DNA from: Fluviicola sp. XM-24bin1
GTDB taxonomy: Bacteria; Bacteroidota; Bacteroidia; Flavobacteriales_D; Crocinitomicaceae
DNA length: 64,000 nucleotides
Assembly: GCA_003149635.1 (NCBI GenBank)
Contig: QCWI01000001.1
Location: forward strand, 374,588 to 438,587
Direction: 5' to 3'
The translations under genes were made by a program, and so were the position numbers. The first letter of the stretch is position 1. Each line of letters opens with the position of its first letter. The notes beneath the pieces were generated by a model. That model saw nothing but the letters and a program-made list of their open reading frames with translations. It was not told where the DNA came from and ran no database searches. Below, piece by piece: positions 1 through 64,000 of the stretch.

Positions 1-1370
1 ACAGCATGATTCCATTAGGATCATGTACGATGAAATTGAACGCAGCTAGCGAATTGATTCCAATTACGAACTCTCAGTTTGCGAACTTGCACCCGTTTGC
101 TCCACACGATCAAACACTTGGTTACCAAGAAATGTTGGTGGAATTGGAAAAAGATTTGTGTGAATGTACTGGATTCGCAGGAATGTCGTTGCAGCCAAAC
201 TCTGGAGCGCAAGGTGAGTACACCGGATTGATGGTGATCAAAGCGTACCACGAAGCGAACGGAGATTTCAACCGAAATAAAATGATCATTCCTTCATCGG
301 CACACGGAACCAACCCTGCATCGGCTGTAATGGCTGGATTCGAAGTGGTGGTAACCGGATGTGATGAAAACGGAAATATCGATATCGAAGAATTACGTGA
401 GAAAGCTGAAGAGTTGAAAGATACTTTGGGTGGAATCATGGTTACCTACCCTTCTACGCACGGAGTGTATGAAGAAGGAATTAAGGAAATCACTTCGATC
501 ATTCACGATAACGGAGGACAAGTGTACATGGACGGTGCGAACATGAACGCTCAGGTTGGATTGACCAACCCTGGGAACATTGGAGCGGATGTATGTCACT
601 TGAACTTGCACAAAACATTCGCAATTCCTCACGGAGGTGGAGGGCCAGGAATGGGGCCGATCGGTGTGGCAGCACACTTGGTTCCTTTTCTACCGGGATC
701 ACCATTGGTGAAAACGGGTGGAGATCAAGCGATCAAAGCGGTTTCCGCAGCGCCATGGGGTAGTGCTCTTATCTTGTTGATTTCTTACGGATACATCAAG
801 ATGCTAGGATGGAAAGGATTGCGTGAATCGACAGAAATGGCGATTTTGAACGCGAACTACATCTCTGCTGGCTTGAAAGGTCACTACGAAATGTTGTACT
901 CTGGAAAGAACGGAACGGTAGCACACGAAATGATCGTAGATTGTCGCGAGTTCAAGAAAACAGCAGACGTAGAAGTAGCAGATATTGCGAAGCGTTTGAT
1001 CGATTTCGGATTCCACGCACCGACGGTATCGTTCCCTGTAGCTGGAACATTGATGATTGAGCCAACAGAAAGCGAGGACAAAGCAGAATTGGATCGATTC
1101 ATTGAAGCGATGATTAAAATTCGCGAGGAAATCCGCGAGATTGAGAACGGTCATGCTGACAAAGCGAACAACTTGTTGAAGAACGCTCCGCACACGGCAG
1201 ATTGTATCATCAATCAGAACTGGAATTATTCATACACGCCGCAAGAAGCAGTGTATCCGGTTGAGTACTTGAAAGAGTCGAAATACTGGGTGCCGGTTCG
1301 CCGCGTGGACAATGCATACGGAGACCGTAATCTTGTTTGTACTTGTCCAAGTGTGGAAGAATACGCTTAG
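1..1370 (+). CDS. gcvP: Glycine dehydrogenase (decarboxylating), P-protein of the glycine cleavage system, C-terminal half
   Basis: This is the C-terminal part of the PLP-dependent P-protein, which decarboxylates glycine and passes the aminomethyl group to the lipoyl arm of GcvH. The frame is open to the left window edge, so the 5' half of a gene normally about 950 codons long lies outside. The visible part begins in the conserved [14 protein letters not shown] block. It contains the PLP-lysine motif HLNLHKTF (Lys203 counting from the Met at position 6) and the glycine-rich stretch [12 protein letters not shown] just after it. The C-terminal domain runs intact to the stop at 1368-1370. A hairpin with a T-run follows at 1460-1487. 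Confidence 0.97.
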
Positions 1371-1459
1371 ATAGAATTAAGTGTGAGTGTGAGTCTCGAG
1401 GATGTTGAGTTCATCGAGCCTGTCGAGATGACGAACAATCTCCACTTCAAATGATATAG

Positions 1460-1487
1460 AACCCTGCTCGTAAGAGTGGGGTTTTTT
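1460..1487 (+). terminator. Rho-independent terminator after gcvP
   Basis: A stem of AACCC..CTC against GAG..GGGGTT with a GTAA loop is followed by a run of six T. It sits about 90 bp after the gcvP stop and before the next gene, and reads as a normal intrinsic terminator. Confidence 0.75.
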
Positions 1488-1565
1488 AATACTATCTTTA
1501 GCTTAACAAGTTTTGTTCTTCTTCCCAATCCATATCAAGAAATTTCGCACTGATGCTTCCTCTGA

Positions 1566-1991
1566 ATGTCTTGTGAAGACAATTCGTGCCAATACGCGGT
1601 CTATCAATACAACAAAGATGGTTACTATCAGGACGACAATCCGCGCGATCTATTATTTCGCAATGAGAAGGACAAAGGGATTTATATCCGAGAACAGAAA
1701 GCTCTTAGAACTAGATATGGCGGTGGTACAACGGCTATATTTATTTCTGAAGGTGCGAACGGTGCTAGCGTTCTAACGAGTATATCGTATTATGGAAATT
1801 TTACCTCCTTATTCATCGTTGCTCTGATCTGTTATGCAGTTTATAATCTCTTCAGTAAACCTGACCCAATTTCTAGTTTGGTGTTTCCTATAACGGTCAT
1901 ACTATTCTTTGGGATGCTCAGTATGTCGGCCGTAACAAAGCAGCGCGAATTGATAGAAAAGGTGATTGAGCACTGCGAACAAAAGGAGTAA
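1566..1991 (+). CDS. Hypothetical membrane protein, 141 aa
   Basis: I do not recognise a family. The first 60 residues are polar and rich in Tyr, Asp and Gln. Two hydrophobic segments follow, roughly residues 73-92 (FTSLFIVALICYAVYNLF) and 101-121 (SSLVFPITVILFFGMLSMSAV), and then a short charged tail. A two-helix membrane protein with a cytosolic or periplasmic N-domain fits. An overlapping frame starting at 1513 is rejected because it lacks this organisation. No clear ribosome binding site decides the start. Confidence 0.55.
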   Translation: MSCEDNSCQYAVYQYNKDGYYQDDNPRDLLFRNEKDKGIYIREQKALRTRYGGGTTAIFISEGANGASVLTSISYYGNFTSLFIVALICYAVYNLFSKPDPISSLVFPITVILFFGMLSMSAVTKQRELIEKVIEHCEQKE

Positions 1992-2077
1992 CTCAGAAGT
2001 TCCAAATCGGTAATTCATCAATCCTCCGCAAGTATCAGAAATGATTTGTCGTATCTTTAACATAAAATGATCTGAAA

Positions 2078-2419
2078 ATGAAGCATCTAATTACCTTCTT
2101 GTTTTGCCTAATGATCTCGTTATCTTATTCCCAACAAATACCTAATGAATACACAGGTGTTTGGGCGGCGACGGATGAAGCGTGTGCAACTTTACAGATG
2201 GGCGTTGAGCCAGAAGGAATTCTCATGGTGCACGATGATGGCATAGCAATGGATAACTGGTATATCGAAGTGGAAACCATAGAGATGGCCGATGGGATTT
2301 TGACAATCAAAGGAAAAGGCCGAGATTCCGGTGAACCGATTGAAAAGGAAGTAACCCTCATGATGCGCGAAAGACATTTAATCATGAATGAAGTCGGTTT
2401 TCAAAGGTGTAATCCTTAA
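2078..2419 (+). CDS. Small secreted protein, 113 aa
   Basis: The N-terminus (MKHLITFLFCLMISLSYSQQ) is a good signal peptide with cleavage near SYSQ, so the product is likely periplasmic or secreted. The mature part is about 95 residues, acidic, with a conserved-looking core around WAATDEACATLQMG and a Cys close to the C-terminus that could pair with the internal Cys. No family recognised. The promoter-like TATCTTTA about 25 bp upstream (around 2050) fits a Bacteroidota -7 element. The neighbouring cupin gene carries a near-identical start of its signal peptide. Confidence 0.65.
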   Translation: MKHLITFLFCLMISLSYSQQIPNEYTGVWAATDEACATLQMGVEPEGILMVHDDGIAMDNWYIEVETIEMADGILTIKGKGRDSGEPIEKEVTLMMRERHLIMNEVGFQRCNP

Positions 2420-2458
2420 ACTGATTAAAACCAAAATTCCAACCGATTAACTAGTATC

Positions 2459-2863
2459 ATGAAACATTTACTGTCTTTTTTCTTTGTTCTTTTCATCTTT
2501 CTGTCTCACTCACAAGAACACAAGAACCTCAACGATTACCAACCTACCGAGGAATATGAAAATGTACATGTTCTAAAAATCGCGGAAGACGATTTGCAGT
2601 CAACGTACATCATTTGGGTGAAAGACAGCGTTCCAGAGCATTATCATGCCTCCCATACGGAGAACATCGTTGTGATTCAAGGTAAGGCCCGAATGACATT
2701 GAACGGTGAGGAAATCATCGTAAAAAAAGGCGATTTCATCAATATCCCGGAAGGAACCAAACATGCGGTTTTGGAGGTGCTATCACACAAACCGTTGAAG
2801 GTGCTGTCCACGCAAACGCCTATGTTCGATGGGAAAGACCGCATCTTTACCAAGCCAGATTGA
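2459..2863 (+). CDS. Secreted cupin-domain protein, 134 aa
   Basis: A signal peptide (MKHLLSFFFVLFIFLSHSQ) precedes a single cupin barrel. Cupin motif 1 is visible as the PEHYHASHTENIVVIQGKARM region, with His residues at metal-ligand spacing and a Glu-like position. Motif 2 is reduced: KGDFINIPEGTKHAV supplies the second His. Small cupins of this kind bind a divalent metal, but the substrate cannot be inferred. It follows the 113-aa secreted protein after a 39-bp gap, and the two may be co-transcribed. Confidence 0.82.
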   Translation: MKHLLSFFFVLFIFLSHSQEHKNLNDYQPTEEYENVHVLKIAEDDLQSTYIIWVKDSVPEHYHASHTENIVVIQGKARMTLNGEEIIVKKGDFINIPEGTKHAVLEVLSHKPLKVLSTQTPMFDGKDRIFTKPD

Positions 2864-2911
2864 TATATCGTGCTTGATTTTCGTATTTTGAATCTCATTA
2901 AACTTTGAATT

Positions 2912-3226
2912 ATGATAGTTTCCACTACTGAGACGATACCAGGAAAACAAGTTACTGAGGTTCTAGGAATTTGCCGAGGAAGTACGGTTCGTGCCCGAAA
3001 CGTAGGTCGTGATATGCTTGCCGGATTGAAAAATATCGTCGGAGGAGAAATTGACGGATATACGAAATTGCAGGCGGAATCACGTGAGCAGGCATTGCAG
3101 CGAATGATTCAAGACGCAGAAAAATTAGGTGCTGATGGCGTAGTGAACGTTCGTTTTACAACAAGCACAATCATGCAAGGAGCTTCTGAAATTTTGGCCT
3201 ACGGAACGGCAGTAAAGCTGTCATGA
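2912..3226 (+). CDS. YbjQ/UPF0145 family protein
   Basis: The 104-residue protein matches the YbjQ (UPF0145) family along its whole length. It opens with the typical VSTTETIPGKQVTEVLGICRG strand pattern, then has GLKNIVGGEIDGYTKL, AREQAL-like helix residues and LGADGVVNVRF near the end. The family forms pentameric rings and has been called a heavy-metal-binding domain by similarity, but its function is not firmly known. The stop codon overlaps the start of a tiny membrane-protein ORF, which in turn overlaps a hydrolase gene, giving a three-gene coupled unit. Confidence 0.9.
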   Translation: MIVSTTETIPGKQVTEVLGICRGSTVRARNVGRDMLAGLKNIVGGEIDGYTKLQAESREQALQRMIQDAEKLGADGVVNVRFTTSTIMQGASEILAYGTAVKLS

Positions 3227-3360
3227 ATACACTCATAACTCTCGGTATTATACTTTTTCCATTGCTCATATTTTTTGGAATTGCCGGATTAATCATCTGG
3301 TTGATCGTAAAGCGCGTACAGGAAAAAGAAAACGAAACATTTGAAAAAAGAGATAATTGA
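3223..3360 (+). CDS. Small single-pass membrane protein, 45 aa
   Basis: The ATG overlaps the ybjQ stop as ATGA, and its own TGA overlaps the ATG of the following hydrolase. The product starts MNTLITLGIILFPLLIFFG, has one hydrophobic helix (about residues 4-28) and ends in a charged tail of Lys, Arg and Glu. Two-sided stop/start coupling is the main support for this being a real gene. YbjQ proteins are often found next to small membrane proteins, so a partnership is possible but unproven. Confidence 0.6.
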   Translation: MNTLITLGIILFPLLIFFGIAGLIIWLIVKRVQEKENETFEKRDN

Positions 3361-4022
3361 TGCAATCTATCGTCTTGCTCCATGGAGCATTGGGTTCCGA
3401 TCGACAAATGGAACCGTTAAAAAACCACCTTTCTGAAAAATTTGATGTGCATGTACTTTGTTTCGAAGGACATGGAGGTCGAAACGGTTCATTAGCAATT
3501 CAGAATTTCTCGGAGAATTTGACCGAATTTCTAAATGAGAATAACCTGAAAAGTCCTTTGGTTTTCGGATACAGCATGGGAGGATATGTGGCATTGTACA
3601 CCGAAGCAAAATTGCCGGTAACGTTCGAGAAAATCGTGACGCTAGGAACCAAATTCAATTGGAATCCCGACGTTGCAGCGAAAGAAGTACGCATGTTGAA
3701 TCCTGAAATCGTGGAGGAAAAAGTACCGAAGTTTGCGGCTCATTTGTCCCGAATGCACGAACCCAACGACTGGAAAGAAAACATGCGAAATACGGCTGCT
3801 ATGATGGAAGCCATGGGAGAGAATCCGCCATTAAATGAAGTCGATTTATCCAACGTACAATGTCCTGTACATTTATTGCTTGGAGAAAAGGACATAATGG
3901 TTTCCGAAGATGAAACACTTGTGATCAAAGACCAATTGCCCAATGCTCAATTCAATATTTTGGATGGAGTAGAGCACCCCATTGAGAAGTTGGAATTGGG
4001 GACGTTAGGCGCGTATTTGTAG
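3360..4022 (+). CDS. Alpha/beta hydrolase, 220 aa
   Basis: This is an alpha/beta-fold hydrolase. The oxyanion region HGALGS appears near residue 8, the nucleophile elbow GYSMGG near residue 63, an acid candidate in LLGEKDIMVSEDE and the catalytic His in DGVEHPIEKL close to the C-terminus. The length fits small esterases or lipases of the YfbB/MenH-like group, but the substrate is unknown. The start is the ATG at 3360, which shares its A with the upstream TGA; a TTG three bases earlier is less likely. Confidence 0.85.
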   Translation: MQSIVLLHGALGSDRQMEPLKNHLSEKFDVHVLCFEGHGGRNGSLAIQNFSENLTEFLNENNLKSPLVFGYSMGGYVALYTEAKLPVTFEKIVTLGTKFNWNPDVAAKEVRMLNPEIVEEKVPKFAAHLSRMHEPNDWKENMRNTAAMMEAMGENPPLNEVDLSNVQCPVHLLLGEKDIMVSEDETLVIKDQLPNAQFNILDGVEHPIEKLELGTLGAYL

Positions 4023-4111
4023 CTTACACGGTTGTCCTCCTTCTATATCCAATGAGTGGTGAGTCCAGTTCTAATAAACCTCAATTGAATTGAATGTTTA
4101 GTTAGGACAGA

Positions 4112-5608
4112 TTAGCGCGGAGTGAAGTCCAAATCACACATGTACAACACCATGCCGTCCTCTGTTATTTGAACAGATTTCTTTACGATCATATATTCAT
4201 AGAAACTTCGGAGGGCGCCTTCGGGAAAGTATCCATAAACGTAAATGGCCAATTTATTTGCCTTACCATCTTTATACAATTCATAGGCAATTTCAGGCGT
4301 AAAGTCATGGATTGGGATCGACCATCCGTAACGCTGTGCCTCTTGCAGAATTAGTGGGCATTGCGGTGTCAATCCACCATAGCAAACAATAACCGCGTCG
4401 TCTCTATCTGTAAATTTTCGGATTTCTTCCGCCACCTTTCTCGATGGCTCATGGCGGGTATAATAGTTGGATTCTGCATATTCCAATCCCTCGAATAGTA
4501 CAAATGCGGGCAGCAGAATTAGCAGTGCGTATTTTGACCACTTTATTGAAGGAATTTTGTCCATGAGCCATTGAACGCCCATTGCCATGTAAATGGAACA
4601 ACATAAGACAAATGGCAATTGATAATAGTTATGTTTTACGTTTAAATTGAAAAAGATGACGGCATAGAGTATGGTTCCGAGGAATAGGACAAGTGACCAT
4701 TTGTAGGCGTTGTTTTTTCGGTAAAAAAGAAAACCAATGATCAGGAAGAAGCTACCGCTTGCCCGTAGAATCTCTGCAAAGATGCGTTCACCAATTTGGA
4801 TCCAATTTTCTCCTACTGTGCGCTGTTGCATGGTACCGAAGTACCAGTACGACATGTCGGTAAACTTATTGAAGTTAGGTATGTAGTTCCAGTCTGGGAT
4901 TTGCGCATTCGTCTTTTGTGAATATTGTATCCAGATCAAAAGGCAAACTCCCGAGACCATGTATAGCGGAGCACGAAGAATAAACCACTTGAATCGATTT
5001 TCATAAAAGGCAAAAAGAAGGATTGGAAATGCGAGATAAAAGATATAGGGTGCTTTGATTAAAAGACCCAGAGAACCGCAAATTACAGAGATTAGTAAAG
5101 AAATAAAATGTTGATTCCGAATGGCTTTCATTGCGAAGTACAACATTGCCATCCCTAAAGAAATTACGAAGAAGTCAATATGAATGGCCCTTGAGTAATA
5201 CAACGAAAGAGGAACGATTCCAGCGAAAAGGGTTGCAATTTCGGGAACGTAATTGTCAAACAGAAGTCGCAAAGCCTTATAAAAGTAGAGCATTGCCAGA
5301 GCGAAGAACAACAGAAAAAACAAACGCGCTACGGTAAGGCTTGGGCCAAATATTTTGAACGACTGCGCCACCAGATATTCCGGCAGTGGAAATTCGAGAA
5401 TCAAGGTTTTATGCTGTCCCATCCAGCAAACGGTCGGTTCTAAAAAAGAGACATTATCATAGTAATACCCTTCGATGTACTGCCTGGTGTCGTATTGTCT
5501 CCAATCATGCGGACCATCCATATCCGCGTTCAAATGGAAAATGCGCAACAGTACCAGGAAAATGATGATTCCGGCAACCTTACTTTGATTTGTTAGAAAA
5601 CGGTTCAA
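4112..5608 (-). CDS. GT-C family (GT39/PMT-like) membrane glycosyltransferase
   Basis: A 498-residue polytopic protein with about ten hydrophobic helices and a C-terminal soluble domain. Near the N-terminus the first loop carries DGPHDWRQYDT, typical of GT39/ArnT-like GT-C enzymes that use polyprenyl-phosphate sugars; the catalytic acidic residue normally lies in this loop. Its start overlaps the HAD gene stop by four bases, so it is the last gene of the DprE-HAD-GT operon. By context I infer that it transfers a lipid-linked pentose, probably D-arabinofuranose, to an envelope glycan. The acceptor is unknown. Confidence 0.8.
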   Translation of the reverse strand: MNRFLTNQSKVAGIIIFLVLLRIFHLNADMDGPHDWRQYDTRQYIEGYYYDNVSFLEPTVCWMGQHKTLILEFPLPEYLVAQSFKIFGPSLTVARLFFLLFFALAMLYFYKALRLLFDNYVPEIATLFAGIVPLSLYYSRAIHIDFFVISLGMAMLYFAMKAIRNQHFISLLISVICGSLGLLIKAPYIFYLAFPILLFAFYENRFKWFILRAPLYMVSGVCLLIWIQYSQKTNAQIPDWNYIPNFNKFTDMSYWYFGTMQQRTVGENWIQIGERIFAEILRASGSFFLIIGFLFYRKNNAYKWSLVLFLGTILYAVIFFNLNVKHNYYQLPFVLCCSIYMAMGVQWLMDKIPSIKWSKYALLILLPAFVLFEGLEYAESNYYTRHEPSRKVAEEIRKFTDRDDAVIVCYGGLTPQCPLILQEAQRYGWSIPIHDFTPEIAYELYKDGKANKLAIYVYGYFPEGALRSFYEYMIVKKSVQITEDGMVLYMCDLDFTPR

Positions 5609-6198
5609 TGAAAATAATTCTGATGATATTCGTCCGCCAGTGCACCTGATATTGCATCACTTTTCTTATCTCCAAGAGCAATAGAATAGCTAACCTCCGG
5701 ATGTTGTTGTAAGTACTTTTCCAGAGCTTCGCGCTTGGCATAACCGGTCATATTTTTTCCTATCCACTTGCCCGTGCAAACTTCATTTTCGTAGGCCAAT
5801 TCCGTACAGATTAAATCTGCACCGAAAGCTCGGGAAAATGGTCTCAACCAAGGAGGGCAGGAACCAGAAAGGATTAACAACTTTGTGTTTTCTCGTTGCT
5901 CTTTTGCAATCCACTCCAAAGCGGAAGGGTAGCAACGTTTTACATATTTATCATAAAATTTCTTTCCTTTTTCGTTCAGTACCTGCTCCGAATATCCAGC
6001 AAAATTATAGCGTATAAACAAGGCCTTGATATCGTTTCGGGATGCATTTCCCGTCAGCATTTGAATGTAGGGAAACAATAACTTCAGTAAAGAGAAATAA
6101 TATCTGAACGGATTCAAAAATCGGGCAAAATCTCGCATGGAATCCCCTCGATACAACGTACCGTCAAAATCCAATATGGCCAGTTTCACTTCTTTCAT
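5605..6198 (-). CDS. HAD-IB family phosphatase, candidate polyprenyl-phosphoryl-pentose 5-phosphatase
   Basis: HAD superfamily hydrolase, 197 aa. Motif I is LDFDGTLYRGDS (Asp10, Asp12), motif II is LILSGS near the middle, and motif III/IV is LGDKKSD near the C-terminus, giving the complete phosphatase set with an HAD-IB (SerB-like) layout. It lies between the DprE1-DprE2 fusion and a GT-C transferase with four-base overlaps on both sides. In mycobacteria a separate phosphatase removes the 5-phosphate from decaprenyl-phosphoryl-5-phosphoribose. I infer that this enzyme fills that step here; a generic phosphatase role cannot be excluded. Confidence 0.85.
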   Translation of the reverse strand: MKEVKLAILDFDGTLYRGDSMRDFARFLNPFRYYFSLLKLLFPYIQMLTGNASRNDIKALFIRYNFAGYSEQVLNEKGKKFYDKYVKRCYPSALEWIAKEQRENTKLLILSGSCPPWLRPFSRAFGADLICTELAYENEVCTGKWIGKNMTGYAKREALEKYLQQHPEVSYSIALGDKKSDAISGALADEYHQNYFH

Positions 6199-8186
6199 AG
6201 TTGCTTTCGCTTAAAGATAGGTTCAGGAACGTTTCGAATAATCCAGGAAATCGGGCGCCAGATCGGTTTCGTATAAACAATGTTTCGATTGCCTCTCAAC
6301 GCATGCTTTACAATCGTTTCGGCCACTTGATCTGGCGTTGCCGTAAGTTTCGGGGAGAGATCCAGTCCTTCGGTCATTTTCGTTGCTACAAATCCCGGTC
6401 GGATGGTAACCACACGAATCCCCTTGGGATGCAGATATTGACGCAGTCCCGCTAGGAAGTGATCGAATCCGCCTTTCGCCGATCCGTAGACAATGTTGGA
6501 CGTCTTTCCTCTAACCGCCCCCGCAGAGCTAATCCCAACGATGGTTCCTTTTTTCTGATCTATAAATTTCTTTGAAATGGCCCCAAGGATTCGAACCGCT
6601 CCAGTATAATTGACCGCCATGGTATGATCTGCTATTGCTCCAAATAGTGCCTCCTCGTTTTTGGGTAAACTTCCAGCGGCGTAGAGCACTCCATCGAATT
6701 GCAACGATTCAATTTTCTGAATCGCGTCTTCTGGTTTTGTTACGTCAATTTCGATGATTTCGTGACTCTCGTTCTGAATTTCATTGGGTTTATGAGCTCC
6801 AAGAATCAATTGCGCTCCGCCTTTTTCAAAGTGCGGAATACATGCCTGGGCGATGTCCGAATTGGCTCCAATAATCAGAAAGCGTTGATTCATGCTGGTT
6901 GTTAAATTAATACGATTGGACAGAAGTGACTGCATCGATCCGTCATTATAATTGGAAAGCCGCTCTTTGAAATCTTTTGCTTCCGGGTACATTTTCTCGA
7001 AGGCCGCACCCTTCAATAATGCATCTTTTACGAGGTACACGCGTCCGCCCATTTCGGCAATTTCCTGGTTCAATTCTCGGAGAAAATCGGTAAGTCCTTT
7101 TTTGTAAACGAAATCGAAGGCGAAGGAAAATCCGGGTTGCACAAACGATAAAACTCCAACCGATTTCAATGCTCCATGTTTTTTCACAACGGCCAATACA
7201 GGAATGAATTTAGATTCCAAAATTTTGAGTGTGACTGCCTTCATTTTTTCGTCAATTCCATCTTTTGGAAAAGAGAATTGTAGCTGATAAAATCCGCGAG
7301 ATCCATACAAGTAATTCCAATTCGAAATGGAATCCAAAGGAAAAAGCACGTCGTCAATTCGCACCTCCTTTTTCGGTTTCAATAAATTGCGAGCATAGCG
7401 CTTATTGTAGATTTTCATGAGCGCTGGTTGCACGAATGGAAACGACTTAAATGGCAACTTAATTTTTGCCTTTCGCAATTGGAAGTTGGAGGGGATGTTA
7501 GTGCCTTCTTTGGGCGAATTTTCAAGCAATAAAAACTGATCCATTTGGAAGAAATCGAACCATCCAGTTTTATGTGTCGCGGAGCTTTTATCCAGCGCTT
7601 CGATCATCGCTTCCAACGAAGGGAATTTCGATACATGTTGCTCAAAAGTGGTTGTTTCAAGTGGATTTAATTTGAATTTTGCGGAAATAATGATTCCGGT
7701 CAGTCCCAATCCGCCGATGGTCATACGGAACAAATCCTCATTTTCAGTCGTGCTGCACGTGATAATTTCACCTTCTTTCGTGGACTGAGGCTCTCGAAGT
7801 CCAAGTTGAATTTCAATGGACTGAATCCAACTTCCAAGCGCCCCATTCGACTCGTGATTTTTTCCGTGTACATCTGCCGCAATCATACCTCCGACCGTCG
7901 CGTGTTGCGTACCTGGAATTACGGGTAAGATAAATCCTTTTGGGATGCAAAAATTAAGAATATCTGTAACGGTGAATCCGGCGCTTACGGAAAGAATATC
8001 GCCGTCCAATTCCAAGGTTTCTTTGTTACCGGTGCAGTCGATTATGGAGTGTTGAAGTGATGCGTCTCCGTAACTTCTCCCGTTACCGCGAGGACAAGAA
8101 TTTGGGGGCGTTGCTCTTCCTCTTTCGAATGGAGTCAGTGTTGCATTTTCCACCACCGGTCGACCGTTCCAGTTACTTACTTTCAT
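6195..8186 (-). CDS. Fused DprE1-DprE2: FAD oxidase plus SDR reductase, polyprenyl-phosphoryl-ribose 2'-epimerase
   Basis: Two enzymes in one 663-residue chain. Residues 1-430 match DprE1: an FAD-binding region with PGTQHATVGGMIAADVHGKN (about 91-110) and a C-terminal VYLVKDA holding the essential-type Lys387. Residues 432-663 match DprE2, an SDR with nucleotide motif GANSDIA (440-446), Ser553/554 and the YGSAK catalytic pair Tyr567/Lys571. DprE1 oxidises and DprE2 reduces the 2' position of lipid-linked ribose to make lipid-linked arabinose; in mycobacteria they are separate proteins. Ala356 occupies the place of the benzothiazinone-reactive Cys of the mycobacterial enzyme. It starts the operon with the HAD and GT-C genes. 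Confidence 0.9.
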   Translation of the reverse strand: MKVSNWNGRPVVENATLTPFERGRATPPNSCPRGNGRSYGDASLQHSIIDCTGNKETLELDGDILSVSAGFTVTDILNFCIPKGFILPVIPGTQHATVGGMIAADVHGKNHESNGALGSWIQSIEIQLGLREPQSTKEGEIITCSTTENEDLFRMTIGGLGLTGIIISAKFKLNPLETTTFEQHVSKFPSLEAMIEALDKSSATHKTGWFDFFQMDQFLLLENSPKEGTNIPSNFQLRKAKIKLPFKSFPFVQPALMKIYNKRYARNLLKPKKEVRIDDVLFPLDSISNWNYLYGSRGFYQLQFSFPKDGIDEKMKAVTLKILESKFIPVLAVVKKHGALKSVGVLSFVQPGFSFAFDFVYKKGLTDFLRELNQEIAEMGGRVYLVKDALLKGAAFEKMYPEAKDFKERLSNYNDGSMQSLLSNRINLTTSMNQRFLIIGANSDIAQACIPHFEKGGAQLILGAHKPNEIQNESHEIIEIDVTKPEDAIQKIESLQFDGVLYAAGSLPKNEEALFGAIADHTMAVNYTGAVRILGAISKKFIDQKKGTIVGISSAGAVRGKTSNIVYGSAKGGFDHFLAGLRQYLHPKGIRVVTIRPGFVATKMTEGLDLSPKLTATPDQVAETIVKHALRGNRNIVYTKPIWRPISWIIRNVPEPIFKRKQL

Positions 8187-8532
8187 AGTACGAGAGTAAG
8201 ATACTATTAATCGGTTTCATGGCATTCTTTTGATTAATACTTTTTGGCGAGCGGCAAAAAGTATTCAAAAACCGCTTTTTTCGTCTTCCAAGCCGCTCAG
8301 GAAAATTCGCTCGCCTGTGTTTTTATCAAAAAGAACTCAGACGAGTCTGAAAACATTACGCTCTCCTGTTGTTTAGCTATCTGCTTTTTGAAAAACACTA
8401 GGCTTGCTCTTTTTCTAATCTTCGCTTCGGGGAAGACGAGGATATCAGAATGAAATCCGATTTGTTGCGGATACTCATTTTTGGAACCGAGATCGGATTA
8501 ACCTTCTGCCTTCAGCTTTCAACTTTTTACAT
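8187..8532. other. Intergenic region with two inverted repeats, no convincing gene
   Basis: The 346 bp between the dprE fusion and the ubiA-like gene hold a 9-bp hairpin, TACTTTTTG/CAAAAAGTA, at 8238-8263 with an 8-base GC-rich loop. A second 9-bp inverted pair, TCGTCTTCC at 8281-8289 and GGAAGACGA at 8431-8439, flanks about 140 bp and could mark a small MITE-like element. A 69-codon frame on the + strand has no protein-like features and is not called. Any promoter for the dprE operon should lie here on the minus strand. Confidence 0.5.
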
Positions 8533-9471
8533 TTACCCCAGAGCTGGATACAACGTAACAACGAGCAAAATAAAGCTGATTCCGACGCAAATCAAACTCA
8601 ATGGATTCCGAAGAAGTGTAGAGATCGGATCTTTCTGAATGCGTTTTTGAGCGCTGCGATGATAGCTGAAAATGGCGATATAAGTTAGGGGGATGGTGAG
8701 GTAGGGCAGATTGCTGAATTCTTCTGGATATTGCGAAAACACGAAATGAATGTATGCGGCAAATACCAAGGTAATTGCATGAATTAGAATCATAGTGGTC
8801 ACTGGCAGATTCATTTTCGAGTAGAAGACGACCGTTTTTCGATGTTGCACTCCTGTGGTTGTAAACAACTGCACATCTCCCTGACGTTTCATGAGTACCA
8901 GATATGTGGCTAACAATCCTACCATGAGCAAAATCCAAATACTGAGGGGGGCTTCGGCGATATCTTCTCCGATCAGGAGGCGAATGAAATATCCAGAAAT
9001 GATGGGGATCAAATCAACGAGTGGGATTTGCTTGAGTACTTGCGAATACAGCAGATTGATGATGAGGTACGCAATTCCTAGAATAAATACTTTGTTGGAA
9101 ATCAGAAAGAGGAGAGTGGCTCCTACTGCGATCAGCAAGAATTGTAGAATGCGTGCATTTTGAATGGAAATTTCTCCAGATGCAATGCTTCGTTTCTTTT
9201 TCTCGGGATGTTGCGCATCAAACTTTTTATCGGTGATATCATTGTGAACGTAAACCGCAGAAGCAATGAATGAAAATCCCAAAAAGGCTAGCGCCAATTG
9301 CGAGAGCAAATCGAAGCTCCAAGCAACCGTTGCGAAAATCGCTGGAATGAAGATCAGAATGTTCTTCAGCCATTGATTGATGGATAATGCGCGTAGGAGT
9401 TTCACTCGTTGGGTTTCGTTTTTGGTAAATATAATTGATTCCGTGTTGACTTCGAGAGCCTCAGTCAACAC
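8533..9471 (-). CDS. UbiA-family prenyltransferase, candidate polyprenyl-phosphoryl-5-phosphoribose synthase
   Basis: A 312-residue UbiA-superfamily membrane enzyme with about eight helices. The N-terminal INQWLKN block and the first Asp-rich motif YVHNDITDKKFDAQHPEKKK match the DPPR-synthase branch (mycobacterial UbiA, Rv3806c type), which moves phosphoribose from PRPP to polyprenyl phosphate. SGYFIRLLIG is a second subgroup marker. It lies directly upstream of the DprE1-DprE2 fusion in the same orientation, which supports this step assignment. The longest frame uses GTG at 9471, but its first residues are encoded by a dispersed hairpin repeat. An internal GTG at 9405, giving VKLLRALSINQW, may be the true start. 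Confidence 0.85.
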   Translation of the reverse strand: MLTEALEVNTESIIFTKNETQRVKLLRALSINQWLKNILIFIPAIFATVAWSFDLLSQLALAFLGFSFIASAVYVHNDITDKKFDAQHPEKKKRSIASGEISIQNARILQFLLIAVGATLLFLISNKVFILGIAYLIINLLYSQVLKQIPLVDLIPIISGYFIRLLIGEDIAEAPLSIWILLMVGLLATYLVLMKRQGDVQLFTTTGVQHRKTVVFYSKMNLPVTTMILIHAITLVFAAYIHFVFSQYPEEFSNLPYLTIPLTYIAIFSYHRSAQKRIQKDPISTLLRNPLSLICVGISFILLVVTLYPALG

Positions 9472-9521
9472 AGGTTCAAGGCAACATTGCTGACTGAGGC
9501 TCTCGAAGTCAGCCTTGTTGA
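9444..9521. repeat. Two inverted copies of the TGAGGCTCTCGA hairpin repeat
   Basis: Copy one (9444-9470) has the stem TGTTGACT/AGTCAACA around the core TCGAGAGCCTC. Copy two (9482-9521) is in the opposite orientation with a longer stem, CAACA..GCTGACT against AGTCAGC..TGTTG. The copies are about 12 bp apart and could also pair with each other. They lie between the divergent ubiA-like and dnaE genes and reach into the annotated 5' end of the ubiA-like gene. Confidence 0.85.
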
Positions 9522-9587
9522 CAGCATCTTAATCATCTGTTAAAAACTTTGTGATTAAAAATTAATCAAAATTCGATTAGATTTTCA

Positions 9588-9595
9588 TAGTTTTG
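9588..9595 (+). promoter_or_regulatory. Possible -7 promoter element for dnaE
   Basis: TAGTTTTG fits the Bacteroidota -7 consensus TAnnTTTG and lies 88 bp before the dnaE start in an AT-rich stretch. No good -33 TTTG sits at the expected spacing (the nearest is about 36 bp upstream), so support is weak. Confidence 0.3.
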
Positions 9596-9682
9596 TCGCT
9601 CAGCCTCATTATCCGACCTAACCATCGGATGTATCCATTGCTTCGCTTCAGCCTCGCGAAAGCATGAAAATTTTAGAACATC

Positions 9683-12600
9683 ATGTATTTAAATGCGCAC
9701 ACGTATTACAGTTTGCGGTATGGGGCTATGTCGCCTAAAGAGCTGGCAGAAGAAGCGAAAAAAAACGGTTGTTTCCGATTCGCGGTAACAGATATCAATA
9801 CCACATCTGCTTGTTTGGAGTTACTCAGAGAAGCACCTGCATTGGGCATCGATCCAGTGTTGGGAGTTGATTTCCGTAATGGCGTCGATCAGAAGTTTAT
9901 TCTACTGGCACGAAACAACGAAGGTTTTGAAGCCATCAATGCCTATCTGTCTCAAATGTTGCACGAAGAAACGCCTTTCCCAGATGAAGCGCCAGAACTC
10001 AAACATACCGTTACCATCTATCCATTTGAAAAAGGAGAAGAACGAGAATTGAGACGTTGCGAATACGTGGGAGTACGTTCGGAAGATTTGCCGCAAATCC
10101 GAATCAATAAATTGGATACTTCCCGCATGGTAATTATGCAACCGGCAACCTTTCGACACAAGAAGGACTTCAACGCGCACCGACTCTTACGCGCCATCGA
10201 TTTGAACATCTTGCTAAGCAAATTGCCCGTTACAGAGCAAGCAAAAGAAGAAGACGTTTTGTGGAGCAGAGAAGCACTACACCGACGATTCAGCGAGTTT
10301 CCCGATTTGATAGAAAACACCAAGTCCGTCCTTGATGCTTGTAAGATCTCGTTTTCGTTTACACCAGATGTGATTCCTCAAAATCAAAAGTATTACACCG
10401 ATAGCGAAGAGAACGATCTCGCCTTGTTGGAGCGTTTGTGCGATGAAGGATTGTTTTACCGATATCCCAACATTACCGACGAGATCTACGCAAGGATCAA
10501 AAAGGAAATGGATACCATCAAACAAATGGGTTTTGTCTCGTATTTCCTCATGAATTGGGACATCGTAAACTACGCGCGCAGTAAAGGATATTTTTACGTC
10601 GGACGGGGAAGTGGAGCGAACAGCGTTGTGGCGTATTTGCTGCGCATTACCGATGTAGATCCCATAGAACTGGATCTTTATTTCGAACGTTTCATCAATT
10701 TGTACCGTCAGAATCCCCCGGATTTCGATATTGATTTCTCTTGGCGCGATCGGGAAGATATTACCCGCTATATTTTCGAACGCTTCAACAATGTAGCGTT
10801 GGTGGCAACTTACAATACCTTCAAAGATCGGGCGGTGATTCGCGAACTAGGAAAAGTGTTCGGATTGCCCAAGGAGGAAATTGATAAGCTCTCGAAAGGT
10901 GATGTGCAGCCTTGGGAGCTGAATCATCTTTCATCGTTGGTGGTGAAGTACTCGAAATACATCCACGGATTCCCCAGTCATTTGAGCGTTCACGCCAGCG
11001 GAATTATTATTTCAGAGAAACCCATAGCGGCATTTTCAGCGACATTTTTACCGCCGAAAGGCTACCCGACCATTCAATTTGACATGCATATCGCTGAAGA
11101 TGTTGGCTTGTACAAATTCGATATTCTGAGTCAGCGCGGGTTGAGTAAAATCAAAGACACACTGGATATTATTCAATCCAACGATCCGCACATTGAGATT
11201 GACATCCACAACATGACGATGCTTAAAAAGGATCCCAAAGTTCGGAAAATGCTCATCGAAGCCAAACCCATCGGGTGCTTTTACGTGGAATCTCCAGCCA
11301 TGCGCATGCTTTTGACGAAACTGCGTGTTGATGATTACCTCGGATTGGTCGCAGCGAGTTCTGTCATTCGTCCAGGCGTTTCAAAATCAGGGATGATGCA
11401 GGCATACATTCAACGTTTTCGCAATCCTGAAAAACGGAAGGAAGCACATCCGGTACTGCTGGAATTGATGCCGGAAACCTACGGGGTGATGGTCTATCAG
11501 GAAGATGTGATTAAGGTAGCCCATCATTTCGTCGGACTTGATTTGGGCGAAGCAGATAAGATGCGTCGTGGGATGTCGGGGAAATACCGATCACGAGAAG
11601 AGTTCCAGGCGGTGAAACGGAAATTTTTTGAAAACTGTCGGGCCAAAGGCTACGACGACCAACTGACGCGGGATGTTTGGATGCAGACGGAGAGCTTTGC
11701 CGGATATGCATTTGCCAAGGGACATTCCGCGTCTTATGCGGTGGAGAGCTACCAATGTTTGTATCTCAAAGCCTATTATCCGCTGGAGTTTATGGTGGCA
11801 ACGATCAACAACTACGGTGGATTTTATCGAACGGAATTGTACGTCTATGAAGCCCGATTGTTTGGAGCTACGATCAAACCGCCGTGTATTAACACCAGCA
11901 ATTTGTACACGAAACTGAAAGGAACGGACATCTACCTCGGATTCCACCTGTTGCATTCGTTTGATACGAAAACTGCCACTATGATTATGAGAGATCGGGA
12001 AATCAACGGCCCGTACGAAGATTTGGATGACATTCTTGAGAGAATTCCTATTTCGATGGAGCAGATTGTCATTCTCATCCGCGTTAATGCACTTCGATTC
12101 ACTGGAAAGGACAAAAGAACGCTCTTATGGGAAGCGCACGTGAAATGGAATAAGGAATCACAAAAAGATATCCTGATGGCCGATTTGTTCCGTGTCAAGC
12201 CCAAAGAATTTGAGATCCCAGCCTTGCAAAACTCATGGCAAGAAGATGCATTTGATCAAATGGAACTGTTAGGTTTCTCGATCTACTCACCTTTCAATCT
12301 GATTTTGGAAGAAGAGAAGAAAAGAATGGAAGAACTGCGCGCTTCGAGAGCCTCAGCGCCCGACTCCCAATCGGATAAACCGCGGGCTGAGGCTCTCGAA
12401 GCCCACACTCCCACTTCCACTGCCGCAGAGCCTCCGTACGTTCTTGCCAAAGACCTCCCTAAATTCGATGGCAAAGAAGTCTGGATTATGGGACATTACA
12501 TCCACGCCAAGCGCACAACAACTTCTGGAGGGGAACACATGTTCTTTGGAACCTTTCTGGATGAGGAAGGAAACTGGCTGGATACTGTGCATTTCCCCGA

Positions 12601-12817
12601 AGTGGCTCAGAAATATCGGTTCCGCGGAGGAGGTGTGTACAAAGTGAAAGGGAAAGTCACCATTGAATACGAAGCACTGATTGTGGAGGCGAGCTACATG
12701 GAAAAGATGCCAATTATAGAAGACCCGCGCTATGCGGAAGTACGAACTGATAAAAATGAAACAACATGGAACAAACGAAGAGATTATGGCAAACGGACCA
12801 ACAGAAAAGATGAGTAA
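9683..12817 (+). CDS. dnaE: DNA polymerase III alpha-type subunit (C-family polymerase), accessory DnaE paired with DinB
   Basis: C-family DNA polymerase of 1044 residues, shorter than a typical replicative DnaE. The palm signature YVGRGSGANSVVAYLL is followed by PPDFDIDF with catalytic Asp347 and Asp349; fingers and an OB-fold region follow (the latter about residues 920-1020). The N-terminal PHP domain is degraded: the usual HxH and TDH motifs read NAHTYYS and TDIN, so metal-dependent proofreading there is unlikely. Residues about 887-907 are encoded by an inserted inverted pair of hairpin repeats. Together with the adjacent dinB it resembles Bacteroidota mutagenic polymerase cassettes and is probably not the main replicase. 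No LexA/S24 gene is adjacent. Confidence 0.9.
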   Translation: MYLNAHTYYSLRYGAMSPKELAEEAKKNGCFRFAVTDINTTSACLELLREAPALGIDPVLGVDFRNGVDQKFILLARNNEGFEAINAYLSQMLHEETPFPDEAPELKHTVTIYPFEKGEERELRRCEYVGVRSEDLPQIRINKLDTSRMVIMQPATFRHKKDFNAHRLLRAIDLNILLSKLPVTEQAKEEDVLWSREALHRRFSEFPDLIENTKSVLDACKISFSFTPDVIPQNQKYYTDSEENDLALLERLCDEGLFYRYPNITDEIYARIKKEMDTIKQMGFVSYFLMNWDIVNYARSKGYFYVGRGSGANSVVAYLLRITDVDPIELDLYFERFINLYRQNPPDFDIDFSWRDREDITRYIFERFNNVALVATYNTFKDRAVIRELGKVFGLPKEEIDKLSKGDVQPWELNHLSSLVVKYSKYIHGFPSHLSVHASGIIISEKPIAAFSATFLPPKGYPTIQFDMHIAEDVGLYKFDILSQRGLSKIKDTLDIIQSNDPHIEIDIHNMTMLKKDPKVRKMLIEAKPIGCFYVESPAMRMLLTKLRVDDYLGLVAASSVIRPGVSKSGMMQAYIQRFRNPEKRKEAHPVLLELMPETYGVMVYQEDVIKVAHHFVGLDLGEADKMRRGMSGKYRSREEFQAVKRKFFENCRAKGYDDQLTRDVWMQTESFAGYAFAKGHSASYAVESYQCLYLKAYYPLEFMVATINNYGGFYRTELYVYEARLFGATIKPPCINTSNLYTKLKGTDIYLGFHLLHSFDTKTATMIMRDREINGPYEDLDDILERIPISMEQIVILIRVNALRFTGKDKRTLLWEAHVKWNKESQKDILMADLFRVKPKEFEIPALQNSWQEDAFDQMELLGFSIYSPFNLILEEEKKRMEELRASRASAPDSQSDKPRAEALEAHTPTSTAAEPPYVLAKDLPKFDGKEVWIMGHYIHAKRTTTSGGEHMFFGTFLDEEGNWLDTVHFPEVAQKYRFRGGGVYKVKGKVTIEYEALIVEASYMEKMPIIEDPRYAEVRTDKNETTWNKRRDYGKRTNRKDE
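12341..12404. repeat. Inverted pair of hairpin repeats inside dnaE
   Basis: The + strand reads GCTTCGAGAGCCTCAGC at 12341-12357 and GGGCTGAGGCTCTCGAAGCCC at about 12384-12404: the same repeat in opposite orientations around a 27-bp spacer. The reading frame stays open and encodes a low-complexity Ala/Ser/Pro linker between the polymerase core and the OB-fold. Confidence 0.88.
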
Positions 12818-13156
12818 CCCCTAACCACTATGGGGAAAAGGCGCAAGGGACATGATAAGGAGCGTTGCACGTGCGTAGTTTTGGTTTGCGTGTAGGTTGC
12901 TCGCACGGCAACGAACCCAGGTTGTGTTTCTTGCGTTTTTTGATAATCGGAATACCAATACAGGGCAATATTTCACCGCAAAGGCGCAAGGGTCTCTGTC
13001 ATGGTATTTGTGTTGAAGCCAGATTAAGACAAAGTCATAATCCCTTGTGCACTTAACGATTATAAGTTTACTTGTGCCCTCCGTGCCTTTGTGGTCGACC
13101 TCTCAACACTCTGTACTCACACTCAAGTTCACACCCACACTCCAACTCACACTGAT
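12818..13156. other. Intergenic region rich in dispersed repeats
   Basis: These 339 bp between dnaE and dinB hold no supported gene. They contain ACCGCAAAGGCGCAAGGG-like segments near 12977, an opposed CTTGTGCCCT..GTGCCTTTGTGGT segment near 13071-13095 (a dispersed repeat with a second copy at 51328), and a run of CTCACACTC-type units at 13104-13153. The longest frame extends dinB into this repeat, which is why the upstream start is rejected. Confidence 0.6.
13044..13098 (+). repeat. Dispersed ~55-bp repeat, copy 1
   Basis: The pattern CTTGTGCACTTA, about 17 variable bases, CTTGTGCCCTnnGTGCCTTTGTGGTCG matches 51328-51384 closely. The CTTTGTGCC/CCTTTGTGG wording is common in Bacteroidota intergenic repeats. 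No protein is encoded. Confidence 0.75.
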
Positions 13157-14362
13157 ATGAAGTCTGTTCTACATCTCGATCTCGACACCTTTTTCGTTTC
13201 CTGTGAACGATTAGTAGACAGTCGGCTTAACGGTCGACCGATTCTCATTGGAGGAACCTCCGACAGGGGAGTGGTGGCCTCTTGTAGTTACGAAGCCCGG
13301 CGTTTCGGGATCCATTCAGCAATGCCCATGCGAATGGCCAAGCAACTGTGTCCCGAAGCCGTTATTCTTCGCGGAAATTCAGGGCTGTATTCCAAATATT
13401 CTGGAATTGTCACCGATATCATCAAAGAAGAAGTGCCGCTCTATGAAAAGACATCCGTGGATGAATTCTATCTTGACCTCTCCGGAATGGATCGCTTCTT
13501 CGGCTGTCAAAAGTTTGCATCTGAGCTTCGACAGAAAATCATCCGGGAATCCGGGTTGCCGATTTCCTTCGGATTGTCCATCAATAAAACCGTTTCCAAA
13601 GTCGCTACGGGAGAAGCCAAACCCAACAATGAAATCAGTGTGATTGCCGGAACGGAGAAACCTTTTCTAGCACCGCTTTCCGTGAAGAAAATCCCGATGG
13701 TGGGCGATAAAACCTATCGAACGCTGTGTGATTTAGGCGTGAAGAAGATTCAAACCGTACAGGAAATGCCCATCGAATTGATGGAAAAAGTACTGGGCAA
13801 ACACGGAACCTCCATCTGGAAAAAAGCCAACGGAATTGATAACAGCCCAGTGATTCAATACCAGGAACGCAAATCGATTTCTACGGAACGCACCTTCGAT
13901 AAAGACACCATCGATGTGAACAAACTAGAGGGAATCATGACGGCCATGGCAGAAAATTTGGTCTTCCAATTGCGTCGCGGAAACAAGTTGACAGCCTGCA
14001 TCACCGTGAAAATCCGCTACTCTGATTTCCAGACCTACACGCTCCAAAAAATGATTCCGTACAGTGCTTCCGATCACACTATTTTACCGTTGGTTTTGGA
14101 GTTGTACCGCAAACTCTATAATCGCCGTGTACTCGTTCGATTGATCGGGGTTCGGTTCAGTCACCTGGTAGAAGGAGCGCACCAAATCGGTTTGTTTGAA
14201 GATCCAAAAGTACTGGATTTATACCGAGCGATGGATCACATCCGCGATCGTTTTGGAGACCGAGCCGTCATGCGCGCGAAAGGGATGGAAGCCAAGAGTA
14301 TTAGCCGTTGGAACCCGTTTAATGGGGAGCCGCCGCCTTTGTTGGCAAATCGAAGACAATAA
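13157..14362 (+). CDS. dinB: DNA polymerase IV (Y-family translesion polymerase)
   Basis: Y-family polymerase of 401 aa that copies past damaged bases. The first catalytic acidic residues are in HLDLDTFF (Asp8, Asp10), the second set in SVDEFYLD (Asp102, Glu103). The fingers motif CSYEARRFGI and the SFGLSINKTVSKVAT region are present. The little-finger domain fills the last 130 residues, with no clear C-terminal beta-clamp peptide. I chose the ATG at 13157; the in-frame extension to 13091 is translated CTCACAC repeat. It follows the accessory dnaE in the same direction, so the two may form an SOS-type mutasome. Confidence 0.95.
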   Translation: MKSVLHLDLDTFFVSCERLVDSRLNGRPILIGGTSDRGVVASCSYEARRFGIHSAMPMRMAKQLCPEAVILRGNSGLYSKYSGIVTDIIKEEVPLYEKTSVDEFYLDLSGMDRFFGCQKFASELRQKIIRESGLPISFGLSINKTVSKVATGEAKPNNEISVIAGTEKPFLAPLSVKKIPMVGDKTYRTLCDLGVKKIQTVQEMPIELMEKVLGKHGTSIWKKANGIDNSPVIQYQERKSISTERTFDKDTIDVNKLEGIMTAMAENLVFQLRRGNKLTACITVKIRYSDFQTYTLQKMIPYSASDHTILPLVLELYRKLYNRRVLVRLIGVRFSHLVEGAHQIGLFEDPKVLDLYRAMDHIRDRFGDRAVMRAKGMEAKSISRWNPFNGEPPPLLANRRQ

Positions 14363-14506
14363 GGAATGATGAATAAAGAATGTTGAATAAAGGATTGGCG
14401 TAATTGAATCGAAAAAGAGGTGTTATCCGAAATTTATTCCCCTCGGAGGAGAAGAAGCACTGCTTCTGAAGACCGAAGGGACGATAGGGGGAGGATTCGA
14501 AGAGCG

Positions 14507-15004
14507 TCAATAACACTCAAACTGCCCGCGCTCTTTACTGAAATACACTTTAGTCTCCAGCGTACGATTGGCGTACACTTTTATTCCTTTCTCCATCAAT
14601 TCATTCAAAAAATCAGCAATTTCTTGTCCGTTTTGGTGAATGGCAAATTGGAAGACTTTTCTCGGCCCATATCCCTTTTCAAATTTCAAACGCAGGTATT
14701 CCGAGCCTCTTCTTTTGTAGATGCGAGCATCGGCAATGTCTTCAGTTTTGAATTGCTTTTGACCAAATAGAAACTTTAGAACGATCTCTCCATTCCTGTA
14801 ATCAAGCTTTACAGCATAGAGCCATAGAAAAAAGATAGAGGCAACAATCGATACGAAAAGGCCAATCCGATAAAGTTCCAAATCTTCCCAAGCAAAGGCT
14901 AAAATTCCTATACTTCCCAGATTTGCGAGAACAACAAAGGAAATCCCAATGTATAACGAGGTTTTACTCTGAGTCCAGATAGTTAATCGGGGTGAATTGT
15001 GCAT
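14507..15004 (-). CDS. Hypothetical two-helix membrane protein, PH-like, 165 aa
   Basis: Residues about 15-38 and 43-65 form two closely spaced transmembrane helices. The rest is a small soluble domain starting VKLDYRNGEIVLKFLFGQKQFKTEDI, reminiscent of bacterial PH-like (bPH) domains that follow a membrane hairpin. No catalytic motif is visible. The gene is single, with dinB convergent on the other side. An overlapping + strand frame at 14420-14770 is its shadow. Confidence 0.7.
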   Translation of the reverse strand: MHNSPRLTIWTQSKTSLYIGISFVVLANLGSIGILAFAWEDLELYRIGLFVSIVASIFFLWLYAVKLDYRNGEIVLKFLFGQKQFKTEDIADARIYKRRGSEYLRLKFEKGYGPRKVFQFAIHQNGQEIADFLNELMEKGIKVYANRTLETKVYFSKERGQFECY

Positions 15005-15077
15005 TGGGTGTTGATGCTATTGTACGTGAAGATACAACAACTCAGGATATAGCGTACATCCTCACTCACACTCAGAC

Positions 15078-15455
15078 TCACTCTGTCTCAGCAAACACCT
15101 TCATTATATCCATCGAACTGATCATTCCAACAACATTGCCTTCTTCCATAACTACCAAATGATGCACCTTATTTTTCACCATCATTCCTGCAGCATCTTT
15201 CAAGCGATTGTTTTTCATAGCAATATGCACCCGATCGGACATGATATCCTGGACTACAGCGTCGTCATTCGTTGCCTGAACCAAATCGCTGGAGGTCACA
15301 ATGCCCGTGATCGTTCCGTCTTCTTCCAATACAGGAACGGCGCTCAGTCCTTTTCGAGTCAGCATCTCCTTCAGGTGTTTGATACTCACATTTCGTTGTG
15401 TAATCATCACCGGCGAACTCATATAATCTTCTATTCTCATCGTCTTCGTTTTCAA
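15078..15455 (-). CDS. CBS-domain pair protein
   Basis: A stand-alone CBS pair (Bateman module) of 125 residues. The first CBS runs from VMITQRNVSIKHL to GIVTSSDLV, the second from MSDRVHIAMKNNRL to GMISSMDIM. Such modules bind adenosine nucleotides and usually regulate a partner by energy charge; the partner is not evident here. The N-terminus MRIEDYMSSPVMI is typical of stand-alone CBS proteins. Confidence 0.92.
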   Translation of the reverse strand: MKTKTMRIEDYMSSPVMITQRNVSIKHLKEMLTRKGLSAVPVLEEDGTITGIVTSSDLVQATNDDAVVQDIMSDRVHIAMKNNRLKDAAGMMVKNKVHHLVVMEEGNVVGMISSMDIMKVFAETE

Positions 15456-15545
15456 TAAAGATAGAAGGAGATCAGCCAGTAAAAAATGAGATTAATCAGG
15501 AATTGCGTAAGGGCGACCAAAGCGCCACACTCTTACTCACGCTTC

Positions 15546-15567
15546 ACATCGAGCGCAGCCGAGATGT
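15546..15567. repeat. Palindromic repeat, ACATCGAG..CGAGATGT type
   Basis: ACATCGAG..CGAGATGT with a short GC-rich centre sits between the CBS gene and msrA. It resembles the TTCGAGAGCCTCAG hairpin family in style but not in sequence. A further degenerate relative (TTCATCGAGCCTGTCGAGATGA) lies at about 1411-1432, after gcvP. Confidence 0.55.
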
Positions 15568-15574
15568 CACACTG

Positions 15575-16222
15575 TTAGTGCTCTCCATCCTTCAAAACCC
15601 ACGGCATCTTCTTCTTGAACTTGTTCAAACGCGGGATGGAAACAGCTTTGATGTAAGCCTGATTCGGATGCAAACGCTCGTAATCTTGGTGATAAGCTTC
15701 CGCTTCGTAGAATACGTCCAATTCCTTCACTTCTGTAGTGATCCGTGAAAATGTTTGAGCAGCACGGTACTCCTTGATTTTTCGTTGAATGATCGACTGC
15801 TCGTCTTGATTCTGATAGAATGCAATGGATCGGTATTGCGGGCCGTGATCGGGGCCTTGCGCGTTTTTCGTCGACGGGTCGTGCGAATTGAAGAATACTT
15901 CCACCAAAGTTTCAAAACTTACTTTGGAAGAATCGTAGTACACTTTCACTGTCTCTGCGTGTTTCGAATTTCCTGAACTCACAATGCGGTAGTTCGGATT
16001 GGGTTTTACTCCACCGGCATAACCGGAAACGGCTTCTGATACTCCATCCACGGATTCAAAGATCGCTTCCACGCACCAGAAACATCCGCTGGCGAAATAC
16101 GCGGTTTGCATCGTTTCCAATTCTTCTTGACTTGGTTTGTCCAACGAAGTAGAATCAGATGACTGTTGGGCGCATGACAGTAATGAGAAAAACGCCAAAG
16201 GGAGCAACAATAAACTTTTCAT
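15575..16222 (-). CDS. msrA: Peptide-methionine (S)-S-oxide reductase MsrA, lipoprotein form
   Basis: MsrA reduces methionine-S-sulfoxide in oxidised proteins. The signature GCFWC is present with catalytic Cys47, followed by EAIFESVDGVSEAVSGYAGG and the DPST..QGPDHGPQYRS region. The N-terminus has a lipoprotein signal (FFSLLSC, lipid-bearing Cys17), so it acts in the periplasm, attached to a membrane. No resolving Cys is obvious near the C-terminus. The length of 215 aa fits a single-domain MsrA with a lipoprotein leader; there is no MsrB fusion. Confidence 0.95.
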   Translation of the reverse strand: MKSLLLLPLAFFSLLSCAQQSSDSTSLDKPSQEELETMQTAYFASGCFWCVEAIFESVDGVSEAVSGYAGGVKPNPNYRIVSSGNSKHAETVKVYYDSSKVSFETLVEVFFNSHDPSTKNAQGPDHGPQYRSIAFYQNQDEQSIIQRKIKEYRAAQTFSRITTEVKELDVFYEAEAYHQDYERLHPNQAYIKAVSIPRLNKFKKKMPWVLKDGEH

Positions 16223-16285
16223 AACATTCTTTTTTGTTTAGTCGTGTAGAGTTAAGAATGCTTACGTTTTGAATCCAAACAATTG

Positions 16286-18133
16286 TTAATTGACGGGTTC
16301 AGAGATCGGATTTCCGTCCCGAATTTTTCTAAATCGTTTTCGAGATTCTTCCGTGTAAAGACTGCCTTTGTGATCGAACAAAATGGTTTTGTAATACTCG
16401 GCGGCCTTGTCTTTATTCATCAAATGATTTTCATAAATATCGCCCAATCGGAAGAGTGCATCATCCGCTAGAATATCGTTCGGATAGTATTCCAATAATT
16501 CTTCCAGCTCTTTGATTGCATCGTTCCAACGTCCTTGGAGTTCCATCGCGCGGGCACGTTTCAATTGAATTTCATCCCCCAGACTGTGCGCCGGATATTC
16601 CTTGATAATGCTGTCGAACTTCATGAAAGCAGCGTCGTATTGATGCTGTTCAATTAGCAAATCAGCCTGAGCGAACCAATTCATCGCGATGTAATTACTG
16701 TCCAATCCGTAGTTGTCGGTAATTAGCAAGGAGAGATTGATAGCATCGTTGGAAATCAACTTAGAAGTTGATCGCTTCAAGACGTCCAACTGCGATTGCG
16801 CATAATCAAATTCTCCATCGTAATAGAAAATTCGTGCGTTTTTGAATTTCGCTTCCTGACCAATTGTCTCGAATTTAAAGTCTGTGTCGATTTGCATGTA
16901 CAATAGAGCAGCTTCCCACATATCGCCTTCCAACACATGGATATCTGCCAATAACATTTTTGCCTCGGCACGCTGCATATCGGTAAGTCCTGGAATGTCT
17001 TCTAGTACTTCCGTCAAAAGCTGAATGGCGTCCGGTGCTCGGTTCGCATAAAAGGCTTGAATGTGCGCTTTCTCCATCATCAGATTGAACGAAGTTCTTC
17101 TGCGTCCGAAGAGTTCCAGCACGGCATCGTAATCAGCGATTGCAGCATCTAATTCTTCCTGCGTGAAGTTCCTTTGTTGCGTTACCTCAAGGAATCGAAC
17201 GTTGAGCAAAGCGTTGTATCCGCGTACGTAGATGGGAGATCGATCGCCCAAATCAACCACATATTTGAAGGCTTTTCGAGCTGTCGTGTAATCTTTGTTT
17301 TCGACGCACGTCATTCCTAAATCGTAGACCAATCGACCATCAGCTTTTGAGCGTTTGTCCATCGCTTTCACATGAACGAAAGCCGCCGCAAAATTCTGAC
17401 GCTGCACGAAGAGCCATGTGAGCATCTCCGCATAAACCATATTCCCTGGACTGGATTGCGTACGTTCCAATAAAGCCATTTTCAAAATGTCATATTCCTG
17501 TGATTCTTCCTGATCGAAATCAATCTGATTCATCAAGATCCGCTGCAAGGACGACTTGTAGGATTCGTGATAATCCAACAAATCAAGATATTCCTGCATC
17601 ATATTTTTGGTATCCCCTTGGGAGCCGTAATATTCCGCGAACTGGAAATTTAATGGGTAGGTTTGCTTGAGGAGCTTCCGTCCTCGTTGCAAGGTCTGAA
17701 GGGCATAATCGTTCTTGCCTTGTGCTTTGAATGCATTGTAGAGATTGATCACTTGACGCGAATTCGCCTGCATTTTGTCTATCAGCGAAGCATAAATCTT
17801 ATCCGCTTTGGATTGCCTTTCAGTGTATTCGTAGTGCTTTGCTAATTGAATGTCGTATTCTTGATCGTTCGGAAAGAGAGAAATTTGCTTCTTTAATAAT
17901 TTCTCAACGTCCTTATCTTCCTTTGTTTGCTCCGTACAAATCAATAAGCGATTGAAGTAATGTTTGGAACGATCCATCTCATAGAGGCGCTCGTAATAAT
18001 CGTAGGCTTTGTCGTATTCTTCGTTGTCGAAGTAATGTTGGGCCAATTGCTGATCGGACACAGGCTGTGCGCTGGCACCAAATCCAACGAACAAAACGAT
18101 AATCCAAATCCACTTCATACTTTTCATTCCCAC
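16286..18133 (-). CDS. Secreted tetratricopeptide-repeat protein, 615 aa
   Basis: After a signal peptide ending in GFGASAQ the protein consists of helical TPR-like repeats across most of its length, for example DNEEYDKAYDYYERLYEMD near residue 35 and a good TPR run close to the C-terminus (DDALFRLGDIYENHL..AAEYYKTILFDH). It is probably a periplasmic scaffold, as with other large Bacteroidota TPR proteins, but no specific function is known. The start lies two bases after the preceding lipoprotein gene, so the two are likely co-expressed. Confidence 0.85.
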   Translation of the reverse strand: MGMKSMKWIWIIVLFVGFGASAQPVSDQQLAQHYFDNEEYDKAYDYYERLYEMDRSKHYFNRLLICTEQTKEDKDVEKLLKKQISLFPNDQEYDIQLAKHYEYTERQSKADKIYASLIDKMQANSRQVINLYNAFKAQGKNDYALQTLQRGRKLLKQTYPLNFQFAEYYGSQGDTKNMMQEYLDLLDYHESYKSSLQRILMNQIDFDQEESQEYDILKMALLERTQSSPGNMVYAEMLTWLFVQRQNFAAAFVHVKAMDKRSKADGRLVYDLGMTCVENKDYTTARKAFKYVVDLGDRSPIYVRGYNALLNVRFLEVTQQRNFTQEELDAAIADYDAVLELFGRRRTSFNLMMEKAHIQAFYANRAPDAIQLLTEVLEDIPGLTDMQRAEAKMLLADIHVLEGDMWEAALLYMQIDTDFKFETIGQEAKFKNARIFYYDGEFDYAQSQLDVLKRSTSKLISNDAINLSLLITDNYGLDSNYIAMNWFAQADLLIEQHQYDAAFMKFDSIIKEYPAHSLGDEIQLKRARAMELQGRWNDAIKELEELLEYYPNDILADDALFRLGDIYENHLMNKDKAAEYYKTILFDHKGSLYTEESRKRFRKIRDGNPISEPVN

Positions 18134-18135
18134 AA

Positions 18136-18684
18136 TTATTGTACCTCTTCTGTGAGGTTTCGTTCATTCAGTATTCGCTCCACTTCCTTTTCTGCCAATG
18201 GAAGATCTGTTTCGACTTGATCCAAACGGTTGACGTAATACGTAAATCGTTTTTCCAATTTCCTCAATTGCGCTTCCTCCTTGAATAGGTAGCGATTGTA
18301 TTTATGTCGTTCACCTCTTCCTGCTTTTATGTCCGATTTCAACTGCTTCAGACGTTTGTCCATTTTCTCTGTTGAATTCGAACAGGTTGCATGCATACTT
18401 AACACGATTGGCATGGCCTTTTGTTGTATCCGATACGTATCCATCTGATACGCATCCTCCAGAGGAATAGTGTCGGACTCCAATTGTTTCAAAATTTCAA
18501 TTGTCGCATTCACGGCATCCATTCGTTCTTGCCAAGCAACTCCATCAAAGGTTTCCAATTCCGATTTGAATTCCGTCAACTTTTTTTCCATCCTGTTAAT
18601 ACGATCCAACTGTTCCGATTTATTCAAATCAGCACAACTAGCGATAATCAGCGCAATTGATATGACAAATGTCCACTTCAACAC
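18136..18684 (-). CDS. Hypothetical coiled-coil lipoprotein, 182 aa
   Basis: A lipoprotein signal (ISIALIIASC, lipid-bearing Cys17) is followed by an almost entirely helical, charged protein with heptad-like stretches (NRMEKKLTEFKSELE, LRKLEKRFTYYVNRLDQVE). No enzyme motif is visible. It lies immediately upstream of the large TPR protein gene with a 2-bp gap, so the two products may work together at the envelope. Confidence 0.72.
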   Translation of the reverse strand: MLKWTFVISIALIIASCADLNKSEQLDRINRMEKKLTEFKSELETFDGVAWQERMDAVNATIEILKQLESDTIPLEDAYQMDTYRIQQKAMPIVLSMHATCSNSTEKMDKRLKQLKSDIKAGRGERHKYNRYLFKEEAQLRKLEKRFTYYVNRLDQVETDLPLAEKEVERILNERNLTEEVQ

Positions 18685-18744
18685 GAACTATTAAAAGTAC
18701 GAAGATTCGAGAAACATTGGATTACTTTTTGACTTCTTTTAACG

Positions 18745-19746
18745 TTACCCACCAATGGTGATCATAGAGCGATTTTCGTGCGAATCAATGGTTTCGTTGT
18801 CCAGTTGTCTCAATCCGCCCAATCCAGCTTTTTTCTTGAAAAGAGCTGTTTGAATGATAGGAGTGAGGTCGTTGCCTTGTCGAAACGCCTGGAGCAAATC
18901 CGCTTCGTCATTCGAAAACAGACAATTTTTAATTTTTCCATCGGCTGTCAATCGAATGCGATTACAGGAATCACAAAACGGATTGGTAACGGTGCTGATG
19001 ATGCCAAAACTTCCCTTTGCTCCATCAATTTTGAAGTTGCGCGAGGTAGAATTAGGGCTGTCTTCCAGTTTTTCAATGTTCTGTTTCCCGAAATGATCGT
19101 CCAGCGTTGCAAGAATTTCTCCTTCTGAGACCGTTTTTTCACGATCCCAGTTATTGCCATCGAAAGGCATGAATTCGATGAATTGCACGCTAATTTGTTC
19201 TCGTACCGACCATTGCACAAAGTCTACAATTTCGTCGTCATTGGTTCCTTTGATCAGTACCACATTAATCTTCACACGAAAATCATGATCCAGAAGCAAC
19301 TGAATATTCTCCATGATTTGCTTGAAATACGAGCGTCGGGAAATGGCATTGAAGCGATCTTCTTGAAGGGAATCCAAACTTACATTTAAGGAAGTAATGC
19401 CAGCTTCTTTGAACACATCAATGAAGCGATACACCAGAATTCCATTGGTGGTTAAAGACAAGGTGATGGGCAATTTCCCTAGGGCGCGAATGATGTCTTC
19501 CGCTCCTTTTTTCACTAATGGTTCGCCACCTGTCAACCGGATTTTATCCACGCCCAAACGGACGAATTCTTGTGCAATTCCTACAACTTCTTCGGTCGTC
19601 ATGAATTTCCCAGCTTCACGATGCGGAACGCCTTCCAAAGGCATGCAATAGAAACAACGCAAATTGCATTTCTCAGTCAACGAAATGCGGAGGTAGTTAT
19701 GACGCCTTCCGAAAGAATCAACGATATGTTCTTGAGCATTTTTCAA
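18745..19746 (-). CDS. moaA: GTP 3',8-cyclase MoaA
   Basis: Radical SAM enzyme that starts molybdenum cofactor synthesis by converting GTP to 3',8-cyclo-GTP. The first Fe-S cluster motif is KCNLRCFYC (Cys27, Cys31, Cys34). The second cluster is bound by the C-terminal FCDSCNRIRL plus a later Cys in KNCLF. The chain ends in the required Gly-Gly dipeptide (ITIGG), whose carboxyl end helps activity in the family. At 333 aa it is normal in size, and it overlaps moaCB by four bases. Confidence 0.97.
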   Translation of the reverse strand: MKNAQEHIVDSFGRRHNYLRISLTEKCNLRCFYCMPLEGVPHREAGKFMTTEEVVGIAQEFVRLGVDKIRLTGGEPLVKKGAEDIIRALGKLPITLSLTTNGILVYRFIDVFKEAGITSLNVSLDSLQEDRFNAISRRSYFKQIMENIQLLLDHDFRVKINVVLIKGTNDDEIVDFVQWSVREQISVQFIEFMPFDGNNWDREKTVSEGEILATLDDHFGKQNIEKLEDSPNSTSRNFKIDGAKGSFGIISTVTNPFCDSCNRIRLTADGKIKNCLFSNDEADLLQAFRQGNDLTPIIQTALFKKKAGLGGLRQLDNETIDSHENRSMITIGG

Positions 19747-20654
19747 TCGTGACGCGCGCCTTTGAAGATTCGAAAACTATGCAAAACCGCAGGGAATAAT
19801 GCATCCATAGTTTCGGTCGCACCACCGGTGGATCCTGGTAAAGTCAAAATCAGACTTTCATCCTTTGTTCCGGCGATACTTCGTGAAAGCATGGCGTACG
19901 ACATTCGTTCTTGTCCATAACTTCTTGCGGCCTCTACAATTCCGGGAATTTCACGATCTAGAATAGGACGGATGGCCTCTGGAGTAACATCGCGTGGCGA
20001 AAGTCCCGTTCCTCCCGTAAACAAGATGAGGTCGGTTTCCTTGGCTACTTCACCCAAAGCTGCTGCTTGAATCTGATCGATTTCATCAGGAACAACTCTG
20101 TATTGCACCGTTTCCACTCCATGCGATTCCAATTTGCTTTGGATTACCTTTCCCGCTTTGTCCTCTTTGGTGCCAGCGTGGACAGAATCCGAGCAAACAA
20201 AAACGGCCGCTTGAATCGCTGATTTGTATGTGTCACGATAATCCGATTTGCCGCCTTTCTTTGAAACGAGTTTGATGTTGCCGATTTCAATGCCTTTATC
20301 GATGGGCTTCAACATATCGTACATCGTCAGAGCGACAACACTTACGCCATGCATCGCCTCAACTTCCACGCCTGTGCGATAAATCGTTTTGACTTCCATT
20401 AAGATGCGAATTTCAAGATCGTTGACTTCGTACGAAACATGCGTGTACTCAACTGGGAGCGGGTGACAATCTGGAATCATATCCGAGGTTTTTTTAACCG
20501 CGAACAAACCCGCTGTTTTTGCCATTTCAAAGACATTTCCTTTCGGAACTTCATTGTTTACAATGGCCTGAATGGTCGCTTCCGAACTGACCTTTACAAT
20601 CGCTTGGGCAATCGCCGTTCGAAGTGTGGTGTTTTTATGGGTGATGTCTACCAT
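19743..20654 (-). CDS. moaCB: Bifunctional MoaC-MoaB: cyclic pyranopterin monophosphate synthase fused to molybdopterin adenylyltransferase-like domain
   Basis: Residues 1-150 are MoaC, which turns the MoaA product into cPMP: MVDITHKNTTLRTAIA, then PDCHPLP and VEVEAMHGVSVVALTMYDM, holding the conserved Lys/His residues. From about residue 155 a MoaB/MogA domain begins (AAVFVCSDSVHAGTKEDKAG), with the TGGTGLSPRDVTPEA motif of molybdopterin-binding enzymes. Such fusions are known in Bacteroidota. The stop overlaps moaA. The internal order MoaC then MoaB does not follow pathway order, since MoaB acts later. Confidence 0.95.
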   Translation of the reverse strand: MVDITHKNTTLRTAIAQAIVKVSSEATIQAIVNNEVPKGNVFEMAKTAGLFAVKKTSDMIPDCHPLPVEYTHVSYEVNDLEIRILMEVKTIYRTGVEVEAMHGVSVVALTMYDMLKPIDKGIEIGNIKLVSKKGGKSDYRDTYKSAIQAAVFVCSDSVHAGTKEDKAGKVIQSKLESHGVETVQYRVVPDEIDQIQAAALGEVAKETDLILFTGGTGLSPRDVTPEAIRPILDREIPGIVEAARSYGQERMSYAMLSRSIAGTKDESLILTLPGSTGGATETMDALFPAVLHSFRIFKGARHD

Positions 20655-20842
20655 AGTAAAGACTTTAGACTGCTATACAAAAGACGTTAGACAATTCAAT
20701 ATTACACTTTGATCATCGAACGTTATTTATTCTCTTTTTATTTTTCCACTTGTTGAACATGTCGTTGGAGTGTCCTCCCCCTTAGTCCCCCTCCAAAGGT
20801 GGAAGCGGCTCGCCGCTTAATTCATAACTCATAATTCATCAT

Positions 20843-21271
20843 TCAGGAATTTTCCTTCCAAACATGCGTTTCGTCTTCAAAAACCTCCTTCCCGAAAACA
20901 GGCGCTTTTGCTTTGATTTCTTCCATCAAATATTCGATGGCTTCCATAACCGCTTTGCGTCTCGGTGAAGAAACAAAGACGAACAGACAAATTTCTCCTT
21001 TGTTTACACGTCCCAGGCTATGGTAAATGTGCATACAGGTGAGATCAAACTTGTCGAAAGTCGTTTCGCGGATTTCATGGAAGACTTTGTTGGCCAATTC
21101 TTCGTTGGCGGAGTAATCAATCGCAGTGACTTCTTTCCCATCGATCTCGTCGTTTCGGACTTGTCCCAGAAAAATTTGATGCGCGCCAATCTGCGTTTTT
21201 ACTTGATGATGCGCAATGGAGGTTGCAATGAATTCGGGCGAAATTGGCCCTTCTTTAAAACAGTTTTTCAT
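20843..21271 (-). CDS. moaE: Molybdopterin synthase large subunit MoaE
   Basis: MoaE forms the catalytic core of molybdopterin synthase, inserting two sulfurs from MoaD thiocarboxylate into cPMP. Family marks are GAHQIFLGQVRN, IDYSANEELA, the MHIYHSLGRVNKGE block and SSPRRKAVMEAIEYLMEEIKAKAPVFGKE with the conserved Lys residues near the C-terminus. It starts nine bases after moaD. Downstream, 188 bp with AT-rich and CCTCCCCCTTAGTCC-type dispersed sequence separate it from moaCB. Confidence 0.95.
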   Translation of the reverse strand: MKNCFKEGPISPEFIATSIAHHQVKTQIGAHQIFLGQVRNDEIDGKEVTAIDYSANEELANKVFHEIRETTFDKFDLTCMHIYHSLGRVNKGEICLFVFVSSPRRKAVMEAIEYLMEEIKAKAPVFGKEVFEDETHVWKENS

Positions 21272-21280
21272 AATTCGTAA

Positions 21281-21529
21281 TTAACCTCCCGCGAAAGGGG
21301 GCATGATATCAATTTTATTAGGTTGCGCGCGCTCAGGAAGTGTTTCCATGTATTCCAAATCGACGGCTGTGGAAAAGGTGTACTTCGCCAAATCAGGATG
21401 TTTCTGCACGAAGAAGTCGCGCAAATCAAGAGCACCAGCGGGCAATTCTATCACCTCCGTTTCAATGCTCAAGCGTTCTGCGAGCATTCCGTAATAGGTA
21501 ACATTTACTTTCCTAGTGCCTGATTCCAT
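21281..21529 (-). CDS. moaD: Molybdopterin synthase sulfur carrier subunit MoaD
   Basis: An 82-residue ubiquitin-like protein ending in PPFAGG. The terminal Gly-Gly is adenylated and converted to a thiocarboxylate, the sulfur donor for MoaE. The beta-grasp pattern starts VTYYGMLAERLSIETEVIEL. It overlaps the 3' end of mobA by 25 bp and precedes moaE, as in many Moco operons. Confidence 0.93.
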   Translation of the reverse strand: MESGTRKVNVTYYGMLAERLSIETEVIELPAGALDLRDFFVQKHPDLAKYTFSTAVDLEYMETLPERAQPNKIDIMPPFAGG

Positions 21530-22077
21530 TCTTCTTGTGTGTTAATGTTGAGGAAATATTTTGATTCCGATTCGGGAAACATGACAAATTGGAGGTTCAA
21601 ACAAACCAGTAAATCTCCCAAACGTAGTTGACGTTTTTCCAAACGACGTCTTACTGTTTTCAGGCAAGATTCACGATAAATGGCAATCAGCGGATAATCG
21701 CGTCCATCGCACACGGCAACGAAAACATCGTAAATGTCATCTGCCTCTTGTTCTTCCTGAATCAAGCGTTCGAGTACAGAAGCATTCACAAACGGAGCGT
21801 CGCAGCTAATGACAATGCTTGCTTCATTTCGCGCGGTTGAAAGTCCCGCTTCGATTCCGGCTAACGGCCCCAGATGTGGTGAATCATCTTGCACTCCACG
21901 ATCTCCGTAAGGATGATGAATCAAAAAGTTTGAAGCGATAATAACTTCGCTTGTATAGTCACGCAAAGTATCTGCAACGTGCTGAATCATTGGGATTCCA
22001 TCGAATTCCATCAGGGCCTTATCTTGACCCATTCGTGAGCTTTTCCCCCCGGCCAATATGATTCCGCTATAACTCAT
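21505..22077 (-). CDS. mobA: Molybdenum cofactor guanylyltransferase MobA
   Basis: MobA attaches GMP to Mo-molybdopterin to give the guanine dinucleotide cofactor. The nucleotide-binding signature is ILAGGKSSRMGQDKALMEFDG at the N-terminus; metal-binding and substrate residues lie in the GPLAGIEAGL and ISCDAPFVN motifs. I place the start at the ATG at 22077, giving MSYSGIILAGG. A longer frame (to 22113) runs into modE. The presence of MobA suggests DMSO-reductase-type molybdoenzymes elsewhere in the genome, since none is in this window. Confidence 0.93.
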   Translation of the reverse strand: MSYSGIILAGGKSSRMGQDKALMEFDGIPMIQHVADTLRDYTSEVIIASNFLIHHPYGDRGVQDDSPHLGPLAGIEAGLSTARNEASIVISCDAPFVNASVLERLIQEEQEADDIYDVFVAVCDGRDYPLIAIYRESCLKTVRRRLEKRQLRLGDLLVCLNLQFVMFPESESKYFLNINTQEEWNQALGK

Positions 22078-22411
22078 TCTGCAACCAAATTTCTTGCTCC
22101 CGGAGGAATGCACGTTCTTTTTCCTGCAATTCTGTGTAGATGCGAATGGCGTTTACTCCCTCTTGACTTAAAACAGTTCCGCCGCCGCCTTTGCCTCCAA
22201 TTTTTTGCTGAACCAATGGCTTCTTAGCATTACGATTCATTTCATCAACCAATCGCCAAGCTTTCTTGTAAGACATGTCCATGGCTTTCGCCGCTTTGGA
22301 AATAGAGCCATGTTTATCGATTTCGCGGAGCAGGGCAATGCGTCCCTCTCCCAGGAGCATTCCTTTTTCGGAACCTACCCAAATTCGACTTTTGATGTGA
22401 TAATTGCTCAC
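22067..22411 (-). CDS. ModE-like winged-helix regulator (N-terminal domain only)
   Basis: A 114-residue winged-helix protein matching the ModE/LysR-type DNA-binding domain: LREIDKHGSISKAAKAMDMSYKKAWRLVDEMN, with a glycine-rich KIGGKGGGGTVLSQEG wing. The molybdate-binding TOBE/MOP domains of full-length ModE are absent, so direct molybdate sensing is unlikely within this chain. It overlaps the mobA start by 11 bp and leads the mobA-moaD-moaE unit, which suggests local control of Moco genes. Confidence 0.88.
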   Translation of the reverse strand: MSNYHIKSRIWVGSEKGMLLGEGRIALLREIDKHGSISKAAKAMDMSYKKAWRLVDEMNRNAKKPLVQQKIGGKGGGGTVLSQEGVNAIRIYTELQEKERAFLREQEIWLQNEL

Positions 22412-22494
22412 CGCTATTTCTTACAAGATATAACGCTAAAGTAATGAGTAATGGCTAGAAATGCAATGGATGAAATAGGGAAAAGTGAGAGGTG

Positions 22495-22527
22495 AAAAGT
22501 GCACTTCGAGAGCCTCAGCGTACTTTT
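22495..22527. terminator. Hairpin repeat acting as terminator after moeA
   Basis: A copy of the TCGAGAGCCTC hairpin repeat lies between AAAAGT (22495) and ACTTTT (22522-22527), so the whole forms a bidirectional terminator-like hairpin with a T-run on each strand. It begins at the base following the moeA stop on the minus strand. Confidence 0.7.
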
Positions 22528-23700
22528 CTACGGCAATAGGTACACATCAACGCGCGTTTCTGGTTCGAAACCTGCACTTTCTTGAGGTAGTTTAATGATA
22601 CAATTGGCCTGGGCGAACGAATCCAACATAGAAGAACTTTGGTGTTCCAACGATTCAACATTACCATTTCGGATGCGACCTTTCAGAAAGTGCGTGAATC
22701 CGAGTTTTTTGGAGTACGAATTGGTTACTCGAAAGCTCATCATCGGTAACGTAAGGTCTTTCGATCCTATCATTCGTAAGAGTGCTGGATAAACGTAAAC
22801 GTATGTACATGTTAATGCAGAGGCCGGATTTCCCGGGAGTGCAAAAACGTGACAAGATTCCGTAAAGCCGTAAAACAAAGGTTTCCCCGGTTTCTGTTTG
22901 ATCTTGTAGAACTCTTGGTGCACCCCATTTTCGATCATGGCTTTGCCAACGAAATCATAATCTCCAACGGAAATACCTCCAGAGGTGAGTAACAAATCAC
23001 ATTCTTGCAACAGTTCTTTTACCAGGTTGAAAGTGTCTTCGTAATTGTCCTTAACCCGAACTGATGTAGCATCAAATCCCAATTCTTTCAGAGCGCTAAT
23101 CAGTGTGATCGCGTTGGATTCATAGATTTGTCCGGGTTTCAATTCGTTTCCTGCATCTACAAGTTCATCGCCAGTGATAAGAATTTTAATAATGGGTTTA
23201 CGGTAAACATTGACTTTATCAATGCCTAACATCCCTAAAAATCCGATTGCGGCGGCATTCAGTTTTGTTCCTTTTTTTAAGGCGACTGATCCTGAAGCAA
23301 TTTGCTCTGCCTTTCTTCGGATGTTTCCACCTGATTTAAAATCTTCGGTAATGGAAACCGAATCGCCGTTTCTTTCTGTGATTTCTTGTTTGATTACCGT
23401 TGTTGCAGATTCTGGAACCATGGCTCCCGTAAAGATCCGCGCTGCCTGTCCCGGTTGCAAAACGATTTGGGTTGCATCAGCTCCGGCCTGAATTTCATCA
23501 ATTACCTCGTACGTGTTTGAATCCCATTCGTGAATGGCATACCCATCCATGGCTGAGTTGTCAAACGGCGGCATATCAATAGGGGAGCTGATGTCCTCGG
23601 AAAGGGAATACCCCAAAGCTTCAGAAATCGAAATTTCGATGGACTCCAACGCTTTCGTGGTGTGCAAAATTCTCCCGATGGCATCGTTGACGGAAATCAT
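22528..23700 (-). CDS. moeA: Molybdopterin molybdenumtransferase MoeA
   Basis: MoeA inserts molybdate into adenylylated molybdopterin. The family pattern runs throughout: MISVNDAIGRIL at the start, DMPPFDNSAMDGYAIH, IFTGAMVPESATTVIKQE, LITGDELV, LLTSGGISVGDYDFV and FALPGNPASALTCTYVYV. The start is taken as the ATG at 23700 because upstream residues come from a dispersed GGATTGGACAGATTGG-type sequence. It is separated from modE by 117 bp containing the hairpin repeat. The length of 390 aa is typical. Confidence 0.95.
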   Translation of the reverse strand: MISVNDAIGRILHTTKALESIEISISEALGYSLSEDISSPIDMPPFDNSAMDGYAIHEWDSNTYEVIDEIQAGADATQIVLQPGQAARIFTGAMVPESATTVIKQEITERNGDSVSITEDFKSGGNIRRKAEQIASGSVALKKGTKLNAAAIGFLGMLGIDKVNVYRKPIIKILITGDELVDAGNELKPGQIYESNAITLISALKELGFDATSVRVKDNYEDTFNLVKELLQECDLLLTSGGISVGDYDFVGKAMIENGVHQEFYKIKQKPGKPLFYGFTESCHVFALPGNPASALTCTYVYVYPALLRMIGSKDLTLPMMSFRVTNSYSKKLGFTHFLKGRIRNGNVESLEHQSSSMLDSFAQANCIIKLPQESAGFEPETRVDVYLLP

Positions 23701-23782
23701 GGAGTGAATGTAAGTATTTCGGATGGATTGGACAGATTGGACCAATTAGACTATCCAATCTGTCTAATTCGTTCAAAAGTGT

Positions 23783-24568
23783 CTATCTTACCTTCTTAAA
23801 ATCCACCGTCACCCGCCGATTTTGCTTGCGTTCTTCGTCGGTAGTTTCCGGCCAAACTTTCGGCTGATAATTGCTGTGTCCTTGATAGGTAAGGCGTTTT
23901 GCAACAACACCTTGTTTCATGAGAAATTCCGTAATCAATTTGGCGCGACCGAGTGAAAGCGGGTAATTGTCTCCACAACAGACGTGGCCGTGGATGTCTG
24001 CGTGAATTTCAGGATGTGCCAACATAAAATCTTTTAACGCCTTGGCTTCAGGAATGGATTCTGTCATCATGATGGTGGTTCCTCCATGAAATAAAATAGT
24101 CAAATCAATTTGTGTGATTTGGGCAGTGTCCGCGGCGAACGCATTCAATTTCATTGCTAGCAATTGCGCGTTGGTCGGTGGTTGGATTTTGATATATACG
24201 TCCACGCGCCGATAGATGTCATGGGAATAGTTTTGATCCTCTCCAGCTTTTCGTTCACTATAGATCTTTTTGACAGCGCCACTTACATCCCAGCGATCGT
24301 TAGCCATTAGTTTCAACACAGCATCCATGCGTCTTTGGGCCAGATCGTCATTGTATTCCATCGATCCTGTGGTGTCGCAATGGGCTTCTAGTCGAACTAC
24401 ATTAAGCATTCCAGGTACGGATTGCTCGTAATTGGTGTATTCTGTGGTTCGGTTTACAATCGGGCGATCCGAATCTAGCGCGAAATAGATGGCAAGAGTA
24501 TCAAACGTTTGTGCTCGACATGCAAGAGATACAAGAAGAAAAAGGAGAATATGTAGCGTTCGAATCAT
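23783..24568 (-). CDS. OmpA-family protein with two OmpA-like regions, copy A
   Basis: A secreted protein (signal peptide ending CRAQ) built from two OmpA-C-like regions. The first (about residues 22-130) has LEAHCDTTGSMEYNDDLAQRRMDAV; the second (about 165-261) has IHGHVCCGDNYPLSLGRAKLI, GHSNYQPKVWPETTDEERKQNRRVTV. OmpA-C domains bind peptidoglycan. It is a tandem paralog of the preceding gene, with a four-base overlap and near-identical C-terminal blocks, so the pair arose by duplication. Confidence 0.85.
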   Translation of the reverse strand: MIRTLHILLFLLVSLACRAQTFDTLAIYFALDSDRPIVNRTTEYTNYEQSVPGMLNVVRLEAHCDTTGSMEYNDDLAQRRMDAVLKLMANDRWDVSGAVKKIYSERKAGEDQNYSHDIYRRVDVYIKIQPPTNAQLLAMKLNAFAADTAQITQIDLTILFHGGTTIMMTESIPEAKALKDFMLAHPEIHADIHGHVCCGDNYPLSLGRAKLITEFLMKQGVVAKRLTYQGHSNYQPKVWPETTDEERKQNRRVTVDFKKVR

Positions 24569-25398
24569 CCATCAGATTTTGTGAATACTACGACGACTCT
24601 ACGGTTCTGTTTTCGATCTTCATCGGTGACTTCCGGCCAAACTTTCGGCTGATTGTTGCTATGTCCCATGTAACTCAAACGATCTTCAGAAATACCATAT
24701 TCCCTCAAGAATAGGGCTACTGCTCTTGCTCTACCTTCCGATAATTCTGGATGGGGTTGACAACAAACGTGTCCATGGAATGTCGCATTTAATGAAGGAT
24801 TGTTCTGCATAATTTCCAATAAACGGAACATTTCAGGTCTTGATTCTTCCAGAACCCGAGTAGATACATTGACAAAAAGTAGACTCAAGTCTAATTCGAG
24901 CTCTTCGGCGGTTTCGTCTTCCAAAAACTGTTGGATCGCTGTCTTGGATAGTCCTGTTTTAGGTTGTGCAGGCTCAGGTGGAGGAGGTAATTCCTCTATT
25001 TCCTTGATTTCCTCCTCTTCAATGGCAGGTTCGATAAACAAAACATCCACGCGTCGACATTTCGCCAATGTCAATCCAGAACTGTTTGCTTCCGATTCGC
25101 CCAAGGCTTCATTGCTGGATTTAGACACGTCAAAACCATTGTTTTTCAAATGTCGACGAACGTGTTCCATGCGTTGGCGTGATAAATTGAGGTTGTAATC
25201 CTCCGAACCACGGTAATCGCAATGACCTAGGATGGCAAGGATGCGCGTTTCTTTATATAGATTGTTCAGACGTGCTTTGTCTTCATTCGACATCGTGAAT
25301 GAATCGTATTCGTCTGTTGCGAAATAGAATTGCAGGGTATCGGGCCCTTGAGAAAAGGAAATAAACGATACGAAAAGAAATAAGATGGAGAGTTTCAT
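24565..25398 (-). CDS. OmpA-family protein with two OmpA-like regions, copy B
   Basis: Same architecture as the downstream gene: signal peptide, first OmpA-like region (ILGHCDYRGSEDYNLNLSRQ), an acidic Pro-rich linker (EEEIKEIEELPPPPEPAQP) and a second OmpA-like region (FHGHVCCQPHPELSEGRARA, GHSNNQPKVWPEVTDEDRKQNRR). It probably links the outer membrane or periplasm to peptidoglycan. The GHVCC pair of Cys in both copies could form a disulfide or bind metal. This is the first gene of the pair. Confidence 0.85.
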   Translation of the reverse strand: MKLSILFLFVSFISFSQGPDTLQFYFATDEYDSFTMSNEDKARLNNLYKETRILAILGHCDYRGSEDYNLNLSRQRMEHVRRHLKNNGFDVSKSSNEALGESEANSSGLTLAKCRRVDVLFIEPAIEEEEIKEIEELPPPPEPAQPKTGLSKTAIQQFLEDETAEELELDLSLLFVNVSTRVLEESRPEMFRLLEIMQNNPSLNATFHGHVCCQPHPELSEGRARAVALFLREYGISEDRLSYMGHSNNQPKVWPEVTDEDRKQNRRVVVVFTKSDG

Positions 25399-25436
25399 AC
25401 TAATGAAACGCCACCGAAGAAAAAATGTTACGGAAT

Positions 25437-26708
25437 TTACGAGATCGTGTCGAACCCAGTGTATTTGCGCAACACTTCAGGGATTTCAATTCCGTCTTCC
25501 GTTTGATTGTTCTCTAAAATCGCTGCCATGATTCGTGGAAGTGCCAAAGCAGATCCATTCAATGTGTGGCACAACTGTGTTTTCTTATCGGCATTTTTGA
25601 AGCGCAATTTCAATCGAGACGACTGGAACGTATCGAAGCGAGACACTGAACTTACTTCCAACCATTTTTCTTGAGCAGCCGAGAATACTTCAAAATCGTA
25701 TGTCATCGCTGCGGCGAATCCGGTATCACCTCCGCAAAGACGTAAAACACGGTAATGGAGCCCCAACTTTTCTAACAATCCTTTGACGTGATTGATCATC
25801 TCATCAAGCGCTGCTGCTGTGTTGTCCGGGTTTTCGATGCGCACGATTTCCACCTTGTCGAATTGGTGCAAACGGTTCAATCCACGGACATCTTTTCCAT
25901 AAGATCCTGCTTCACGACGGAAACAAGGAGTATATCCAGTCAATTTGATTGAGAAATCGCCATCTGGAAGCATTATATCACGGTAGATGTTCGTCAATGG
26001 AACTTCCGCCGTTGGAATCAGGTACAAATCATCCTCATTGATGTAGTACATCTGACCTTCTTTATCTGGCAATTGTCCTGTTCCGTAACCTGATGCTTCG
26101 TTCACCACGTGCGGTGGAATGAATTCTTCGTATCCAGCGTTTTCAGCTTCCTCCAAGAAGAAGTTGATCAACGCGCGTTGCAATTTGGCTCCTTTTCCAC
26201 GGTAGATTGGGAATCCAGCGCCCGTCACTTTCACCCCTAATTCGAAATCGATGAGGTTGTATTTGTCTGCCAAATCCCAGTGAGGAATCGGTGTGAAATC
26301 GTAGGTTCTTTGCGATCCCACTTCTTCAATTGTTTCGTTGTCCTCTTCGGATTTACCAGTCTTCACCAATTCGTTCGGTACGTTGGGCAATTGGTACATC
26401 AATCCAGTAATGGTAGCTTCTAACGTTTCCACTTCCGCTTTTAGTTCCGTTTCCTGCGCTTTCAATTCACTTGTTTGCGCTTTGGCTGCATTGGCCTCTT
26501 CTGCTTTACCTTCTCGGAACAACAAACCGATTTGCTTCGAGATTTGATTCATCTGCGCTGCAATAGATTCTAGTTCTCCTTTTTTGGAGCGCCAGGAAGC
26601 ATCCACTTCGATCAATTCTTCTACGATCGGACGTGCATCGAAATGGCGTTTTTTCAAACCTCCGATTACTGCTTCTTTTTCGTTGCGTATGCGCTGTATC
26701 TCTAACAT
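25437..26708 (-). CDS. serS: Seryl-tRNA synthetase
   Basis: Class II aminoacyl-tRNA synthetase charging tRNA-Ser. The N-terminal antiparallel coiled coil (about residues 25-105, rich in Glu, Lys and Ala) reads the long variable arm of tRNA-Ser. Motif 2 is CFRREAGSYGKDVRGLNRLHQF and motif 3 is LNGSALALPRIMAAILENNQ. At 423 aa it is full length. The gene stands alone and carries no unusual features. Confidence 0.97.
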   Translation of the reverse strand: MLEIQRIRNEKEAVIGGLKKRHFDARPIVEELIEVDASWRSKKGELESIAAQMNQISKQIGLLFREGKAEEANAAKAQTSELKAQETELKAEVETLEATITGLMYQLPNVPNELVKTGKSEEDNETIEEVGSQRTYDFTPIPHWDLADKYNLIDFELGVKVTGAGFPIYRGKGAKLQRALINFFLEEAENAGYEEFIPPHVVNEASGYGTGQLPDKEGQMYYINEDDLYLIPTAEVPLTNIYRDIMLPDGDFSIKLTGYTPCFRREAGSYGKDVRGLNRLHQFDKVEIVRIENPDNTAAALDEMINHVKGLLEKLGLHYRVLRLCGGDTGFAAAMTYDFEVFSAAQEKWLEVSSVSRFDTFQSSRLKLRFKNADKKTQLCHTLNGSALALPRIMAAILENNQTEDGIEIPEVLRKYTGFDTIS

Positions 26709-26830
26709 AATACCTGTTTGTTTGGAAGTGCGAAATTAATCTAAAATTCACAATTCAAAGATTCAAAGACAAAGGGATTTTCAAATTAATTATGGAATCT
26801 TCAATCCTTGAATTTTCGAATTTCATCAAA

Positions 26831-26866
26831 CAAAAAAAGCGAATCCCGTAATCGGAACTCGCTTTC
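26831..26866 (-). terminator. Terminator after rpmA
   Basis: AAAGCGA (26836-26842) pairs with TCGCTTT (26859-26865), with an inner ATCCCG/CGGAA pairing. On the minus strand the stem is followed by a run of T. It lies about 20 bp after the rpmA stop and ends the rplU-rpmA transcript. Confidence 0.75.
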
Positions 26867-26887
26867 TTAAAAATTGTGTCGTTCTAA

Positions 26888-27157
26888 TCACGCCTCAGCT
26901 CCTTCGAATGGAACTACAGATACGAATGAACGGTTGTTTTTCTTTTTACGGAATTCTACTACACCATCAGTCAATGCGAAAAGTGTATGATCTTTTCCCA
27001 TACCAACGTTTTCACCTGGGTGGTGCTGAGTTCCTCTTTGACGAACGATAATGTTACCAGCAATCGCTGCTTGTCCTCCAAAGATTTTTACTCCCAATCG
27101 CTTGCTTTCTGACTCACGACCGTTTTTCGAACTACCGACTCCTTTTTTATGTGCCAT
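26888..27157 (-). CDS. rpmA: 50S ribosomal protein L27
   Basis: L27 reaches the peptidyl transferase centre with its N-terminus. The sequence starts [24 protein letters not shown] and has [29 protein letters not shown], diagnostic for bL27. There is no N-terminal cleavage extension of the Firmicutes kind. It follows rplU after 52 bp, the usual rplU-rpmA order. Confidence 0.98.
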
Positions 27158-27209
27158 TTTATTTCGTTTTGTGCTCTAGCTTACGCATGAGCGTTAATTC
27201 GTGTTTCAA

Positions 27210-27755
27210 TTAGCTCAAAGCAGCAATCAAATCCGCTTTCTTCATTGAAGAAATTCCTTCGATTCCTTTTGCTTTTGCCATTTCTTTCAATTCAGCAACT
27301 GTCTTTTTGCTCAAATCGTTACTAGCCTCCGCTTTAGGAGCAGCTTTTGGTGCCGCTTCTTTCTTTGGAGCTTCTGCTTTCGGAGCAGCCTCTTTCTTAG
27401 GCGTCTCTTTCTTTTCAGCAGCTGGCTTCGCAACTTTTGCTCCACTTGCTTTGATATCTGTAATAGTCAAGGCAGTGAAATGCTGACGGTGACCGTTCTT
27501 TTTCTTGTATCCTTTTCTACGCTTCTTACGGAAAACGATTACTTTATCACCTTTAACGTGCTCTTCAACTTTCGCTGAAACTGCTGCACCTTTTATAGCC
27601 GGGGCGCCAAGAGTCACTTTCCCTTTGTCCTCAATAAGAAGTACTTTATCGAAGTCAACCTTCTTTCCTTCCTGAGCATCCAAACGGTGAACAAAGATCT
27701 TCTGGTCTTTTTGCACTTTGAACTGCTGCCCTGCTATCTCTACAATTGCGTACAT
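27210..27755 (-). CDS. rplU: 50S ribosomal protein L21 with C-terminal Rho_N/SAP-like extension
   Basis: The first 103 residues are ordinary bL21 ([20 protein letters not shown] to [20 protein letters not shown]). A 40-residue Ala/Lys/Pro/Glu-rich linker follows, then a folded-looking end, [30 protein letters not shown], which resembles the Rho N-terminal helix-extended-loop-helix fold. Typical L21 stops near residue 103. The extension is known in Bacteroidota and may add nucleic-acid contacts. It heads the rplU-rpmA operon. Confidence 0.96.
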
Positions 27756-27797
27756 ATAGCTTGTGTATTAATTATATTTCTACTAAAAATTGGACGA

Positions 27798-27827
27798 CAA
27801 AGATAGCCTTTTTTATTAACAAGCAAG
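27798..27827 (-). promoter_or_regulatory. Promoter of rplU-rpmA
   Basis: On the minus strand the -7 element is TATCTTTG (27798-27805), a full match to TAnnTTTG, with a TTG -33 element 18 bp further upstream (27824-27826). It lies about 45 bp before the rplU start. Confidence 0.6.
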
Positions 27828-27849
27828 TATGAATAAGGAAAAATGCTGG

Positions 27850-27885
27850 AAAAAGTGCAGTTCGAGAGGTTCAGTGTACTTTTTT
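27850..27885. terminator. Hairpin repeat forming a bidirectional terminator
   Basis: A diverged copy of the hairpin repeat (TTCGAGAGGTTCAG core) is bracketed by AAAAAGT and ACTTTTTT, giving a strong stem with T-runs on both strands. It starts one base after the stop of the microprotein gene on the minus strand and would end that operon. Confidence 0.72.
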
Positions 27886-27886
27886 A

Positions 27887-28000
27887 CTAAAAATCCGCAT
27901 ACATAAACGAGATCTTCTCGGTATCCTTATCCATTAGAAGATAGACCACCACTGCTGCGATGATCAAGGCAAACGTTATGCGATACACCCATTTATTCAT
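27887..28000 (-). CDS. DltX-like transmembrane microprotein with C-terminal FxYxxF acyl-shuttle motif, 37 aa
   Basis: A 37-codon frame begins MNKWVYR, then has one transmembrane helix (about residues 8-23), then a short tail ending in the hexapeptide FMYADF. Lys and Arg before the helix predict an inside N-terminus and an outside C-terminus. Its ATG overlaps the stop of the DltD-like gene (ATGAATAA), so translation is coupled. In Gram-positive Dlt systems the microprotein DltX carries an extracytoplasmic FxYxxF end whose Tyr takes the acyl group from the MBOAT and hands it to a DltD-type transferase. Order, topology and motif all agree with that role; the substrate is unknown. Confidence 0.8.
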   Translation of the reverse strand: MNKWVYRITFALIIAAVVVYLLMDKDTEKISFMYADF

Positions 28001-29156
28001 ACAAGTGTTTTTTAATGCGTTCGTACAGTAAATACCCTCCGTACATAGAATGATGTTGTTTGTCGATGAAGGAGCCCGGTGTTGTTGAGATGTCCGTTGC
28101 GTCGATGTGATCGAAACCGGATTCTTTGAACTTTTTTCTCAATCGATCTTCCAACTCTTCGTGCTGCTTTACAATTTCCGGTTGTCCACATTTCTCTGCA
28201 AGAATCCGGTTGTAAGGGCCGAGGACAAATGTCACCTTGATGTTCAGTTGTTGGCACAAATCCATGAAGTAGTCCAAAGCAGTGTTCCTATATTCGGCAT
28301 CTAGAATCAACGGTAACATGGAGTAATCACCTTTATCAATGAATTCTTGTGTGCAGTTGAAATCAGGAACAATTTGCGATTGCAATTCTTCTAGCATTTC
28401 AGGCTTCCCGCGTTTTTTGGCCGGAACATAATCCAGATGTTCTGTGACATGCAAAATGGCTTCTTGTTCGATTCCAAGATAGTTGCGCAATCTGCCGTAG
28501 TATAGTTCGTGAATTTCCTGATCTAAGAATCGGTTCACAGCCGACATCTTCGCTTTCATGTATCCTTGTTGTCCGCCACTGAAAAGGATGTCGAAATCGT
28601 CCTTTCGTTTTGATTTCTCCCGGGCGCGTTCCACTTCGCCGTCGTTCATGTAGCGCGTATGGTATTCATTGTTGAATTTTGAGAGGCTTTCACGCCAATA
28701 CACTGGATTGACAACAACGATCATATTCTGCTCTTGCCAAATCTCAGGATTGTTCAGCATGGACGGAATGTAACGCTCGCAGGATCTTCCCGCGCCGTAC
28801 AGCACGCCAAATTGCTCTTCAATTTGCTCGTCGGCATTCAGAAGCTCCCAATAATTATAACTGTCCAAAAAGCCGGATTCCGATGTTCCCAATACCAATA
28901 CATCGTTGTTCTTTTTAAGCAACTTCATGAACTCATGGAAATACGCATCATCGTCTTTTACATGCGTAGCGTCCAAAGTTAGGAAGCTGTCTCCGTTATT
29001 TTCTGGTAGTTCGATATTTTCTGAAGAGGATGGAAGGAATATAAAAGCGTACAGCCCGGCTAAAACAACCAAGATAATCGCAAGCATGCCTGTTTTACCC
29101 ACTTCCTTCAAAGTTGAGAAACGATAAAACTTCGATATGTACTTCTCTATTTTCAT
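27993..29156 (-). CDS. DltD-like SGNH-type acyltransferase, membrane anchored
   Basis: A 387-residue protein with one N-terminal helix (about residues 20-42) and a large extracytoplasmic domain. The catalytic Ser block VLGTSESGFLD corresponds to the GxSE motif of DltD, and near the C-terminus IDKQHHSMYGGYLLY supplies the Asp/His end of the triad. VVVNPVYWRESLSKFNNEY and FVLGPYN fit the DltD pattern. DltD accepts acyl groups delivered by DltB/DltX and passes them to the final polymer. Four-base overlap with the MBOAT gene; stop overlaps the microprotein. Confidence 0.82.
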   Translation of the reverse strand: MKIEKYISKFYRFSTLKEVGKTGMLAIILVVLAGLYAFIFLPSSSENIELPENNGDSFLTLDATHVKDDDAYFHEFMKLLKKNNDVLVLGTSESGFLDSYNYWELLNADEQIEEQFGVLYGAGRSCERYIPSMLNNPEIWQEQNMIVVVNPVYWRESLSKFNNEYHTRYMNDGEVERAREKSKRKDDFDILFSGGQQGYMKAKMSAVNRFLDQEIHELYYGRLRNYLGIEQEAILHVTEHLDYVPAKKRGKPEMLEELQSQIVPDFNCTQEFIDKGDYSMLPLILDAEYRNTALDYFMDLCQQLNIKVTFVLGPYNRILAEKCGQPEIVKQHEELEDRLRKKFKESGFDHIDATDISTTPGSFIDKQHHSMYGGYLLYERIKKHLYE

Positions 29157-30379
29157 TTCATTCCAAACAATGTCTCAAAAACTAGCGTCAAATCCTCTCC
29201 TTTATAATGGAAGAATAGCCAGCCAATCGTTACGAAGGCAAAAGTGAGTGTGATTCCAGATAATGTGACCAATAGTTGTTTTGTTGTGCTGCCATTTCCA
29301 TGCAGGCGCTTAAATGATCCGGTCGAGCTCCAGATTTTAAAAATCGCCAATCCGAGGGCGTGCCACAATCCCCAATAAACAAAGTTGACCGTGTCGCCGT
29401 GCCAAATCCCACAAATGAAGAACGTTAAGAAATATCCAATTATAGAAACGGCATTTCGATAGGGTTTGAGTCCTGTTTTGTTGATGAGCTGCACAATCGG
29501 TTTGAAGATGAGATCGCGCAAAAACTCCGAAAATGTCATGTGCCACTTGCGCCAAAAAGCAGCAATATTAGTTGTTAGATATGGGCTGTCGAAGTTTTCC
29601 GGTGTTTTAATTCCCATGATGTATCCAGTGCCAATGGCGATATCCGAATAACCGGAAAAATCAAGGAAGATGTAAGCTGAATAACAGACCGCACTGAGTA
29701 AAATGGCAACTTGCGGCGACATGAACTCCAAGAAGGGTTCGTAGCTCAAAGCATACATGCTGAACAATGGAATGATTGCATATTTCTTCAAAAAGCCGAT
29801 TACGATTCTTCCGACTCCTGGCCAAAACAATGCGTTTTTCAATCTGCCTTCCGGTCGTGTGAAGTGCCTTTGAAAATTGGAGAACTTGTCAATGGGCCCT
29901 GCAAGAAAATTGGGGAAGAACAGAATGAAGTTGATGTAATCAATAGGATTTTTTGCCGTCAATCGTCCTTTTAATGCGTCTACAATCGACTGAATATTTC
30001 GGAAGAGGATGTAACTAATCCCCAATCGTTCGATTAATAGTTCGGGTGAATTGCCCAATTGAAAAGATTCAAATCCAAAAGCTTTTGGGTAATTCCTCAG
30101 ACAGAAAAGCACAATTAGAACCAATATAGAAATCGTGGCCAATACGGTTCCGCGCTTGTTTCTGTTTCTGGCTAGAACGGCAAGTGCTCCAAAAACCAAA
30201 AGCGAGATAAAGACGTGGATTCCGATGGTTGCCAGCGATATAATGGTAGAAAGGATGATAATGTTTCCAATAAAAAGAACCAATCGCTGGGCTGCAAGTG
30301 GCAGATATTTCCTCGTTGCCCACTGAAACAGAAGGAAAAATAGGATGAGGAAAAATTCAGCTCCGGAGGAGAATAACAT
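29153..30379 (-). CDS. MBOAT family O-acyltransferase (DltB/AlgI-like)
   Basis: A polytopic MBOAT enzyme, 408 aa from the chosen ATG at 30379 (the frame extends 17 codons further, but MLFSSGAEFFLILFFLLF is the usual family start). Conserved blocks are FFPNFLAGPI, DFSGYSDIAIG, FWRKWHMTFSEFLRD and GIWHG..GLWHA, containing the candidate catalytic His327 and His340. It moves an acyl group across the membrane to an outside acceptor. Unlike MBOATs that carry the shuttle peptide themselves, its C-terminus (ETLFGMK) has no FxYxxF motif, matching the presence of the separate microprotein. No DltA or DltC donor is nearby. Confidence 0.9.
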   Translation of the reverse strand: MLFSSGAEFFLILFFLLFQWATRKYLPLAAQRLVLFIGNIIILSTIISLATIGIHVFISLLVFGALAVLARNRNKRGTVLATISILVLIVLFCLRNYPKAFGFESFQLGNSPELLIERLGISYILFRNIQSIVDALKGRLTAKNPIDYINFILFFPNFLAGPIDKFSNFQRHFTRPEGRLKNALFWPGVGRIVIGFLKKYAIIPLFSMYALSYEPFLEFMSPQVAILLSAVCYSAYIFLDFSGYSDIAIGTGYIMGIKTPENFDSPYLTTNIAAFWRKWHMTFSEFLRDLIFKPIVQLINKTGLKPYRNAVSIIGYFLTFFICGIWHGDTVNFVYWGLWHALGLAIFKIWSSTGSFKRLHGNGSTTKQLLVTLSGITLTFAFVTIGWLFFHYKGEDLTLVFETLFGMK

Positions 30380-30516
30380 GCAGCATTCTTTGGAGTGCAA
30401 AATTAAAGAATAAAAATCGGGCGGTTTCAAACAGCTGGAAATACGGGCCGGAAGACTTAGGCATTTCTTTTGTTTGTGTTATTTTCGCTTAGATATCACG
30501 AGAATATTGAGAGACT

Positions 30517-32109
30517 ATGAAATCATCTACACTTTTAATGGTTTTGGTCTTTGTGTTTACGGCAGGATTGGCAAGTGCACAGGGAAAAGTTGAATGGGGA
30601 GACCTAGAGAAAAGCACCGGGCGATTGATTGATGTGATCCCGGATCAAGGAGAGAATTTTTATGCATTGCGCCGCAGCGGTGGAGCGCTTTTCGGGAGAC
30701 TGGAAGGATCCTATCACAAAAATCTTGAGCTAATCACTAAAGGCAAATTAGAACTTCGTGCAAACGATAGCCCAGCAAATTTCGAAGCTGCGACAATGGT
30801 TGGGGATAAGTTTGTTGTATTTCTCTCAGATCGACAAGAAGGTGAAAATAAATTCTTCATGCAGGAGTACGGCCAAAATATAGAGCCAACTTCAGAGGCA
30901 GAAGAATTAGGTTCTTATATCCTTGAAAGTAAAAGACGCCGTTTCCAAGGGACGTTCAATCTGTATCAATCGGAAAGCCGAGATTACTTCGCTGTGGTTT
31001 GGACGATTCCGGGAAAAAGAGAAGAGCAAGCTACCTATGGATTCAAGGTGTTTGATGCTGATTTAGAACTCTTGAACGAAGGAGAATACGAAGTGCCGTT
31101 TGAAGAACAGTTCTCTACAATTGATGGATTTTACTTGTCTGATTTTGGAGATTTGTTCGTGACAATTACGGAGTACAAGGAGTCGGAAGAAAAGAAACTG
31201 TTCCGCAATTTCGCCGATTACGTCTCAGTGCACATTTACCACTTGAAAGAAGGAGATATTGAAGAGATGGAAATCGATTTGGATGGAAAGCGCGTGGAGG
31301 CAATGTCTTTCAATTCGGATAACGAACGAATTTTCGTGATTACGGGAATTTATGGTGATAAAGAAGCGAGTGGAGTAAAAGGGTTGTTCTATCTAAAAGC
31401 AGATTTTAAAAAGCAATCCATTCTGAACGAAGGATTTGAAGAATTTGGGGAAGACTTTATTATGTCTGATTGGAGTGATCGTCAAAAGAAAAAGCAGGAA
31501 AAGAAAGAGAAGAAAGGCAAGGCGAAAGAACCAACGCTTTATAGTTACATTATGCGTGAGGTGCATCCTATGGAGGATGGGTCAATTGTCGGGACTATGG
31601 AGCAATACTACGTACGTGTTGTGACGAATTATAACGCACAGACGGGAACAACGACAACTACGTACTACTATTATTACAATGATGTGGTGGTGTACAAAGT
31701 AGGCTCTGATGGTGGTTTTGAGTGGTTGGCAAAAGTGGATAAATACCAAGTGTCAACAAACGATGGTGGGTACTTCAGTTCTTATGCACGCTACGTAGAT
31801 GGCGAGAAGTTGGTGTTGTTCTTTAATGACAACTCAGATAATTATAACGAAGTCTCGGGCGAGTTTGAATTGGAACCTGGGAAGTCAGTGCGTTCTTCAC
31901 GACTTTCAAAAAAGAAAAATACAGTGGCGATTTGTGAGATCGACCTTGAAACGGGTGAGGTAAGTCGTGAAATGTATTTCGATCGAGAAGAGCTTGGGGC
32001 TATAGTGGTTCCGAAATTATTTAACGTGGATTATAGAACCAACGAAATGTTGTTCTATGCGATTCGAGGTAAAAAAGAACAATTCGGTCGCTTGGTTTTT
32101 GGAGAGTAA
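30517..32109 (+). CDS. Secreted hypothetical protein, 530 aa
   Basis: The signal peptide MKSSTLLMVLVFVFTAGLASAQ is clear. The mature part looks like a mostly beta-sheet protein with repeated short strands of the form xxxFYALRRxxG, KFVVFLSDRQ, DYFAVVWTIP and KLVLFFNDNS, suggestive of a propeller-like fold, plus a Lys-rich loop near residues 327-345. There is no T9SS tail and no catalytic motif. It starts 137 bp from the divergent MBOAT gene; the relationship is unclear. No family recognised. Confidence 0.72.
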   Translation: MKSSTLLMVLVFVFTAGLASAQGKVEWGDLEKSTGRLIDVIPDQGENFYALRRSGGALFGRLEGSYHKNLELITKGKLELRANDSPANFEAATMVGDKFVVFLSDRQEGENKFFMQEYGQNIEPTSEAEELGSYILESKRRRFQGTFNLYQSESRDYFAVVWTIPGKREEQATYGFKVFDADLELLNEGEYEVPFEEQFSTIDGFYLSDFGDLFVTITEYKESEEKKLFRNFADYVSVHIYHLKEGDIEEMEIDLDGKRVEAMSFNSDNERIFVITGIYGDKEASGVKGLFYLKADFKKQSILNEGFEEFGEDFIMSDWSDRQKKKQEKKEKKGKAKEPTLYSYIMREVHPMEDGSIVGTMEQYYVRVVTNYNAQTGTTTTTYYYYYNDVVVYKVGSDGGFEWLAKVDKYQVSTNDGGYFSSYARYVDGEKLVLFFNDNSDNYNEVSGEFELEPGKSVRSSRLSKKKNTVAICEIDLETGEVSREMYFDREELGAIVVPKLFNVDYRTNEMLFYAIRGKKEQFGRLVFGE

Positions 32110-32130
32110 TTCAGTAGCCAAAAAAAGAAA

Positions 32131-32160
32131 TTAGGTGGTCCAACTGGATCACCTTTTTTG
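32131..32160. terminator. Bidirectional terminator between convergent genes
   Basis: AGGTGGTCC pairs with GGATCACCT around an AACT loop, with T-run on the + side and A-run on the other side. It lies after the 530-aa protein and overlaps the last codons of the convergent EamA gene. Confidence 0.75.
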
Positions 32161-33060
32161 TTTGCGCTTCCTTCCAATCACATTCGCCACGAATACACCG
32201 CTCAAAATCACGAGCATTGATCCAATCTGGTAAACGTTGATTTCTTCATTGAATCCAATTCCGATGAGCAATGCAACTACGGGAATTAAATACGTCACAC
32301 TACTTGCGAATAAAATGGACGAGTTCGAAATCAATCGATTGAAAAGGATTACAGCAAACGCGGTTCCTATAACACTTAGAATAGTGATAAATCCAAGACC
32401 CGTCCAAGCGTGAGGGTTGGTGTAGATTGTATCGAACGCTCCAGATAAAATCACTGCCGGAATTCCTGGGAGCAAAATAATGAAGAACGATAGCGCCGTG
32501 ATCTCTGTGCTTTTTAGGTGCTGCAGGGTGTATTTGATTGTATTCAAACTAATGGCGTATCCGAGTGTGGCAAGAACCACTGCTCCCACGTGGATCCAAC
32601 TGCCATCAAGCGAAACGTTTTGCCCTGAAAGTGTGAGTCCAACAATTCCCAAAGTCCCAATAATTACCCCTAGGATTTGAAATCCATTCAAGCGATTTTG
32701 AAATACAAGAAATCCAATAATTAAGGCGAAAATGGGGGTGCAACTGTTTAACATTCCCGTGTATCCGGTTGAGATTCCTGTTTCCGCAAACGTGAATAAA
32801 AATGCAGGAAGAAAATTCCCTAGTGATCCTACAATGGAGAGCTTCCAAATGTTATTCCATGTGAGTTTCTTGAAGGCTTTTATCGTAAAAGGGAGTAGGA
32901 ACAATGCGGCAATACTCATGCGTAAAGCGGCAACTTGCGTATGTGTGAATATTGTCTCACCAGAAGTAGTTTCCATGCCTAGTTTCATCAGGATGAAGCT
33001 ACTGCCCCAGATAGAGGAAAGAACTATAAGAAGAATCCAATTGCTTAACGAAGTATTCAC
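32149..33060 (-). CDS. EamA/DMT-family transporter
   Basis: Ten-helix drug/metabolite transporter with two EamA repeats, the first starting SIWGSSFILMKLG and containing FLLPFTIKAF, the second containing TLGYAISLNTIKYTL and ending SVTYLIPVVALLIGI. It exports or imports an unknown small molecule. I place the start at the GTG at 33060 (VNTSLSNWILL), which gives 303 aa, the normal size; the frame is open to 33174 but that part lies in CTCACAC-type repeats. An ATG at 33093 is the alternative. Confidence 0.85.
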   Translation of the reverse strand: MNTSLSNWILLIVLSSIWGSSFILMKLGMETTSGETIFTHTQVAALRMSIAALFLLPFTIKAFKKLTWNNIWKLSIVGSLGNFLPAFLFTFAETGISTGYTGMLNSCTPIFALIIGFLVFQNRLNGFQILGVIIGTLGIVGLTLSGQNVSLDGSWIHVGAVVLATLGYAISLNTIKYTLQHLKSTEITALSFFIILLPGIPAVILSGAFDTIYTNPHAWTGLGFITILSVIGTAFAVILFNRLISNSSILFASSVTYLIPVVALLIGIGFNEEINVYQIGSMLVILSGVFVANVIGRKRKQKR

Positions 33061-33232
33061 GGTGCAAAAGTACCGAAAACAATAGGAAGGCATTAGTCGG
33101 AATGTTTGCCACTTACTCATCGTTTCTCCCACTTTTAATTCCTTACTCTCCAGTCTCGCACTCCAACCTCCCACTCACACTGCCTCATTGCCTGTTCATA
33201 ACCACAAAGTTATCAACACGTTGATTTAAAGT

Positions 33233-33250
33233 TACCACTTTCTACCACTT
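33233..33250 (-). promoter_or_regulatory. Distal pair of MraZ-type boxes
   Basis: On the minus strand AAGTGGTAGAAAGTGGTA shows two GTGGTA units spaced exactly 10 bp. It is the mirror of the proximal pair and lies about 120 bp from it. MraZ proteins bind tandem GTGG-containing units, so a looped or divergent operator is possible. Confidence 0.5.
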
Positions 33251-33353
33251 CTAGTTTTGGTGTGCTAAATCCTTTAAAAATGGGCTTTATGAAATTGTTA
33301 ATGCAACCTTTTCTGTTTGCTTTCGTTTATACTTTATCAACAATATGGAATTT

Positions 33354-33387
33354 GGTGGTAAAAAGTGGTAAAAATCGATTATTTTTA
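33354..33387 (+). promoter_or_regulatory. Proximal MraZ-type boxes and mraZ promoter
   Basis: GGTGGTAAAA and AGTGGTAAAA repeat with a 10-bp period (GTGGTA at 33355-33360 and 33365-33370), immediately ahead of the -7-like TATTTTTA at 33380-33387. MraZ autorepresses the dcw cluster in other bacteria by binding such tandem units near its promoter, so binding here would cover the upstream promoter element. Confidence 0.6.
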
Positions 33388-33404
33388 CCTCACTATAAAC
33401 CGTC

Positions 33405-33863
33405 ATGGCAGGACTAGTAGGAGAATATGAAGTAAAATTGGACGCAAAAGGGCGTTTCATGTTTCCTTCCGGATTACGGAAGCAGCTTCCTCCTGCGGCT
33501 CAACGCGATTTCATGTTGAACAAAGGTTTCGAGGATTGTTTGACACTGTTCCCACTACACGAATGGGAGAAGCTGAGCGAAAAGCTTGGGAAAATGAATC
33601 TCTTCAAACCAAAAAACCGAATGTTTTACCGACTCTTCCATCAAGGGGCAAAACTGGTTTCGCTGGACAAGGCAGGCCGAGCATTGATTCCTGTTGCACA
33701 CATGGATCGAGTGGGATTGAAGCAAGCGGTGATGTTGATCGCATATCACGATCGCATTGAAATCTGGGATAAGACCAAGTACTTCGAAATGATTGAAGGC
33801 TCCATGGCGGATTTTGCTGATTTGGCGGATGAAGTAATGGGAGACCTTGATCATGACGAATAA
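33405..33863 (+). CDS. mraZ: Transcriptional regulator MraZ
   Basis: First gene of the division and cell wall cluster. It has the two AbrB-like swapped-hairpin repeats: VGEYEVKLDAKGRFMFPSGLRKQL and, from about residue 78, AKLVSLDKAGRALIPVAHMD. MraZ forms rings and represses its own cluster. At 152 aa it is a normal size. It overlaps the rsmH start by 11 bp. The tandem GTGGTA boxes before it are probable targets. Confidence 0.95.
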   Translation: MAGLVGEYEVKLDAKGRFMFPSGLRKQLPPAAQRDFMLNKGFEDCLTLFPLHEWEKLSEKLGKMNLFKPKNRMFYRLFHQGAKLVSLDKAGRALIPVAHMDRVGLKQAVMLIAYHDRIEIWDKTKYFEMIEGSMADFADLADEVMGDLDHDE

Positions 33864-34764
33864 CAATTATCACATACCGGTTATGCTTCAGGAGTGTTTG
33901 GAGGGGTTGCAAATTCGTCCGGATGGAGTGTACGTGGATGTCACTTTTGGAGGTGGCGGTCATTCTCGTGAAATCTTCGAGCGTCTCAATGAAAATGGAA
34001 AGTTGATTGTATTCGATCAGGATCCTGATGCGTGGAAAAACGCTTGGGAGGCTTCCAATTTCCACTTCGTTGCGGCGAATTTTGCCTACATCCAGAATCA
34101 TCTTCGAATGTTGGGGATCAAACAAGTGGATGGAATTCTTGCTGATCTCGGCGTTTCGTCTCATCAATTTGATGAAGGTTCTCGTGGGTTCTCAATTCGT
34201 GAAGACGCGGAATTGGATATGCGCATGAATCAAAACGGAGATTTGACTGCGAAGAAAGTGGTGAACAATTACGAAGAAGATGATCTCTTTCGCGTGTTCC
34301 GATCCTACGGAGAGATTCAAAATACCGCGAAGCTCGTTCGTGCCATCTTGAAAGAACGAAATGTTGCTCCCATAAACACCACAGGAAGGTTAGCTGAAAT
34401 TGGTGCTTCGTGCGCTCCGAAGTTCAAAGAAAACAAATACAACGCCCAAGTATTCCAAGCGATTCGCATCGAAGTGAACGATGAAATGGGAGTGCTGGAG
34501 TCCTTTTTAAAGGCAACGGAAGAGGTGTTGGCGCCAGAAGGGCGTTTGGTGGTGATGTCATACCACTCTTTGGAAGATCGTATGGTGAAAAACTTTATGA
34601 AACGCGGTTCGCTTACTGGAGAAATTACCAAGGATTTCTTTGGGAACGTCATCAAGCCATTTACAGAAATAGTACGCCACCCGATTACGGCAAGCGAAGA
34701 GGAGATAGAAAGAAATAGTCGTGCACGGAGTGCCAAATTAAGAATAGCTGAACGCAATGGATAA
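33853..34764 (+). CDS. rsmH: 16S rRNA (cytosine1402-N4)-methyltransferase
   Basis: SAM-dependent methyltransferase for C1402 in the ribosomal P-site. Motifs: HIPVMLQECLEGL near the start, DVTFGGGGHSREIF as the SAM-binding loop, ILADLGVSSHQFD and RLVVMSYHSLEDRMVK near the end. At 303 aa it is typical. I prefer the ATG at 33853 to the TTG two codons before it; both overlap mraZ. Confidence 0.97.
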   Translation: MTNNNYHIPVMLQECLEGLQIRPDGVYVDVTFGGGGHSREIFERLNENGKLIVFDQDPDAWKNAWEASNFHFVAANFAYIQNHLRMLGIKQVDGILADLGVSSHQFDEGSRGFSIREDAELDMRMNQNGDLTAKKVVNNYEEDDLFRVFRSYGEIQNTAKLVRAILKERNVAPINTTGRLAEIGASCAPKFKENKYNAQVFQAIRIEVNDEMGVLESFLKATEEVLAPEGRLVVMSYHSLEDRMVKNFMKRGSLTGEITKDFFGNVIKPFTEIVRHPITASEEEIERNSRARSAKLRIAERNG

Positions 34765-35215
34765 TGAATTTTTAGACCGTGCGCAGCTGGAAAAGCAGGA
34801 GGCGGCGCAAAAAGCAAAGGAAAAAAAGGCTACGGCCAAGAAAAGAAAGAAAGCGGCAAAAGGCAAAGGTGGAAAAGCTGCAAAGCGAATCGGGCCCAAC
34901 GCTTTTGTACAGATTCTAAACGGGGAGTTCCTTACGAAGGAATTTATGACTAAAAATCTGGGCTTCATCTTCTTCATCATTTTTCTAATGCTGCTCGTTG
35001 TGGCGAAAGGATACTATGGAAAAGAGTTGACGCGAGACGTGAATACAACACAAGGCGAATTGGATGAGGTGACCTCCGATTACTTCGAATCGAAAGCGCG
35101 CCTGGAAGAAGAAACAAGACGAATCCGATTGGTGGAGCAATTGGAGTTGCAAGGATTGAAAGAAACGGTGAATCCAACAAAAGTGATTCGCATCAAGAAG
35201 AAGAAAGAGGATTAA
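34757..35215 (+). CDS. ftsL: FtsL-like divisome protein (FtsL_2 family)
   Basis: A bitopic protein, 152 aa. A strongly basic cytoplasmic part (Lys/Ala-rich, about residues 10-45) precedes one transmembrane helix (about 68-88, FIFFIIFLMLLVVAKGYYG) and a periplasmic coiled coil (TTQGELDEVTSDYFESKARL). Position between rsmH and the transpeptidase gene and this topology identify it as FtsL in Bacteroidota, where it partners FtsB/FtsQ. The long basic N-terminus is typical for the phylum. Its stop TAA shares an A with the next ATG. Confidence 0.85.
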   Translation: MDNEFLDRAQLEKQEAAQKAKEKKATAKKRKKAAKGKGGKAAKRIGPNAFVQILNGEFLTKEFMTKNLGFIFFIIFLMLLVVAKGYYGKELTRDVNTTQGELDEVTSDYFESKARLEEETRRIRLVEQLELQGLKETVNPTKVIRIKKKKED

Positions 35216-37314
35216 TGAGTGAGAAAAAGGACATATTCCTAAGAGCGTATATCGTGTACTTCGGTTTCGTGGTGCTCTTGCTTGTCGTGCTTTTCCAGAC
35301 CATCAATATTCAGTTGCAAGACGGTCGTTCTGATCAGTTGACTGAAGGGGATGGTGAGGAGCGTCTTGCTACCAAAACGGTGCAGAAAGAAGCGCGTCGT
35401 GGGCAAATCCTTGATGTTAACGGTACGCCTTTGGTGACTTCCGTTTCTTATTTCGATATCTACATGGATCCGACCGTGGTGTCGCAGGAAGTTTTTGCTT
35501 CTGAATTGAATGATCTATGCATTGGACTGAACAAATTATATCCAGATAAAACTGCAAGCGAATACCAACGAATGATTCGTGAGGCACGCGCTCGTGAGTC
35601 GAAGTATTTGTCGATTCGAAAGAAGGTGACGAACGAAGAACGAAAGAAAATTCGCGAGTTACCGATCTTCAATTTGGGTCGATTCAAGGGTGGGATCATC
35701 GATAACGTAGAGAATATTGAGCGCAAATTACCGCACGGAGAATTGCTGGCTCGAACGCTTGGAAAACTGGATCAAGATGGAATTCCAAAATACGGATTGG
35801 AATTGTCATGCAATGGGTATTTGACGGGAGAGCCAGGAGAGGAAGTGGAGCGAAAATTAGCTACAGGTTGGAAGAAAATCGGGTTGGTAACGAAGGAGCC
35901 GGTAGATGGTGCAGACATCGTAACCACCTTCGACATGACAATTCAAGATGTCGCGCACACGGAATTGATGAATCAGTTGGAATCACAGCAAGCCGAGAAG
36001 GGTTGTGTGATTGTAATGGATGTCAAAACGGGATACGTGAAAGCGATGGTGAACTTGCATCGCGATTCAGACGGTGGCTACAGCGAGAAGCATTACAACC
36101 AGGCGATCGGAACGAAAGAAGTTCCGGGATCCACTTTCAAGTTGGCATCCTTAATGGCGTTGTTGGAGGATAAGAAGGTGCGACTTTCAGATCAGGTGAA
36201 TGCAAAAGGATATTACACCTTCTATGATAAGACTTTTAAAGATTCCAATCCGTACGGATACGGTGAGATTTCCATTCAGCGTGCTTTTGAAAAATCGTCG
36301 AATGTTTTCACAGAGATCATCAATAAGGCCTACAGGAACAATCCGTCGCAGTTCATTCGTCGATTGAAGAGCTTCGGTTTGGCGAGTAAGTTGGATATCT
36401 CCATCGAAGGGGAGAAGAAACCGACATTGTACGAACCAGGTGATGCAGGTTGGTCGGGGTTATCACTTCCTTCCATGGCAATTGGGTACGAGGTGCAGCA
36501 AACGCCGTTGCAGACTTTAGCATTCTACAATGCGGTTGCAAACAACGGGAAGTTTATGCGTCCGCAGTTTATTAAAGAGATCAATCGCGGAAACGAAAGG
36601 GTAAAAACCTTCAAGCCGGAAGTGATCATCGATCAAGTGTGTTCGAAAAGAACCTTGAAAGATTTACAGAAATGTTTGAAAGGGGTAATGCTGCGAGGAA
36701 CTGGTGAATCTATTAACTCGGCGAATTTCTCAATTGCTGGTAAGACCGGAACAGCACGAATCCTTGATGATAAAACAACCATTGTCGATGACAAAAAGTA
36801 TCAGGCGTCTTTCGTGGGGTATTTCCCCGCTGAAGATCCGATTTACTCGTGTATCGTTGTCGTGTCGGCGCCATCTCAAAGCATTTATGGTGCAGTGGTA
36901 TCCGGGTCGGTGTTTAATGCCATCGCTAACAAGGTGTATGCATCGGCTCTCAAATATCATAAGCCGGTAAATATTGGTCGTCCGAAGAAAAAAGCACTTC
37001 CGATTTCAAAGGATGGTTACGCTCGCGATCTCGCGCAATCCTACCGAATGCTGGGGGTTCCATATGTGCAAGCCGAAGAATCCGATTGGGTGTTTACGCG
37101 ATCCAGAGAGCCAAAAGTGGTGATGGAACGACGCTATGCGGGCGAGAATACGGTGCCGAATGTTGTCGGAATGACGGCTAGAGATGCGGTGTATCTCATC
37201 GAACGTGCCGGAATGAAAGCAATGGTTGAAGGGTACGGAGTTGTGAAATCGCAATCGCTTCAAGCGGGAAGTCCATCGGAGCGTGGAAGACGAATGAAAA
37301 TCACATTAAAGTAA
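35215..37314 (+). CDS. ftsI: Septal peptidoglycan transpeptidase (PBP2/FtsI type) with PASTA domain
   Basis: A class B penicillin-binding protein, 699 aa, that cross-links septal peptidoglycan. An N-terminal helix (about 11-31) is followed by the dimerisation domain (RRGQILDVNGTPL) and the transpeptidase domain. Catalytic motifs are STFK with Ser306, SSN within EKSSNVF and KTGT in IAGKTGTARIL near residue 510. A single PASTA domain (TVPNVVGMTARDAVYLIERAG) ends the protein, as in many SpoVD-like PBPs. One-base overlaps with ftsL and murE. Confidence 0.96.
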   Translation: MSEKKDIFLRAYIVYFGFVVLLLVVLFQTINIQLQDGRSDQLTEGDGEERLATKTVQKEARRGQILDVNGTPLVTSVSYFDIYMDPTVVSQEVFASELNDLCIGLNKLYPDKTASEYQRMIREARARESKYLSIRKKVTNEERKKIRELPIFNLGRFKGGIIDNVENIERKLPHGELLARTLGKLDQDGIPKYGLELSCNGYLTGEPGEEVERKLATGWKKIGLVTKEPVDGADIVTTFDMTIQDVAHTELMNQLESQQAEKGCVIVMDVKTGYVKAMVNLHRDSDGGYSEKHYNQAIGTKEVPGSTFKLASLMALLEDKKVRLSDQVNAKGYYTFYDKTFKDSNPYGYGEISIQRAFEKSSNVFTEIINKAYRNNPSQFIRRLKSFGLASKLDISIEGEKKPTLYEPGDAGWSGLSLPSMAIGYEVQQTPLQTLAFYNAVANNGKFMRPQFIKEINRGNERVKTFKPEVIIDQVCSKRTLKDLQKCLKGVMLRGTGESINSANFSIAGKTGTARILDDKTTIVDDKKYQASFVGYFPAEDPIYSCIVVVSAPSQSIYGAVVSGSVFNAIANKVYASALKYHKPVNIGRPKKKALPISKDGYARDLAQSYRMLGVPYVQAEESDWVFTRSREPKVVMERRYAGENTVPNVVGMTARDAVYLIERAGMKAMVEGYGVVKSQSLQAGSPSERGRRMKITLK

Positions 37315-38774
37315 TGCAAGAATTGAAAGACATATTGTACGGTGTTCACATCAAAGAGGTGAAGGGAACGACTTCGTTAGAGGTCGATCACTTGACTTTT
37401 GACTCGCGCAATGTGACGGAAACTTCGGTCTTTTTTGCGATGGTCGGAACGGTTCGTGATGGACATGATTTCATTCCTCAAGTGATTGAGAAAGGAGTGT
37501 CCGTAATCGTAGCTGAGAAGATGATGGATGTTCCTGAATCAGTGCAGTTGGTGGTGGTAGATGACACATCCGAAGCATTGCCAATTGTTGCGAAGAACTT
37601 TTACGATGATCCTTCCTCAAAATTGAAATTGGTTGGAATTACCGGGACAAACGGAAAGACCACCACAACAACTTTGCTGTTCAATTTGTATCGAAAATTG
37701 GGGTACGAATGCGGACTTATCTCAACCGTGGTAAACAAGATTGGATCACGGGATATTCCAAGTACGCATACAACGCCAGATCCAATTTCGTTGAATGCTT
37801 TGTTGAATGAAATGGTTGATGAAGGAGTTTCACACTGCTTTATGGAGGTGAGTTCGCATGCCATTCACCAGAATCGAATTCTTGGGTTGAATTTCACTGG
37901 AGCAGCGTTTACGAATATCACTCACGATCACTTGGATTATCATAAGACTTTCAAGGAGTACATCAGCGTGAAAAAAGCATTCTTCGACGGTTTGTCCAAG
38001 GAGGCATTTGCTTTAACGAATCTTGATGATAAGAACGGGATGGTGATGCTTCAAAATACGGTAGCAAAGAAGCGGAGTTTCGCTTTGAAAACCATTGCGG
38101 ATTACCACGGTAAAGTATTAGAAAATCAATTTTCCGGATTGGTGATGACGATCAACGGAACCGAATTGTGGACGCGATTGATTGGAGATTTCAATGCTTA
38201 CAACCTGTTGACAGTTTTCGGAATTTCTCAAGAATTGGGCGATGATGAAACGGAAGTCTTGACGGCTTTGAGCGAACTAGGTTCGGTTGACGGTCGATTC
38301 GAATATACACGAAGCAACGATGGAGTTGTAGCAATTGTCGATTACGCACACACGCCAGACGCACTGGAAAATGTGCTCAAGACAATTGAGAATATCCGAA
38401 CCAAAAACGAACAGGTGATCACTGTTGTGGGTTGCGGGGGAGATCGCGATAAAGCAAAACGACCGATCATGGCGGAAATCGCATGCAAATTCTCTGACAA
38501 AGTGATTTTGACTTCAGACAATCCGCGTTCGGAAGATCCAGATGCGATCATTGAAGACATGATGGAGGGTGTGGATGCGGCCAACTTCCGCAAAACATTG
38601 TCGATCACCAATCGTGGGCAAGCAATCAAAACGGCGGTATCAATGTCGGAAACCGGGGATATCATCCTGATTGCGGGTAAAGGCCATGAGAAATATCAAG
38701 AAATAAACGGCATACGTCACGATTTCGATGACCTCGCCACAGTAAACGAACTACTTACAAAACTTCATAAATAA
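37314..38774 (+). CDS. murE: UDP-MurNAc-L-Ala-D-Glu: meso-diaminopimelate ligase
   Basis: Mur ligase adding the third stem residue. The ATP loop is [15 protein letters not shown] and the amino-acid recognition motif is [13 protein letters not shown]. The DNPR form marks meso-DAP as the substrate, so the peptidoglycan is of the DAP type. Length 486 aa is normal. No murF follows; in this cluster the order jumps from murE to mraY, as is usual for the phylum. Confidence 0.97.
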
Positions 38775-40021
38775 TGCTGACCTATTTATTTGACTATCTG
38801 CAAGATTTTAACTTCCCGGGAGCGGGATTGTTCGAGTACATTTCGTTCCGAGCGGCAATGGCATTGATTACTTCGTTAATCGTGTCCATGGTATTCGGAA
38901 AGCGCCTTATCGGGATGTTGCAAAAGCAACAAATCGGCGAAACGGTGCGCGATCTCGGATTGGAAGGTCAGTTGGCAAAACAAGGAACGCCAACCATGGG
39001 TGGATTGATCATCCTAGCGGCGATTCTAATTCCAACCTTACTCTTCGCGAAACTGCACAACATCTATGTCATTACCATGTTGCTTGCAACAGTTTGGTTG
39101 GGAGCGATCGGATTTATCGACGATTACATCAAGGTCTTCAAAAAGAATAAAGAAGGTCTCGCCGGACGATTCAAAGTTGTGGGGCAAGTCGGTGTAGGAT
39201 TGATCGTTGGGTGCATCTTGTATTTCCATCCTGACGTTCAGGTGCACAAAAAAGTAGATTCCTACCACAAGCTTTCTCAGAACGAAGCTTTGGTAACGGA
39301 TATGCACGAAGATTTGGAGCCAGAAGACAATGCCAAATGGGTACGCACCAAAGACATGACAACCACCGTTCCTTTTGTGAAGGACAACGAGTTTAACTAC
39401 AACTGGTTGATCGGGGATTGGGCGGGAACCTACGGATGGTTGCTTTTTATTCCAGTGGTAATTTTCATTGTAATTGCCGTTTCAAACGGGGCTAATATGA
39501 CTGATGGTCTGGACGGGCTTGCCACCGGAACCTCGGCCATCGCCGGGATCGCGTTGGCAATTTTGGCCTATGTCTCCACCAACGTGAAGTTCGCCGACTA
39601 TCTGGATGTGATGTACATACCGTACGCTGAGGAATTGGTAATCTTTATTTCCGCCTTCGTGGGTGCCTGTATTGGATTCCTCTGGTATAATTCCTTTCCG
39701 GCGCAAGTTTTTATGGGGGATACCGGAAGTTTGGCACTCGGTGGAATCATTGCCGTATTCGCGATTTCGATTCGAAAAGAACTATTGATCCCAATCCTTT
39801 GTGGAGTGTTCTTGATCGAAAATCTGTCTGTGATGATGCAGGTTGGATGGTTCAAATACACTAAAAAACGATACGGAGAAGGCAGGCGGATCTTCAGGAT
39901 GGCCCCGCTTCATCATCACTACCAGAAAAAAGGATTGCACGAGGCGAAAATTGTTTCTCGCTTCTGGATTGTCGCAATCCTACTCGCAGTAATCACCATT
40001 GTAACACTCAAAGTACGATAA
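38774..40021 (+). CDS. mraY: Phospho-N-acetylmuramoyl-pentapeptide transferase
   Basis: Integral membrane enzyme that forms lipid I. Motifs: [53 protein letters not shown] and the HHHYQKKG cluster near the C-terminus, with ten predicted helices. The protein is 415 aa, longer than E. coli MraY because of a loop of about 60 residues after the third helix pair ([20 protein letters not shown] onward), which is common in Bacteroidota. Confidence 0.97.
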
Positions 40022-40022
40022 A

Positions 40023-41369
40023 TTGAAACCGACTCCCGGACATATTGCCATTCTTGGCGCTGGCGAAAGCGGCGTTGGAGCAGCGATCCTTGCAAAAAAG
40101 CAGGGCTGGGAGATCTTTGTCTCAGATTTTGGAAAGGTGAAACTGCCATTTGCGAAAGAGTTGGACAAGTTAGGGGTTGAATGGGAGCAAGGAAAGCACT
40201 CGGAAGAGCGCATTTTGAATTCTAATTTGATTGTAAAATCTCCGGGAATTCCAGACACCGCTCCTTTGATTGTGAAGGCAATCGCCAACGGGATTCCAGT
40301 GATCTCGGAAATCGAATTTGCGGGATACTACAACACAGCGAAAACGATTTGCATCACGGGGAGTAATGGGAAGACAACGACAACCATGTTGTTGCATCAC
40401 ATCCTAAAAAATGGCGGTCTTAATGTCGGTTTGGCTGGTAATGTCGGTGATAGCTTCGCGAAGCAAGTGGCCGAAGAAGATTTCGATTACTACGTGTTGG
40501 AGTTGAGTTCTTTCCAATTGGATGGTATGGTCGATTTCAAGGCAGATATCGCGCTGTTAATGAATATCACGCCGGATCATTTGGATCGCTACGATAACAA
40601 AATGGAGAACTACATTGCTTCCAAGTTTCGCATCACGCAGAATCAAACAGAAGCCGATTGGTTCATCTACAATTTCGATGATCCGAACATCACAGAAGTC
40701 ATTTCGAAAGGCGACTTCAAGGCACAATTTGCTCCTTTCTCACTCACTGAACCGCAAGAAGTAGGTGGCTACATAAACAACGAACAACAAATAACAATAA
40801 ACATAAACGATCAATTCACTATGTCAATTCATGATTTAGCCCTAAAAGGCAAGCACAATGCACAGAATTCCCTGGCGTCAGGAATCGCGTCTAGAATTTT
40901 GGAAATCCGTAAAGAATCCGTTCGCGAAAGCTTGAGCGATTTCGTTAATGTCGAACACAGACTAGAGTTCGTAGCGAAAGTACACGGAATCGAATTTATT
41001 AATGATTCCAAAGCAACGAATGTGAACTCAACTTGGTTCGCACTGGAAAGTATGGACAAACCAACCGTTTGGATTGTTGGTGGAGTAGACAAAGGAAACG
41101 ACTACTCGGAATTATACGAATTAGTGCAAGACAAAGTAAAAGCAATCATCTGTCTTGGTAAAGACAACGAGAAAATCAAGGCTGCATTCGGAGCGATTAC
41201 AACTGAAATTTACGAAGCGTCTTCTGCAATGGAAGCAGTAGCGTATGGATACCGTCTAGCGCGCAAAGAGGAAACAGTATTGTTGTCTCCCGCATGTGCA
41301 AGTTTCGATTTGTTCGAGAACTACGAAGAGCGCGGAAACGAATTCAAAAAAGCAGTACGCTCATTGTAA
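40023..41369 (+). CDS. murD: UDP-MurNAc-L-alanine: D-glutamate ligase
   Basis: Mur ligase adding D-Glu. Motifs: ILGAGESGVGAAILAKKQG at the N-terminal nucleotide-like domain, CITGSNGKTTTTMLL for ATP, MNITPDHLDRYDN and FINDSKATNVNSTWFALES. At 448 aa it is normal. The start is TTG at 40023, one base after the mraY stop; no ATG or GTG fits better. It is followed by an unknown gene whose start is two bases on. Confidence 0.97.
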   Translation: MKPTPGHIAILGAGESGVGAAILAKKQGWEIFVSDFGKVKLPFAKELDKLGVEWEQGKHSEERILNSNLIVKSPGIPDTAPLIVKAIANGIPVISEIEFAGYYNTAKTICITGSNGKTTTTMLLHHILKNGGLNVGLAGNVGDSFAKQVAEEDFDYYVLELSSFQLDGMVDFKADIALLMNITPDHLDRYDNKMENYIASKFRITQNQTEADWFIYNFDDPNITEVISKGDFKAQFAPFSLTEPQEVGGYINNEQQITININDQFTMSIHDLALKGKHNAQNSLASGIASRILEIRKESVRESLSDFVNVEHRLEFVAKVHGIEFINDSKATNVNSTWFALESMDKPTVWIVGGVDKGNDYSELYELVQDKVKAIICLGKDNEKIKAAFGAITTEIYEASSAMEAVAYGYRLARKEETVLLSPACASFDLFENYEERGNEFKKAVRSL

Positions 41370-41370
41370 G

Positions 41371-41844
41371 ATGAAGAAGCTATCAACGAATACTACTGAA
41401 TCCGACCTTCTCAGAGCACGAAAAGAAGGTCTGGAACGAGCGCGCTCATTAGAAGCGATGCGGCCCTTGGGTAAATGGAAAAGCATGGATGTTTTCGCCT
41501 GGGCCAATCCGCATTTTGACGCACTTGCTACTGTTATTGCCAACTTTCCTTTCCCTGTTGTTTGGGTTGGGAAACAAAGTCAAATCAAATGTGCTGTTCG
41601 CTACTATCCAGAGGTGTTGGATACGATCGAAACGGTGGTTGTGAGTGACTTCGGAGGTGTAAAATTGAGTGGAGAAGAAATCTACACGATTGATAACGTT
41701 GCTGGAATTGGCGATGTGCAATCGTCCTTGGATTTGGTTCGATCATTTGAAGATGCCCGCCGTGTATTCCTTTTTACAACTGAAGGTGAAGGTGTGCAAG
41801 AAGAATTGAATTTACTCGAAGAATACATTTATAAGCACGGATGA
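41371..41844 (+). CDS. Unknown protein in the dcw cluster, 157 aa, possibly a MurD C-domain relative
   Basis: I know no family. It begins MKKLSTNTTESDLLRARKEG with a polar helix, then an alpha/beta region with hydrophobic strands FPVVWVGKQSQ, TVVVSDFGG and RRVFLFTTEGEG and a C-terminal helix (EELNLLEEYIYKH). The order of strands and helices loosely follows the C-terminal Rossmann-like domain of MurD just upstream (PTVWIVGGVDKG, KAIICLGKD, ETVLLSPACASFD). That suggests an old partial duplication, but identity is low. Starts two bases after murD and overlaps ftsW by four, so it is fully inside the operon. Confidence 0.75.
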   Translation: MKKLSTNTTESDLLRARKEGLERARSLEAMRPLGKWKSMDVFAWANPHFDALATVIANFPFPVVWVGKQSQIKCAVRYYPEVLDTIETVVVSDFGGVKLSGEEIYTIDNVAGIGDVQSSLDLVRSFEDARRVFLFTTEGEGVQEELNLLEEYIYKHG

Positions 41845-43055
41845 GTGAATTGTTGAAGCGTTTGAAAGGAGACCGGGTGATCTGGATTATCACCTTGTTG
41901 CTGCTTGCCTTTTCCTTGGTGAGTGTCTACAGCTTCGTACCTATTTTGGTGAAAATCGAAGGTGGGACGCCTTTCAAATACTTGTTCAAACACTTCATTT
42001 ATGTACTTATCGGTTTGGGAGTTATGTTCTGGGTGCATCGGCGCGATCCAGCCTATTTCTCCAAGCTAGCCAAGTTTGGTTTCTATCTCGCCATAGCGTT
42101 GCTCTTGTTCACCTTTTTCTTTGGGGTTCGAGTCAACGATGCAGGTAGATGGGTGCGCATCCCATTCGTTGGTCTTACCTTTCAATCTTCTGATTTTGCC
42201 AAGCTCGCATTGATCGTTTATGTTTCGCGATTGCTGGTTAAAAAAAACGAGGTGATGAATGATTGGCGGGAAGGATTCCTGCCGCTGGTAACACCGATCA
42301 TCGTTATTTGCGCTCTCATTGTAAAAGACAATTTCTCCACCGCAGCCATACTCTTCGCGATTTGTTTAACACTGATGTTTATAGCGAAGGTACCGTTCAT
42401 GAAAGTTGCTGGGTTGATTGGTGGTGGAGTCGTGCTATTCCTATTTATCGTACTCATCCAAAAAGCCGCTCCTGATCTGAGGATTCTCCCACGATTGGAA
42501 ACTTGGGAAAATCGAATTTTCAATCACGCCAACAACGATGAAAATATTATAGAAAACGCGCAAGTCCAGAATTCGATGGATGCCATATACAATGGCCGTG
42601 TCGATGTAACAGAAATGCGTGTTTTTGGAGGGCAAGGCGTCGGAGACGGACAACTGAAAGAATACCTCCCGGAAGCATATGCGGATTTCTATTACGCGAG
42701 TTATGTGGAGGAAATGGGGCCGATAGCAGCGGGGATTTTACTCATGCTGTATCTCATTTTGCTCTATCGAATCATGCGGATCGGATTGAGTTCGAAAAAG
42801 CTCTTTGAGACCTACGTCTGTCTAGGCGTCGGAATTCTCATTTTAAGTCAGGCGTCCGTAAATATGTTGGTGTGTACAGGAATGTTCCCAGTAACAGGTC
42901 AGAACATGCCTTTGTTGGCTATGGGAGGATCCGCGATGATTATGACCTGTTTGGCTCTGGGTATGGTGCAGTCGATTGCATACAGTCAGCAGAAAGAAAA
43001 CGAAGAAAGCGAGGATTTGCTCGAAGACGATAATCAGGTAATTGAAACAGAATAA
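41841..43055 (+). CDS. ftsW: Septal peptidoglycan glycosyltransferase FtsW (SEDS family)
   Basis: SEDS polymerase that works with the PBP above to build septal glycan. It has ten predicted helices. Family blocks are SVYSFVPILVK at the start, DAGRWVRIPFVGLTFQSSDFAKL, LPEAYADFYYASYVEEMGP and MFPVTGQNMPLLAMGGSAMI. The FQSSDFAK and PVTGQNMPL segments hold the conserved catalytic-region residues. 404 aa, four-base overlap with the upstream unknown gene. Confidence 0.96.
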   Translation: MSELLKRLKGDRVIWIITLLLLAFSLVSVYSFVPILVKIEGGTPFKYLFKHFIYVLIGLGVMFWVHRRDPAYFSKLAKFGFYLAIALLLFTFFFGVRVNDAGRWVRIPFVGLTFQSSDFAKLALIVYVSRLLVKKNEVMNDWREGFLPLVTPIIVICALIVKDNFSTAAILFAICLTLMFIAKVPFMKVAGLIGGGVVLFLFIVLIQKAAPDLRILPRLETWENRIFNHANNDENIIENAQVQNSMDAIYNGRVDVTEMRVFGGQGVGDGQLKEYLPEAYADFYYASYVEEMGPIAAGILLMLYLILLYRIMRIGLSSKKLFETYVCLGVGILILSQASVNMLVCTGMFPVTGQNMPLLAMGGSAMIMTCLALGMVQSIAYSQQKENEESEDLLEDDNQVIETE

Positions 43056-43056
43056 G

Positions 43057-44214
43057 ATGATCAAAAGAGCTATAGTTTCTGGTGGAGGAACAGGAGGACA
43101 TATTTTCCCGGCCATCGCCATTGCAGACGAAATCAAACGTAGAAATCCTGATGCCGAGATTTTGTTTGTTGGAGCAACGGGCAAAATGGAAATGGAAAAA
43201 GTTCCGGCCGCAGGATATAAAATCGAAGGATTGGAAATCGTCGGTTTGAAACGAAAGCTAGCTCTATCGAATTTCTTGTTGCCATTTAAAATCATCAAAA
43301 GCGTCATGAAGGCGCGAGGGATTGTAAAGAAATTCAATCCTGAAATTGTGGTTGGAGTTGGTGGATATGCCAGCGGGCCAACGTTGAAGGCAGCTTCCAT
43401 GATGAAGTATCCAACAGCATTGCAAGAACAAAATGCATTCGCAGGGAAAACGAATAAATTACTCGCGAAAAAAGCCAAGGTGATCTGCGTCGCCTACGAA
43501 GGTTTGGAATCTGTATTTCCGAAAGAAGTCATTGTAATGACGGGAAACCCGACTCGCAAAAACATGGTTGATATCAAAGGGAAAGAAGCAGAAGGATTTG
43601 ATTTCTACGGCTTCGATCCGAATAAGAAAACCATTTTGATCATCGGTGGAAGTTTGGGTGCAAGAACGCTTAACGAAAGTGTAGTGGAGCACCTCAAAGC
43701 ACTTCAGAAATCCGATGTGCAAGTCCTTTGGCAATGCGGAAAACTCTATTTCGAAAAACTAAAAGAACAACTGTCGACCCCTGAGGCTCTCGCCGCGCCT
43801 GACGGAAGGCGGGAAGGGGGAGAGGAAGAAGGTGAACTTCATCTTGGCAATGTCAAAATGGTTCAATTCATCACTCGAATGGACTTAGCATACGCTATGG
43901 CGGATGTCGTGATTTCTCGTGCCGGAGCAAGTTCCGTATCTGAATTGTGCATCGTAGAAAAACCTTCCATTTTGGTTCCGTCGCCAAACGTAGCAGAAGA
44001 TCATCAGACTAAAAATGCCATGGCATTGGTGAACAAGGATGCTGCAATCTTGGTGAAAGATGTCGAAGCGAAAGAAAAATTGATTCCAGAAGCATTGTCT
44101 TTGGTGCAAGATGAAAATCGTTGCGGAGAATTGAAGAAAAATATTGCTCCGTTAGCCAAGCCAGAGGCGACGGCAAGCATTGTGGATGAACTAGAAAAAG
44201 TAGCTCGTAAGTGA
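43057..44214 (+). CDS. murG: UDP-GlcNAc: lipid I N-acetylglucosaminyltransferase
   Basis: Membrane-associated GT28 enzyme making lipid II. Markers are SGGGTGGHIFPAIAIADEI, VGGYASGPTLKAA, ALQEQNAFAGKTNK and the C-terminal SRAGASSVSELC donor site. I use the ATG at 43057 (MIKRAIVSGGG); an upstream TTG would overlap ftsW. Around residues 240-260 an insertion (STPEALAAPDGRREGGEEEG) is encoded partly by a TGAGGCTCTCG repeat copy and adds a flexible loop before NVKMVQFI. Confidence 0.96.
   Translation: MIKRAIVSGGGTGGHIFPAIAIADEIKRRNPDAEILFVGATGKMEMEKVPAAGYKIEGLEIVGLKRKLALSNFLLPFKIIKSVMKARGIVKKFNPEIVVGVGGYASGPTLKAASMMKYPTALQEQNAFAGKTNKLLAKKAKVICVAYEGLESVFPKEVIVMTGNPTRKNMVDIKGKEAEGFDFYGFDPNKKTILIIGGSLGARTLNESVVEHLKALQKSDVQVLWQCGKLYFEKLKEQLSTPEALAAPDGRREGGEEEGELHLGNVKMVQFITRMDLAYAMADVVISRAGASSVSELCIVEKPSILVPSPNVAEDHQTKNAMALVNKDAAILVKDVEAKEKLIPEALSLVQDENRCGELKKNIAPLAKPEATASIVDELEKVARK
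43771..43830. repeat. Repeat-derived insertion in murG
   Basis: CCTGAGGCTCTCGCC at 43780-43794 matches the core of the dispersed hairpin repeat, although the second arm is degraded. The frame stays open and the insert gives a charged low-complexity loop between the Rossmann domain strands. Confidence 0.6.
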
Positions 44215-45590
44215 TCTCCAAAGAACATATCGAACAATTTGATCGTGCCTATTTTATTGGTGTCGGTGGAATCGGTATGTCTGCTTTGGCGCGTTATTTT
44301 AACTCCTTGGGATGGCCCGTTGCAGGGTACGACAAAACGCCATCAACATTAACTGCAAAATTGGAAGAAGAAGGCATTGAGATTCACTATGAAGATTTTG
44401 GACCTTCCATTCCTCAAGCATTCCGAGATACCGAAAAAACATTAGTCATCTATACGCCTGCAATTCCTGTGAATTTTGGGGAATTGCTCCATGTTCAGCA
44501 CGCGGGGTATGTGGTGAAAAAGCGCGCAGAAGTCCTTGGGATGATTACGCAGAATACAAAAGGATTAGCTGTTGCAGGGACGCATGGAAAGACAACTACC
44601 AGTACGATGTTAGCGCATCTTCTGGATGTGTCTAACGAAAAGTGCAATGCTTTTCTCGGCGGAATAAGCTCGAATTTTCAATCGAATTTTGTGCAGGGAG
44701 ATAGCGACTGGACAGTGGTCGAAGCTGATGAATTTGATCGATCCTTTTTGCATTTGACGCCATTGGCATCTATCATAACTTCAACCGATGCGGACCATCT
44801 GGACATCTACGGAAACAGCGATACGTTTCTAGAAGGATTTAAAGAATACGCCAGCCAAATTCAGTCAAGTGGATTGTTAGTGCGACATATCGATGTCGAC
44901 TTGTCGCACCAAAACGTTCGAACGTACGCGCTAAATCGTCAAGCTGATTACTCAGGGTGGAATCCGCGGGTGGAAGATGGTTTCTTCACGGTAGATGTCA
45001 GAACGCCATCGAAAGACTGGAAATCGGTAGCCTTGGGATTGCCCGGTGTGCACAACGCTGAAAATGCGATTGCCTGTATTGCACTGGCTGAATTTGTCGG
45101 ATTGGACGAAGCAACAATTCGCAAAGGATTAAAAACATTTAAAGGGGTAAAACGCCGATTTGAATATCACATCCGAGAGGAGAACTTGGTGTACATCGAC
45201 GATTATGCGCACCATCCTACTGAAATAAAAGCACTAATAGATTCCGTCGAATTGCTCTATGCAGGAAAAAGAATCACGGGTATATTTCAACCGCATTTAT
45301 TCACACGTACCCGTGATTTCTTCGACGGTTTCGCTGAGCAATTGAGTCGCTTGGATGAAGTGATTCTCATGCCGATCTATCCCGCCAGAGAAGAGCCTAT
45401 TCCTGGTATAACAAGCGATGCGCTTTTGGAAAAAATCACATCTGCTGATAGAAATTTATTTTCGGCATCGACAATTGTTGAGGAGGTCACTGAGGCTCTC
45501 GAAGTGAACCGACAAGACAATGTCATCCTCACTATCGGCGCTGGAGATATCGACCGAATTGTAGAACCTCTGAAAAACGCCTTGTCATGA
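44211..45590 (+). CDS. murC: UDP-N-acetylmuramate: L-alanine ligase
   Basis: First Mur ligase, adding L-Ala. The N-terminal domain has FIGVGGIGMSALARYFNSLG, the ATP loop is AVAGTHGKTTTSTMLAHL, then EADEFDRSFLHLTP and DDYAHHPTEIKAL. At 459 aa it is normal. The start is a GTG at 44211 that overlaps the murG stop. Residues near 427-433 (TEALEV) are encoded by a full copy of the hairpin repeat just before NVILTIGAGDI. Confidence 0.96.
   Translation: MISKEHIEQFDRAYFIGVGGIGMSALARYFNSLGWPVAGYDKTPSTLTAKLEEEGIEIHYEDFGPSIPQAFRDTEKTLVIYTPAIPVNFGELLHVQHAGYVVKKRAEVLGMITQNTKGLAVAGTHGKTTTSTMLAHLLDVSNEKCNAFLGGISSNFQSNFVQGDSDWTVVEADEFDRSFLHLTPLASIITSTDADHLDIYGNSDTFLEGFKEYASQIQSSGLLVRHIDVDLSHQNVRTYALNRQADYSGWNPRVEDGFFTVDVRTPSKDWKSVALGLPGVHNAENAIACIALAEFVGLDEATIRKGLKTFKGVKRRFEYHIREENLVYIDDYAHHPTEIKALIDSVELLYAGKRITGIFQPHLFTRTRDFFDGFAEQLSRLDEVILMPIYPAREEPIPGITSDALLEKITSADRNLFSASTIVEEVTEALEVNRQDNVILTIGAGDIDRIVEPLKNALS
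45488..45506. repeat. Hairpin repeat copy in murC
   Basis: CACTGAGGCTCTCGAAGTG, a complete copy with CACT/AGTG outer stem and GAG/CTC inner stem, is translated in frame as VTEALEV near the C-terminal end of MurC. Confidence 0.85.
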
Positions 45591-46393
45591 AACAGTGGGT
45601 GAAAATAACATTGTGGTCGCTATTTGGATTGTTAGTGCTGGTGCTCCTAGTTTTGACGCAGCAAGCGCAGGATGATATTCCTACGGAGAAACCGGAAATT
45701 GAAGTCCACGTGGAAGGAGAGGCGCACTTCATTACCGAGGAAGAGATTTTAAGTGACTTGGATTTCCACCGATTTTGGAAAAAAGGCATGCGATCGGGAG
45801 ATTTGCCGATTGGAAAAATTGAAGCATATCTGAAAAGGATTTCTCAGGTCAAGGATGCACGTGTGTATCGCAAGTTGGGGGGCGAATGGAGAATCGAAGT
45901 GACGACACGAACACCCATAGCGAGAATCTTCAACGAACAAGGGCAAACGTACTATCTGGATGACGAGGGTGTGAAAATGAAAATTTCGGATTTGCACGCG
46001 GCTAGAATTTTGGTCGTAACTGGCGATGTTCCAGACCGTTTTGAGGGCGAAAATCTGTCCGAGATTATTAACAACGACTCCTTGAAAAGTATTCGAAAGT
46101 TGGATGATATCTATCGTATTTCCAATTATGTTTGTGATGATCCCTTGTTCCATTCTCTCATAGGTCAAATTCATCTTGAAACGAATGGTGATTTTGTACT
46201 CATACCACTGGTTGGGGATCAAAAAGTAGTTTTTGGTTCCGCATTGACTGAGAAAGAAGTCGCTGAGAAATTCAAAAAACTCAAAATATTTTACGAAGAA
46301 GCCATGCCTTACGAAGGCTGGGACGCATATAAGGAAATCAGCCTCAAGTATGAGGACCAAATAGTTTGCAAGAAAAAGGAAACGGATGGGTAA
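45587..46393 (+). CDS. ftsQ: Cell division protein FtsQ
   Basis: A bitopic divisome protein, 268 aa, with one N-terminal helix (residues 5-24, VKITLWSLFGLLVLVLLVL) and a periplasmic POTRA domain (IEVHVEGEAHFITEEEIL, KRISQVKDARVYRKLGGEWRIEVTTRTPIARI) followed by the beta domain. It links FtsL/FtsB to the later division proteins. Sequence is diverged, but the position between murC and ftsA settles the identity. Confidence 0.92.
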   Translation: MKQWVKITLWSLFGLLVLVLLVLTQQAQDDIPTEKPEIEVHVEGEAHFITEEEILSDLDFHRFWKKGMRSGDLPIGKIEAYLKRISQVKDARVYRKLGGEWRIEVTTRTPIARIFNEQGQTYYLDDEGVKMKISDLHAARILVVTGDVPDRFEGENLSEIINNDSLKSIRKLDDIYRISNYVCDDPLFHSLIGQIHLETNGDFVLIPLVGDQKVVFGSALTEKEVAEKFKKLKIFYEEAMPYEGWDAYKEISLKYEDQIVCKKKETDG

Positions 46394-47669
46394 AGTAATT
46401 GTAGGATTGGACATTGGAACGACGAAGATCGCATGCTTCGTTGGTCGCAAAAACGAACACGGGAAAATCGAAATTTTGTCGATGGGTAAAGCCGAGTCAC
46501 TTGGAGTGATGCGCGGTATGGTATCCAATATCGATAAAACGATACAGTCGATTGCCGGAGCGGTGGAAGAAGCCGAGTCTCGCATTGAAGGTCAATTGAA
46601 GATCAACACCGTGAACGTGGGTATCGCCGGACAGCACATCAAAAGCATCCAGCACCGTGGAATCCACACGCGTACCAATCTTGAAAACGAAATTTCACAA
46701 ATCGATATCGATTGCTTGGTGGATGATATGTACAAATTGGCGATGCCTCCAGGTGAGGAGATCATTACCGTTTTGCCGCAAGAATACATCATCGATAGTG
46801 AGCAGGGAATTAAAGATCCAATCGGAATGTCTGGAGTGCGTTTGGAAGCAAACTTCCACATCATTACGGGAAACATTGGAGCATCCATGAACATTCACAA
46901 GTGTGTAGAACGTTCTGGATTGAAAGTGAAAGACATTATTCTTGAACCAATTGCTTCTGCTGATGCCGTTCTAACGGAGGAAGAAAAAGAAGCCGGAGTG
47001 GTATTGGTAGATATCGGTGGAGGTACTACAGATGTAGCCATTTTCCACGAGGGAATCATTCGTCACACAGCGGTAATTCCATTCGGAGGTAACGTGATCA
47101 CAGAAGACATCAAGGAAGGATGTACAATCATGAAACGTCAGGCGGAGAAATTGAAGCAAAAATTCGGATCGGCCTTGGCAAGTGAAAGTCAGGAAAACGA
47201 AGTCGTAGCGATTCCAGGATTGCGTGGACGTTCTCCAAAGGAAATTACGCTTCGCAACTTGGCGAGCATCATTCAGGCACGAATGGAAGAAATCATCGAT
47301 TTGGTGCATTACGAAATTCGTAACTCTGGATACGAGAAGAAACTAATTGGTGGAATTGTGGTTACCGGTGGTGGATCACAGTTGCGTCACATTACACAAT
47401 TGTTCGAGTACGTTACTGGAATGGATACACGAATTGGATATCCAACAGAACACTTGGCAAATACAAACAACGAAGCAATTAAGAGCCCGATGTACGCAAC
47501 CGGAATCGGTTTGGTATTGAAAGGCTTTGAAGATTTGGAGAAATCTGCAAAACGTCAACCAGAAGCAGCTAGCACTGGAGATGTGAAGACGCACTCCGAA
47601 AAAACAAGAGGATCATTCTTCGATTCAATCATCCAGCGTGGTAAGACCTGGTTCGTCGACGAGGAGTAA
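46386..47669 (+). CDS. ftsA: Cell division protein FtsA
   Basis: Actin-like membrane tether for FtsZ. ATPase blocks are VGLDIGTTKIACFVG (phosphate 1), VVLVDIGGGTTDVAIF (phosphate 2) and GGIVVTGGGSQLRHI (adenosine). The 1C subdomain occupies about residues 85-165. The C-terminal amphipathic membrane helix is visible as SFFDSIIQRGKTWFVDEE. 427 aa; overlaps ftsQ by eight bases. Confidence 0.97.
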   Translation: MGKVIVGLDIGTTKIACFVGRKNEHGKIEILSMGKAESLGVMRGMVSNIDKTIQSIAGAVEEAESRIEGQLKINTVNVGIAGQHIKSIQHRGIHTRTNLENEISQIDIDCLVDDMYKLAMPPGEEIITVLPQEYIIDSEQGIKDPIGMSGVRLEANFHIITGNIGASMNIHKCVERSGLKVKDIILEPIASADAVLTEEEKEAGVVLVDIGGGTTDVAIFHEGIIRHTAVIPFGGNVITEDIKEGCTIMKRQAEKLKQKFGSALASESQENEVVAIPGLRGRSPKEITLRNLASIIQARMEEIIDLVHYEIRNSGYEKKLIGGIVVTGGGSQLRHITQLFEYVTGMDTRIGYPTEHLANTNNEAIKSPMYATGIGLVLKGFEDLEKSAKRQPEAASTGDVKTHSEKTRGSFFDSIIQRGKTWFVDEE

Positions 47670-47685
47670 TTCTAACTTCCCGACC

Positions 47686-47704
47686 GCTGAGGCTCTCGAA
47701 GCGT
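47686..47704. repeat. Hairpin repeat copy between ftsA and ftsZ
   Basis: CGCTGAGGCTCTCGAAGCG, with a changed outer stem (CGCT/AGCG) compared with other copies. It lies 17 bp after the ftsA stop and could influence the ftsA/ftsZ transcript ratio. Confidence 0.85.
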
Positions 47705-47747
47705 AAGGGGAAACAAATTTGAACAACAACTAAAAAATACACTAATA

Positions 47748-49355
47748 ATGGATTTTGATCTACCTAAAGACGAAAAAGCCTCAATCATCAAGGTGATTGG
47801 AGTCGGTGGTGGCGGTGGAAATGCCGTAAATCACATGTACAACCAAGGTATCAAAGGAGTAGATTTCATCGTCTGCAACACTGACCTACAAGCATTGGAA
47901 ATTTCTCCAGTGCCGCACAAAATTCAACTCGGGCCATCACTTACTGAAGGACGAGGAGCGGGATCCCTTCCTGAAATCGGGAAAAATGCAGCTGTAGAAA
48001 ACATTGAAGAAATTCGCGATTACCTAAGCGCTGGAGCGAAGATGGTATTCGTTACCGCTGGTATGGGAGGTGGAACCGGAACAGGTGCTGCCCCAGTAAT
48101 TGCCAAAGTGGCCAAAGAATTGGGTATTCTAACGGTTGGAATCGTTACGGTACCTTTCAATTTTGAAGGACGTAAGCGTCGCATTCAAGCTGAAGAAGGT
48201 TTGGAAGAAATGCGCGAAAATGTGGATACACTTTTGGTGATCAACAACGAGCGTTTGCGCGAAATCACAGGAAACTTGTCAATTACCAACGCATTCGAGC
48301 AGGCCGATGATATTTTGGCAACTGCAGCACGCGGAATCGCAGAGGTAATTGCTGTTACAGGTGCTATCAACGTTGACTTCAACGATGTGAACACTGTAAT
48401 GCGCGACAGCGGTGTAGCTATCATGGGGAGCGCAGCGGCTGAAGGTGATAACCGAGCAATGAAAGCGGTTGAGCACGCATTGGAGTCTCCACTATTGAAT
48501 GATAATGACATCAGCGGTGCGGAATACGTATTGTTGAACATCACATACGGAGAGAAAGAAGTAACTATGGATGAGATCACGGAAATCACCGATTTCATTC
48601 AAGATGCTGCTGGATCTACAGCGGATGTAATCTTCGGTCACGCGAAAGACGAAGATCTTGGAGACAAGTTGAACGTTACTGTTATCGCAACAGGGTTTGC
48701 TTCTTCACCAATCACTGGTTTCGAAAAAGCGCCTAAGCGTAATGTAACTACGTTGGAGGACGAGAAGAAAGCAGAAGTTACCGAGCCGTTGTCATCTCCT
48801 ACAGAAACAAACGCAAATGTTTGGGCAGGAGCCAAAGAAGTGACGGAGGAGCAGGACGAGCCGTTCTTGAAGACCGTTGAGCCTGAAGCAACAAAAGTGG
48901 AGGAACCAACACCGTCATACGAAGCAAAAGAAACTTCCGTAGAAGCTGAAGAAAAAGAAGAGCCTGCTCAAATGGAATTAGGTTGGAACGTAACTCCTAC
49001 GGCTGATGCAGAGGAACAAGAAAGCGAAGTGAAGCGCTATACGTTGGAAGACGATATGGAAGAAATGGATTTAGATACAGCGAACTCGAAGCGTGTGTTG
49101 TCTCCAAAAGAGCAGCAAGAGCGATCTCAAGAGCGTATGTCTAAGATTCAAGAATACACACAGCGATTAAAGAAAGCAGACGGAATCCAAGATTTGGAGA
49201 ACGAACCAGCATATGTACGTCGTAACGTGCAGTTGGACGAATCTGTTCCAAGTGAAGAGTCTTCTAAGAGTCGTTTCAGCGTTTCTAAGAACGAAGACGG
49301 TGATGGTTCATCCTTGAATAGCAACAATTCATTCTTACACGATAACGTAGACTAA
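47748..49355 (+). CDS. ftsZ: Cell division protein FtsZ
   Basis: Tubulin-like GTPase of the Z ring. The GTP signature [19 protein letters not shown] is complete, with [15 protein letters not shown] near the start and the T7 loop [11 protein letters not shown]. The globular part ends near residue 330. After that comes a long acidic linker of about 190 residues (Glu/Thr/Ala rich) and a basic-then-acidic tail; the usual FtsA-binding peptide is not obvious. 535 aa, which is long but normal for Bacteroidota. The stop overlaps the yqeY start by one base. Confidence 0.97.
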
Positions 49356-49804
49356 TGGCATTCATGGACCAAATCAACGCAGACATCAAGGCAGCGATGT
49401 TGGCGAAGGAAAAAGAAAAATTGGCTGCCTTACGTGATATCAAATCCAAATTGTTGTTGGAAGCGACATCAGGTGGAAGCGGTGAAGTGACGGAAGAAGC
49501 TGCTGCGAAAATCGTGATGAAATTGCACAAGCAACGCATGGATACGCACGCACTTTACATGGAGCAAGGTCGCGCCGATTTGGCCGAAGAAGAAATGTTC
49601 CAAGCAAAGGTGATCGAAGCGTATATGCCGGAAATGATGTCCGAAGAAGAGATCAAAGCCGAAGCTGCTGCAGCTATCGCTGCAACTGGCGCTACTGGCC
49701 CTCAGGATATGGGGAAAGTAATGGGCATGTTGACCGGAAAGTTAGCGGGCAAGGCCGATGGTAAAGCGATCGCTGCAACAGTAAAAGCGCTGTTGAACAA
49801 TTAG
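49355..49804 (+). CDS. GatB/YqeY domain protein
   Basis: A 149-residue helical protein of the YqeY family, which resembles the tail of GatB from the tRNA-dependent amidotransferase. Markers: INADIKAAMLAKEKEKLAALRDIKS, YMPEMMSEEEIKAEAAAAI and the KVMGMLTGKLAGKADGKAIA end. Function of stand-alone YqeY is uncertain; a tRNA or RNA role is suspected. It is co-transcribed with ftsZ. Confidence 0.93.
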   Translation: MAFMDQINADIKAAMLAKEKEKLAALRDIKSKLLLEATSGGSGEVTEEAAAKIVMKLHKQRMDTHALYMEQGRADLAEEEMFQAKVIEAYMPEMMSEEEIKAEAAAAIAATGATGPQDMGKVMGMLTGKLAGKADGKAIAATVKALLNN

Positions 49805-49815
49805 CAAATTCTACC

Positions 49816-49860
49816 ATGTCCTAAGAGGGATCATTAGGACATAGCTGGTGTTGGGCCAGC
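49816..49860. other. Two consecutive hairpins after yqeY
   Basis: ATGTCCTAA (49816-49824) pairs perfectly with TTAGGACAT (49834-49842) over a 9-base loop. Immediately after, GCTGG (49844-49848) pairs with CCAGC (49856-49860). No T-run follows either, so they are not simple terminators; a third hairpin that is a terminator lies 20 bp on. Confidence 0.6.
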
Positions 49861-49881
49861 ACGTATTTTATAGTTGAAGAA

Positions 49882-49908
49882 ACCCTGATGGATACGTCAG
49901 GGTTTTTT
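49882..49908 (+). terminator. Terminator of the dcw cluster
   Basis: ACCCTGA pairs with TCAGGGT around an 8-base loop, followed by six T. It closes the long operon that ends with ftsZ-yqeY. Confidence 0.85.
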
Positions 49909-50074
49909 ATTTGCAAGATGTACAATTGAAGATGGTCGCACCTTTCCGTCTAAAGCCATCTCGAAATACCACAAACTCCAATTTATCAGCTGGAATATCG
50001 CTTTCGCAGAACGATTTTGCCAATTTCTTGAATGTCCGATCTTCGGGATAAAAAGCAACGTTCAATTCCTTCAT
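49907..50074 (-). CDS. Possible small protein, 55 aa
   Basis: A short frame starting MKELNVAFYPEDRTFKKLAK has a natural amino-acid mix and ends with a Cys pair (NCTSCK). There is no ribosome binding site or known family, and its end overlaps the dcw terminator. It may be a remnant of a longer gene. Low confidence. Confidence 0.25.
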   Translation of the reverse strand: MKELNVAFYPEDRTFKKLAKSFCESDIPADKLEFVVFRDGFRRKGATIFNCTSCK

Positions 50075-50167
50075 TACCCAGAGATTCACATAAATCCAAT
50101 CCTTTCATTCTTTTATCTATCCAATTACCGAAAAAACGTACATTTAACTCCATCGAACACTCGAAAC

Positions 50168-51295
50168 ATGAAAAAGACACAAATCTACTTTGCAACCAAT
50201 CGTAAACACGAAGGAAGAGACCGTTGGAATCCAAAAGGATACGGAAAGAAATTCAGCTCTGATGGGCACGAAAACCTCCGATTCGGACAAGTTGCCGTGG
50301 AATACGACGAAAGCGTAGTGAACGAATTCTTGAGCAAGAAATTCAAGGGAAATAGAGTAGGAGATGGTGAGAAGATGTCCGCCAAGCTTTCTAAAATGGT
50401 GAAGCGCAATAGCACCATTAAAGCATACAAAGATTTCTCTACGGAAAAGCAAGTAGATTTTGAAAACAATTCATCAACGCAATTCTTCCGTGACATTAAA
50501 AATCACATGATGGGCGGGAACGATGTCGTTCTTTTCATGCACGGTTATGCCGTCGATTGGGAAGATGCCGTGGCATCGGCAATGTCTTTAGAGTTCATGC
50601 TGAATTCGAAGCGAGGTAACGGTAGCAAAGAGGTCAAGGTGATTTTGTTTAGTTGGCCATCCAATGGAAGTAACATGCCCTTTGCTGCTTATAAATCAGA
50701 TCGTTCCGATGCACGTGATTCTGCAAAATCTGTAGGTCGTGGAATTCTAAAATTGCGCGACTTCCTATCAACATTAAAGCGACACACTGACAACGAAGCC
50801 GAAAAAGTATGTAACAGTAAGATCCACTTGTTGTGTCACTCCATGGGGAACTATGTTTTGGAGAATGCATTGGCTTATAAAGTGCTTGGATACTCCGGAG
50901 GGACGCTACCGCGTATTTTCGATCAGATCTTTTTATGTGCACCAGATGTTCGCGATGACGCCATGGAAAAAAGTGCACTCAGCCGTTTGCACGAAATGGG
51001 GAATCGCGTTTCAATTTATTATAACGATGGTGACGTTGCCATGCACTTCTCAGAGTACACCAAACATTTTGGAGATCGCTTAGGACATACCGGGAATGCG
51101 CGTCCAGCAATGATCCACAACAAAGTACATCAAATTGATTGTACGCCGATCGTGAAAGGATTCACAGAACATAGCTATTACCAATGGGCGACCGTCAACG
51201 AGGATATTATGCAATCCATCCAAGGAGTTCCGTTGGACGATGACTCTCGCATGCGAAGACGCCGCGCTCAAAGCCGCGAGTGGGAAATGTTCTAA
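50168..51295 (+). CDS. DUF900 alpha/beta hydrolase
   Basis: A 375-residue esterase-like protein. The opening KTQIYFATNRKHEGRDRWNPK, the middle VVLFMHGYAVDWEDAV oxyanion region and HLLCHSMGNYVLENAL with the nucleophile Ser match the DUF900 family. A candidate acid/His pair is in ISIYYNDGDVAMHF and IHNKVHQIDC. The C-terminus is very Arg-rich (MRRRRAQSREWE). No signal peptide, so cytosolic or exported by other means. Stands alone. Confidence 0.85.
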   Translation: MKKTQIYFATNRKHEGRDRWNPKGYGKKFSSDGHENLRFGQVAVEYDESVVNEFLSKKFKGNRVGDGEKMSAKLSKMVKRNSTIKAYKDFSTEKQVDFENNSSTQFFRDIKNHMMGGNDVVLFMHGYAVDWEDAVASAMSLEFMLNSKRGNGSKEVKVILFSWPSNGSNMPFAAYKSDRSDARDSAKSVGRGILKLRDFLSTLKRHTDNEAEKVCNSKIHLLCHSMGNYVLENALAYKVLGYSGGTLPRIFDQIFLCAPDVRDDAMEKSALSRLHEMGNRVSIYYNDGDVAMHFSEYTKHFGDRLGHTGNARPAMIHNKVHQIDCTPIVKGFTEHSYYQWATVNEDIMQSIQGVPLDDDSRMRRRRAQSREWEMF

Positions 51296-51307
51296 AACGC
51301 GCTATTT

Positions 51308-51328
51308 GATGATCACAAAGTGATCATC
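51308..51328. other. Perfect 9-bp hairpin downstream of the DUF900 gene
   Basis: GATGATCAC, an AAA loop and GTGATCATC form a perfect stem 13 bp after the stop. No T-run follows, so it may be a weak terminator or mRNA 3' end stabiliser. Confidence 0.55.
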
Positions 51329-51384
51329 TTGTGCACTTATCAAGTCTAGTTCCTCCTTGTGCCCTTTGTGCCTTTGTGGTCGCC
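51328..51384 (+). repeat. Dispersed ~55-bp repeat, copy 2
   Basis: Matches 13044-13098: CTTGTGCACTTA, variable middle, CTTGTGCCCTTTGTGCCTTT then GTGGTCG. Non-coding. It abuts the preceding hairpin. Confidence 0.75.
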
Positions 51385-51429
51385 TTGACTAATGTTGAAA
51401 TAGTATCCCTCTTAAAAATGTTTAATGTA

Positions 51430-51461
51430 TTTGCTAAAAAGTTAAACAAATTGTATTTTTA
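51430..51461 (+). promoter_or_regulatory. Promoter of the photolyase cassette
   Basis: TTTG (51430-51433), a 20-bp spacer and TATTTTTA (51454-51461) fit the Bacteroidota -33/-7 pattern well. The first gene of the cassette starts 15 bp downstream of the -7 element. Confidence 0.6.
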
Positions 51462-51475
51462 GGGAAAACAAAGGG

Positions 51476-52168
51476 ATGAAAAACTACCTCGTAATTGGTG
51501 CCTCAAGCGGTATCGGTCGAGCGCTAGTAGTGAAGTTGGGAGAACATTCAAACGTAATCGGTACGTATTTTTCTAATGAACCAGCGCCGGCAAAAAATGT
51601 AACATACGCACATTTCGATGCGTTGACGGATTCAACATCGAACTTGCCATTGCCTGAAACCTTGGACGGCATTGTCTATTGCCCGGGATCCATCAATTTA
51701 AAGCCATTTCATCGATTTTCGGAAGAAGATATCTTAAACGATGTGCGTCTTCAGGTTACCGGTGGATTGAAAGCGGTTCAGGCAAACATCAAAGCATTAA
51801 AAAATGCTTCCGATCCAGCAGTTGTCTTCGTGTCAACGGTGGCTGTGCAGCGCGGGTTCGCTTTTCATACGCAGGTAGCGATTTCTAAAGGTGCGGTAGA
51901 AGGCATGACCAAAGCACTCGCAGCGGAATTAGCACCAAATGTACGCGTGAATTGTGTGGCGCCTTCCCTTACCGATACGCAATTAGCAGGTCGTTTATTG
52001 AATTCTGAAGAAAAGAAAGAAGCCCACGGAAAAGCACACCCACTAGGTCGTGTTGGAGAACCAGAGGACATCGCCAGCACGATTGCGTTTTTACTTTCGG
52101 AAGAAGCATCATGGATTAGTGGTCAAGTGATTCACGTGGACGGAGGTCGTTCCACTTTAAATATTTAG
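51476..52168 (+). CDS. SDR-family protein lacking the catalytic Tyr
   Basis: A 230-residue short-chain dehydrogenase fold with NAD(P) motif GASSGIGRAL (residues 8-17), the Ser in VFVSTVAV and a C-terminal VDGGRS. The usual YxxxK is replaced by VAISK (Val134, Lys138), so normal SDR chemistry is doubtful. SDRs of this altered type often sit beside cryptochrome genes, as here. First gene of a tightly packed unit: Lacal_2735 protein, TIGR03643 protein, two photolyase-like proteins and a DUF2256 protein. Confidence 0.85.
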   Translation: MKNYLVIGASSGIGRALVVKLGEHSNVIGTYFSNEPAPAKNVTYAHFDALTDSTSNLPLPETLDGIVYCPGSINLKPFHRFSEEDILNDVRLQVTGGLKAVQANIKALKNASDPAVVFVSTVAVQRGFAFHTQVAISKGAVEGMTKALAAELAPNVRVNCVAPSLTDTQLAGRLLNSEEKKEAHGKAHPLGRVGEPEDIASTIAFLLSEEASWISGQVIHVDGGRSTLNI

Positions 52169-52172
52169 AGTT

Positions 52173-52355
52173 ATGTTAGGATTGTTCAAGAAGAAATCAG
52201 AGAAAGAGAAGCTGAATGAGAAGTACATGAAGCTGTTGGAGGAGTCGAAACGAATGAGCACGAGCAATCGTACGGAAGCCGACAGAATTATGGCAGAAGC
52301 AGAGAAAGTTTTGGATAAAATCAAAGCAATCGAAGCGGATGAAGCAAGAGCTTGA
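52173..52355 (+). CDS. Lacal_2735 family small protein
   Basis: A 60-residue charged helical protein beginning MLGLFKKKSEKEKLNEKYMK, the typical start of the Lacal_2735 family, with a middle SKRMSTSNRTEADRIMAEAE. No known function. It starts four bases after the SDR gene and overlaps the TIGR03643 gene by 17 bases, so it is translated as part of the photolyase cassette. Confidence 0.88.
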   Translation: MLGLFKKKSEKEKLNEKYMKLLEESKRMSTSNRTEADRIMAEAEKVLDKIKAIEADEARA

Positions 52356-52614
52356 TATAGATCGGGTAATTGAAATGGCTTGGGAGGATCGCACACCGTT
52401 CGATGCGATTTTCATGCAATTCGGCTTGCGCGAAAACGACGTCAAGAAGATCATGCGTACGCGCCTTAAACGTTCGAGTTACATCCTCTGGCGCAAGCGT
52501 GTTGAAAGCGGAACTAGTAGCAAACACTTAAAGAAACGATCGAAGGAGATCAACCGGTTTAAGTGTTCGCGGCAACGGAGTATCTCAAACAACAAAATTT
52601 CAAAGCGTTGGTAA
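52339..52614 (+). CDS. TIGR03643 family protein (DUF2805)
   Basis: A 91-residue protein with the family core DRVIEMAWEDRTPFDAIFMQ and FGLRENDVKKIMRTRLKRSSYILWRKRV. The core looks helix-turn-helix-like. The family is commonly found beside cryptochromes. The last 30 residues are basic, and the coding sequence overlaps the next gene by 52 bp in another frame, which suggests translational coupling. Confidence 0.85.
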   Translation: MKQELDIDRVIEMAWEDRTPFDAIFMQFGLRENDVKKIMRTRLKRSSYILWRKRVESGTSSKHLKKRSKEINRFKCSRQRSISNNKISKRW

Positions 52615-53687
52615 CAAACTACGACGATATCGTACAGCTGGTTCATACCTTCGATCCTAAGCGATACGAAGCGACCCGTAATTATAAGTCGGGAGCGGTT
52701 TCGAGGTTGTCACCGTATATTTCCCGAGGTGTCATAAGTACGCGGTTCGTTTACGAAATTCTCGTAGAACGGTTCGGCGATATAAGACCCTTCGAAAAGT
52801 TTGTCCAAGAGTTGGCCTGGCGAGATTACTGGCAGCGCGTTTGGCAAGTAATAAATATTGATGAGGATGTAAAACGCCCGCAGGACAACATCAGTCATTT
52901 CGAAATGCCAGAAACGGTTATCAAGGCCCAAACGGGAATTGAAGCGGTTGATCAATCCATTGAAGAATTGTACGAAACAGGGTACATGCACAATCACATG
53001 CGGATGTACGTCGCATCTATCGTTTGTAATATCGGTCAATCGTATTGGAAGGAAGGCGCGAGGTGGATGTATGCGCATCTTCTCGATGCCGATTGGGGAA
53101 GCAATGCCTTAAGTTGGCAGTGGGTAGCAGGAAGTAATAGCTCGAAAAAGTACTACGCCAATCAAGAGAACATCAATAAGTTCTTTGAGAGCAATCAGCG
53201 AGGGACGTTTATGGATCATTCCTACGAAAGTCTCATGAGTATGCCCGTGCCGGATATCTTAAAACCTGAGGCAAAATTGGATGTAAAAACGAATTTGCCT
53301 GAAACAAATGCAAATCTGGACGCCAAATTGCCAACCTTAGTTTACACTCATTACAATCTAGATCCCAATTGGAATTCAGAGATGATTGCAAACCGTGTTT
53401 TACTCCTCGAACCAGAACATTTTGAGCGTTATCCCTTGGGAACCAATACCATGGATTTTGTGTTAGAACTATCTCAGGAGATTCCGGATCTTCACATTTA
53501 CACGGGCACTTTTGAGTCGCTACGACTTTTGGTCAACGATGCGATTTATTTCAAGGAACATCCGTTTTCGTCTCATTTCTCTGGGATTCGTGAAAGCCGA
53601 GATTGGTTGGCGCCAGAAGTACCGTTAGAAAAATCATTTTTCCGCTATTGGAAAGAACTCAAAAAGACATTGCCAGAGTTTGCATGA
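52563..53687 (+). CDS. FAD-binding photolyase-like protein with rearranged domain order
   Basis: Residues about 20-240 match the helical FAD-binding domain of photolyases: [54 protein letters not shown] and [20 protein letters not shown]. The alpha/beta antenna domain that normally comes first is absent from the N-terminus, while an alpha/beta-like segment follows at the C-terminus (about 280-350: [39 protein letters not shown]). That is consistent with a circular permutation. Start is a GTG at 52563. Substrate unknown: DNA repair or signalling. Confidence 0.82.
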
Positions 53688-55152
53688 ACCAATCAATATT
53701 GTTTGGTTCAAACGCGATCTACGTACCCAAGATCATGAACCCTTGAAGCGTGCTTCTGATGTAGGCCTTCCCATTTTATTGCTCTACATTTTCGATGAGG
53801 ACGTCATCTCATATCCGGATATGGCCTCAAGGCATCACCGATTCGTATATCAATCCATAAATGAGATGAATCAAAGCTTAGAGCATACTGGTCATCGACT
53901 CCATGTTTTTTACGGTAAGTCAGCAGCGATTTTCAGGGCAATTTGCGAAAAATACGACGTTCGAGAAGTCTTCAGCTATCAAGAATCTGGCCCTCAGCAT
54001 ACATGGGAAATAGATAAAGAAGTAACGGGAATACTCAAAGAAAATAATACGACTTGGACAGAAATTGAAAAGGACGGAATTGTTCGGGCATTGAAGTCCA
54101 GAAAGGGATGGGAAGACCATTGGTTTGATTACATCGGAAAGCCGATCATAGAGAACCATTTTGATTGGCAGGGAGCGGATTGTAGTATGCTTGGTTTTGA
54201 GCTCCCTGCCGATTTTTTGGCTGTGATCTCAGCGAAAGATCCACAAATGCAACCGGGCGGTGAGAGGGCTGGATGGAATTATCTACACTCATTCGCCACA
54301 GACCGAGGACGCAATTATCAGCGACATATTTCCAAGCCGGAGTACAGTCGAAAATCGAGTTCGAGGTTGTCTCCTTACATCGCCTGGGGGAATTTAAGCG
54401 TTCGTCAGATTTTTCATTACGTACGTTTTCATCCCAATTATGAATCCAACAAAAGAGCGCACCGCGCATTTCTAATGCGACTCCAATGGCGCAGTCACTT
54501 TATTCAGAAGTTTGAAGTGGAATGCACGTATGAGACCGAATGTGTCAATAAGGGCTACGAGTTGTTGGAGCATGAAAAAAATGACGGTTTCATTAAAGCT
54601 TGGGAAGAGGGGAAGACTGGTTATCCGCTAGTAGATGCGTGTATGCGAGCTCTGCATCAAACAGGATGGATCAATTTTCGGATGCGTTCTATGTTGGTTT
54701 CTTTCTTTTGCCATCATTTAGATCAAGATTGGCGCGATGGAGTGTATCACATCGCCCGTTTGTTCTTGGATTACGAACCGGGAATCCATTTCACGCAATT
54801 CCAAATGCAAGCAGGAACGACAGGTGTAAATACGGTTCGAATCTACAATCCGGTGAAGCAATCCAAAGATCACGATCCCAATGGAAGATTTATACGAACA
54901 TGGGTGCCGGAATTGAAAGAATGTCCAGACGAATTCATACATCAACCTTGGACGATGACACCTTTCGAACAAGAAATGTACGATTTTAAGTTAGGAGAGA
55001 AATATCCACATCCCTTGGTGAATCTGGAAGAAAGCGGACGCAAGGCGCGCACGAAAATCTGGGGACATCGCAAGCACAAAGAAGTGCAAGAAGAAAAAAA
55101 ACGCATTCTCGCGGTTCACGTTAAACCCGGAAAACGCAATGGCGCATCATAA
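53680..55152 (+). CDS. Cryptochrome/DNA photolyase family protein
   Basis: A full-length, 490-residue photolyase-type flavoprotein with normal order: antenna domain ([32 protein letters not shown]) then FAD domain ([77 protein letters not shown]). The last motifs are the flavin pocket shared by repair enzymes and cryptochromes. The start is a TTG at 53680 whose codon overlaps the end of the previous gene; no in-frame ATG exists. Probably uses blue light for repair or sensing. Confidence 0.93.
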
Positions 55153-55282
55153 AATCCATTTACCAGAAAAAATTTGTGCCACCTGTGCCAAGCCATTCAA
55201 ATGGCGCAAGAAATGGGAGCGAAATTGGGACGAGGTTAAATTTTGCAGCGAGCGCTGTCGAAGGAATAAGGATAAACCTTGA
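55139..55282 (+). CDS. DUF2256 domain zinc-ribbon protein, 47 aa
   Basis: A short frame overlapping the photolyase gene end by 14 bp. It encodes [20 protein letters not shown], then [20 protein letters not shown], matching DUF2256 with its CxxC and CxxxC pairs, so a small zinc-binding protein is likely. DUF2256 genes are frequent neighbours of cryptochromes and TIGR03643 genes. Function unknown. Confidence 0.85.
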
Positions 55283-55298
55283 ATCTCGGTGATACGAT

Positions 55299-55982
55299 TT
55301 AATCACATTTTCCGATAGCGCGTGTAAAACCAATGGAGATATCGGGGAGAAATTTGTAGAATAATTCGCCTTGAATTCTAGGATTGTATTTTGCTTTATC
55401 CATAGAGTAGAAATAGGGAAATTTACCGCCCCAGTAGAAAGTATAACGACCATTGATTCGAATAGTATGGTACAATTCCAGACTCACAGCACCCACAGGA
55501 TGCCAAAGAGTTCGATGTTGTGAAGCCCAACCCCAATCCTCATGGTTATAATCCCGATATGTTCCGCGAACTTTTGTTCTACTCCAAAGGAAATAATGAT
55601 TTATGTTGAAACGGAAGCCATGCAATTTGGCGAACTCCTTGAAGATCCCGATGCCAATGAATGTTCCCATACCTGCTCCTCTTGTCCGGACGCCTAGTAA
55701 GTGAAAGTCGCCGTCGGAATTGGATAGGTGTTCAGGTAAAGTTGGATAACTATTATGGTGGAAACCGTTGACTACTTGAGCCGAATCCGAGAAGTGTTCG
55801 CTGAGTCCGTATGATCCTCCACAAACACCCACAGAGTAGATGAATGGCCATCTAAAGACCTTGTGGTATTGCACCGTAAAGTAGCCATTGATCATTCGTG
55901 TATTAAAATCGACACCAATGCGTTGCTGAGCAACGGCAGGTTTTACAAAAATCAATAGAAGTGTTAGGGTTAGGAGTTTCAT
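55299..55982 (-). CDS. Secreted hypothetical protein, possible outer-membrane barrel, 227 aa
   Basis: I start at the ATG at 55982, giving a signal peptide MKLLTLTLLLIFVKPAVAQQ; the longer frame to 56177 lacks any signal and is rejected. The rest is rich in alternating aromatic beta strands (YFTVQYHKVFRWPFIYSVGV, FRFNINHYFLWS, AVSLELYHTIRINGRYTFYW) and ends with a strand-like IGFTRAIGKCD, as in small outer-membrane barrels. No family recognised. Confidence 0.65.
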   Translation of the reverse strand: MKLLTLTLLLIFVKPAVAQQRIGVDFNTRMINGYFTVQYHKVFRWPFIYSVGVCGGSYGLSEHFSDSAQVVNGFHHNSYPTLPEHLSNSDGDFHLLGVRTRGAGMGTFIGIGIFKEFAKLHGFRFNINHYFLWSRTKVRGTYRDYNHEDWGWASQHRTLWHPVGAVSLELYHTIRINGRYTFYWGGKFPYFYSMDKAKYNPRIQGELFYKFLPDISIGFTRAIGKCD

Positions 55983-56199
55983 TAGATCAACGTCTTTGTC
56001 TCTTGATAACGCTCTCAACAAATGATTAGTGGCACGCACTGTGAAGCGTTTATCAAAACTGAAACCAGAATGAATATTAATACGAAGATCACGAAAGTTG
56101 AATCTAGTGGTATTCAATTTCATGTACAAATTCTGTACAAAAAATGAACTTTGGCGTGCTCCTTGCTTTACATTCACCAGACCATTTTAAATTTGAACT

Positions 56200-56691
56200 A
56201 TGAAGCATACATTTCTAGCCATCGCACTCCTTACAATCGCATTGATTTCTTGTAAATCGGTGAAGGATGCCACAGAAAATACGGATCCCGGCTCGTTTGA
56301 AACGATCGTTAGCAATAGCCTAATGGGCGCAGGATCTGAAGGAATCGAAGAATCCATCATTGTTTGTAATTCCGAATTGGATCTATACAACATCAAACAA
56401 AAGATGAACTCAGTCAACTACGCAACGGAAGAGTTGGATGCCATGGAAATCGACTTTGACAAAGAAACCTTGATAGGATACTTCCAACCTGTTCGTTCCA
56501 CAGGAGGTTACGAGTTAAAGGCCGAGAGCATCACAAAAGTAGATGGCGAAGATTCGTATCTCGTTCATTATACGCTAAAAACGCCTCAGGGTGCTGCGAT
56601 TACTGTGTTGACTCAGCCATTTATCTTCATTAATACCAGTAAACTTGAAGGAACAGTCAATTACAAGGTGACCGAAGCCGGAGGACTTTAG
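56200..56691 (+). CDS. Lipoprotein with PrcB_C-like domain
   Basis: A 163-residue lipoprotein (lipobox LISC, Cys18). The C-terminal part FDKETLIGYFQPVRSTGGYELKAES..AITVLTQPFIFI fits the PrcB_C domain, named after the dentilisin complex subunit of spirochaetes; in Bacteroidota it occurs on small lipoproteins with no known protease. The middle region is acidic. No operon partner: the next gene is convergent. Confidence 0.75.
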   Translation: MKHTFLAIALLTIALISCKSVKDATENTDPGSFETIVSNSLMGAGSEGIEESIIVCNSELDLYNIKQKMNSVNYATEELDAMEIDFDKETLIGYFQPVRSTGGYELKAESITKVDGEDSYLVHYTLKTPQGAAITVLTQPFIFINTSKLEGTVNYKVTEAGGL

Positions 56692-56695
56692 AATT

Positions 56696-57415
56696 TCACG
56701 CGAACTCCACGTACGCCTTTGTAATGCCTTTGTGGAATTTTTCCGGTTTCACAGGCTTTGTTTTCAATTGAATTACTTCATGATCCGTGCGATCCGCGCC
56801 TAGGAAAGGAAGAGTAATGCGCTCATAATCACCGGAATTCGGAATCACTCGAATTTCAGCAATACGCATTTCCTTAATCATCATTCGACTATAGCTCGCC
56901 ATTCCGTTTTCGTCCGTGGTAATGGCATCTACGACATGACCTTTAGCATCAATTAATTCCAATTTAGCGCCAGAAACGTAGTTACTTTCGGAATCCATCA
57001 CAATGAAATGACAGAATTCATCTGCGTCAGTTTCTTGATCCAAATACTGGAAGTTCGTCGATCCTTTTACCATTTCAATTAAATCGAAAGAACTCGAATG
57101 TCCTGCGCTCTGTGCTGCGAATGATGTAGTCGTCATCAATAGTCCAAATCCCATGGCTACCGCTCGAATGTTGATCGTTGGAAGTAAGTTTCTACGATCC
57201 ATTACCAAATCGCGATCCAATTGGGTAGCTGCAAAATTTCCGCAGTGCATGCTTTCCGTCATCAGTAACTTGATGAGCTGGTTGTCGCTCATCTGGCTAT
57301 AATCCTGAATGTTGCGTTCGCAACTCGTACAATGACGTCCAAGGCCTGTCGGTTGCATTGCGTTCCAGTCCTCTTGACATGGATCGGGGATTGAGATTTG
57401 GTATTTTTTCTTCAT
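56696..57415 (-). CDS. Hypothetical protein with Cys-rich N-terminal PCxEDW domain, 239 aa
   Basis: The N-terminus KYQISIPDPCQEDWNAMQPTG..GRHCTSCERNIQDYSQMSDNQL is a short Cys motif widespread in Bacteroidota secreted and membrane proteins. A transmembrane segment follows (about residues 82-105, AVAMGFGLLMTTTSFAAQ). The rest has a carboxypeptidase-regulatory-like beta pattern (SGAKLELIDAKGHVVDAITTDENG). Exact function unknown. Confidence 0.75.
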   Translation of the reverse strand: MKKKYQISIPDPCQEDWNAMQPTGLGRHCTSCERNIQDYSQMSDNQLIKLLMTESMHCGNFAATQLDRDLVMDRRNLLPTINIRAVAMGFGLLMTTTSFAAQSAGHSSSFDLIEMVKGSTNFQYLDQETDADEFCHFIVMDSESNYVSGAKLELIDAKGHVVDAITTDENGMASYSRMMIKEMRIAEIRVIPNSGDYERITLPFLGADRTDHEVIQLKTKPVKPEKFHKGITKAYVEFA

Positions 57416-57503
57416 AGCGTAACGCGTTGTTTGATGATATAATGTACAACTATAAAATGGTAACGTTCAATTTGATTCGTACTTTCGTGCAAAATCAGAA
57501 TCC

Positions 57504-59051
57504 ATGAAAATATTTGCAGCGTTTCTTCTAACACTTTGTTTATCAAGTGCTTTTGGGCAAGTTACATCGAAGTATATCGATAGCGTCGTAAATGCATCAC
57601 TAACATCCGTAGAGCAAGCTGGCGTTGCAGTAGCCGTAGTTCAGGACGGAGAAGTGATTCACTCGAAAGGTTACGGAATCGCATCATTGGAAACAGGAGC
57701 GAAGGTGGATGAAAACACCTTGTTTAGTATCGCCTCCAACAGTAAGGCTTTTACGACAGCATCTTTGGGAATGTTGGTTGACCAAGGCAAATTGAATTGG
57801 AACGATAAAGTGGTGGATATTATCCCAGAGTTTCGAATGTACGATCCATATATTACAGCTCATTTCACTATCGTGGATTTGGTCACACATCGAAGTGGAT
57901 TGGGATTGGGTGCAGGAGATTTGATGTTCATTCCTGACGGTTCTGATTTTACTGTAGATGATATTCTCACGAGTTTTCAGCATCAAGAACCTGTATCAGA
58001 GTTTAGAACGAAATACGATTACGATAACCTTTTGTACATCGTTGCAGGAGAAGTGATTCACCGTGTCAGCGGAAAACCTTGGGATCAATTCGTGGAAGAA
58101 GAGATTATGCAGGTTATCGGGATGGATCGATCGGCGACATATCTTGAGAATTTGAAGACGAATAAAAACACTGCAAAGCCGCATTCAACAGAGAATGGAA
58201 AATTGGAGCAAATCAACGAATATATGGATCCAAATAAGGTGTTCGGCGCGGCAGGAGGAATTTACGCGAGTGTAGAAGATTTATCCCATTGGATGCTCAC
58301 GCAGTTGAACGGAGGTGTGTACCAAAAAGACACCTTGTTGCAACCACAAACGCACGCCAAAATGTGGCAGATGCAAACCATAATTAGGTCGTCCGCAAAA
58401 GGGCAGGGACCATACAATACACATTACAAAGCTTACGGATTGGGATGGGATTTGGAAGATAAAAACGGTTACTCCATCGTAAGTCATACGGGAGGAATGC
58501 CAGGTATGCTCTCGCACACAGTTTTGATTCCTGAATTGAACGTTGGGATCGTTGTTCTGACGAATACATCACCTGGTGGATATGCGTTTATCTCGGTGAT
58601 GAATGAAATTATGGATGCATATCTGGAAGCCGATGATATGGACTGGATGGGACGTATCAAGGGATACTTAACGCGTTCAACAGACGAAGCCAATGAATTC
58701 GTAGATGCTGTTTGGGAAACGTGCGAAAATGCCAAAACCGTTCATTTAGATTTTGACGACTTTACGGGAGCCTACAATGACGGATGGTTCGGTGATGTCG
58801 TGATCGAAAACAGAGATGGAAAATTGTGGTTTACCTCTCAAAGATCACCGCGTTTGACCGGGGAAATGTTCTTCTATCAAGCTAATACATTTGCCATTAA
58901 ATGGGAATACCGAGAAATGAACTGTGATGCTTTTGCCTCATTCACACTGGATGAAAACGGAAAGGCAACGGCCATTCAAATGAAAGGAATTTCACCCAAC
59001 ATCGACTTCAGCTTCGATTTCCACGATTTGGATTTGAAACGGGTGGAGTAA
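57504..59051 (+). CDS. Serine hydrolase, class C beta-lactamase family
   Basis: A secreted 515-residue enzyme (signal peptide ending FGQ). The active-site SxxK is in FSIASNSKAFTTASLG, the YxN-like motif is YDYDNLLYIVAG and the KTG-like motif is HTGGMPG. The beta-lactamase-fold domain occupies about residues 20-370, and a lipocalin-like C-terminal region (about 410-515) follows (TGAYNDGWFGDVVIENRDGKLWFTS). It probably acts on peptides or esters in the periplasm rather than on antibiotics. Confidence 0.88.
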   Translation: MKIFAAFLLTLCLSSAFGQVTSKYIDSVVNASLTSVEQAGVAVAVVQDGEVIHSKGYGIASLETGAKVDENTLFSIASNSKAFTTASLGMLVDQGKLNWNDKVVDIIPEFRMYDPYITAHFTIVDLVTHRSGLGLGAGDLMFIPDGSDFTVDDILTSFQHQEPVSEFRTKYDYDNLLYIVAGEVIHRVSGKPWDQFVEEEIMQVIGMDRSATYLENLKTNKNTAKPHSTENGKLEQINEYMDPNKVFGAAGGIYASVEDLSHWMLTQLNGGVYQKDTLLQPQTHAKMWQMQTIIRSSAKGQGPYNTHYKAYGLGWDLEDKNGYSIVSHTGGMPGMLSHTVLIPELNVGIVVLTNTSPGGYAFISVMNEIMDAYLEADDMDWMGRIKGYLTRSTDEANEFVDAVWETCENAKTVHLDFDDFTGAYNDGWFGDVVIENRDGKLWFTSQRSPRLTGEMFFYQANTFAIKWEYREMNCDAFASFTLDENGKATAIQMKGISPNIDFSFDFHDLDLKRVE

Positions 59052-59053
59052 AG

Positions 59054-59086
59054 AAAAGGACACTGAGGTTCTCGAAGTGCCCTTTT
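59054..59086. terminator. Hairpin repeat forming a bidirectional terminator
   Basis: CACTGAGGTTCTCGAAGTG, with one change in the loop, sits between AAAAGG (59054) and CCCTTTT (59080-59086), giving a strong stem and T-runs on both strands between two convergent genes. Confidence 0.75.
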
Positions 59087-59092
59087 CAATTA

Positions 59093-60703
59093 TTATCGTT
59101 TCATAAACTTCACAACCTCCTCACCTTTGGCATGTCGAACTTTCAAGAAGTACGTCCCGGCAGGTAAGTCTCGAACATTTACTTTCTCAATCATTTCTTC
59201 ACTTGACCATACCAATTGACCGCTGAGATTCACGATTTGCATAAGATCAACATCGGTCAGTTCCGAAAGGTTTTGAACTTGGAGTTCGCTTCTTGCCGGA
59301 CTCGGATATACACGAAGTAATGAACTCGAATTTTCATCGATTCCCATGTATATTGGCACTTCACAATCCGTAGTATCTGCGCATCCAGCAATCGTTATTT
59401 CGGCTGCCCATGTTCCCACGTCGCTTACAATCAATTCATTACTGGTCTCATTTGGGACTATAGCATAATTATTCTCACAATCTAGCCATTGGTAGGTAGC
59501 GTTCGTTTGTTGTGAAACCGAAAGCTGGAACAACGTAGGAATGATTGTAAGGTCAATTGTGGTGACATTCAAAGTCAACTCAACCACCGAGCCATTAATG
59601 CTAGACAAGGTGGCTGTGTTCAATCCTGCGTCAGAAGCATCCAAAATCTGACCATTGAAATCAAAAGTTTCGCCATCACATATGGTTTCCGAAATCTGCG
59701 TTGTAGCAGCCGGGAGCACGGTTAGCGTGAGGGTTACTGTCGAGTCACAACCTGCAACCGATTGAAACACTTCTGTATTTACACCAGCGTTTGCAGCCGT
59801 CAATGTTTGACTTCCAAACTGTAAAGTCTCGTTGGAGCAAATGGTAGCAGCATCCGTAGTGTTATAGGTTGGATTGATTGTCACATCAAAAGTCGCCGAT
59901 TCCGTTGCTGAAGTGTAAGTCACCGTGTATTTTCCTGGAGTTGATGCGGCCATGTTAATTTGACCCGATACGGTGCCGATATCTAATCCAGATGGCGACG
60001 AGACGAAAACGCCTCCTTGTTGACCAGTAACAACCGCTGTTGGATCCGGTTCATTAGCGCAATACGGATTCCCGGGAAAATCGATGGAGGTTGGGATGTC
60101 CTCGGCAAGTACAATTGATACCGCGCTAGATGCTTGGTCTCCGGAAGTGTTGCCATTTCCATTCATTGCTACACCTACTCCATAAATAGAGATGTCACCA
60201 ACGCCTGCGGTTGGAGCCGTCCAATCTACGGAGAATACACCTGAGGCTTGAAGTCCTTGTTGTTCGAAATATTCGACGGCACCAATGGTAGAGATTTGCG
60301 AGTTGTCACTGTTTATTGTTCCGTAGACGCCTTCATTATTATTGAATTGATCCAGCAGAACGGCTTACATTCCATACCCTCCAGGTGTTCCCGAAGTGGT
60401 ATTCACCGGATATTCGATTGTATAAGTTGCGTTGGGAGTATAGCTGGTTACTACGTTGTTTCCAGCGTCCTTCACTTCAATCGTAAATGTTGTTCCGTAG
60501 TTCCCTCCAGAATGGCAACTTCCACAAGTTCCGCTAGACAGCGGCCCACCAGTTCTGTCCTGTGCGATCATTGCAGCTGTACCGTTGGATCGAGCCGGTG
60601 CTGCAGAATTTGACATTTTTTGAGAAGCGTAGTTTGTAGAAATAAGTCCGGCTCCTAACAATAGAAAACCCAAGGCAGCAAGGCTGCTTATAGTTCGATT
60701 CAT
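59093..60703 (-). pseudogene. Secreted CxxCH protein with T9SS sorting domain, interrupted by one in-frame stop
   Basis: One reading frame covers the whole span except for a TAA at 60365-60367 (codon 113). Before it: signal peptide and a CxxCH haem-like motif (TCGSCHSGG, residues 60-64), then VKDAGNNVVTSYTPNATYTIEYPVN as the start of a choice-of-anchor V domain. After it the same frame continues AVLLDQFNNNEGVYGTINSD and on through Ig-like segments to a T9SS type A tail (YPSPARSELQVQNLS to EEVVKFMKR). A single C-to-T change of CAA (Gln) to TAA explains it. A recent nonsense mutation, a read error or read-through are all possible. Confidence 0.85.
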
Positions 60704-60754
60704 GATTAACGTAGTTTAATTTTCCTTGGCTTAAGGGAAGGCAACTTTGGCCCT

Positions 60755-60790
60755 AATAAAAATCCCGACCTCCAACGGAAATCGGGATTG
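60755..60790 (-). terminator. Terminator after the CpxP-like gene
   Basis: AATCCCGA (60761-60768) pairs with TCGGGATT (60782-60789). On the minus strand a run of T follows, so it ends the sigma/anti-sigma/CpxP-like operon. Confidence 0.8.
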
Positions 60791-60870
60791 AGCTAATACG
60801 CGTGAACTTATCTAATAACTCTTACTGTACTGTATGTTTGTTTCGCGTAATGAGATTTTCGCATATTGAA

Positions 60871-61317
60871 TTATCGTTTCGGCGGAGGGCCAGGACTTCC
60901 TGTAATTCTTCTCAAGCCTTTGTCGATCAGAGCATCCAATTTCTTGCGTTGCGCCTTATTGCAGTGCGATGCAATTTCATTGAAAAACTCAAATGTCATT
61001 CGGTCTGTTTCTGATCTGTTCTCGTGAATTTGAGCAAGAATTTCCGCCGATTTTTCATCGTTTCCGATGGAATTATACAACTGCTTTTGAAGCTTGAAGT
61101 TTTTTCGAATCAGTGCCTTCTTGTCTTTGTGATGCTGGATTTCCAATGCATCAACGGTTTTCTTTTTTGAGCCGGTGAGCCCAATTTCTTTTGCTAAACG
61201 AGCCTCTCCCGGCTTCGGTGGCCCCGGTGGCTTATGCAAAAAGAAGATAGTCAGCGTCACAATATTCAGGATCAAGAGTGTGACGCTTAGAATCTTGTAA
61301 AATTTAAGCGATTTCAT
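60871..61317 (-). CDS. Membrane-anchored CpxP/Spy-like periplasmic protein
   Basis: A 148-residue protein with one N-terminal anchor helix (about residues 9-28) and a periplasmic helical part (ALEIQHHKDKKALIRKNFKLQKQ, QIHENRSETDRMTFEFFNEIA) typical of the Spy/CpxP/CnrX heavy-metal-sensor group, plus Pro-rich ends. The usual LTxxQ motifs are not clear. It overlaps none but starts directly after the anti-sigma gene, giving the arrangement sigma, anti-sigma, periplasmic sensor. Confidence 0.78.
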   Translation of the reverse strand: MKSLKFYKILSVTLLILNIVTLTIFFLHKPPGPPKPGEARLAKEIGLTGSKKKTVDALEIQHHKDKKALIRKNFKLQKQLYNSIGNDEKSAEILAQIHENRSETDRMTFEFFNEIASHCNKAQRKKLDALIDKGLRRITGSPGPPPKR

Positions 61318-61599
61318 TTACAATGTCTTTAGGTGGTCGAAATAGGAGTTTGTTTCCTGCGAAGACTGCTGACTCTCACTCTTAGCATAGTCTCTTGCAG
61401 AAAGAACATTCAATGCAATCAAAAGTGCAATGCTGGCAGCGACGGCCCATACCACTCTCTTTGGTACTCTCTCATAGCCTTCGCGAACCGTTTGTGGAAT
61501 GTTTTTCAAACGTTCCATCAAAGCGTCGGATGCCGGCACGTTCGAGATGCGATCTCCTGCTTTAATGGTTCTCTCTATTTCGCGTTCGTTTGGTGTCAT
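61318..61599 (-). CDS. Putative anti-sigma factor, small single-pass protein
   Basis: A 93-residue protein with a cytoplasmic N-terminal part (ERTIKAGDRISNVPASDALMERL), one membrane helix (about 48-66, VVWAVAASIALLIALNVLSA) and a short periplasmic tail. It lies between an ECF sigma gene and a CpxP-like gene. It lacks a zinc-binding HxxxCxxC motif. By position and topology it is likely the anti-sigma factor. Confidence 0.65.
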   Translation of the reverse strand: MTPNEREIERTIKAGDRISNVPASDALMERLKNIPQTVREGYERVPKRVVWAVAASIALLIALNVLSARDYAKSESQQSSQETNSYFDHLKTL

Positions 61600-61640
61600 A
61601 GTTATTAAAGTTAGATGTCATTTTTCAATGAAACTTGCGG

Positions 61641-62225
61641 TCATTTTAAATTTTCTTGATAATAATGTTCCAAGAGCTGTTGCAATCGCTTCTTTGCTCG
61701 GAATAAAAGTGACTCCACGGAAGAAACAGAAACCTCCATCATTTCTGCAACTTCTTGATAACTGCGTCCTTCTATTTTATGTAAGGTGTAGGCGATGGAT
61801 TGATTTTCAGCTAATTGCTCTAGAGCACTGAACAGCACCTTCGCTCGTTCTTTATCTTCTAGTACCACCCCAGGATGTTGAAAATCGATGATTTGCAAAG
61901 GAATGAAATGAGAATCTTCTCGTTCCAACTCTGTATGATATCCCGATCGTTTTTTACGCGTTTTTTTACGAAGAAACTCCTTGCATTTGTTCGTGGCGAT
62001 GGAATAAATCCAAGTGGAAAGTTTCGAATTTCCTTCGAATGAATCCAGAGATAAATAAATCGTTGTGAATACTTCCTGGGTCACATCCTCTGCATCTTCT
62101 TGATTTCGCGTGAGATTCAAACACGTACTAAATACACGATCGGCGTAGGCATCCACCAAATGATGGTACCCACGATCTGTGTTGCGAGAAATCGCTTCAA
62201 GAATGGATTGATCGTCAAGATGCAT
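61641..62225 (-). CDS. ECF-family RNA polymerase sigma factor
   Basis: Sigma-70 family, 194 aa. Region 2 contains DAYADRVFSTCLNLTRNQEDAEDVTQEVFTTIYLSL and SKLSTWIYSIATNKCKEFLRKK; region 4 is LAENQSIAYTLHKIEGRSYQEVAEMMEVSVSSVESLLFRAKKRL. It probably directs an envelope-stress or metal response through the two downstream genes. Autoregulation is usual for ECF operons. No clear promoter was identified. Confidence 0.95.
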   Translation of the reverse strand: MHLDDQSILEAISRNTDRGYHHLVDAYADRVFSTCLNLTRNQEDAEDVTQEVFTTIYLSLDSFEGNSKLSTWIYSIATNKCKEFLRKKTRKKRSGYHTELEREDSHFIPLQIIDFQHPGVVLEDKERAKVLFSALEQLAENQSIAYTLHKIEGRSYQEVAEMMEVSVSSVESLLFRAKKRLQQLLEHYYQENLK

Positions 62226-62310
62226 GCAGCGTTATAAGCAATACGAATTAAACGAAATTATTTTCTATGACGCATAAAGAGGTCTTAAAAATCGTGAAGC
62301 GCGCTTTGAA

Positions 62311-62345
62311 AATAAAAAAGCGAGCCCATTGCTGAACTCGCTTCT
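62311..62345 (-). terminator. Terminator of the T9SS type B gene
   Basis: AAGCGAG (62318-62324) pairs with CTCGCTT (62337-62343). The minus-strand side is followed by a T-run. It lies just after the stop of the large repeat protein. Confidence 0.8.
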
Positions 62346-62366
62346 TCGGTTTTACAATTACAATGA

Positions 62367-64000
62367 TTAGTTGTACAAGATAGATACTGATCCATTCTCT
62401 GTTGTCCCTTCCGAATCACCATATTCAATGATGAAATAGTAAGAAGCAACTGGCAGTAATTGTCCTTGGTAGGTTCCGTCCCATTGATTCTGAGAATATG
62501 GGTTGTTACCGTTATCTGAATTGTGTTGGAAGATCAAATTCCCCCAACGGTTGTAAACATAAACTGAGTTGTTTGGATAGCTATTATCCAAGTTTGGAAT
62601 TTCCCACGTGTCGTACGCCAAATCATCGTTAGGAGTGAATGCCGTTGGAATAATCACCTCACACGATTCGATGGTAATCGTCACGAAAGAAGCAGGACCT
62701 TCACATCCGTTTTCCGTTTCTGTTACGTAGTAAAGTGTTGTTCCCAAATCATTGTTTGGTGCGTAGGTATTACCCGTTCCAAGTTGAACCGTCAACAAAT
62801 CGTCTTCGTACCAAGTGAATGTTCCGTTTCCTCCTGATGCTGTAATATCTGGCAGATCAAAAGTAGAACAGAAGGTTCCATCTTCACCAGCAATTGGTGC
62901 ACTTGGCAATGGATTTACAACAATGGTCTCTTGACCAGAAATTGTATTCGGACAATTCGCATCTGTCACGTCGACTAATGAGTACACACCCGGCGCATTT
63001 CCAAGCGAGATAGGTGATGTCGTTCCCGTTACAGATTGAGGTGTTCCATCAATTGTGTAGTTTATAGTCCAATCTGGTGTTCCTGTTACTGCAACCAAAA
63101 TCGGATTAACGGCATCGCCTTCACAATAAGTATCTCCTCCTGTGATTGAAGTCAATGTAGGTAGATCATTGATCGTGATCACAACCGCTTCTTCATCCGA
63201 ACATCCCGATGCTCCATCAAACATATAGATGGTACCTGAAGTTGAAATCGGCCCTGAGATTTGCTGACCACCGTTGGCTTGCGTATCATCATAGTACGCT
63301 GCACTTGGAGTTAAATCCGTTCCAGTAATTACAGGTAATGCGTACGGTCCACAGCTTACAATAGGGCCAAGTGGATCAATAACAGGTGTTGCAATGATGT
63401 CTATAGAGAACGTTGCATCCACTGAAGGACATCCTCCGTTGGCGACCGTGCTGTAAGTTACCGTGTAGTTTCCAGGAGTACTTGTCGATGGATCAATTTC
63501 ACCGGTTGTTCCGTCGATTGTCAATCCAGCAGTAGAACTGTATGTTCCACCTGTGTATGCATTGGTTCCTGTCAAGGTTGCCAATCCGCTAGTTTCAAAC
63601 GAACAGTACGGCGCATCTGCGTAATCCAAGCTAACCGTTGGAGCAGCGGTAATTTCAACCGTAGTCGTTACGTCAGCCGTTGGACATCCTCCCGAAGCCG
63701 GAATAGAGTAGGTAACCGTATAAATTCCAGCCGTACTTGTCGAAGGATCAATTTCACCGGTTGATGCATCGATAGTCAAACCAGCTGTTGAGCTGTACGT
63801 TCCTCCTGTGAAGCTTCCTGTTCCGGTCAATGTTACCGTTCCAGATGTTACAGTAGAACAGAAAGGAGTTCCTGCATAACTAATCGAAGCTGTCGCGCTC
63901 GGGTTGATATCAATCGTTGTTGTTACGTCCGCCGTTGGACATCCAGCCGAAGCAGGTATCGTGTAAGTCACGGTATAGTTTCCTGGTGTACTTGTTGATG
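62367..64000 (-). CDS. Large secreted repeat protein with gliding-associated (T9SS type B) C-terminal domain, 5' end outside the window
   Basis: The frame is open to the right edge, so the N-terminus is missing. From the right the visible part has two full 85-residue repeats (PSTST..GYTVTYSIPA..GCPTADVTTT to LTIDxxTGEID), a partial third, then Ig/SprB-like segments (TSITGGDTYCEGDAVNPILVAV, SGQETIVVNPLPSAPIAGEDG), ending in a CHU_C-type sorting domain (IIPTAFTPNDDLAYDTWEIPN, VYVYNRWGNLIFQ, WDGTYQGQLLPVASYYFIIEY). It is probably a cell-surface adhesin exported by T9SS. Confidence 0.93.
   Translation of the reverse strand, partial: STSTPGNYTVTYTIPASAGCPTADVTTTIDINPSATASISYAGTPFCSTVTSGTVTLTGTGSFTGGTYSSTAGLTIDASTGEIDPSTSTAGIYTVTYSIPASGGCPTADVTTTVEITAAPTVSLDYADAPYCSFETSGLATLTGTNAYTGGTYSSTAGLTIDGTTGEIDPSTSTPGNYTVTYSTVANGGCPSVDATFSIDIIATPVIDPLGPIVSCGPYALPVITGTDLTPSAAYYDDTQANGGQQISGPISTSGTIYMFDGASGCSDEEAVVITINDLPTLTSITGGDTYCEGDAVNPILVAVTGTPDWTINYTIDGTPQSVTGTTSPISLGNAPGVYSLVDVTDANCPNTISGQETIVVNPLPSAPIAGEDGTFCSTFDLPDITASGGNGTFTWYEDDLLTVQLGTGNTYAPNNDLGTTLYYVTETENGCEGPASFVTITIESCEVIIPTAFTPNDDLAYDTWEIPNLDNSYPNNSVYVYNRWGNLIFQHNSDNGNNPYSQNQWDGTYQGQLLPVASYYFIIEYGDSEGTTENGSVSILYN
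63478..64000 (-). repeat. 255-bp tandem repeat within the T9SS type B gene
   Basis: The unit start GTACTTGT(C/T)G recurs at 63478, 63733 and 63988, exactly 255 bp apart. Each unit encodes 85 residues with a ValThrTyr..Cys pattern. Copies differ at synonymous and some amino-acid positions. The array continues beyond the right edge. Confidence 0.85.

Follow-up and report, generated by a model that had tools for sequence, protein, structure and literature searches.

Does a 37-residue protein encoded beside an MBOAT enzyme and an SGNH protein act as their acyl shuttle in a Gram-negative bacterium? The question arises from a 64,000-nucleotide stretch of DNA (the window) from Fluviicola sp. XM-24bin1. 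A sequence-only reading of the window had described an MBOAT gene, an SGNH gene and a microprotein gene that overlap end to start, and the open reading frame (ORF) coordinates agree (Table 1). The MBOAT and SGNH genes share 4 bp, and the SGNH and microprotein genes share 8 bp. The MBOAT has an alternative in-frame TTG start, which would give 425 aa. Beyond it lies a divergent gene of 530 aa that begins at 30517. On the other side, rplU, rpmA and serS, named by reading their sequences, follow the microprotein gene on the same strand. Promoter and terminator scans returned no more sites than were found in shuffled sequences.

Table 1. Features of the three-gene operon, in window coordinates
Feature	Position	Strand	Description
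MBOAT gene	30379..29153	minus	408 aa from ATG; Pfam MBOAT match
His280	29540-29542	minus	invariant in MBOAT
His327	29399-29401	minus	invariant in MBOAT
SGNH gene	29156..27993	minus	387 aa; DltD-like; N-terminal membrane helix
Microprotein gene	28000..27887	minus	37 aa, single helix; proposed acyl shuttle
C-terminal hexapeptide FMYADF	27890..27907	minus	tail of the microprotein
Tyr34 codon	27899-27901	minus	proposed acyl carrier; place and motif match the Tyr that is acylated in DltX and PatA

Translation of the smallest ORF gives MNKWVYRITFALIIAAVVVYLLMDKDTEKISFMYADF (37 aa), one helix that ends exactly in FMYADF, as had been read. The MBOAT was also correctly described as having no FxYxxF tail of its own. 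Its C-terminus, ...LTLVFETLFGMK, stops 21 residues past a conserved GW and contains neither the motif nor a Tyr tail.

We propose that the three proteins form an envelope acyltransferase that probably works like the DltB–DltX–DltD core, without DltA or DltC. A cytoplasmic thioester, carried by CoA or by the cell's housekeeping ACP, would supply the MBOAT with an acyl group that is most likely short, for example acetyl (step 1). The microprotein tail would enter the MBOAT from the periplasmic side, where His327 would assist passage of the acyl group to Tyr34 (step 2). From the acyl-Tyr tail the group would next move to Ser92 of the SGNH protein, which is anchored in the membrane (step 3), and that protein would finally esterify a glycan hydroxyl in the periplasm or at the cell surface (step 4). 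The topology and both covalent intermediates, acyl-Tyr and acyl-Ser, are inferred from characterised relatives; the tails of DltX and PatA are acylated on the motif Tyr (PMC12148441). The identities of the acyl group, the donor and the acceptor are guesses. Counting against a Dlt-like shuttle are the lack of a Pfam DltX match, the absence of donor and acceptor genes next to the operon in the window, the mostly polar residues at the DltC contacts and the moderate quality of the SGNH model.

Possible acyl donor and acceptor

The contact between DltB and its carrier protein DltC has been assigned to five named DltB residues in L. plantarum (PMC9338922). By alignment, the equivalents in the window MBOAT are K293, V296, Q297, N300 and R308. 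Most of the hydrophobic contacts have been lost, leaving mostly polar residues (K293, Q297, N300). Tail-less MBOATs with a separate microprotein are referred to here as the split type. At the carrier-docking site the Bacteroidota split clade has a longer segment, of DltB length, and lacks the PLGG motif that is found in nearly all of the tail-bearing rows listed. Because a DltB-like segment replaces PLGG at this site, acyl-CoA cannot simply be assumed as the donor.

Between acyl-CoA and a carrier protein, we lean slightly towards acyl-CoA as the probable donor, since PatA, the characterised carrier-less relative, has a fused tail and uses acetyl-CoA (PMC12148441). No donor gene adjoins the operon in the window. 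The alternative concerns the donor only: a carrier protein, either the housekeeping AcpP or an unlinked ACP, would supply the MBOAT, possibly with a group longer than acetyl. This is the less likely source, but it has a serious claim. The DltB-length segment and missing PLGG of the Bacteroidota clade speak for it, as do a carrier protein gene adjoining the MBOAT gene at a distant split locus (L091) and AcpS- and FkbH-like genes at Micrarchaeota loci. Against it, a carrier gene lies beside the operon in none of the Bacteroidota loci examined, and the PatA precedent also points the other way.

For the acceptor, a surface glycan is our best guess. No acceptor gene adjoins the operon in the window, and no neighbour there indicates a polymer. 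At another locus (L067), the operon lies amid genes for DegT, two cytidylyltransferases, NeuB and a flippase-like protein, which is a surface-glycan cluster. Glycosyltransferase genes lie near the operon at L040 and L074, and a gene for a Wzz/GNVR chain-length protein is present at L091.

Separate and fused tyrosine tails

Loci of the fused and the split type were collected from a scan of genome contigs and from loci fetched from genomes. The resulting set held 91 MBOATs: 66 tail-bearing, 23 tail-less and two true DltB loci. A locus was scored when a separate membrane microprotein ending in YxxF was encoded within 3 kb on the same strand. Such a microprotein was found at 19 of the 23 tail-less loci, at none of the 66 tail-bearing loci and at both DltB loci. 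The opposite-strand control gave 1/23 and 0/66, respectively. Four split-type loci fell outside the automatic rule because of contig ends or odd placement. L064 and L077 are at contig ends, and the missing part of L064 is apparently on L028, from the same genome. L073 has a longer open frame upstream that ends in FIYTDF, and L079 has a divergent 37-aa ORF upstream (3369-3482) that ends in FIYINF. On inspection, three more of the 23 tail-less loci have a YxxF microprotein. Fisher's test on 19/23 versus 0/66 gives p of about 8e-16 with relatives counted as independent, a value that overstates the evidence because the sets are defined by the tail itself and the relatives are not independent. A stronger argument is the phylogenetic spread.

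The lengths of the proteins reflect the same division. After the conserved GW, tail-less MBOATs have about 21 residues and tail-bearing MBOATs a median of 100. Split MBOATs end some 80 residues sooner, where the fused ones bear an extra tail segment. In an unrooted tree of 60 rows, tail-bearing MBOATs fall on one side and tail-less MBOATs, including DltB, on the other (support 97/94; recovered in 98% of bootstrap trees). Columns occupied in fewer than 60% of rows had been dropped, which should include most tail columns. A larger quick tree shows the same division with support of 92. Because their branch is long, the exact neighbour of the DltB rows is unsure. On the tree a single change separates the fused type from the split type, with true DltB on the split side. 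That change could be one fusion or one fission, because the tree has no root. A broader reading is evenly poised. Shuttling by a separate microprotein may characterise a wide class of MBOAT/SGNH machines beyond Dlt, mostly without DltA and DltC and with differing donors (Bacteroidota, Bacillota without DltC, Patescibacteria and archaea), with the PatA/AlgI-like MBOATs derived by one fusion or the split class by one fission.

Two irregular cases arose in the survey. Genome G011 was considered as having two copies of the locus; the SGNH ends on its two contigs are nearly identical, and one locus is more likely. At L122 (4632-6050), a tail-type MBOAT is in pieces and its tail resembles a 65-aa microprotein (FAYQNF). 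This locus was excluded from the counts.

The microprotein could instead be a structural or assembly subunit, with the acyl group passing straight from the MBOAT to the SGNH protein or to a lipid. Small one-helix proteins frequently stabilise membrane complexes. Yet over 20 microproteins, true DltX included, Y34 and F37 are the sole invariant residues, while the helix varies freely. A purely structural role also sits poorly with the mutual exclusion of microprotein and fused tail. We consider this role improbable and retain the acyl shuttle as the preferred reading.

Comparison with Dlt and other MBOAT/SGNH systems

Both enzymes had been called Dlt-like from their sequences, and further comparison upholds this. 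The MBOAT matches Pfam MBOAT at 1.4e-24, and DltB is its best solved relative. It scores 228 bits against the DltB equivalog model TIGR04091, below the cut-off of 375, and the true Lysinibacillus DltB scores 528-529 bits. The predicted MBOAT structure (pLDDT 89.4) is closest in fold to solved DltB, with Z 35.0 and 3.6 A over 388 residues; the next family, PORCN, gives Z 28.5.

The SGNH protein scores 32 bits against Pfam DltD (cut-off 22.7) and 32.3 bits against the DltD equivalog TIGR04092 (cut-off 150). Ser92, Gly123, Asn150 and His368 are invariant over 16 rows, and Asp365 is nearly so. A PDB search with the single sequence gave weak chance matches only. With the family profile, DltD chains came first (E 3.8e-8). 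The model, of moderate confidence (pLDDT 76.5), is closest to DltD, with Z 22.5-23.1 (4.2 A over 302 residues for the match at 23.1). Other SGNH proteins reach Z 13.8 or less, and PatB stands far lower among the fold matches.

The resemblance is weaker for the other Dlt components. Pfam DltX (PF12459) does not match the microprotein at E up to 10, and the Lysinibacillus DltX matches at 1.6e-14. The earlier label "DltX-type" holds for an analogous role and place, but not for the Pfam family. DltA and DltC had been presumed absent, and their scores in the window's genome (99.9% complete) bear this out. The best DltA match, which is ligase-like, reaches 98.8 bits (cut-off 559.85), and the best DltC match, weakly carrier-like, reaches 13.1 bits (cut-off 52.35). 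In 16 further split-type genomes no DltC scored above the cut-off, and both positive controls were detected. A true Dlt system, with DltA and DltC encoded elsewhere and D-Ala transferred to an envelope polymer, would explain why the MBOAT and SGNH proteins are closest to DltB and DltD, and why the MBOAT has the longer DltB segment at the DltC-docking site. The sub-cut-off scores in a nearly complete genome, the 16 further genomes and the failure to retain the DltC contact residues make it very unlikely, and we rejected it on the DltA, DltC, DltB and DltX results together.

Our preferred reading, a Dlt-like shuttle outside Dlt, shares features with several known systems. Like the Dlt core, the operon has a tail-less MBOAT, a DltD-type SGNH protein and a separate one-helix microprotein that ends in the shuttle motif, and the closest folds are those of DltB and DltD. 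Unlike Dlt, which D-alanylates teichoic acids in Gram-positive bacteria, it occurs in a Gram-negative host, has changed DltC contact residues, lacks DltA and DltC and encodes a microprotein outside Pfam DltX. Its gene order is B-D-X, in contrast to X-A-B-C-D in the Lysinibacillus dlt operon. PatA and PatB, which O-acetylate peptidoglycan, are likewise an MBOAT and an SGNH protein in Gram-negative bacteria and follow the acyl-Tyr hexapeptide logic (PMC12148441). However, PatA has the motif on its own C-terminus rather than on a separate protein, and the SGNH protein here is DltD-like. AlgI-type systems (alginate and cellulose acetylation) also use an MBOAT with SGNH-type partners to acylate an exported glycan, but tail-bearing MBOATs occupy the opposite side of our tree, on which named AlgI and Wss proteins were not placed. 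As expected of the MBOAT/SGNH acyl-Tyr-shuttle class, the operon encodes an MBOAT with the catalytic His, the SGNH residues and FxYxxF, the last in trans.

Non-Dlt MBOAT/SGNH pathways have been said to lack a DltX-like microprotein (J Biol Chem 2025, PMC12148441). The operon and its relatives are a clear exception to this statement. Searches of an open-access library turned up no account of such microproteins outside Dlt; most subscription papers and all preprints lay beyond the search, and priority is not proven. The operon opens the shuttle peptide to study in trans outside D-alanylation, since a small separate tail protein can be removed, altered or exchanged while the MBOAT is left intact. 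The microprotein is likely an essential subunit of an envelope enzyme, and one easily overlooked. The operon likewise opens the history of fusion in the PatA/AlgI-like family to testing.

Conservation and spread of the microprotein

The microprotein is a real gene. Among the window's 560 ORFs of 28-75 aa, no other ends in YxxF. At loci of tail-bearing MBOATs, 7 of 4115 ORFs in this size range have such an end, and only one of the 4115 combines it with a membrane-like segment. In four relatives of the window's genome, the microprotein gene always lies immediately after the SGNH gene, and the products are 49-70% identical with an invariant YADF end (SFMYADF or TFLYADF). Between the window and L061, dN is 0.16 and dS is 1.2. 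The last eight codons, compared among the window, L061, L062 and L063, have 0 nonsynonymous and 2-4 synonymous differences. Beside MBOAT–SGNH pairs the end is kept across Bacteroidota and in other phyla. The earlier reading had named a lack of such conservation as refuting, and the idea withstood that check. The proposed FxYxxF match needs a small amendment: YxxF is invariant, but the first position is F, Y or T in relatives. Although the ORF is very short and Pfam and NCBIfam scans gave it no credible match, its conservation, the purifying selection on it and the locus survey make it virtually inconceivable that it is only a random frame behind an ordinary MBOAT–SGNH pair, and the synonymous-only changes in the tail and the rarity of YxxF ends rule this out.

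The overlapping operon is conserved among Flavobacteriales relatives. At L061 and L063 the same three-gene set likewise precedes rplU, rpmA and serS, and at L028 an L21 gene, confirmed by Pfam, follows the microprotein gene. Within Bacteroidota the split type occurs in Flavobacteriales, Crocinitomicaceae, Marinilabiliales and Bacteroidales, and a named strain, Crocinitomix catalasitica ATCC 23190, is among the relatives. It is rare there, with a clear match to the split-MBOAT profile in 2 of 395 sampled genomes, the window's own among them. It was also found in Bacillota (Ammoniphilus, Syntrophomonas, Peptococcaceae and a Bacillaceae MAG), in Patescibacteria (Ca. Peribacter and one other MAG), and in a Rhodospirillales (alphaproteobacterial) MAG and Micrarchaeota. 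Several of these hosts are MAGs, and their names and binning are given as labelled.

The window's own genome encodes two further MBOATs (L029 and L030), with fused tails FIYYRF and FVYLQF and neighbours that look SGNH/AlgX-like by eye. In Crocinitomix and Bacteroidales, four loci (L066, L067, L068 and L069) combine a separate microprotein with MBOAT C-terminal extensions (ORFs of 425-636 aa), which have no Pfam match where scanned. The SGNH gene at L068 (6538-7695) is split into two ORFs in a MAG, both with blast matches, reflecting a sequencing error or a real break. At L077 and L079, in Micrarchaeota MAGs, Pfam identifies AcpS-like and FkbH-like/GNAT genes together with the split-type MBOAT gene, and these loci may serve an ACP-fed (glyceryl-type) archaeal surface acylation. 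At L091 (5016-7622), an MBOAT, a PP-binding carrier protein and a microprotein ending in FVYEKF are followed by a 348-aa protein without a Pfam match. With its polysaccharide-like neighbourhood, this locus is a putative carrier-containing split system outside known Dlt.
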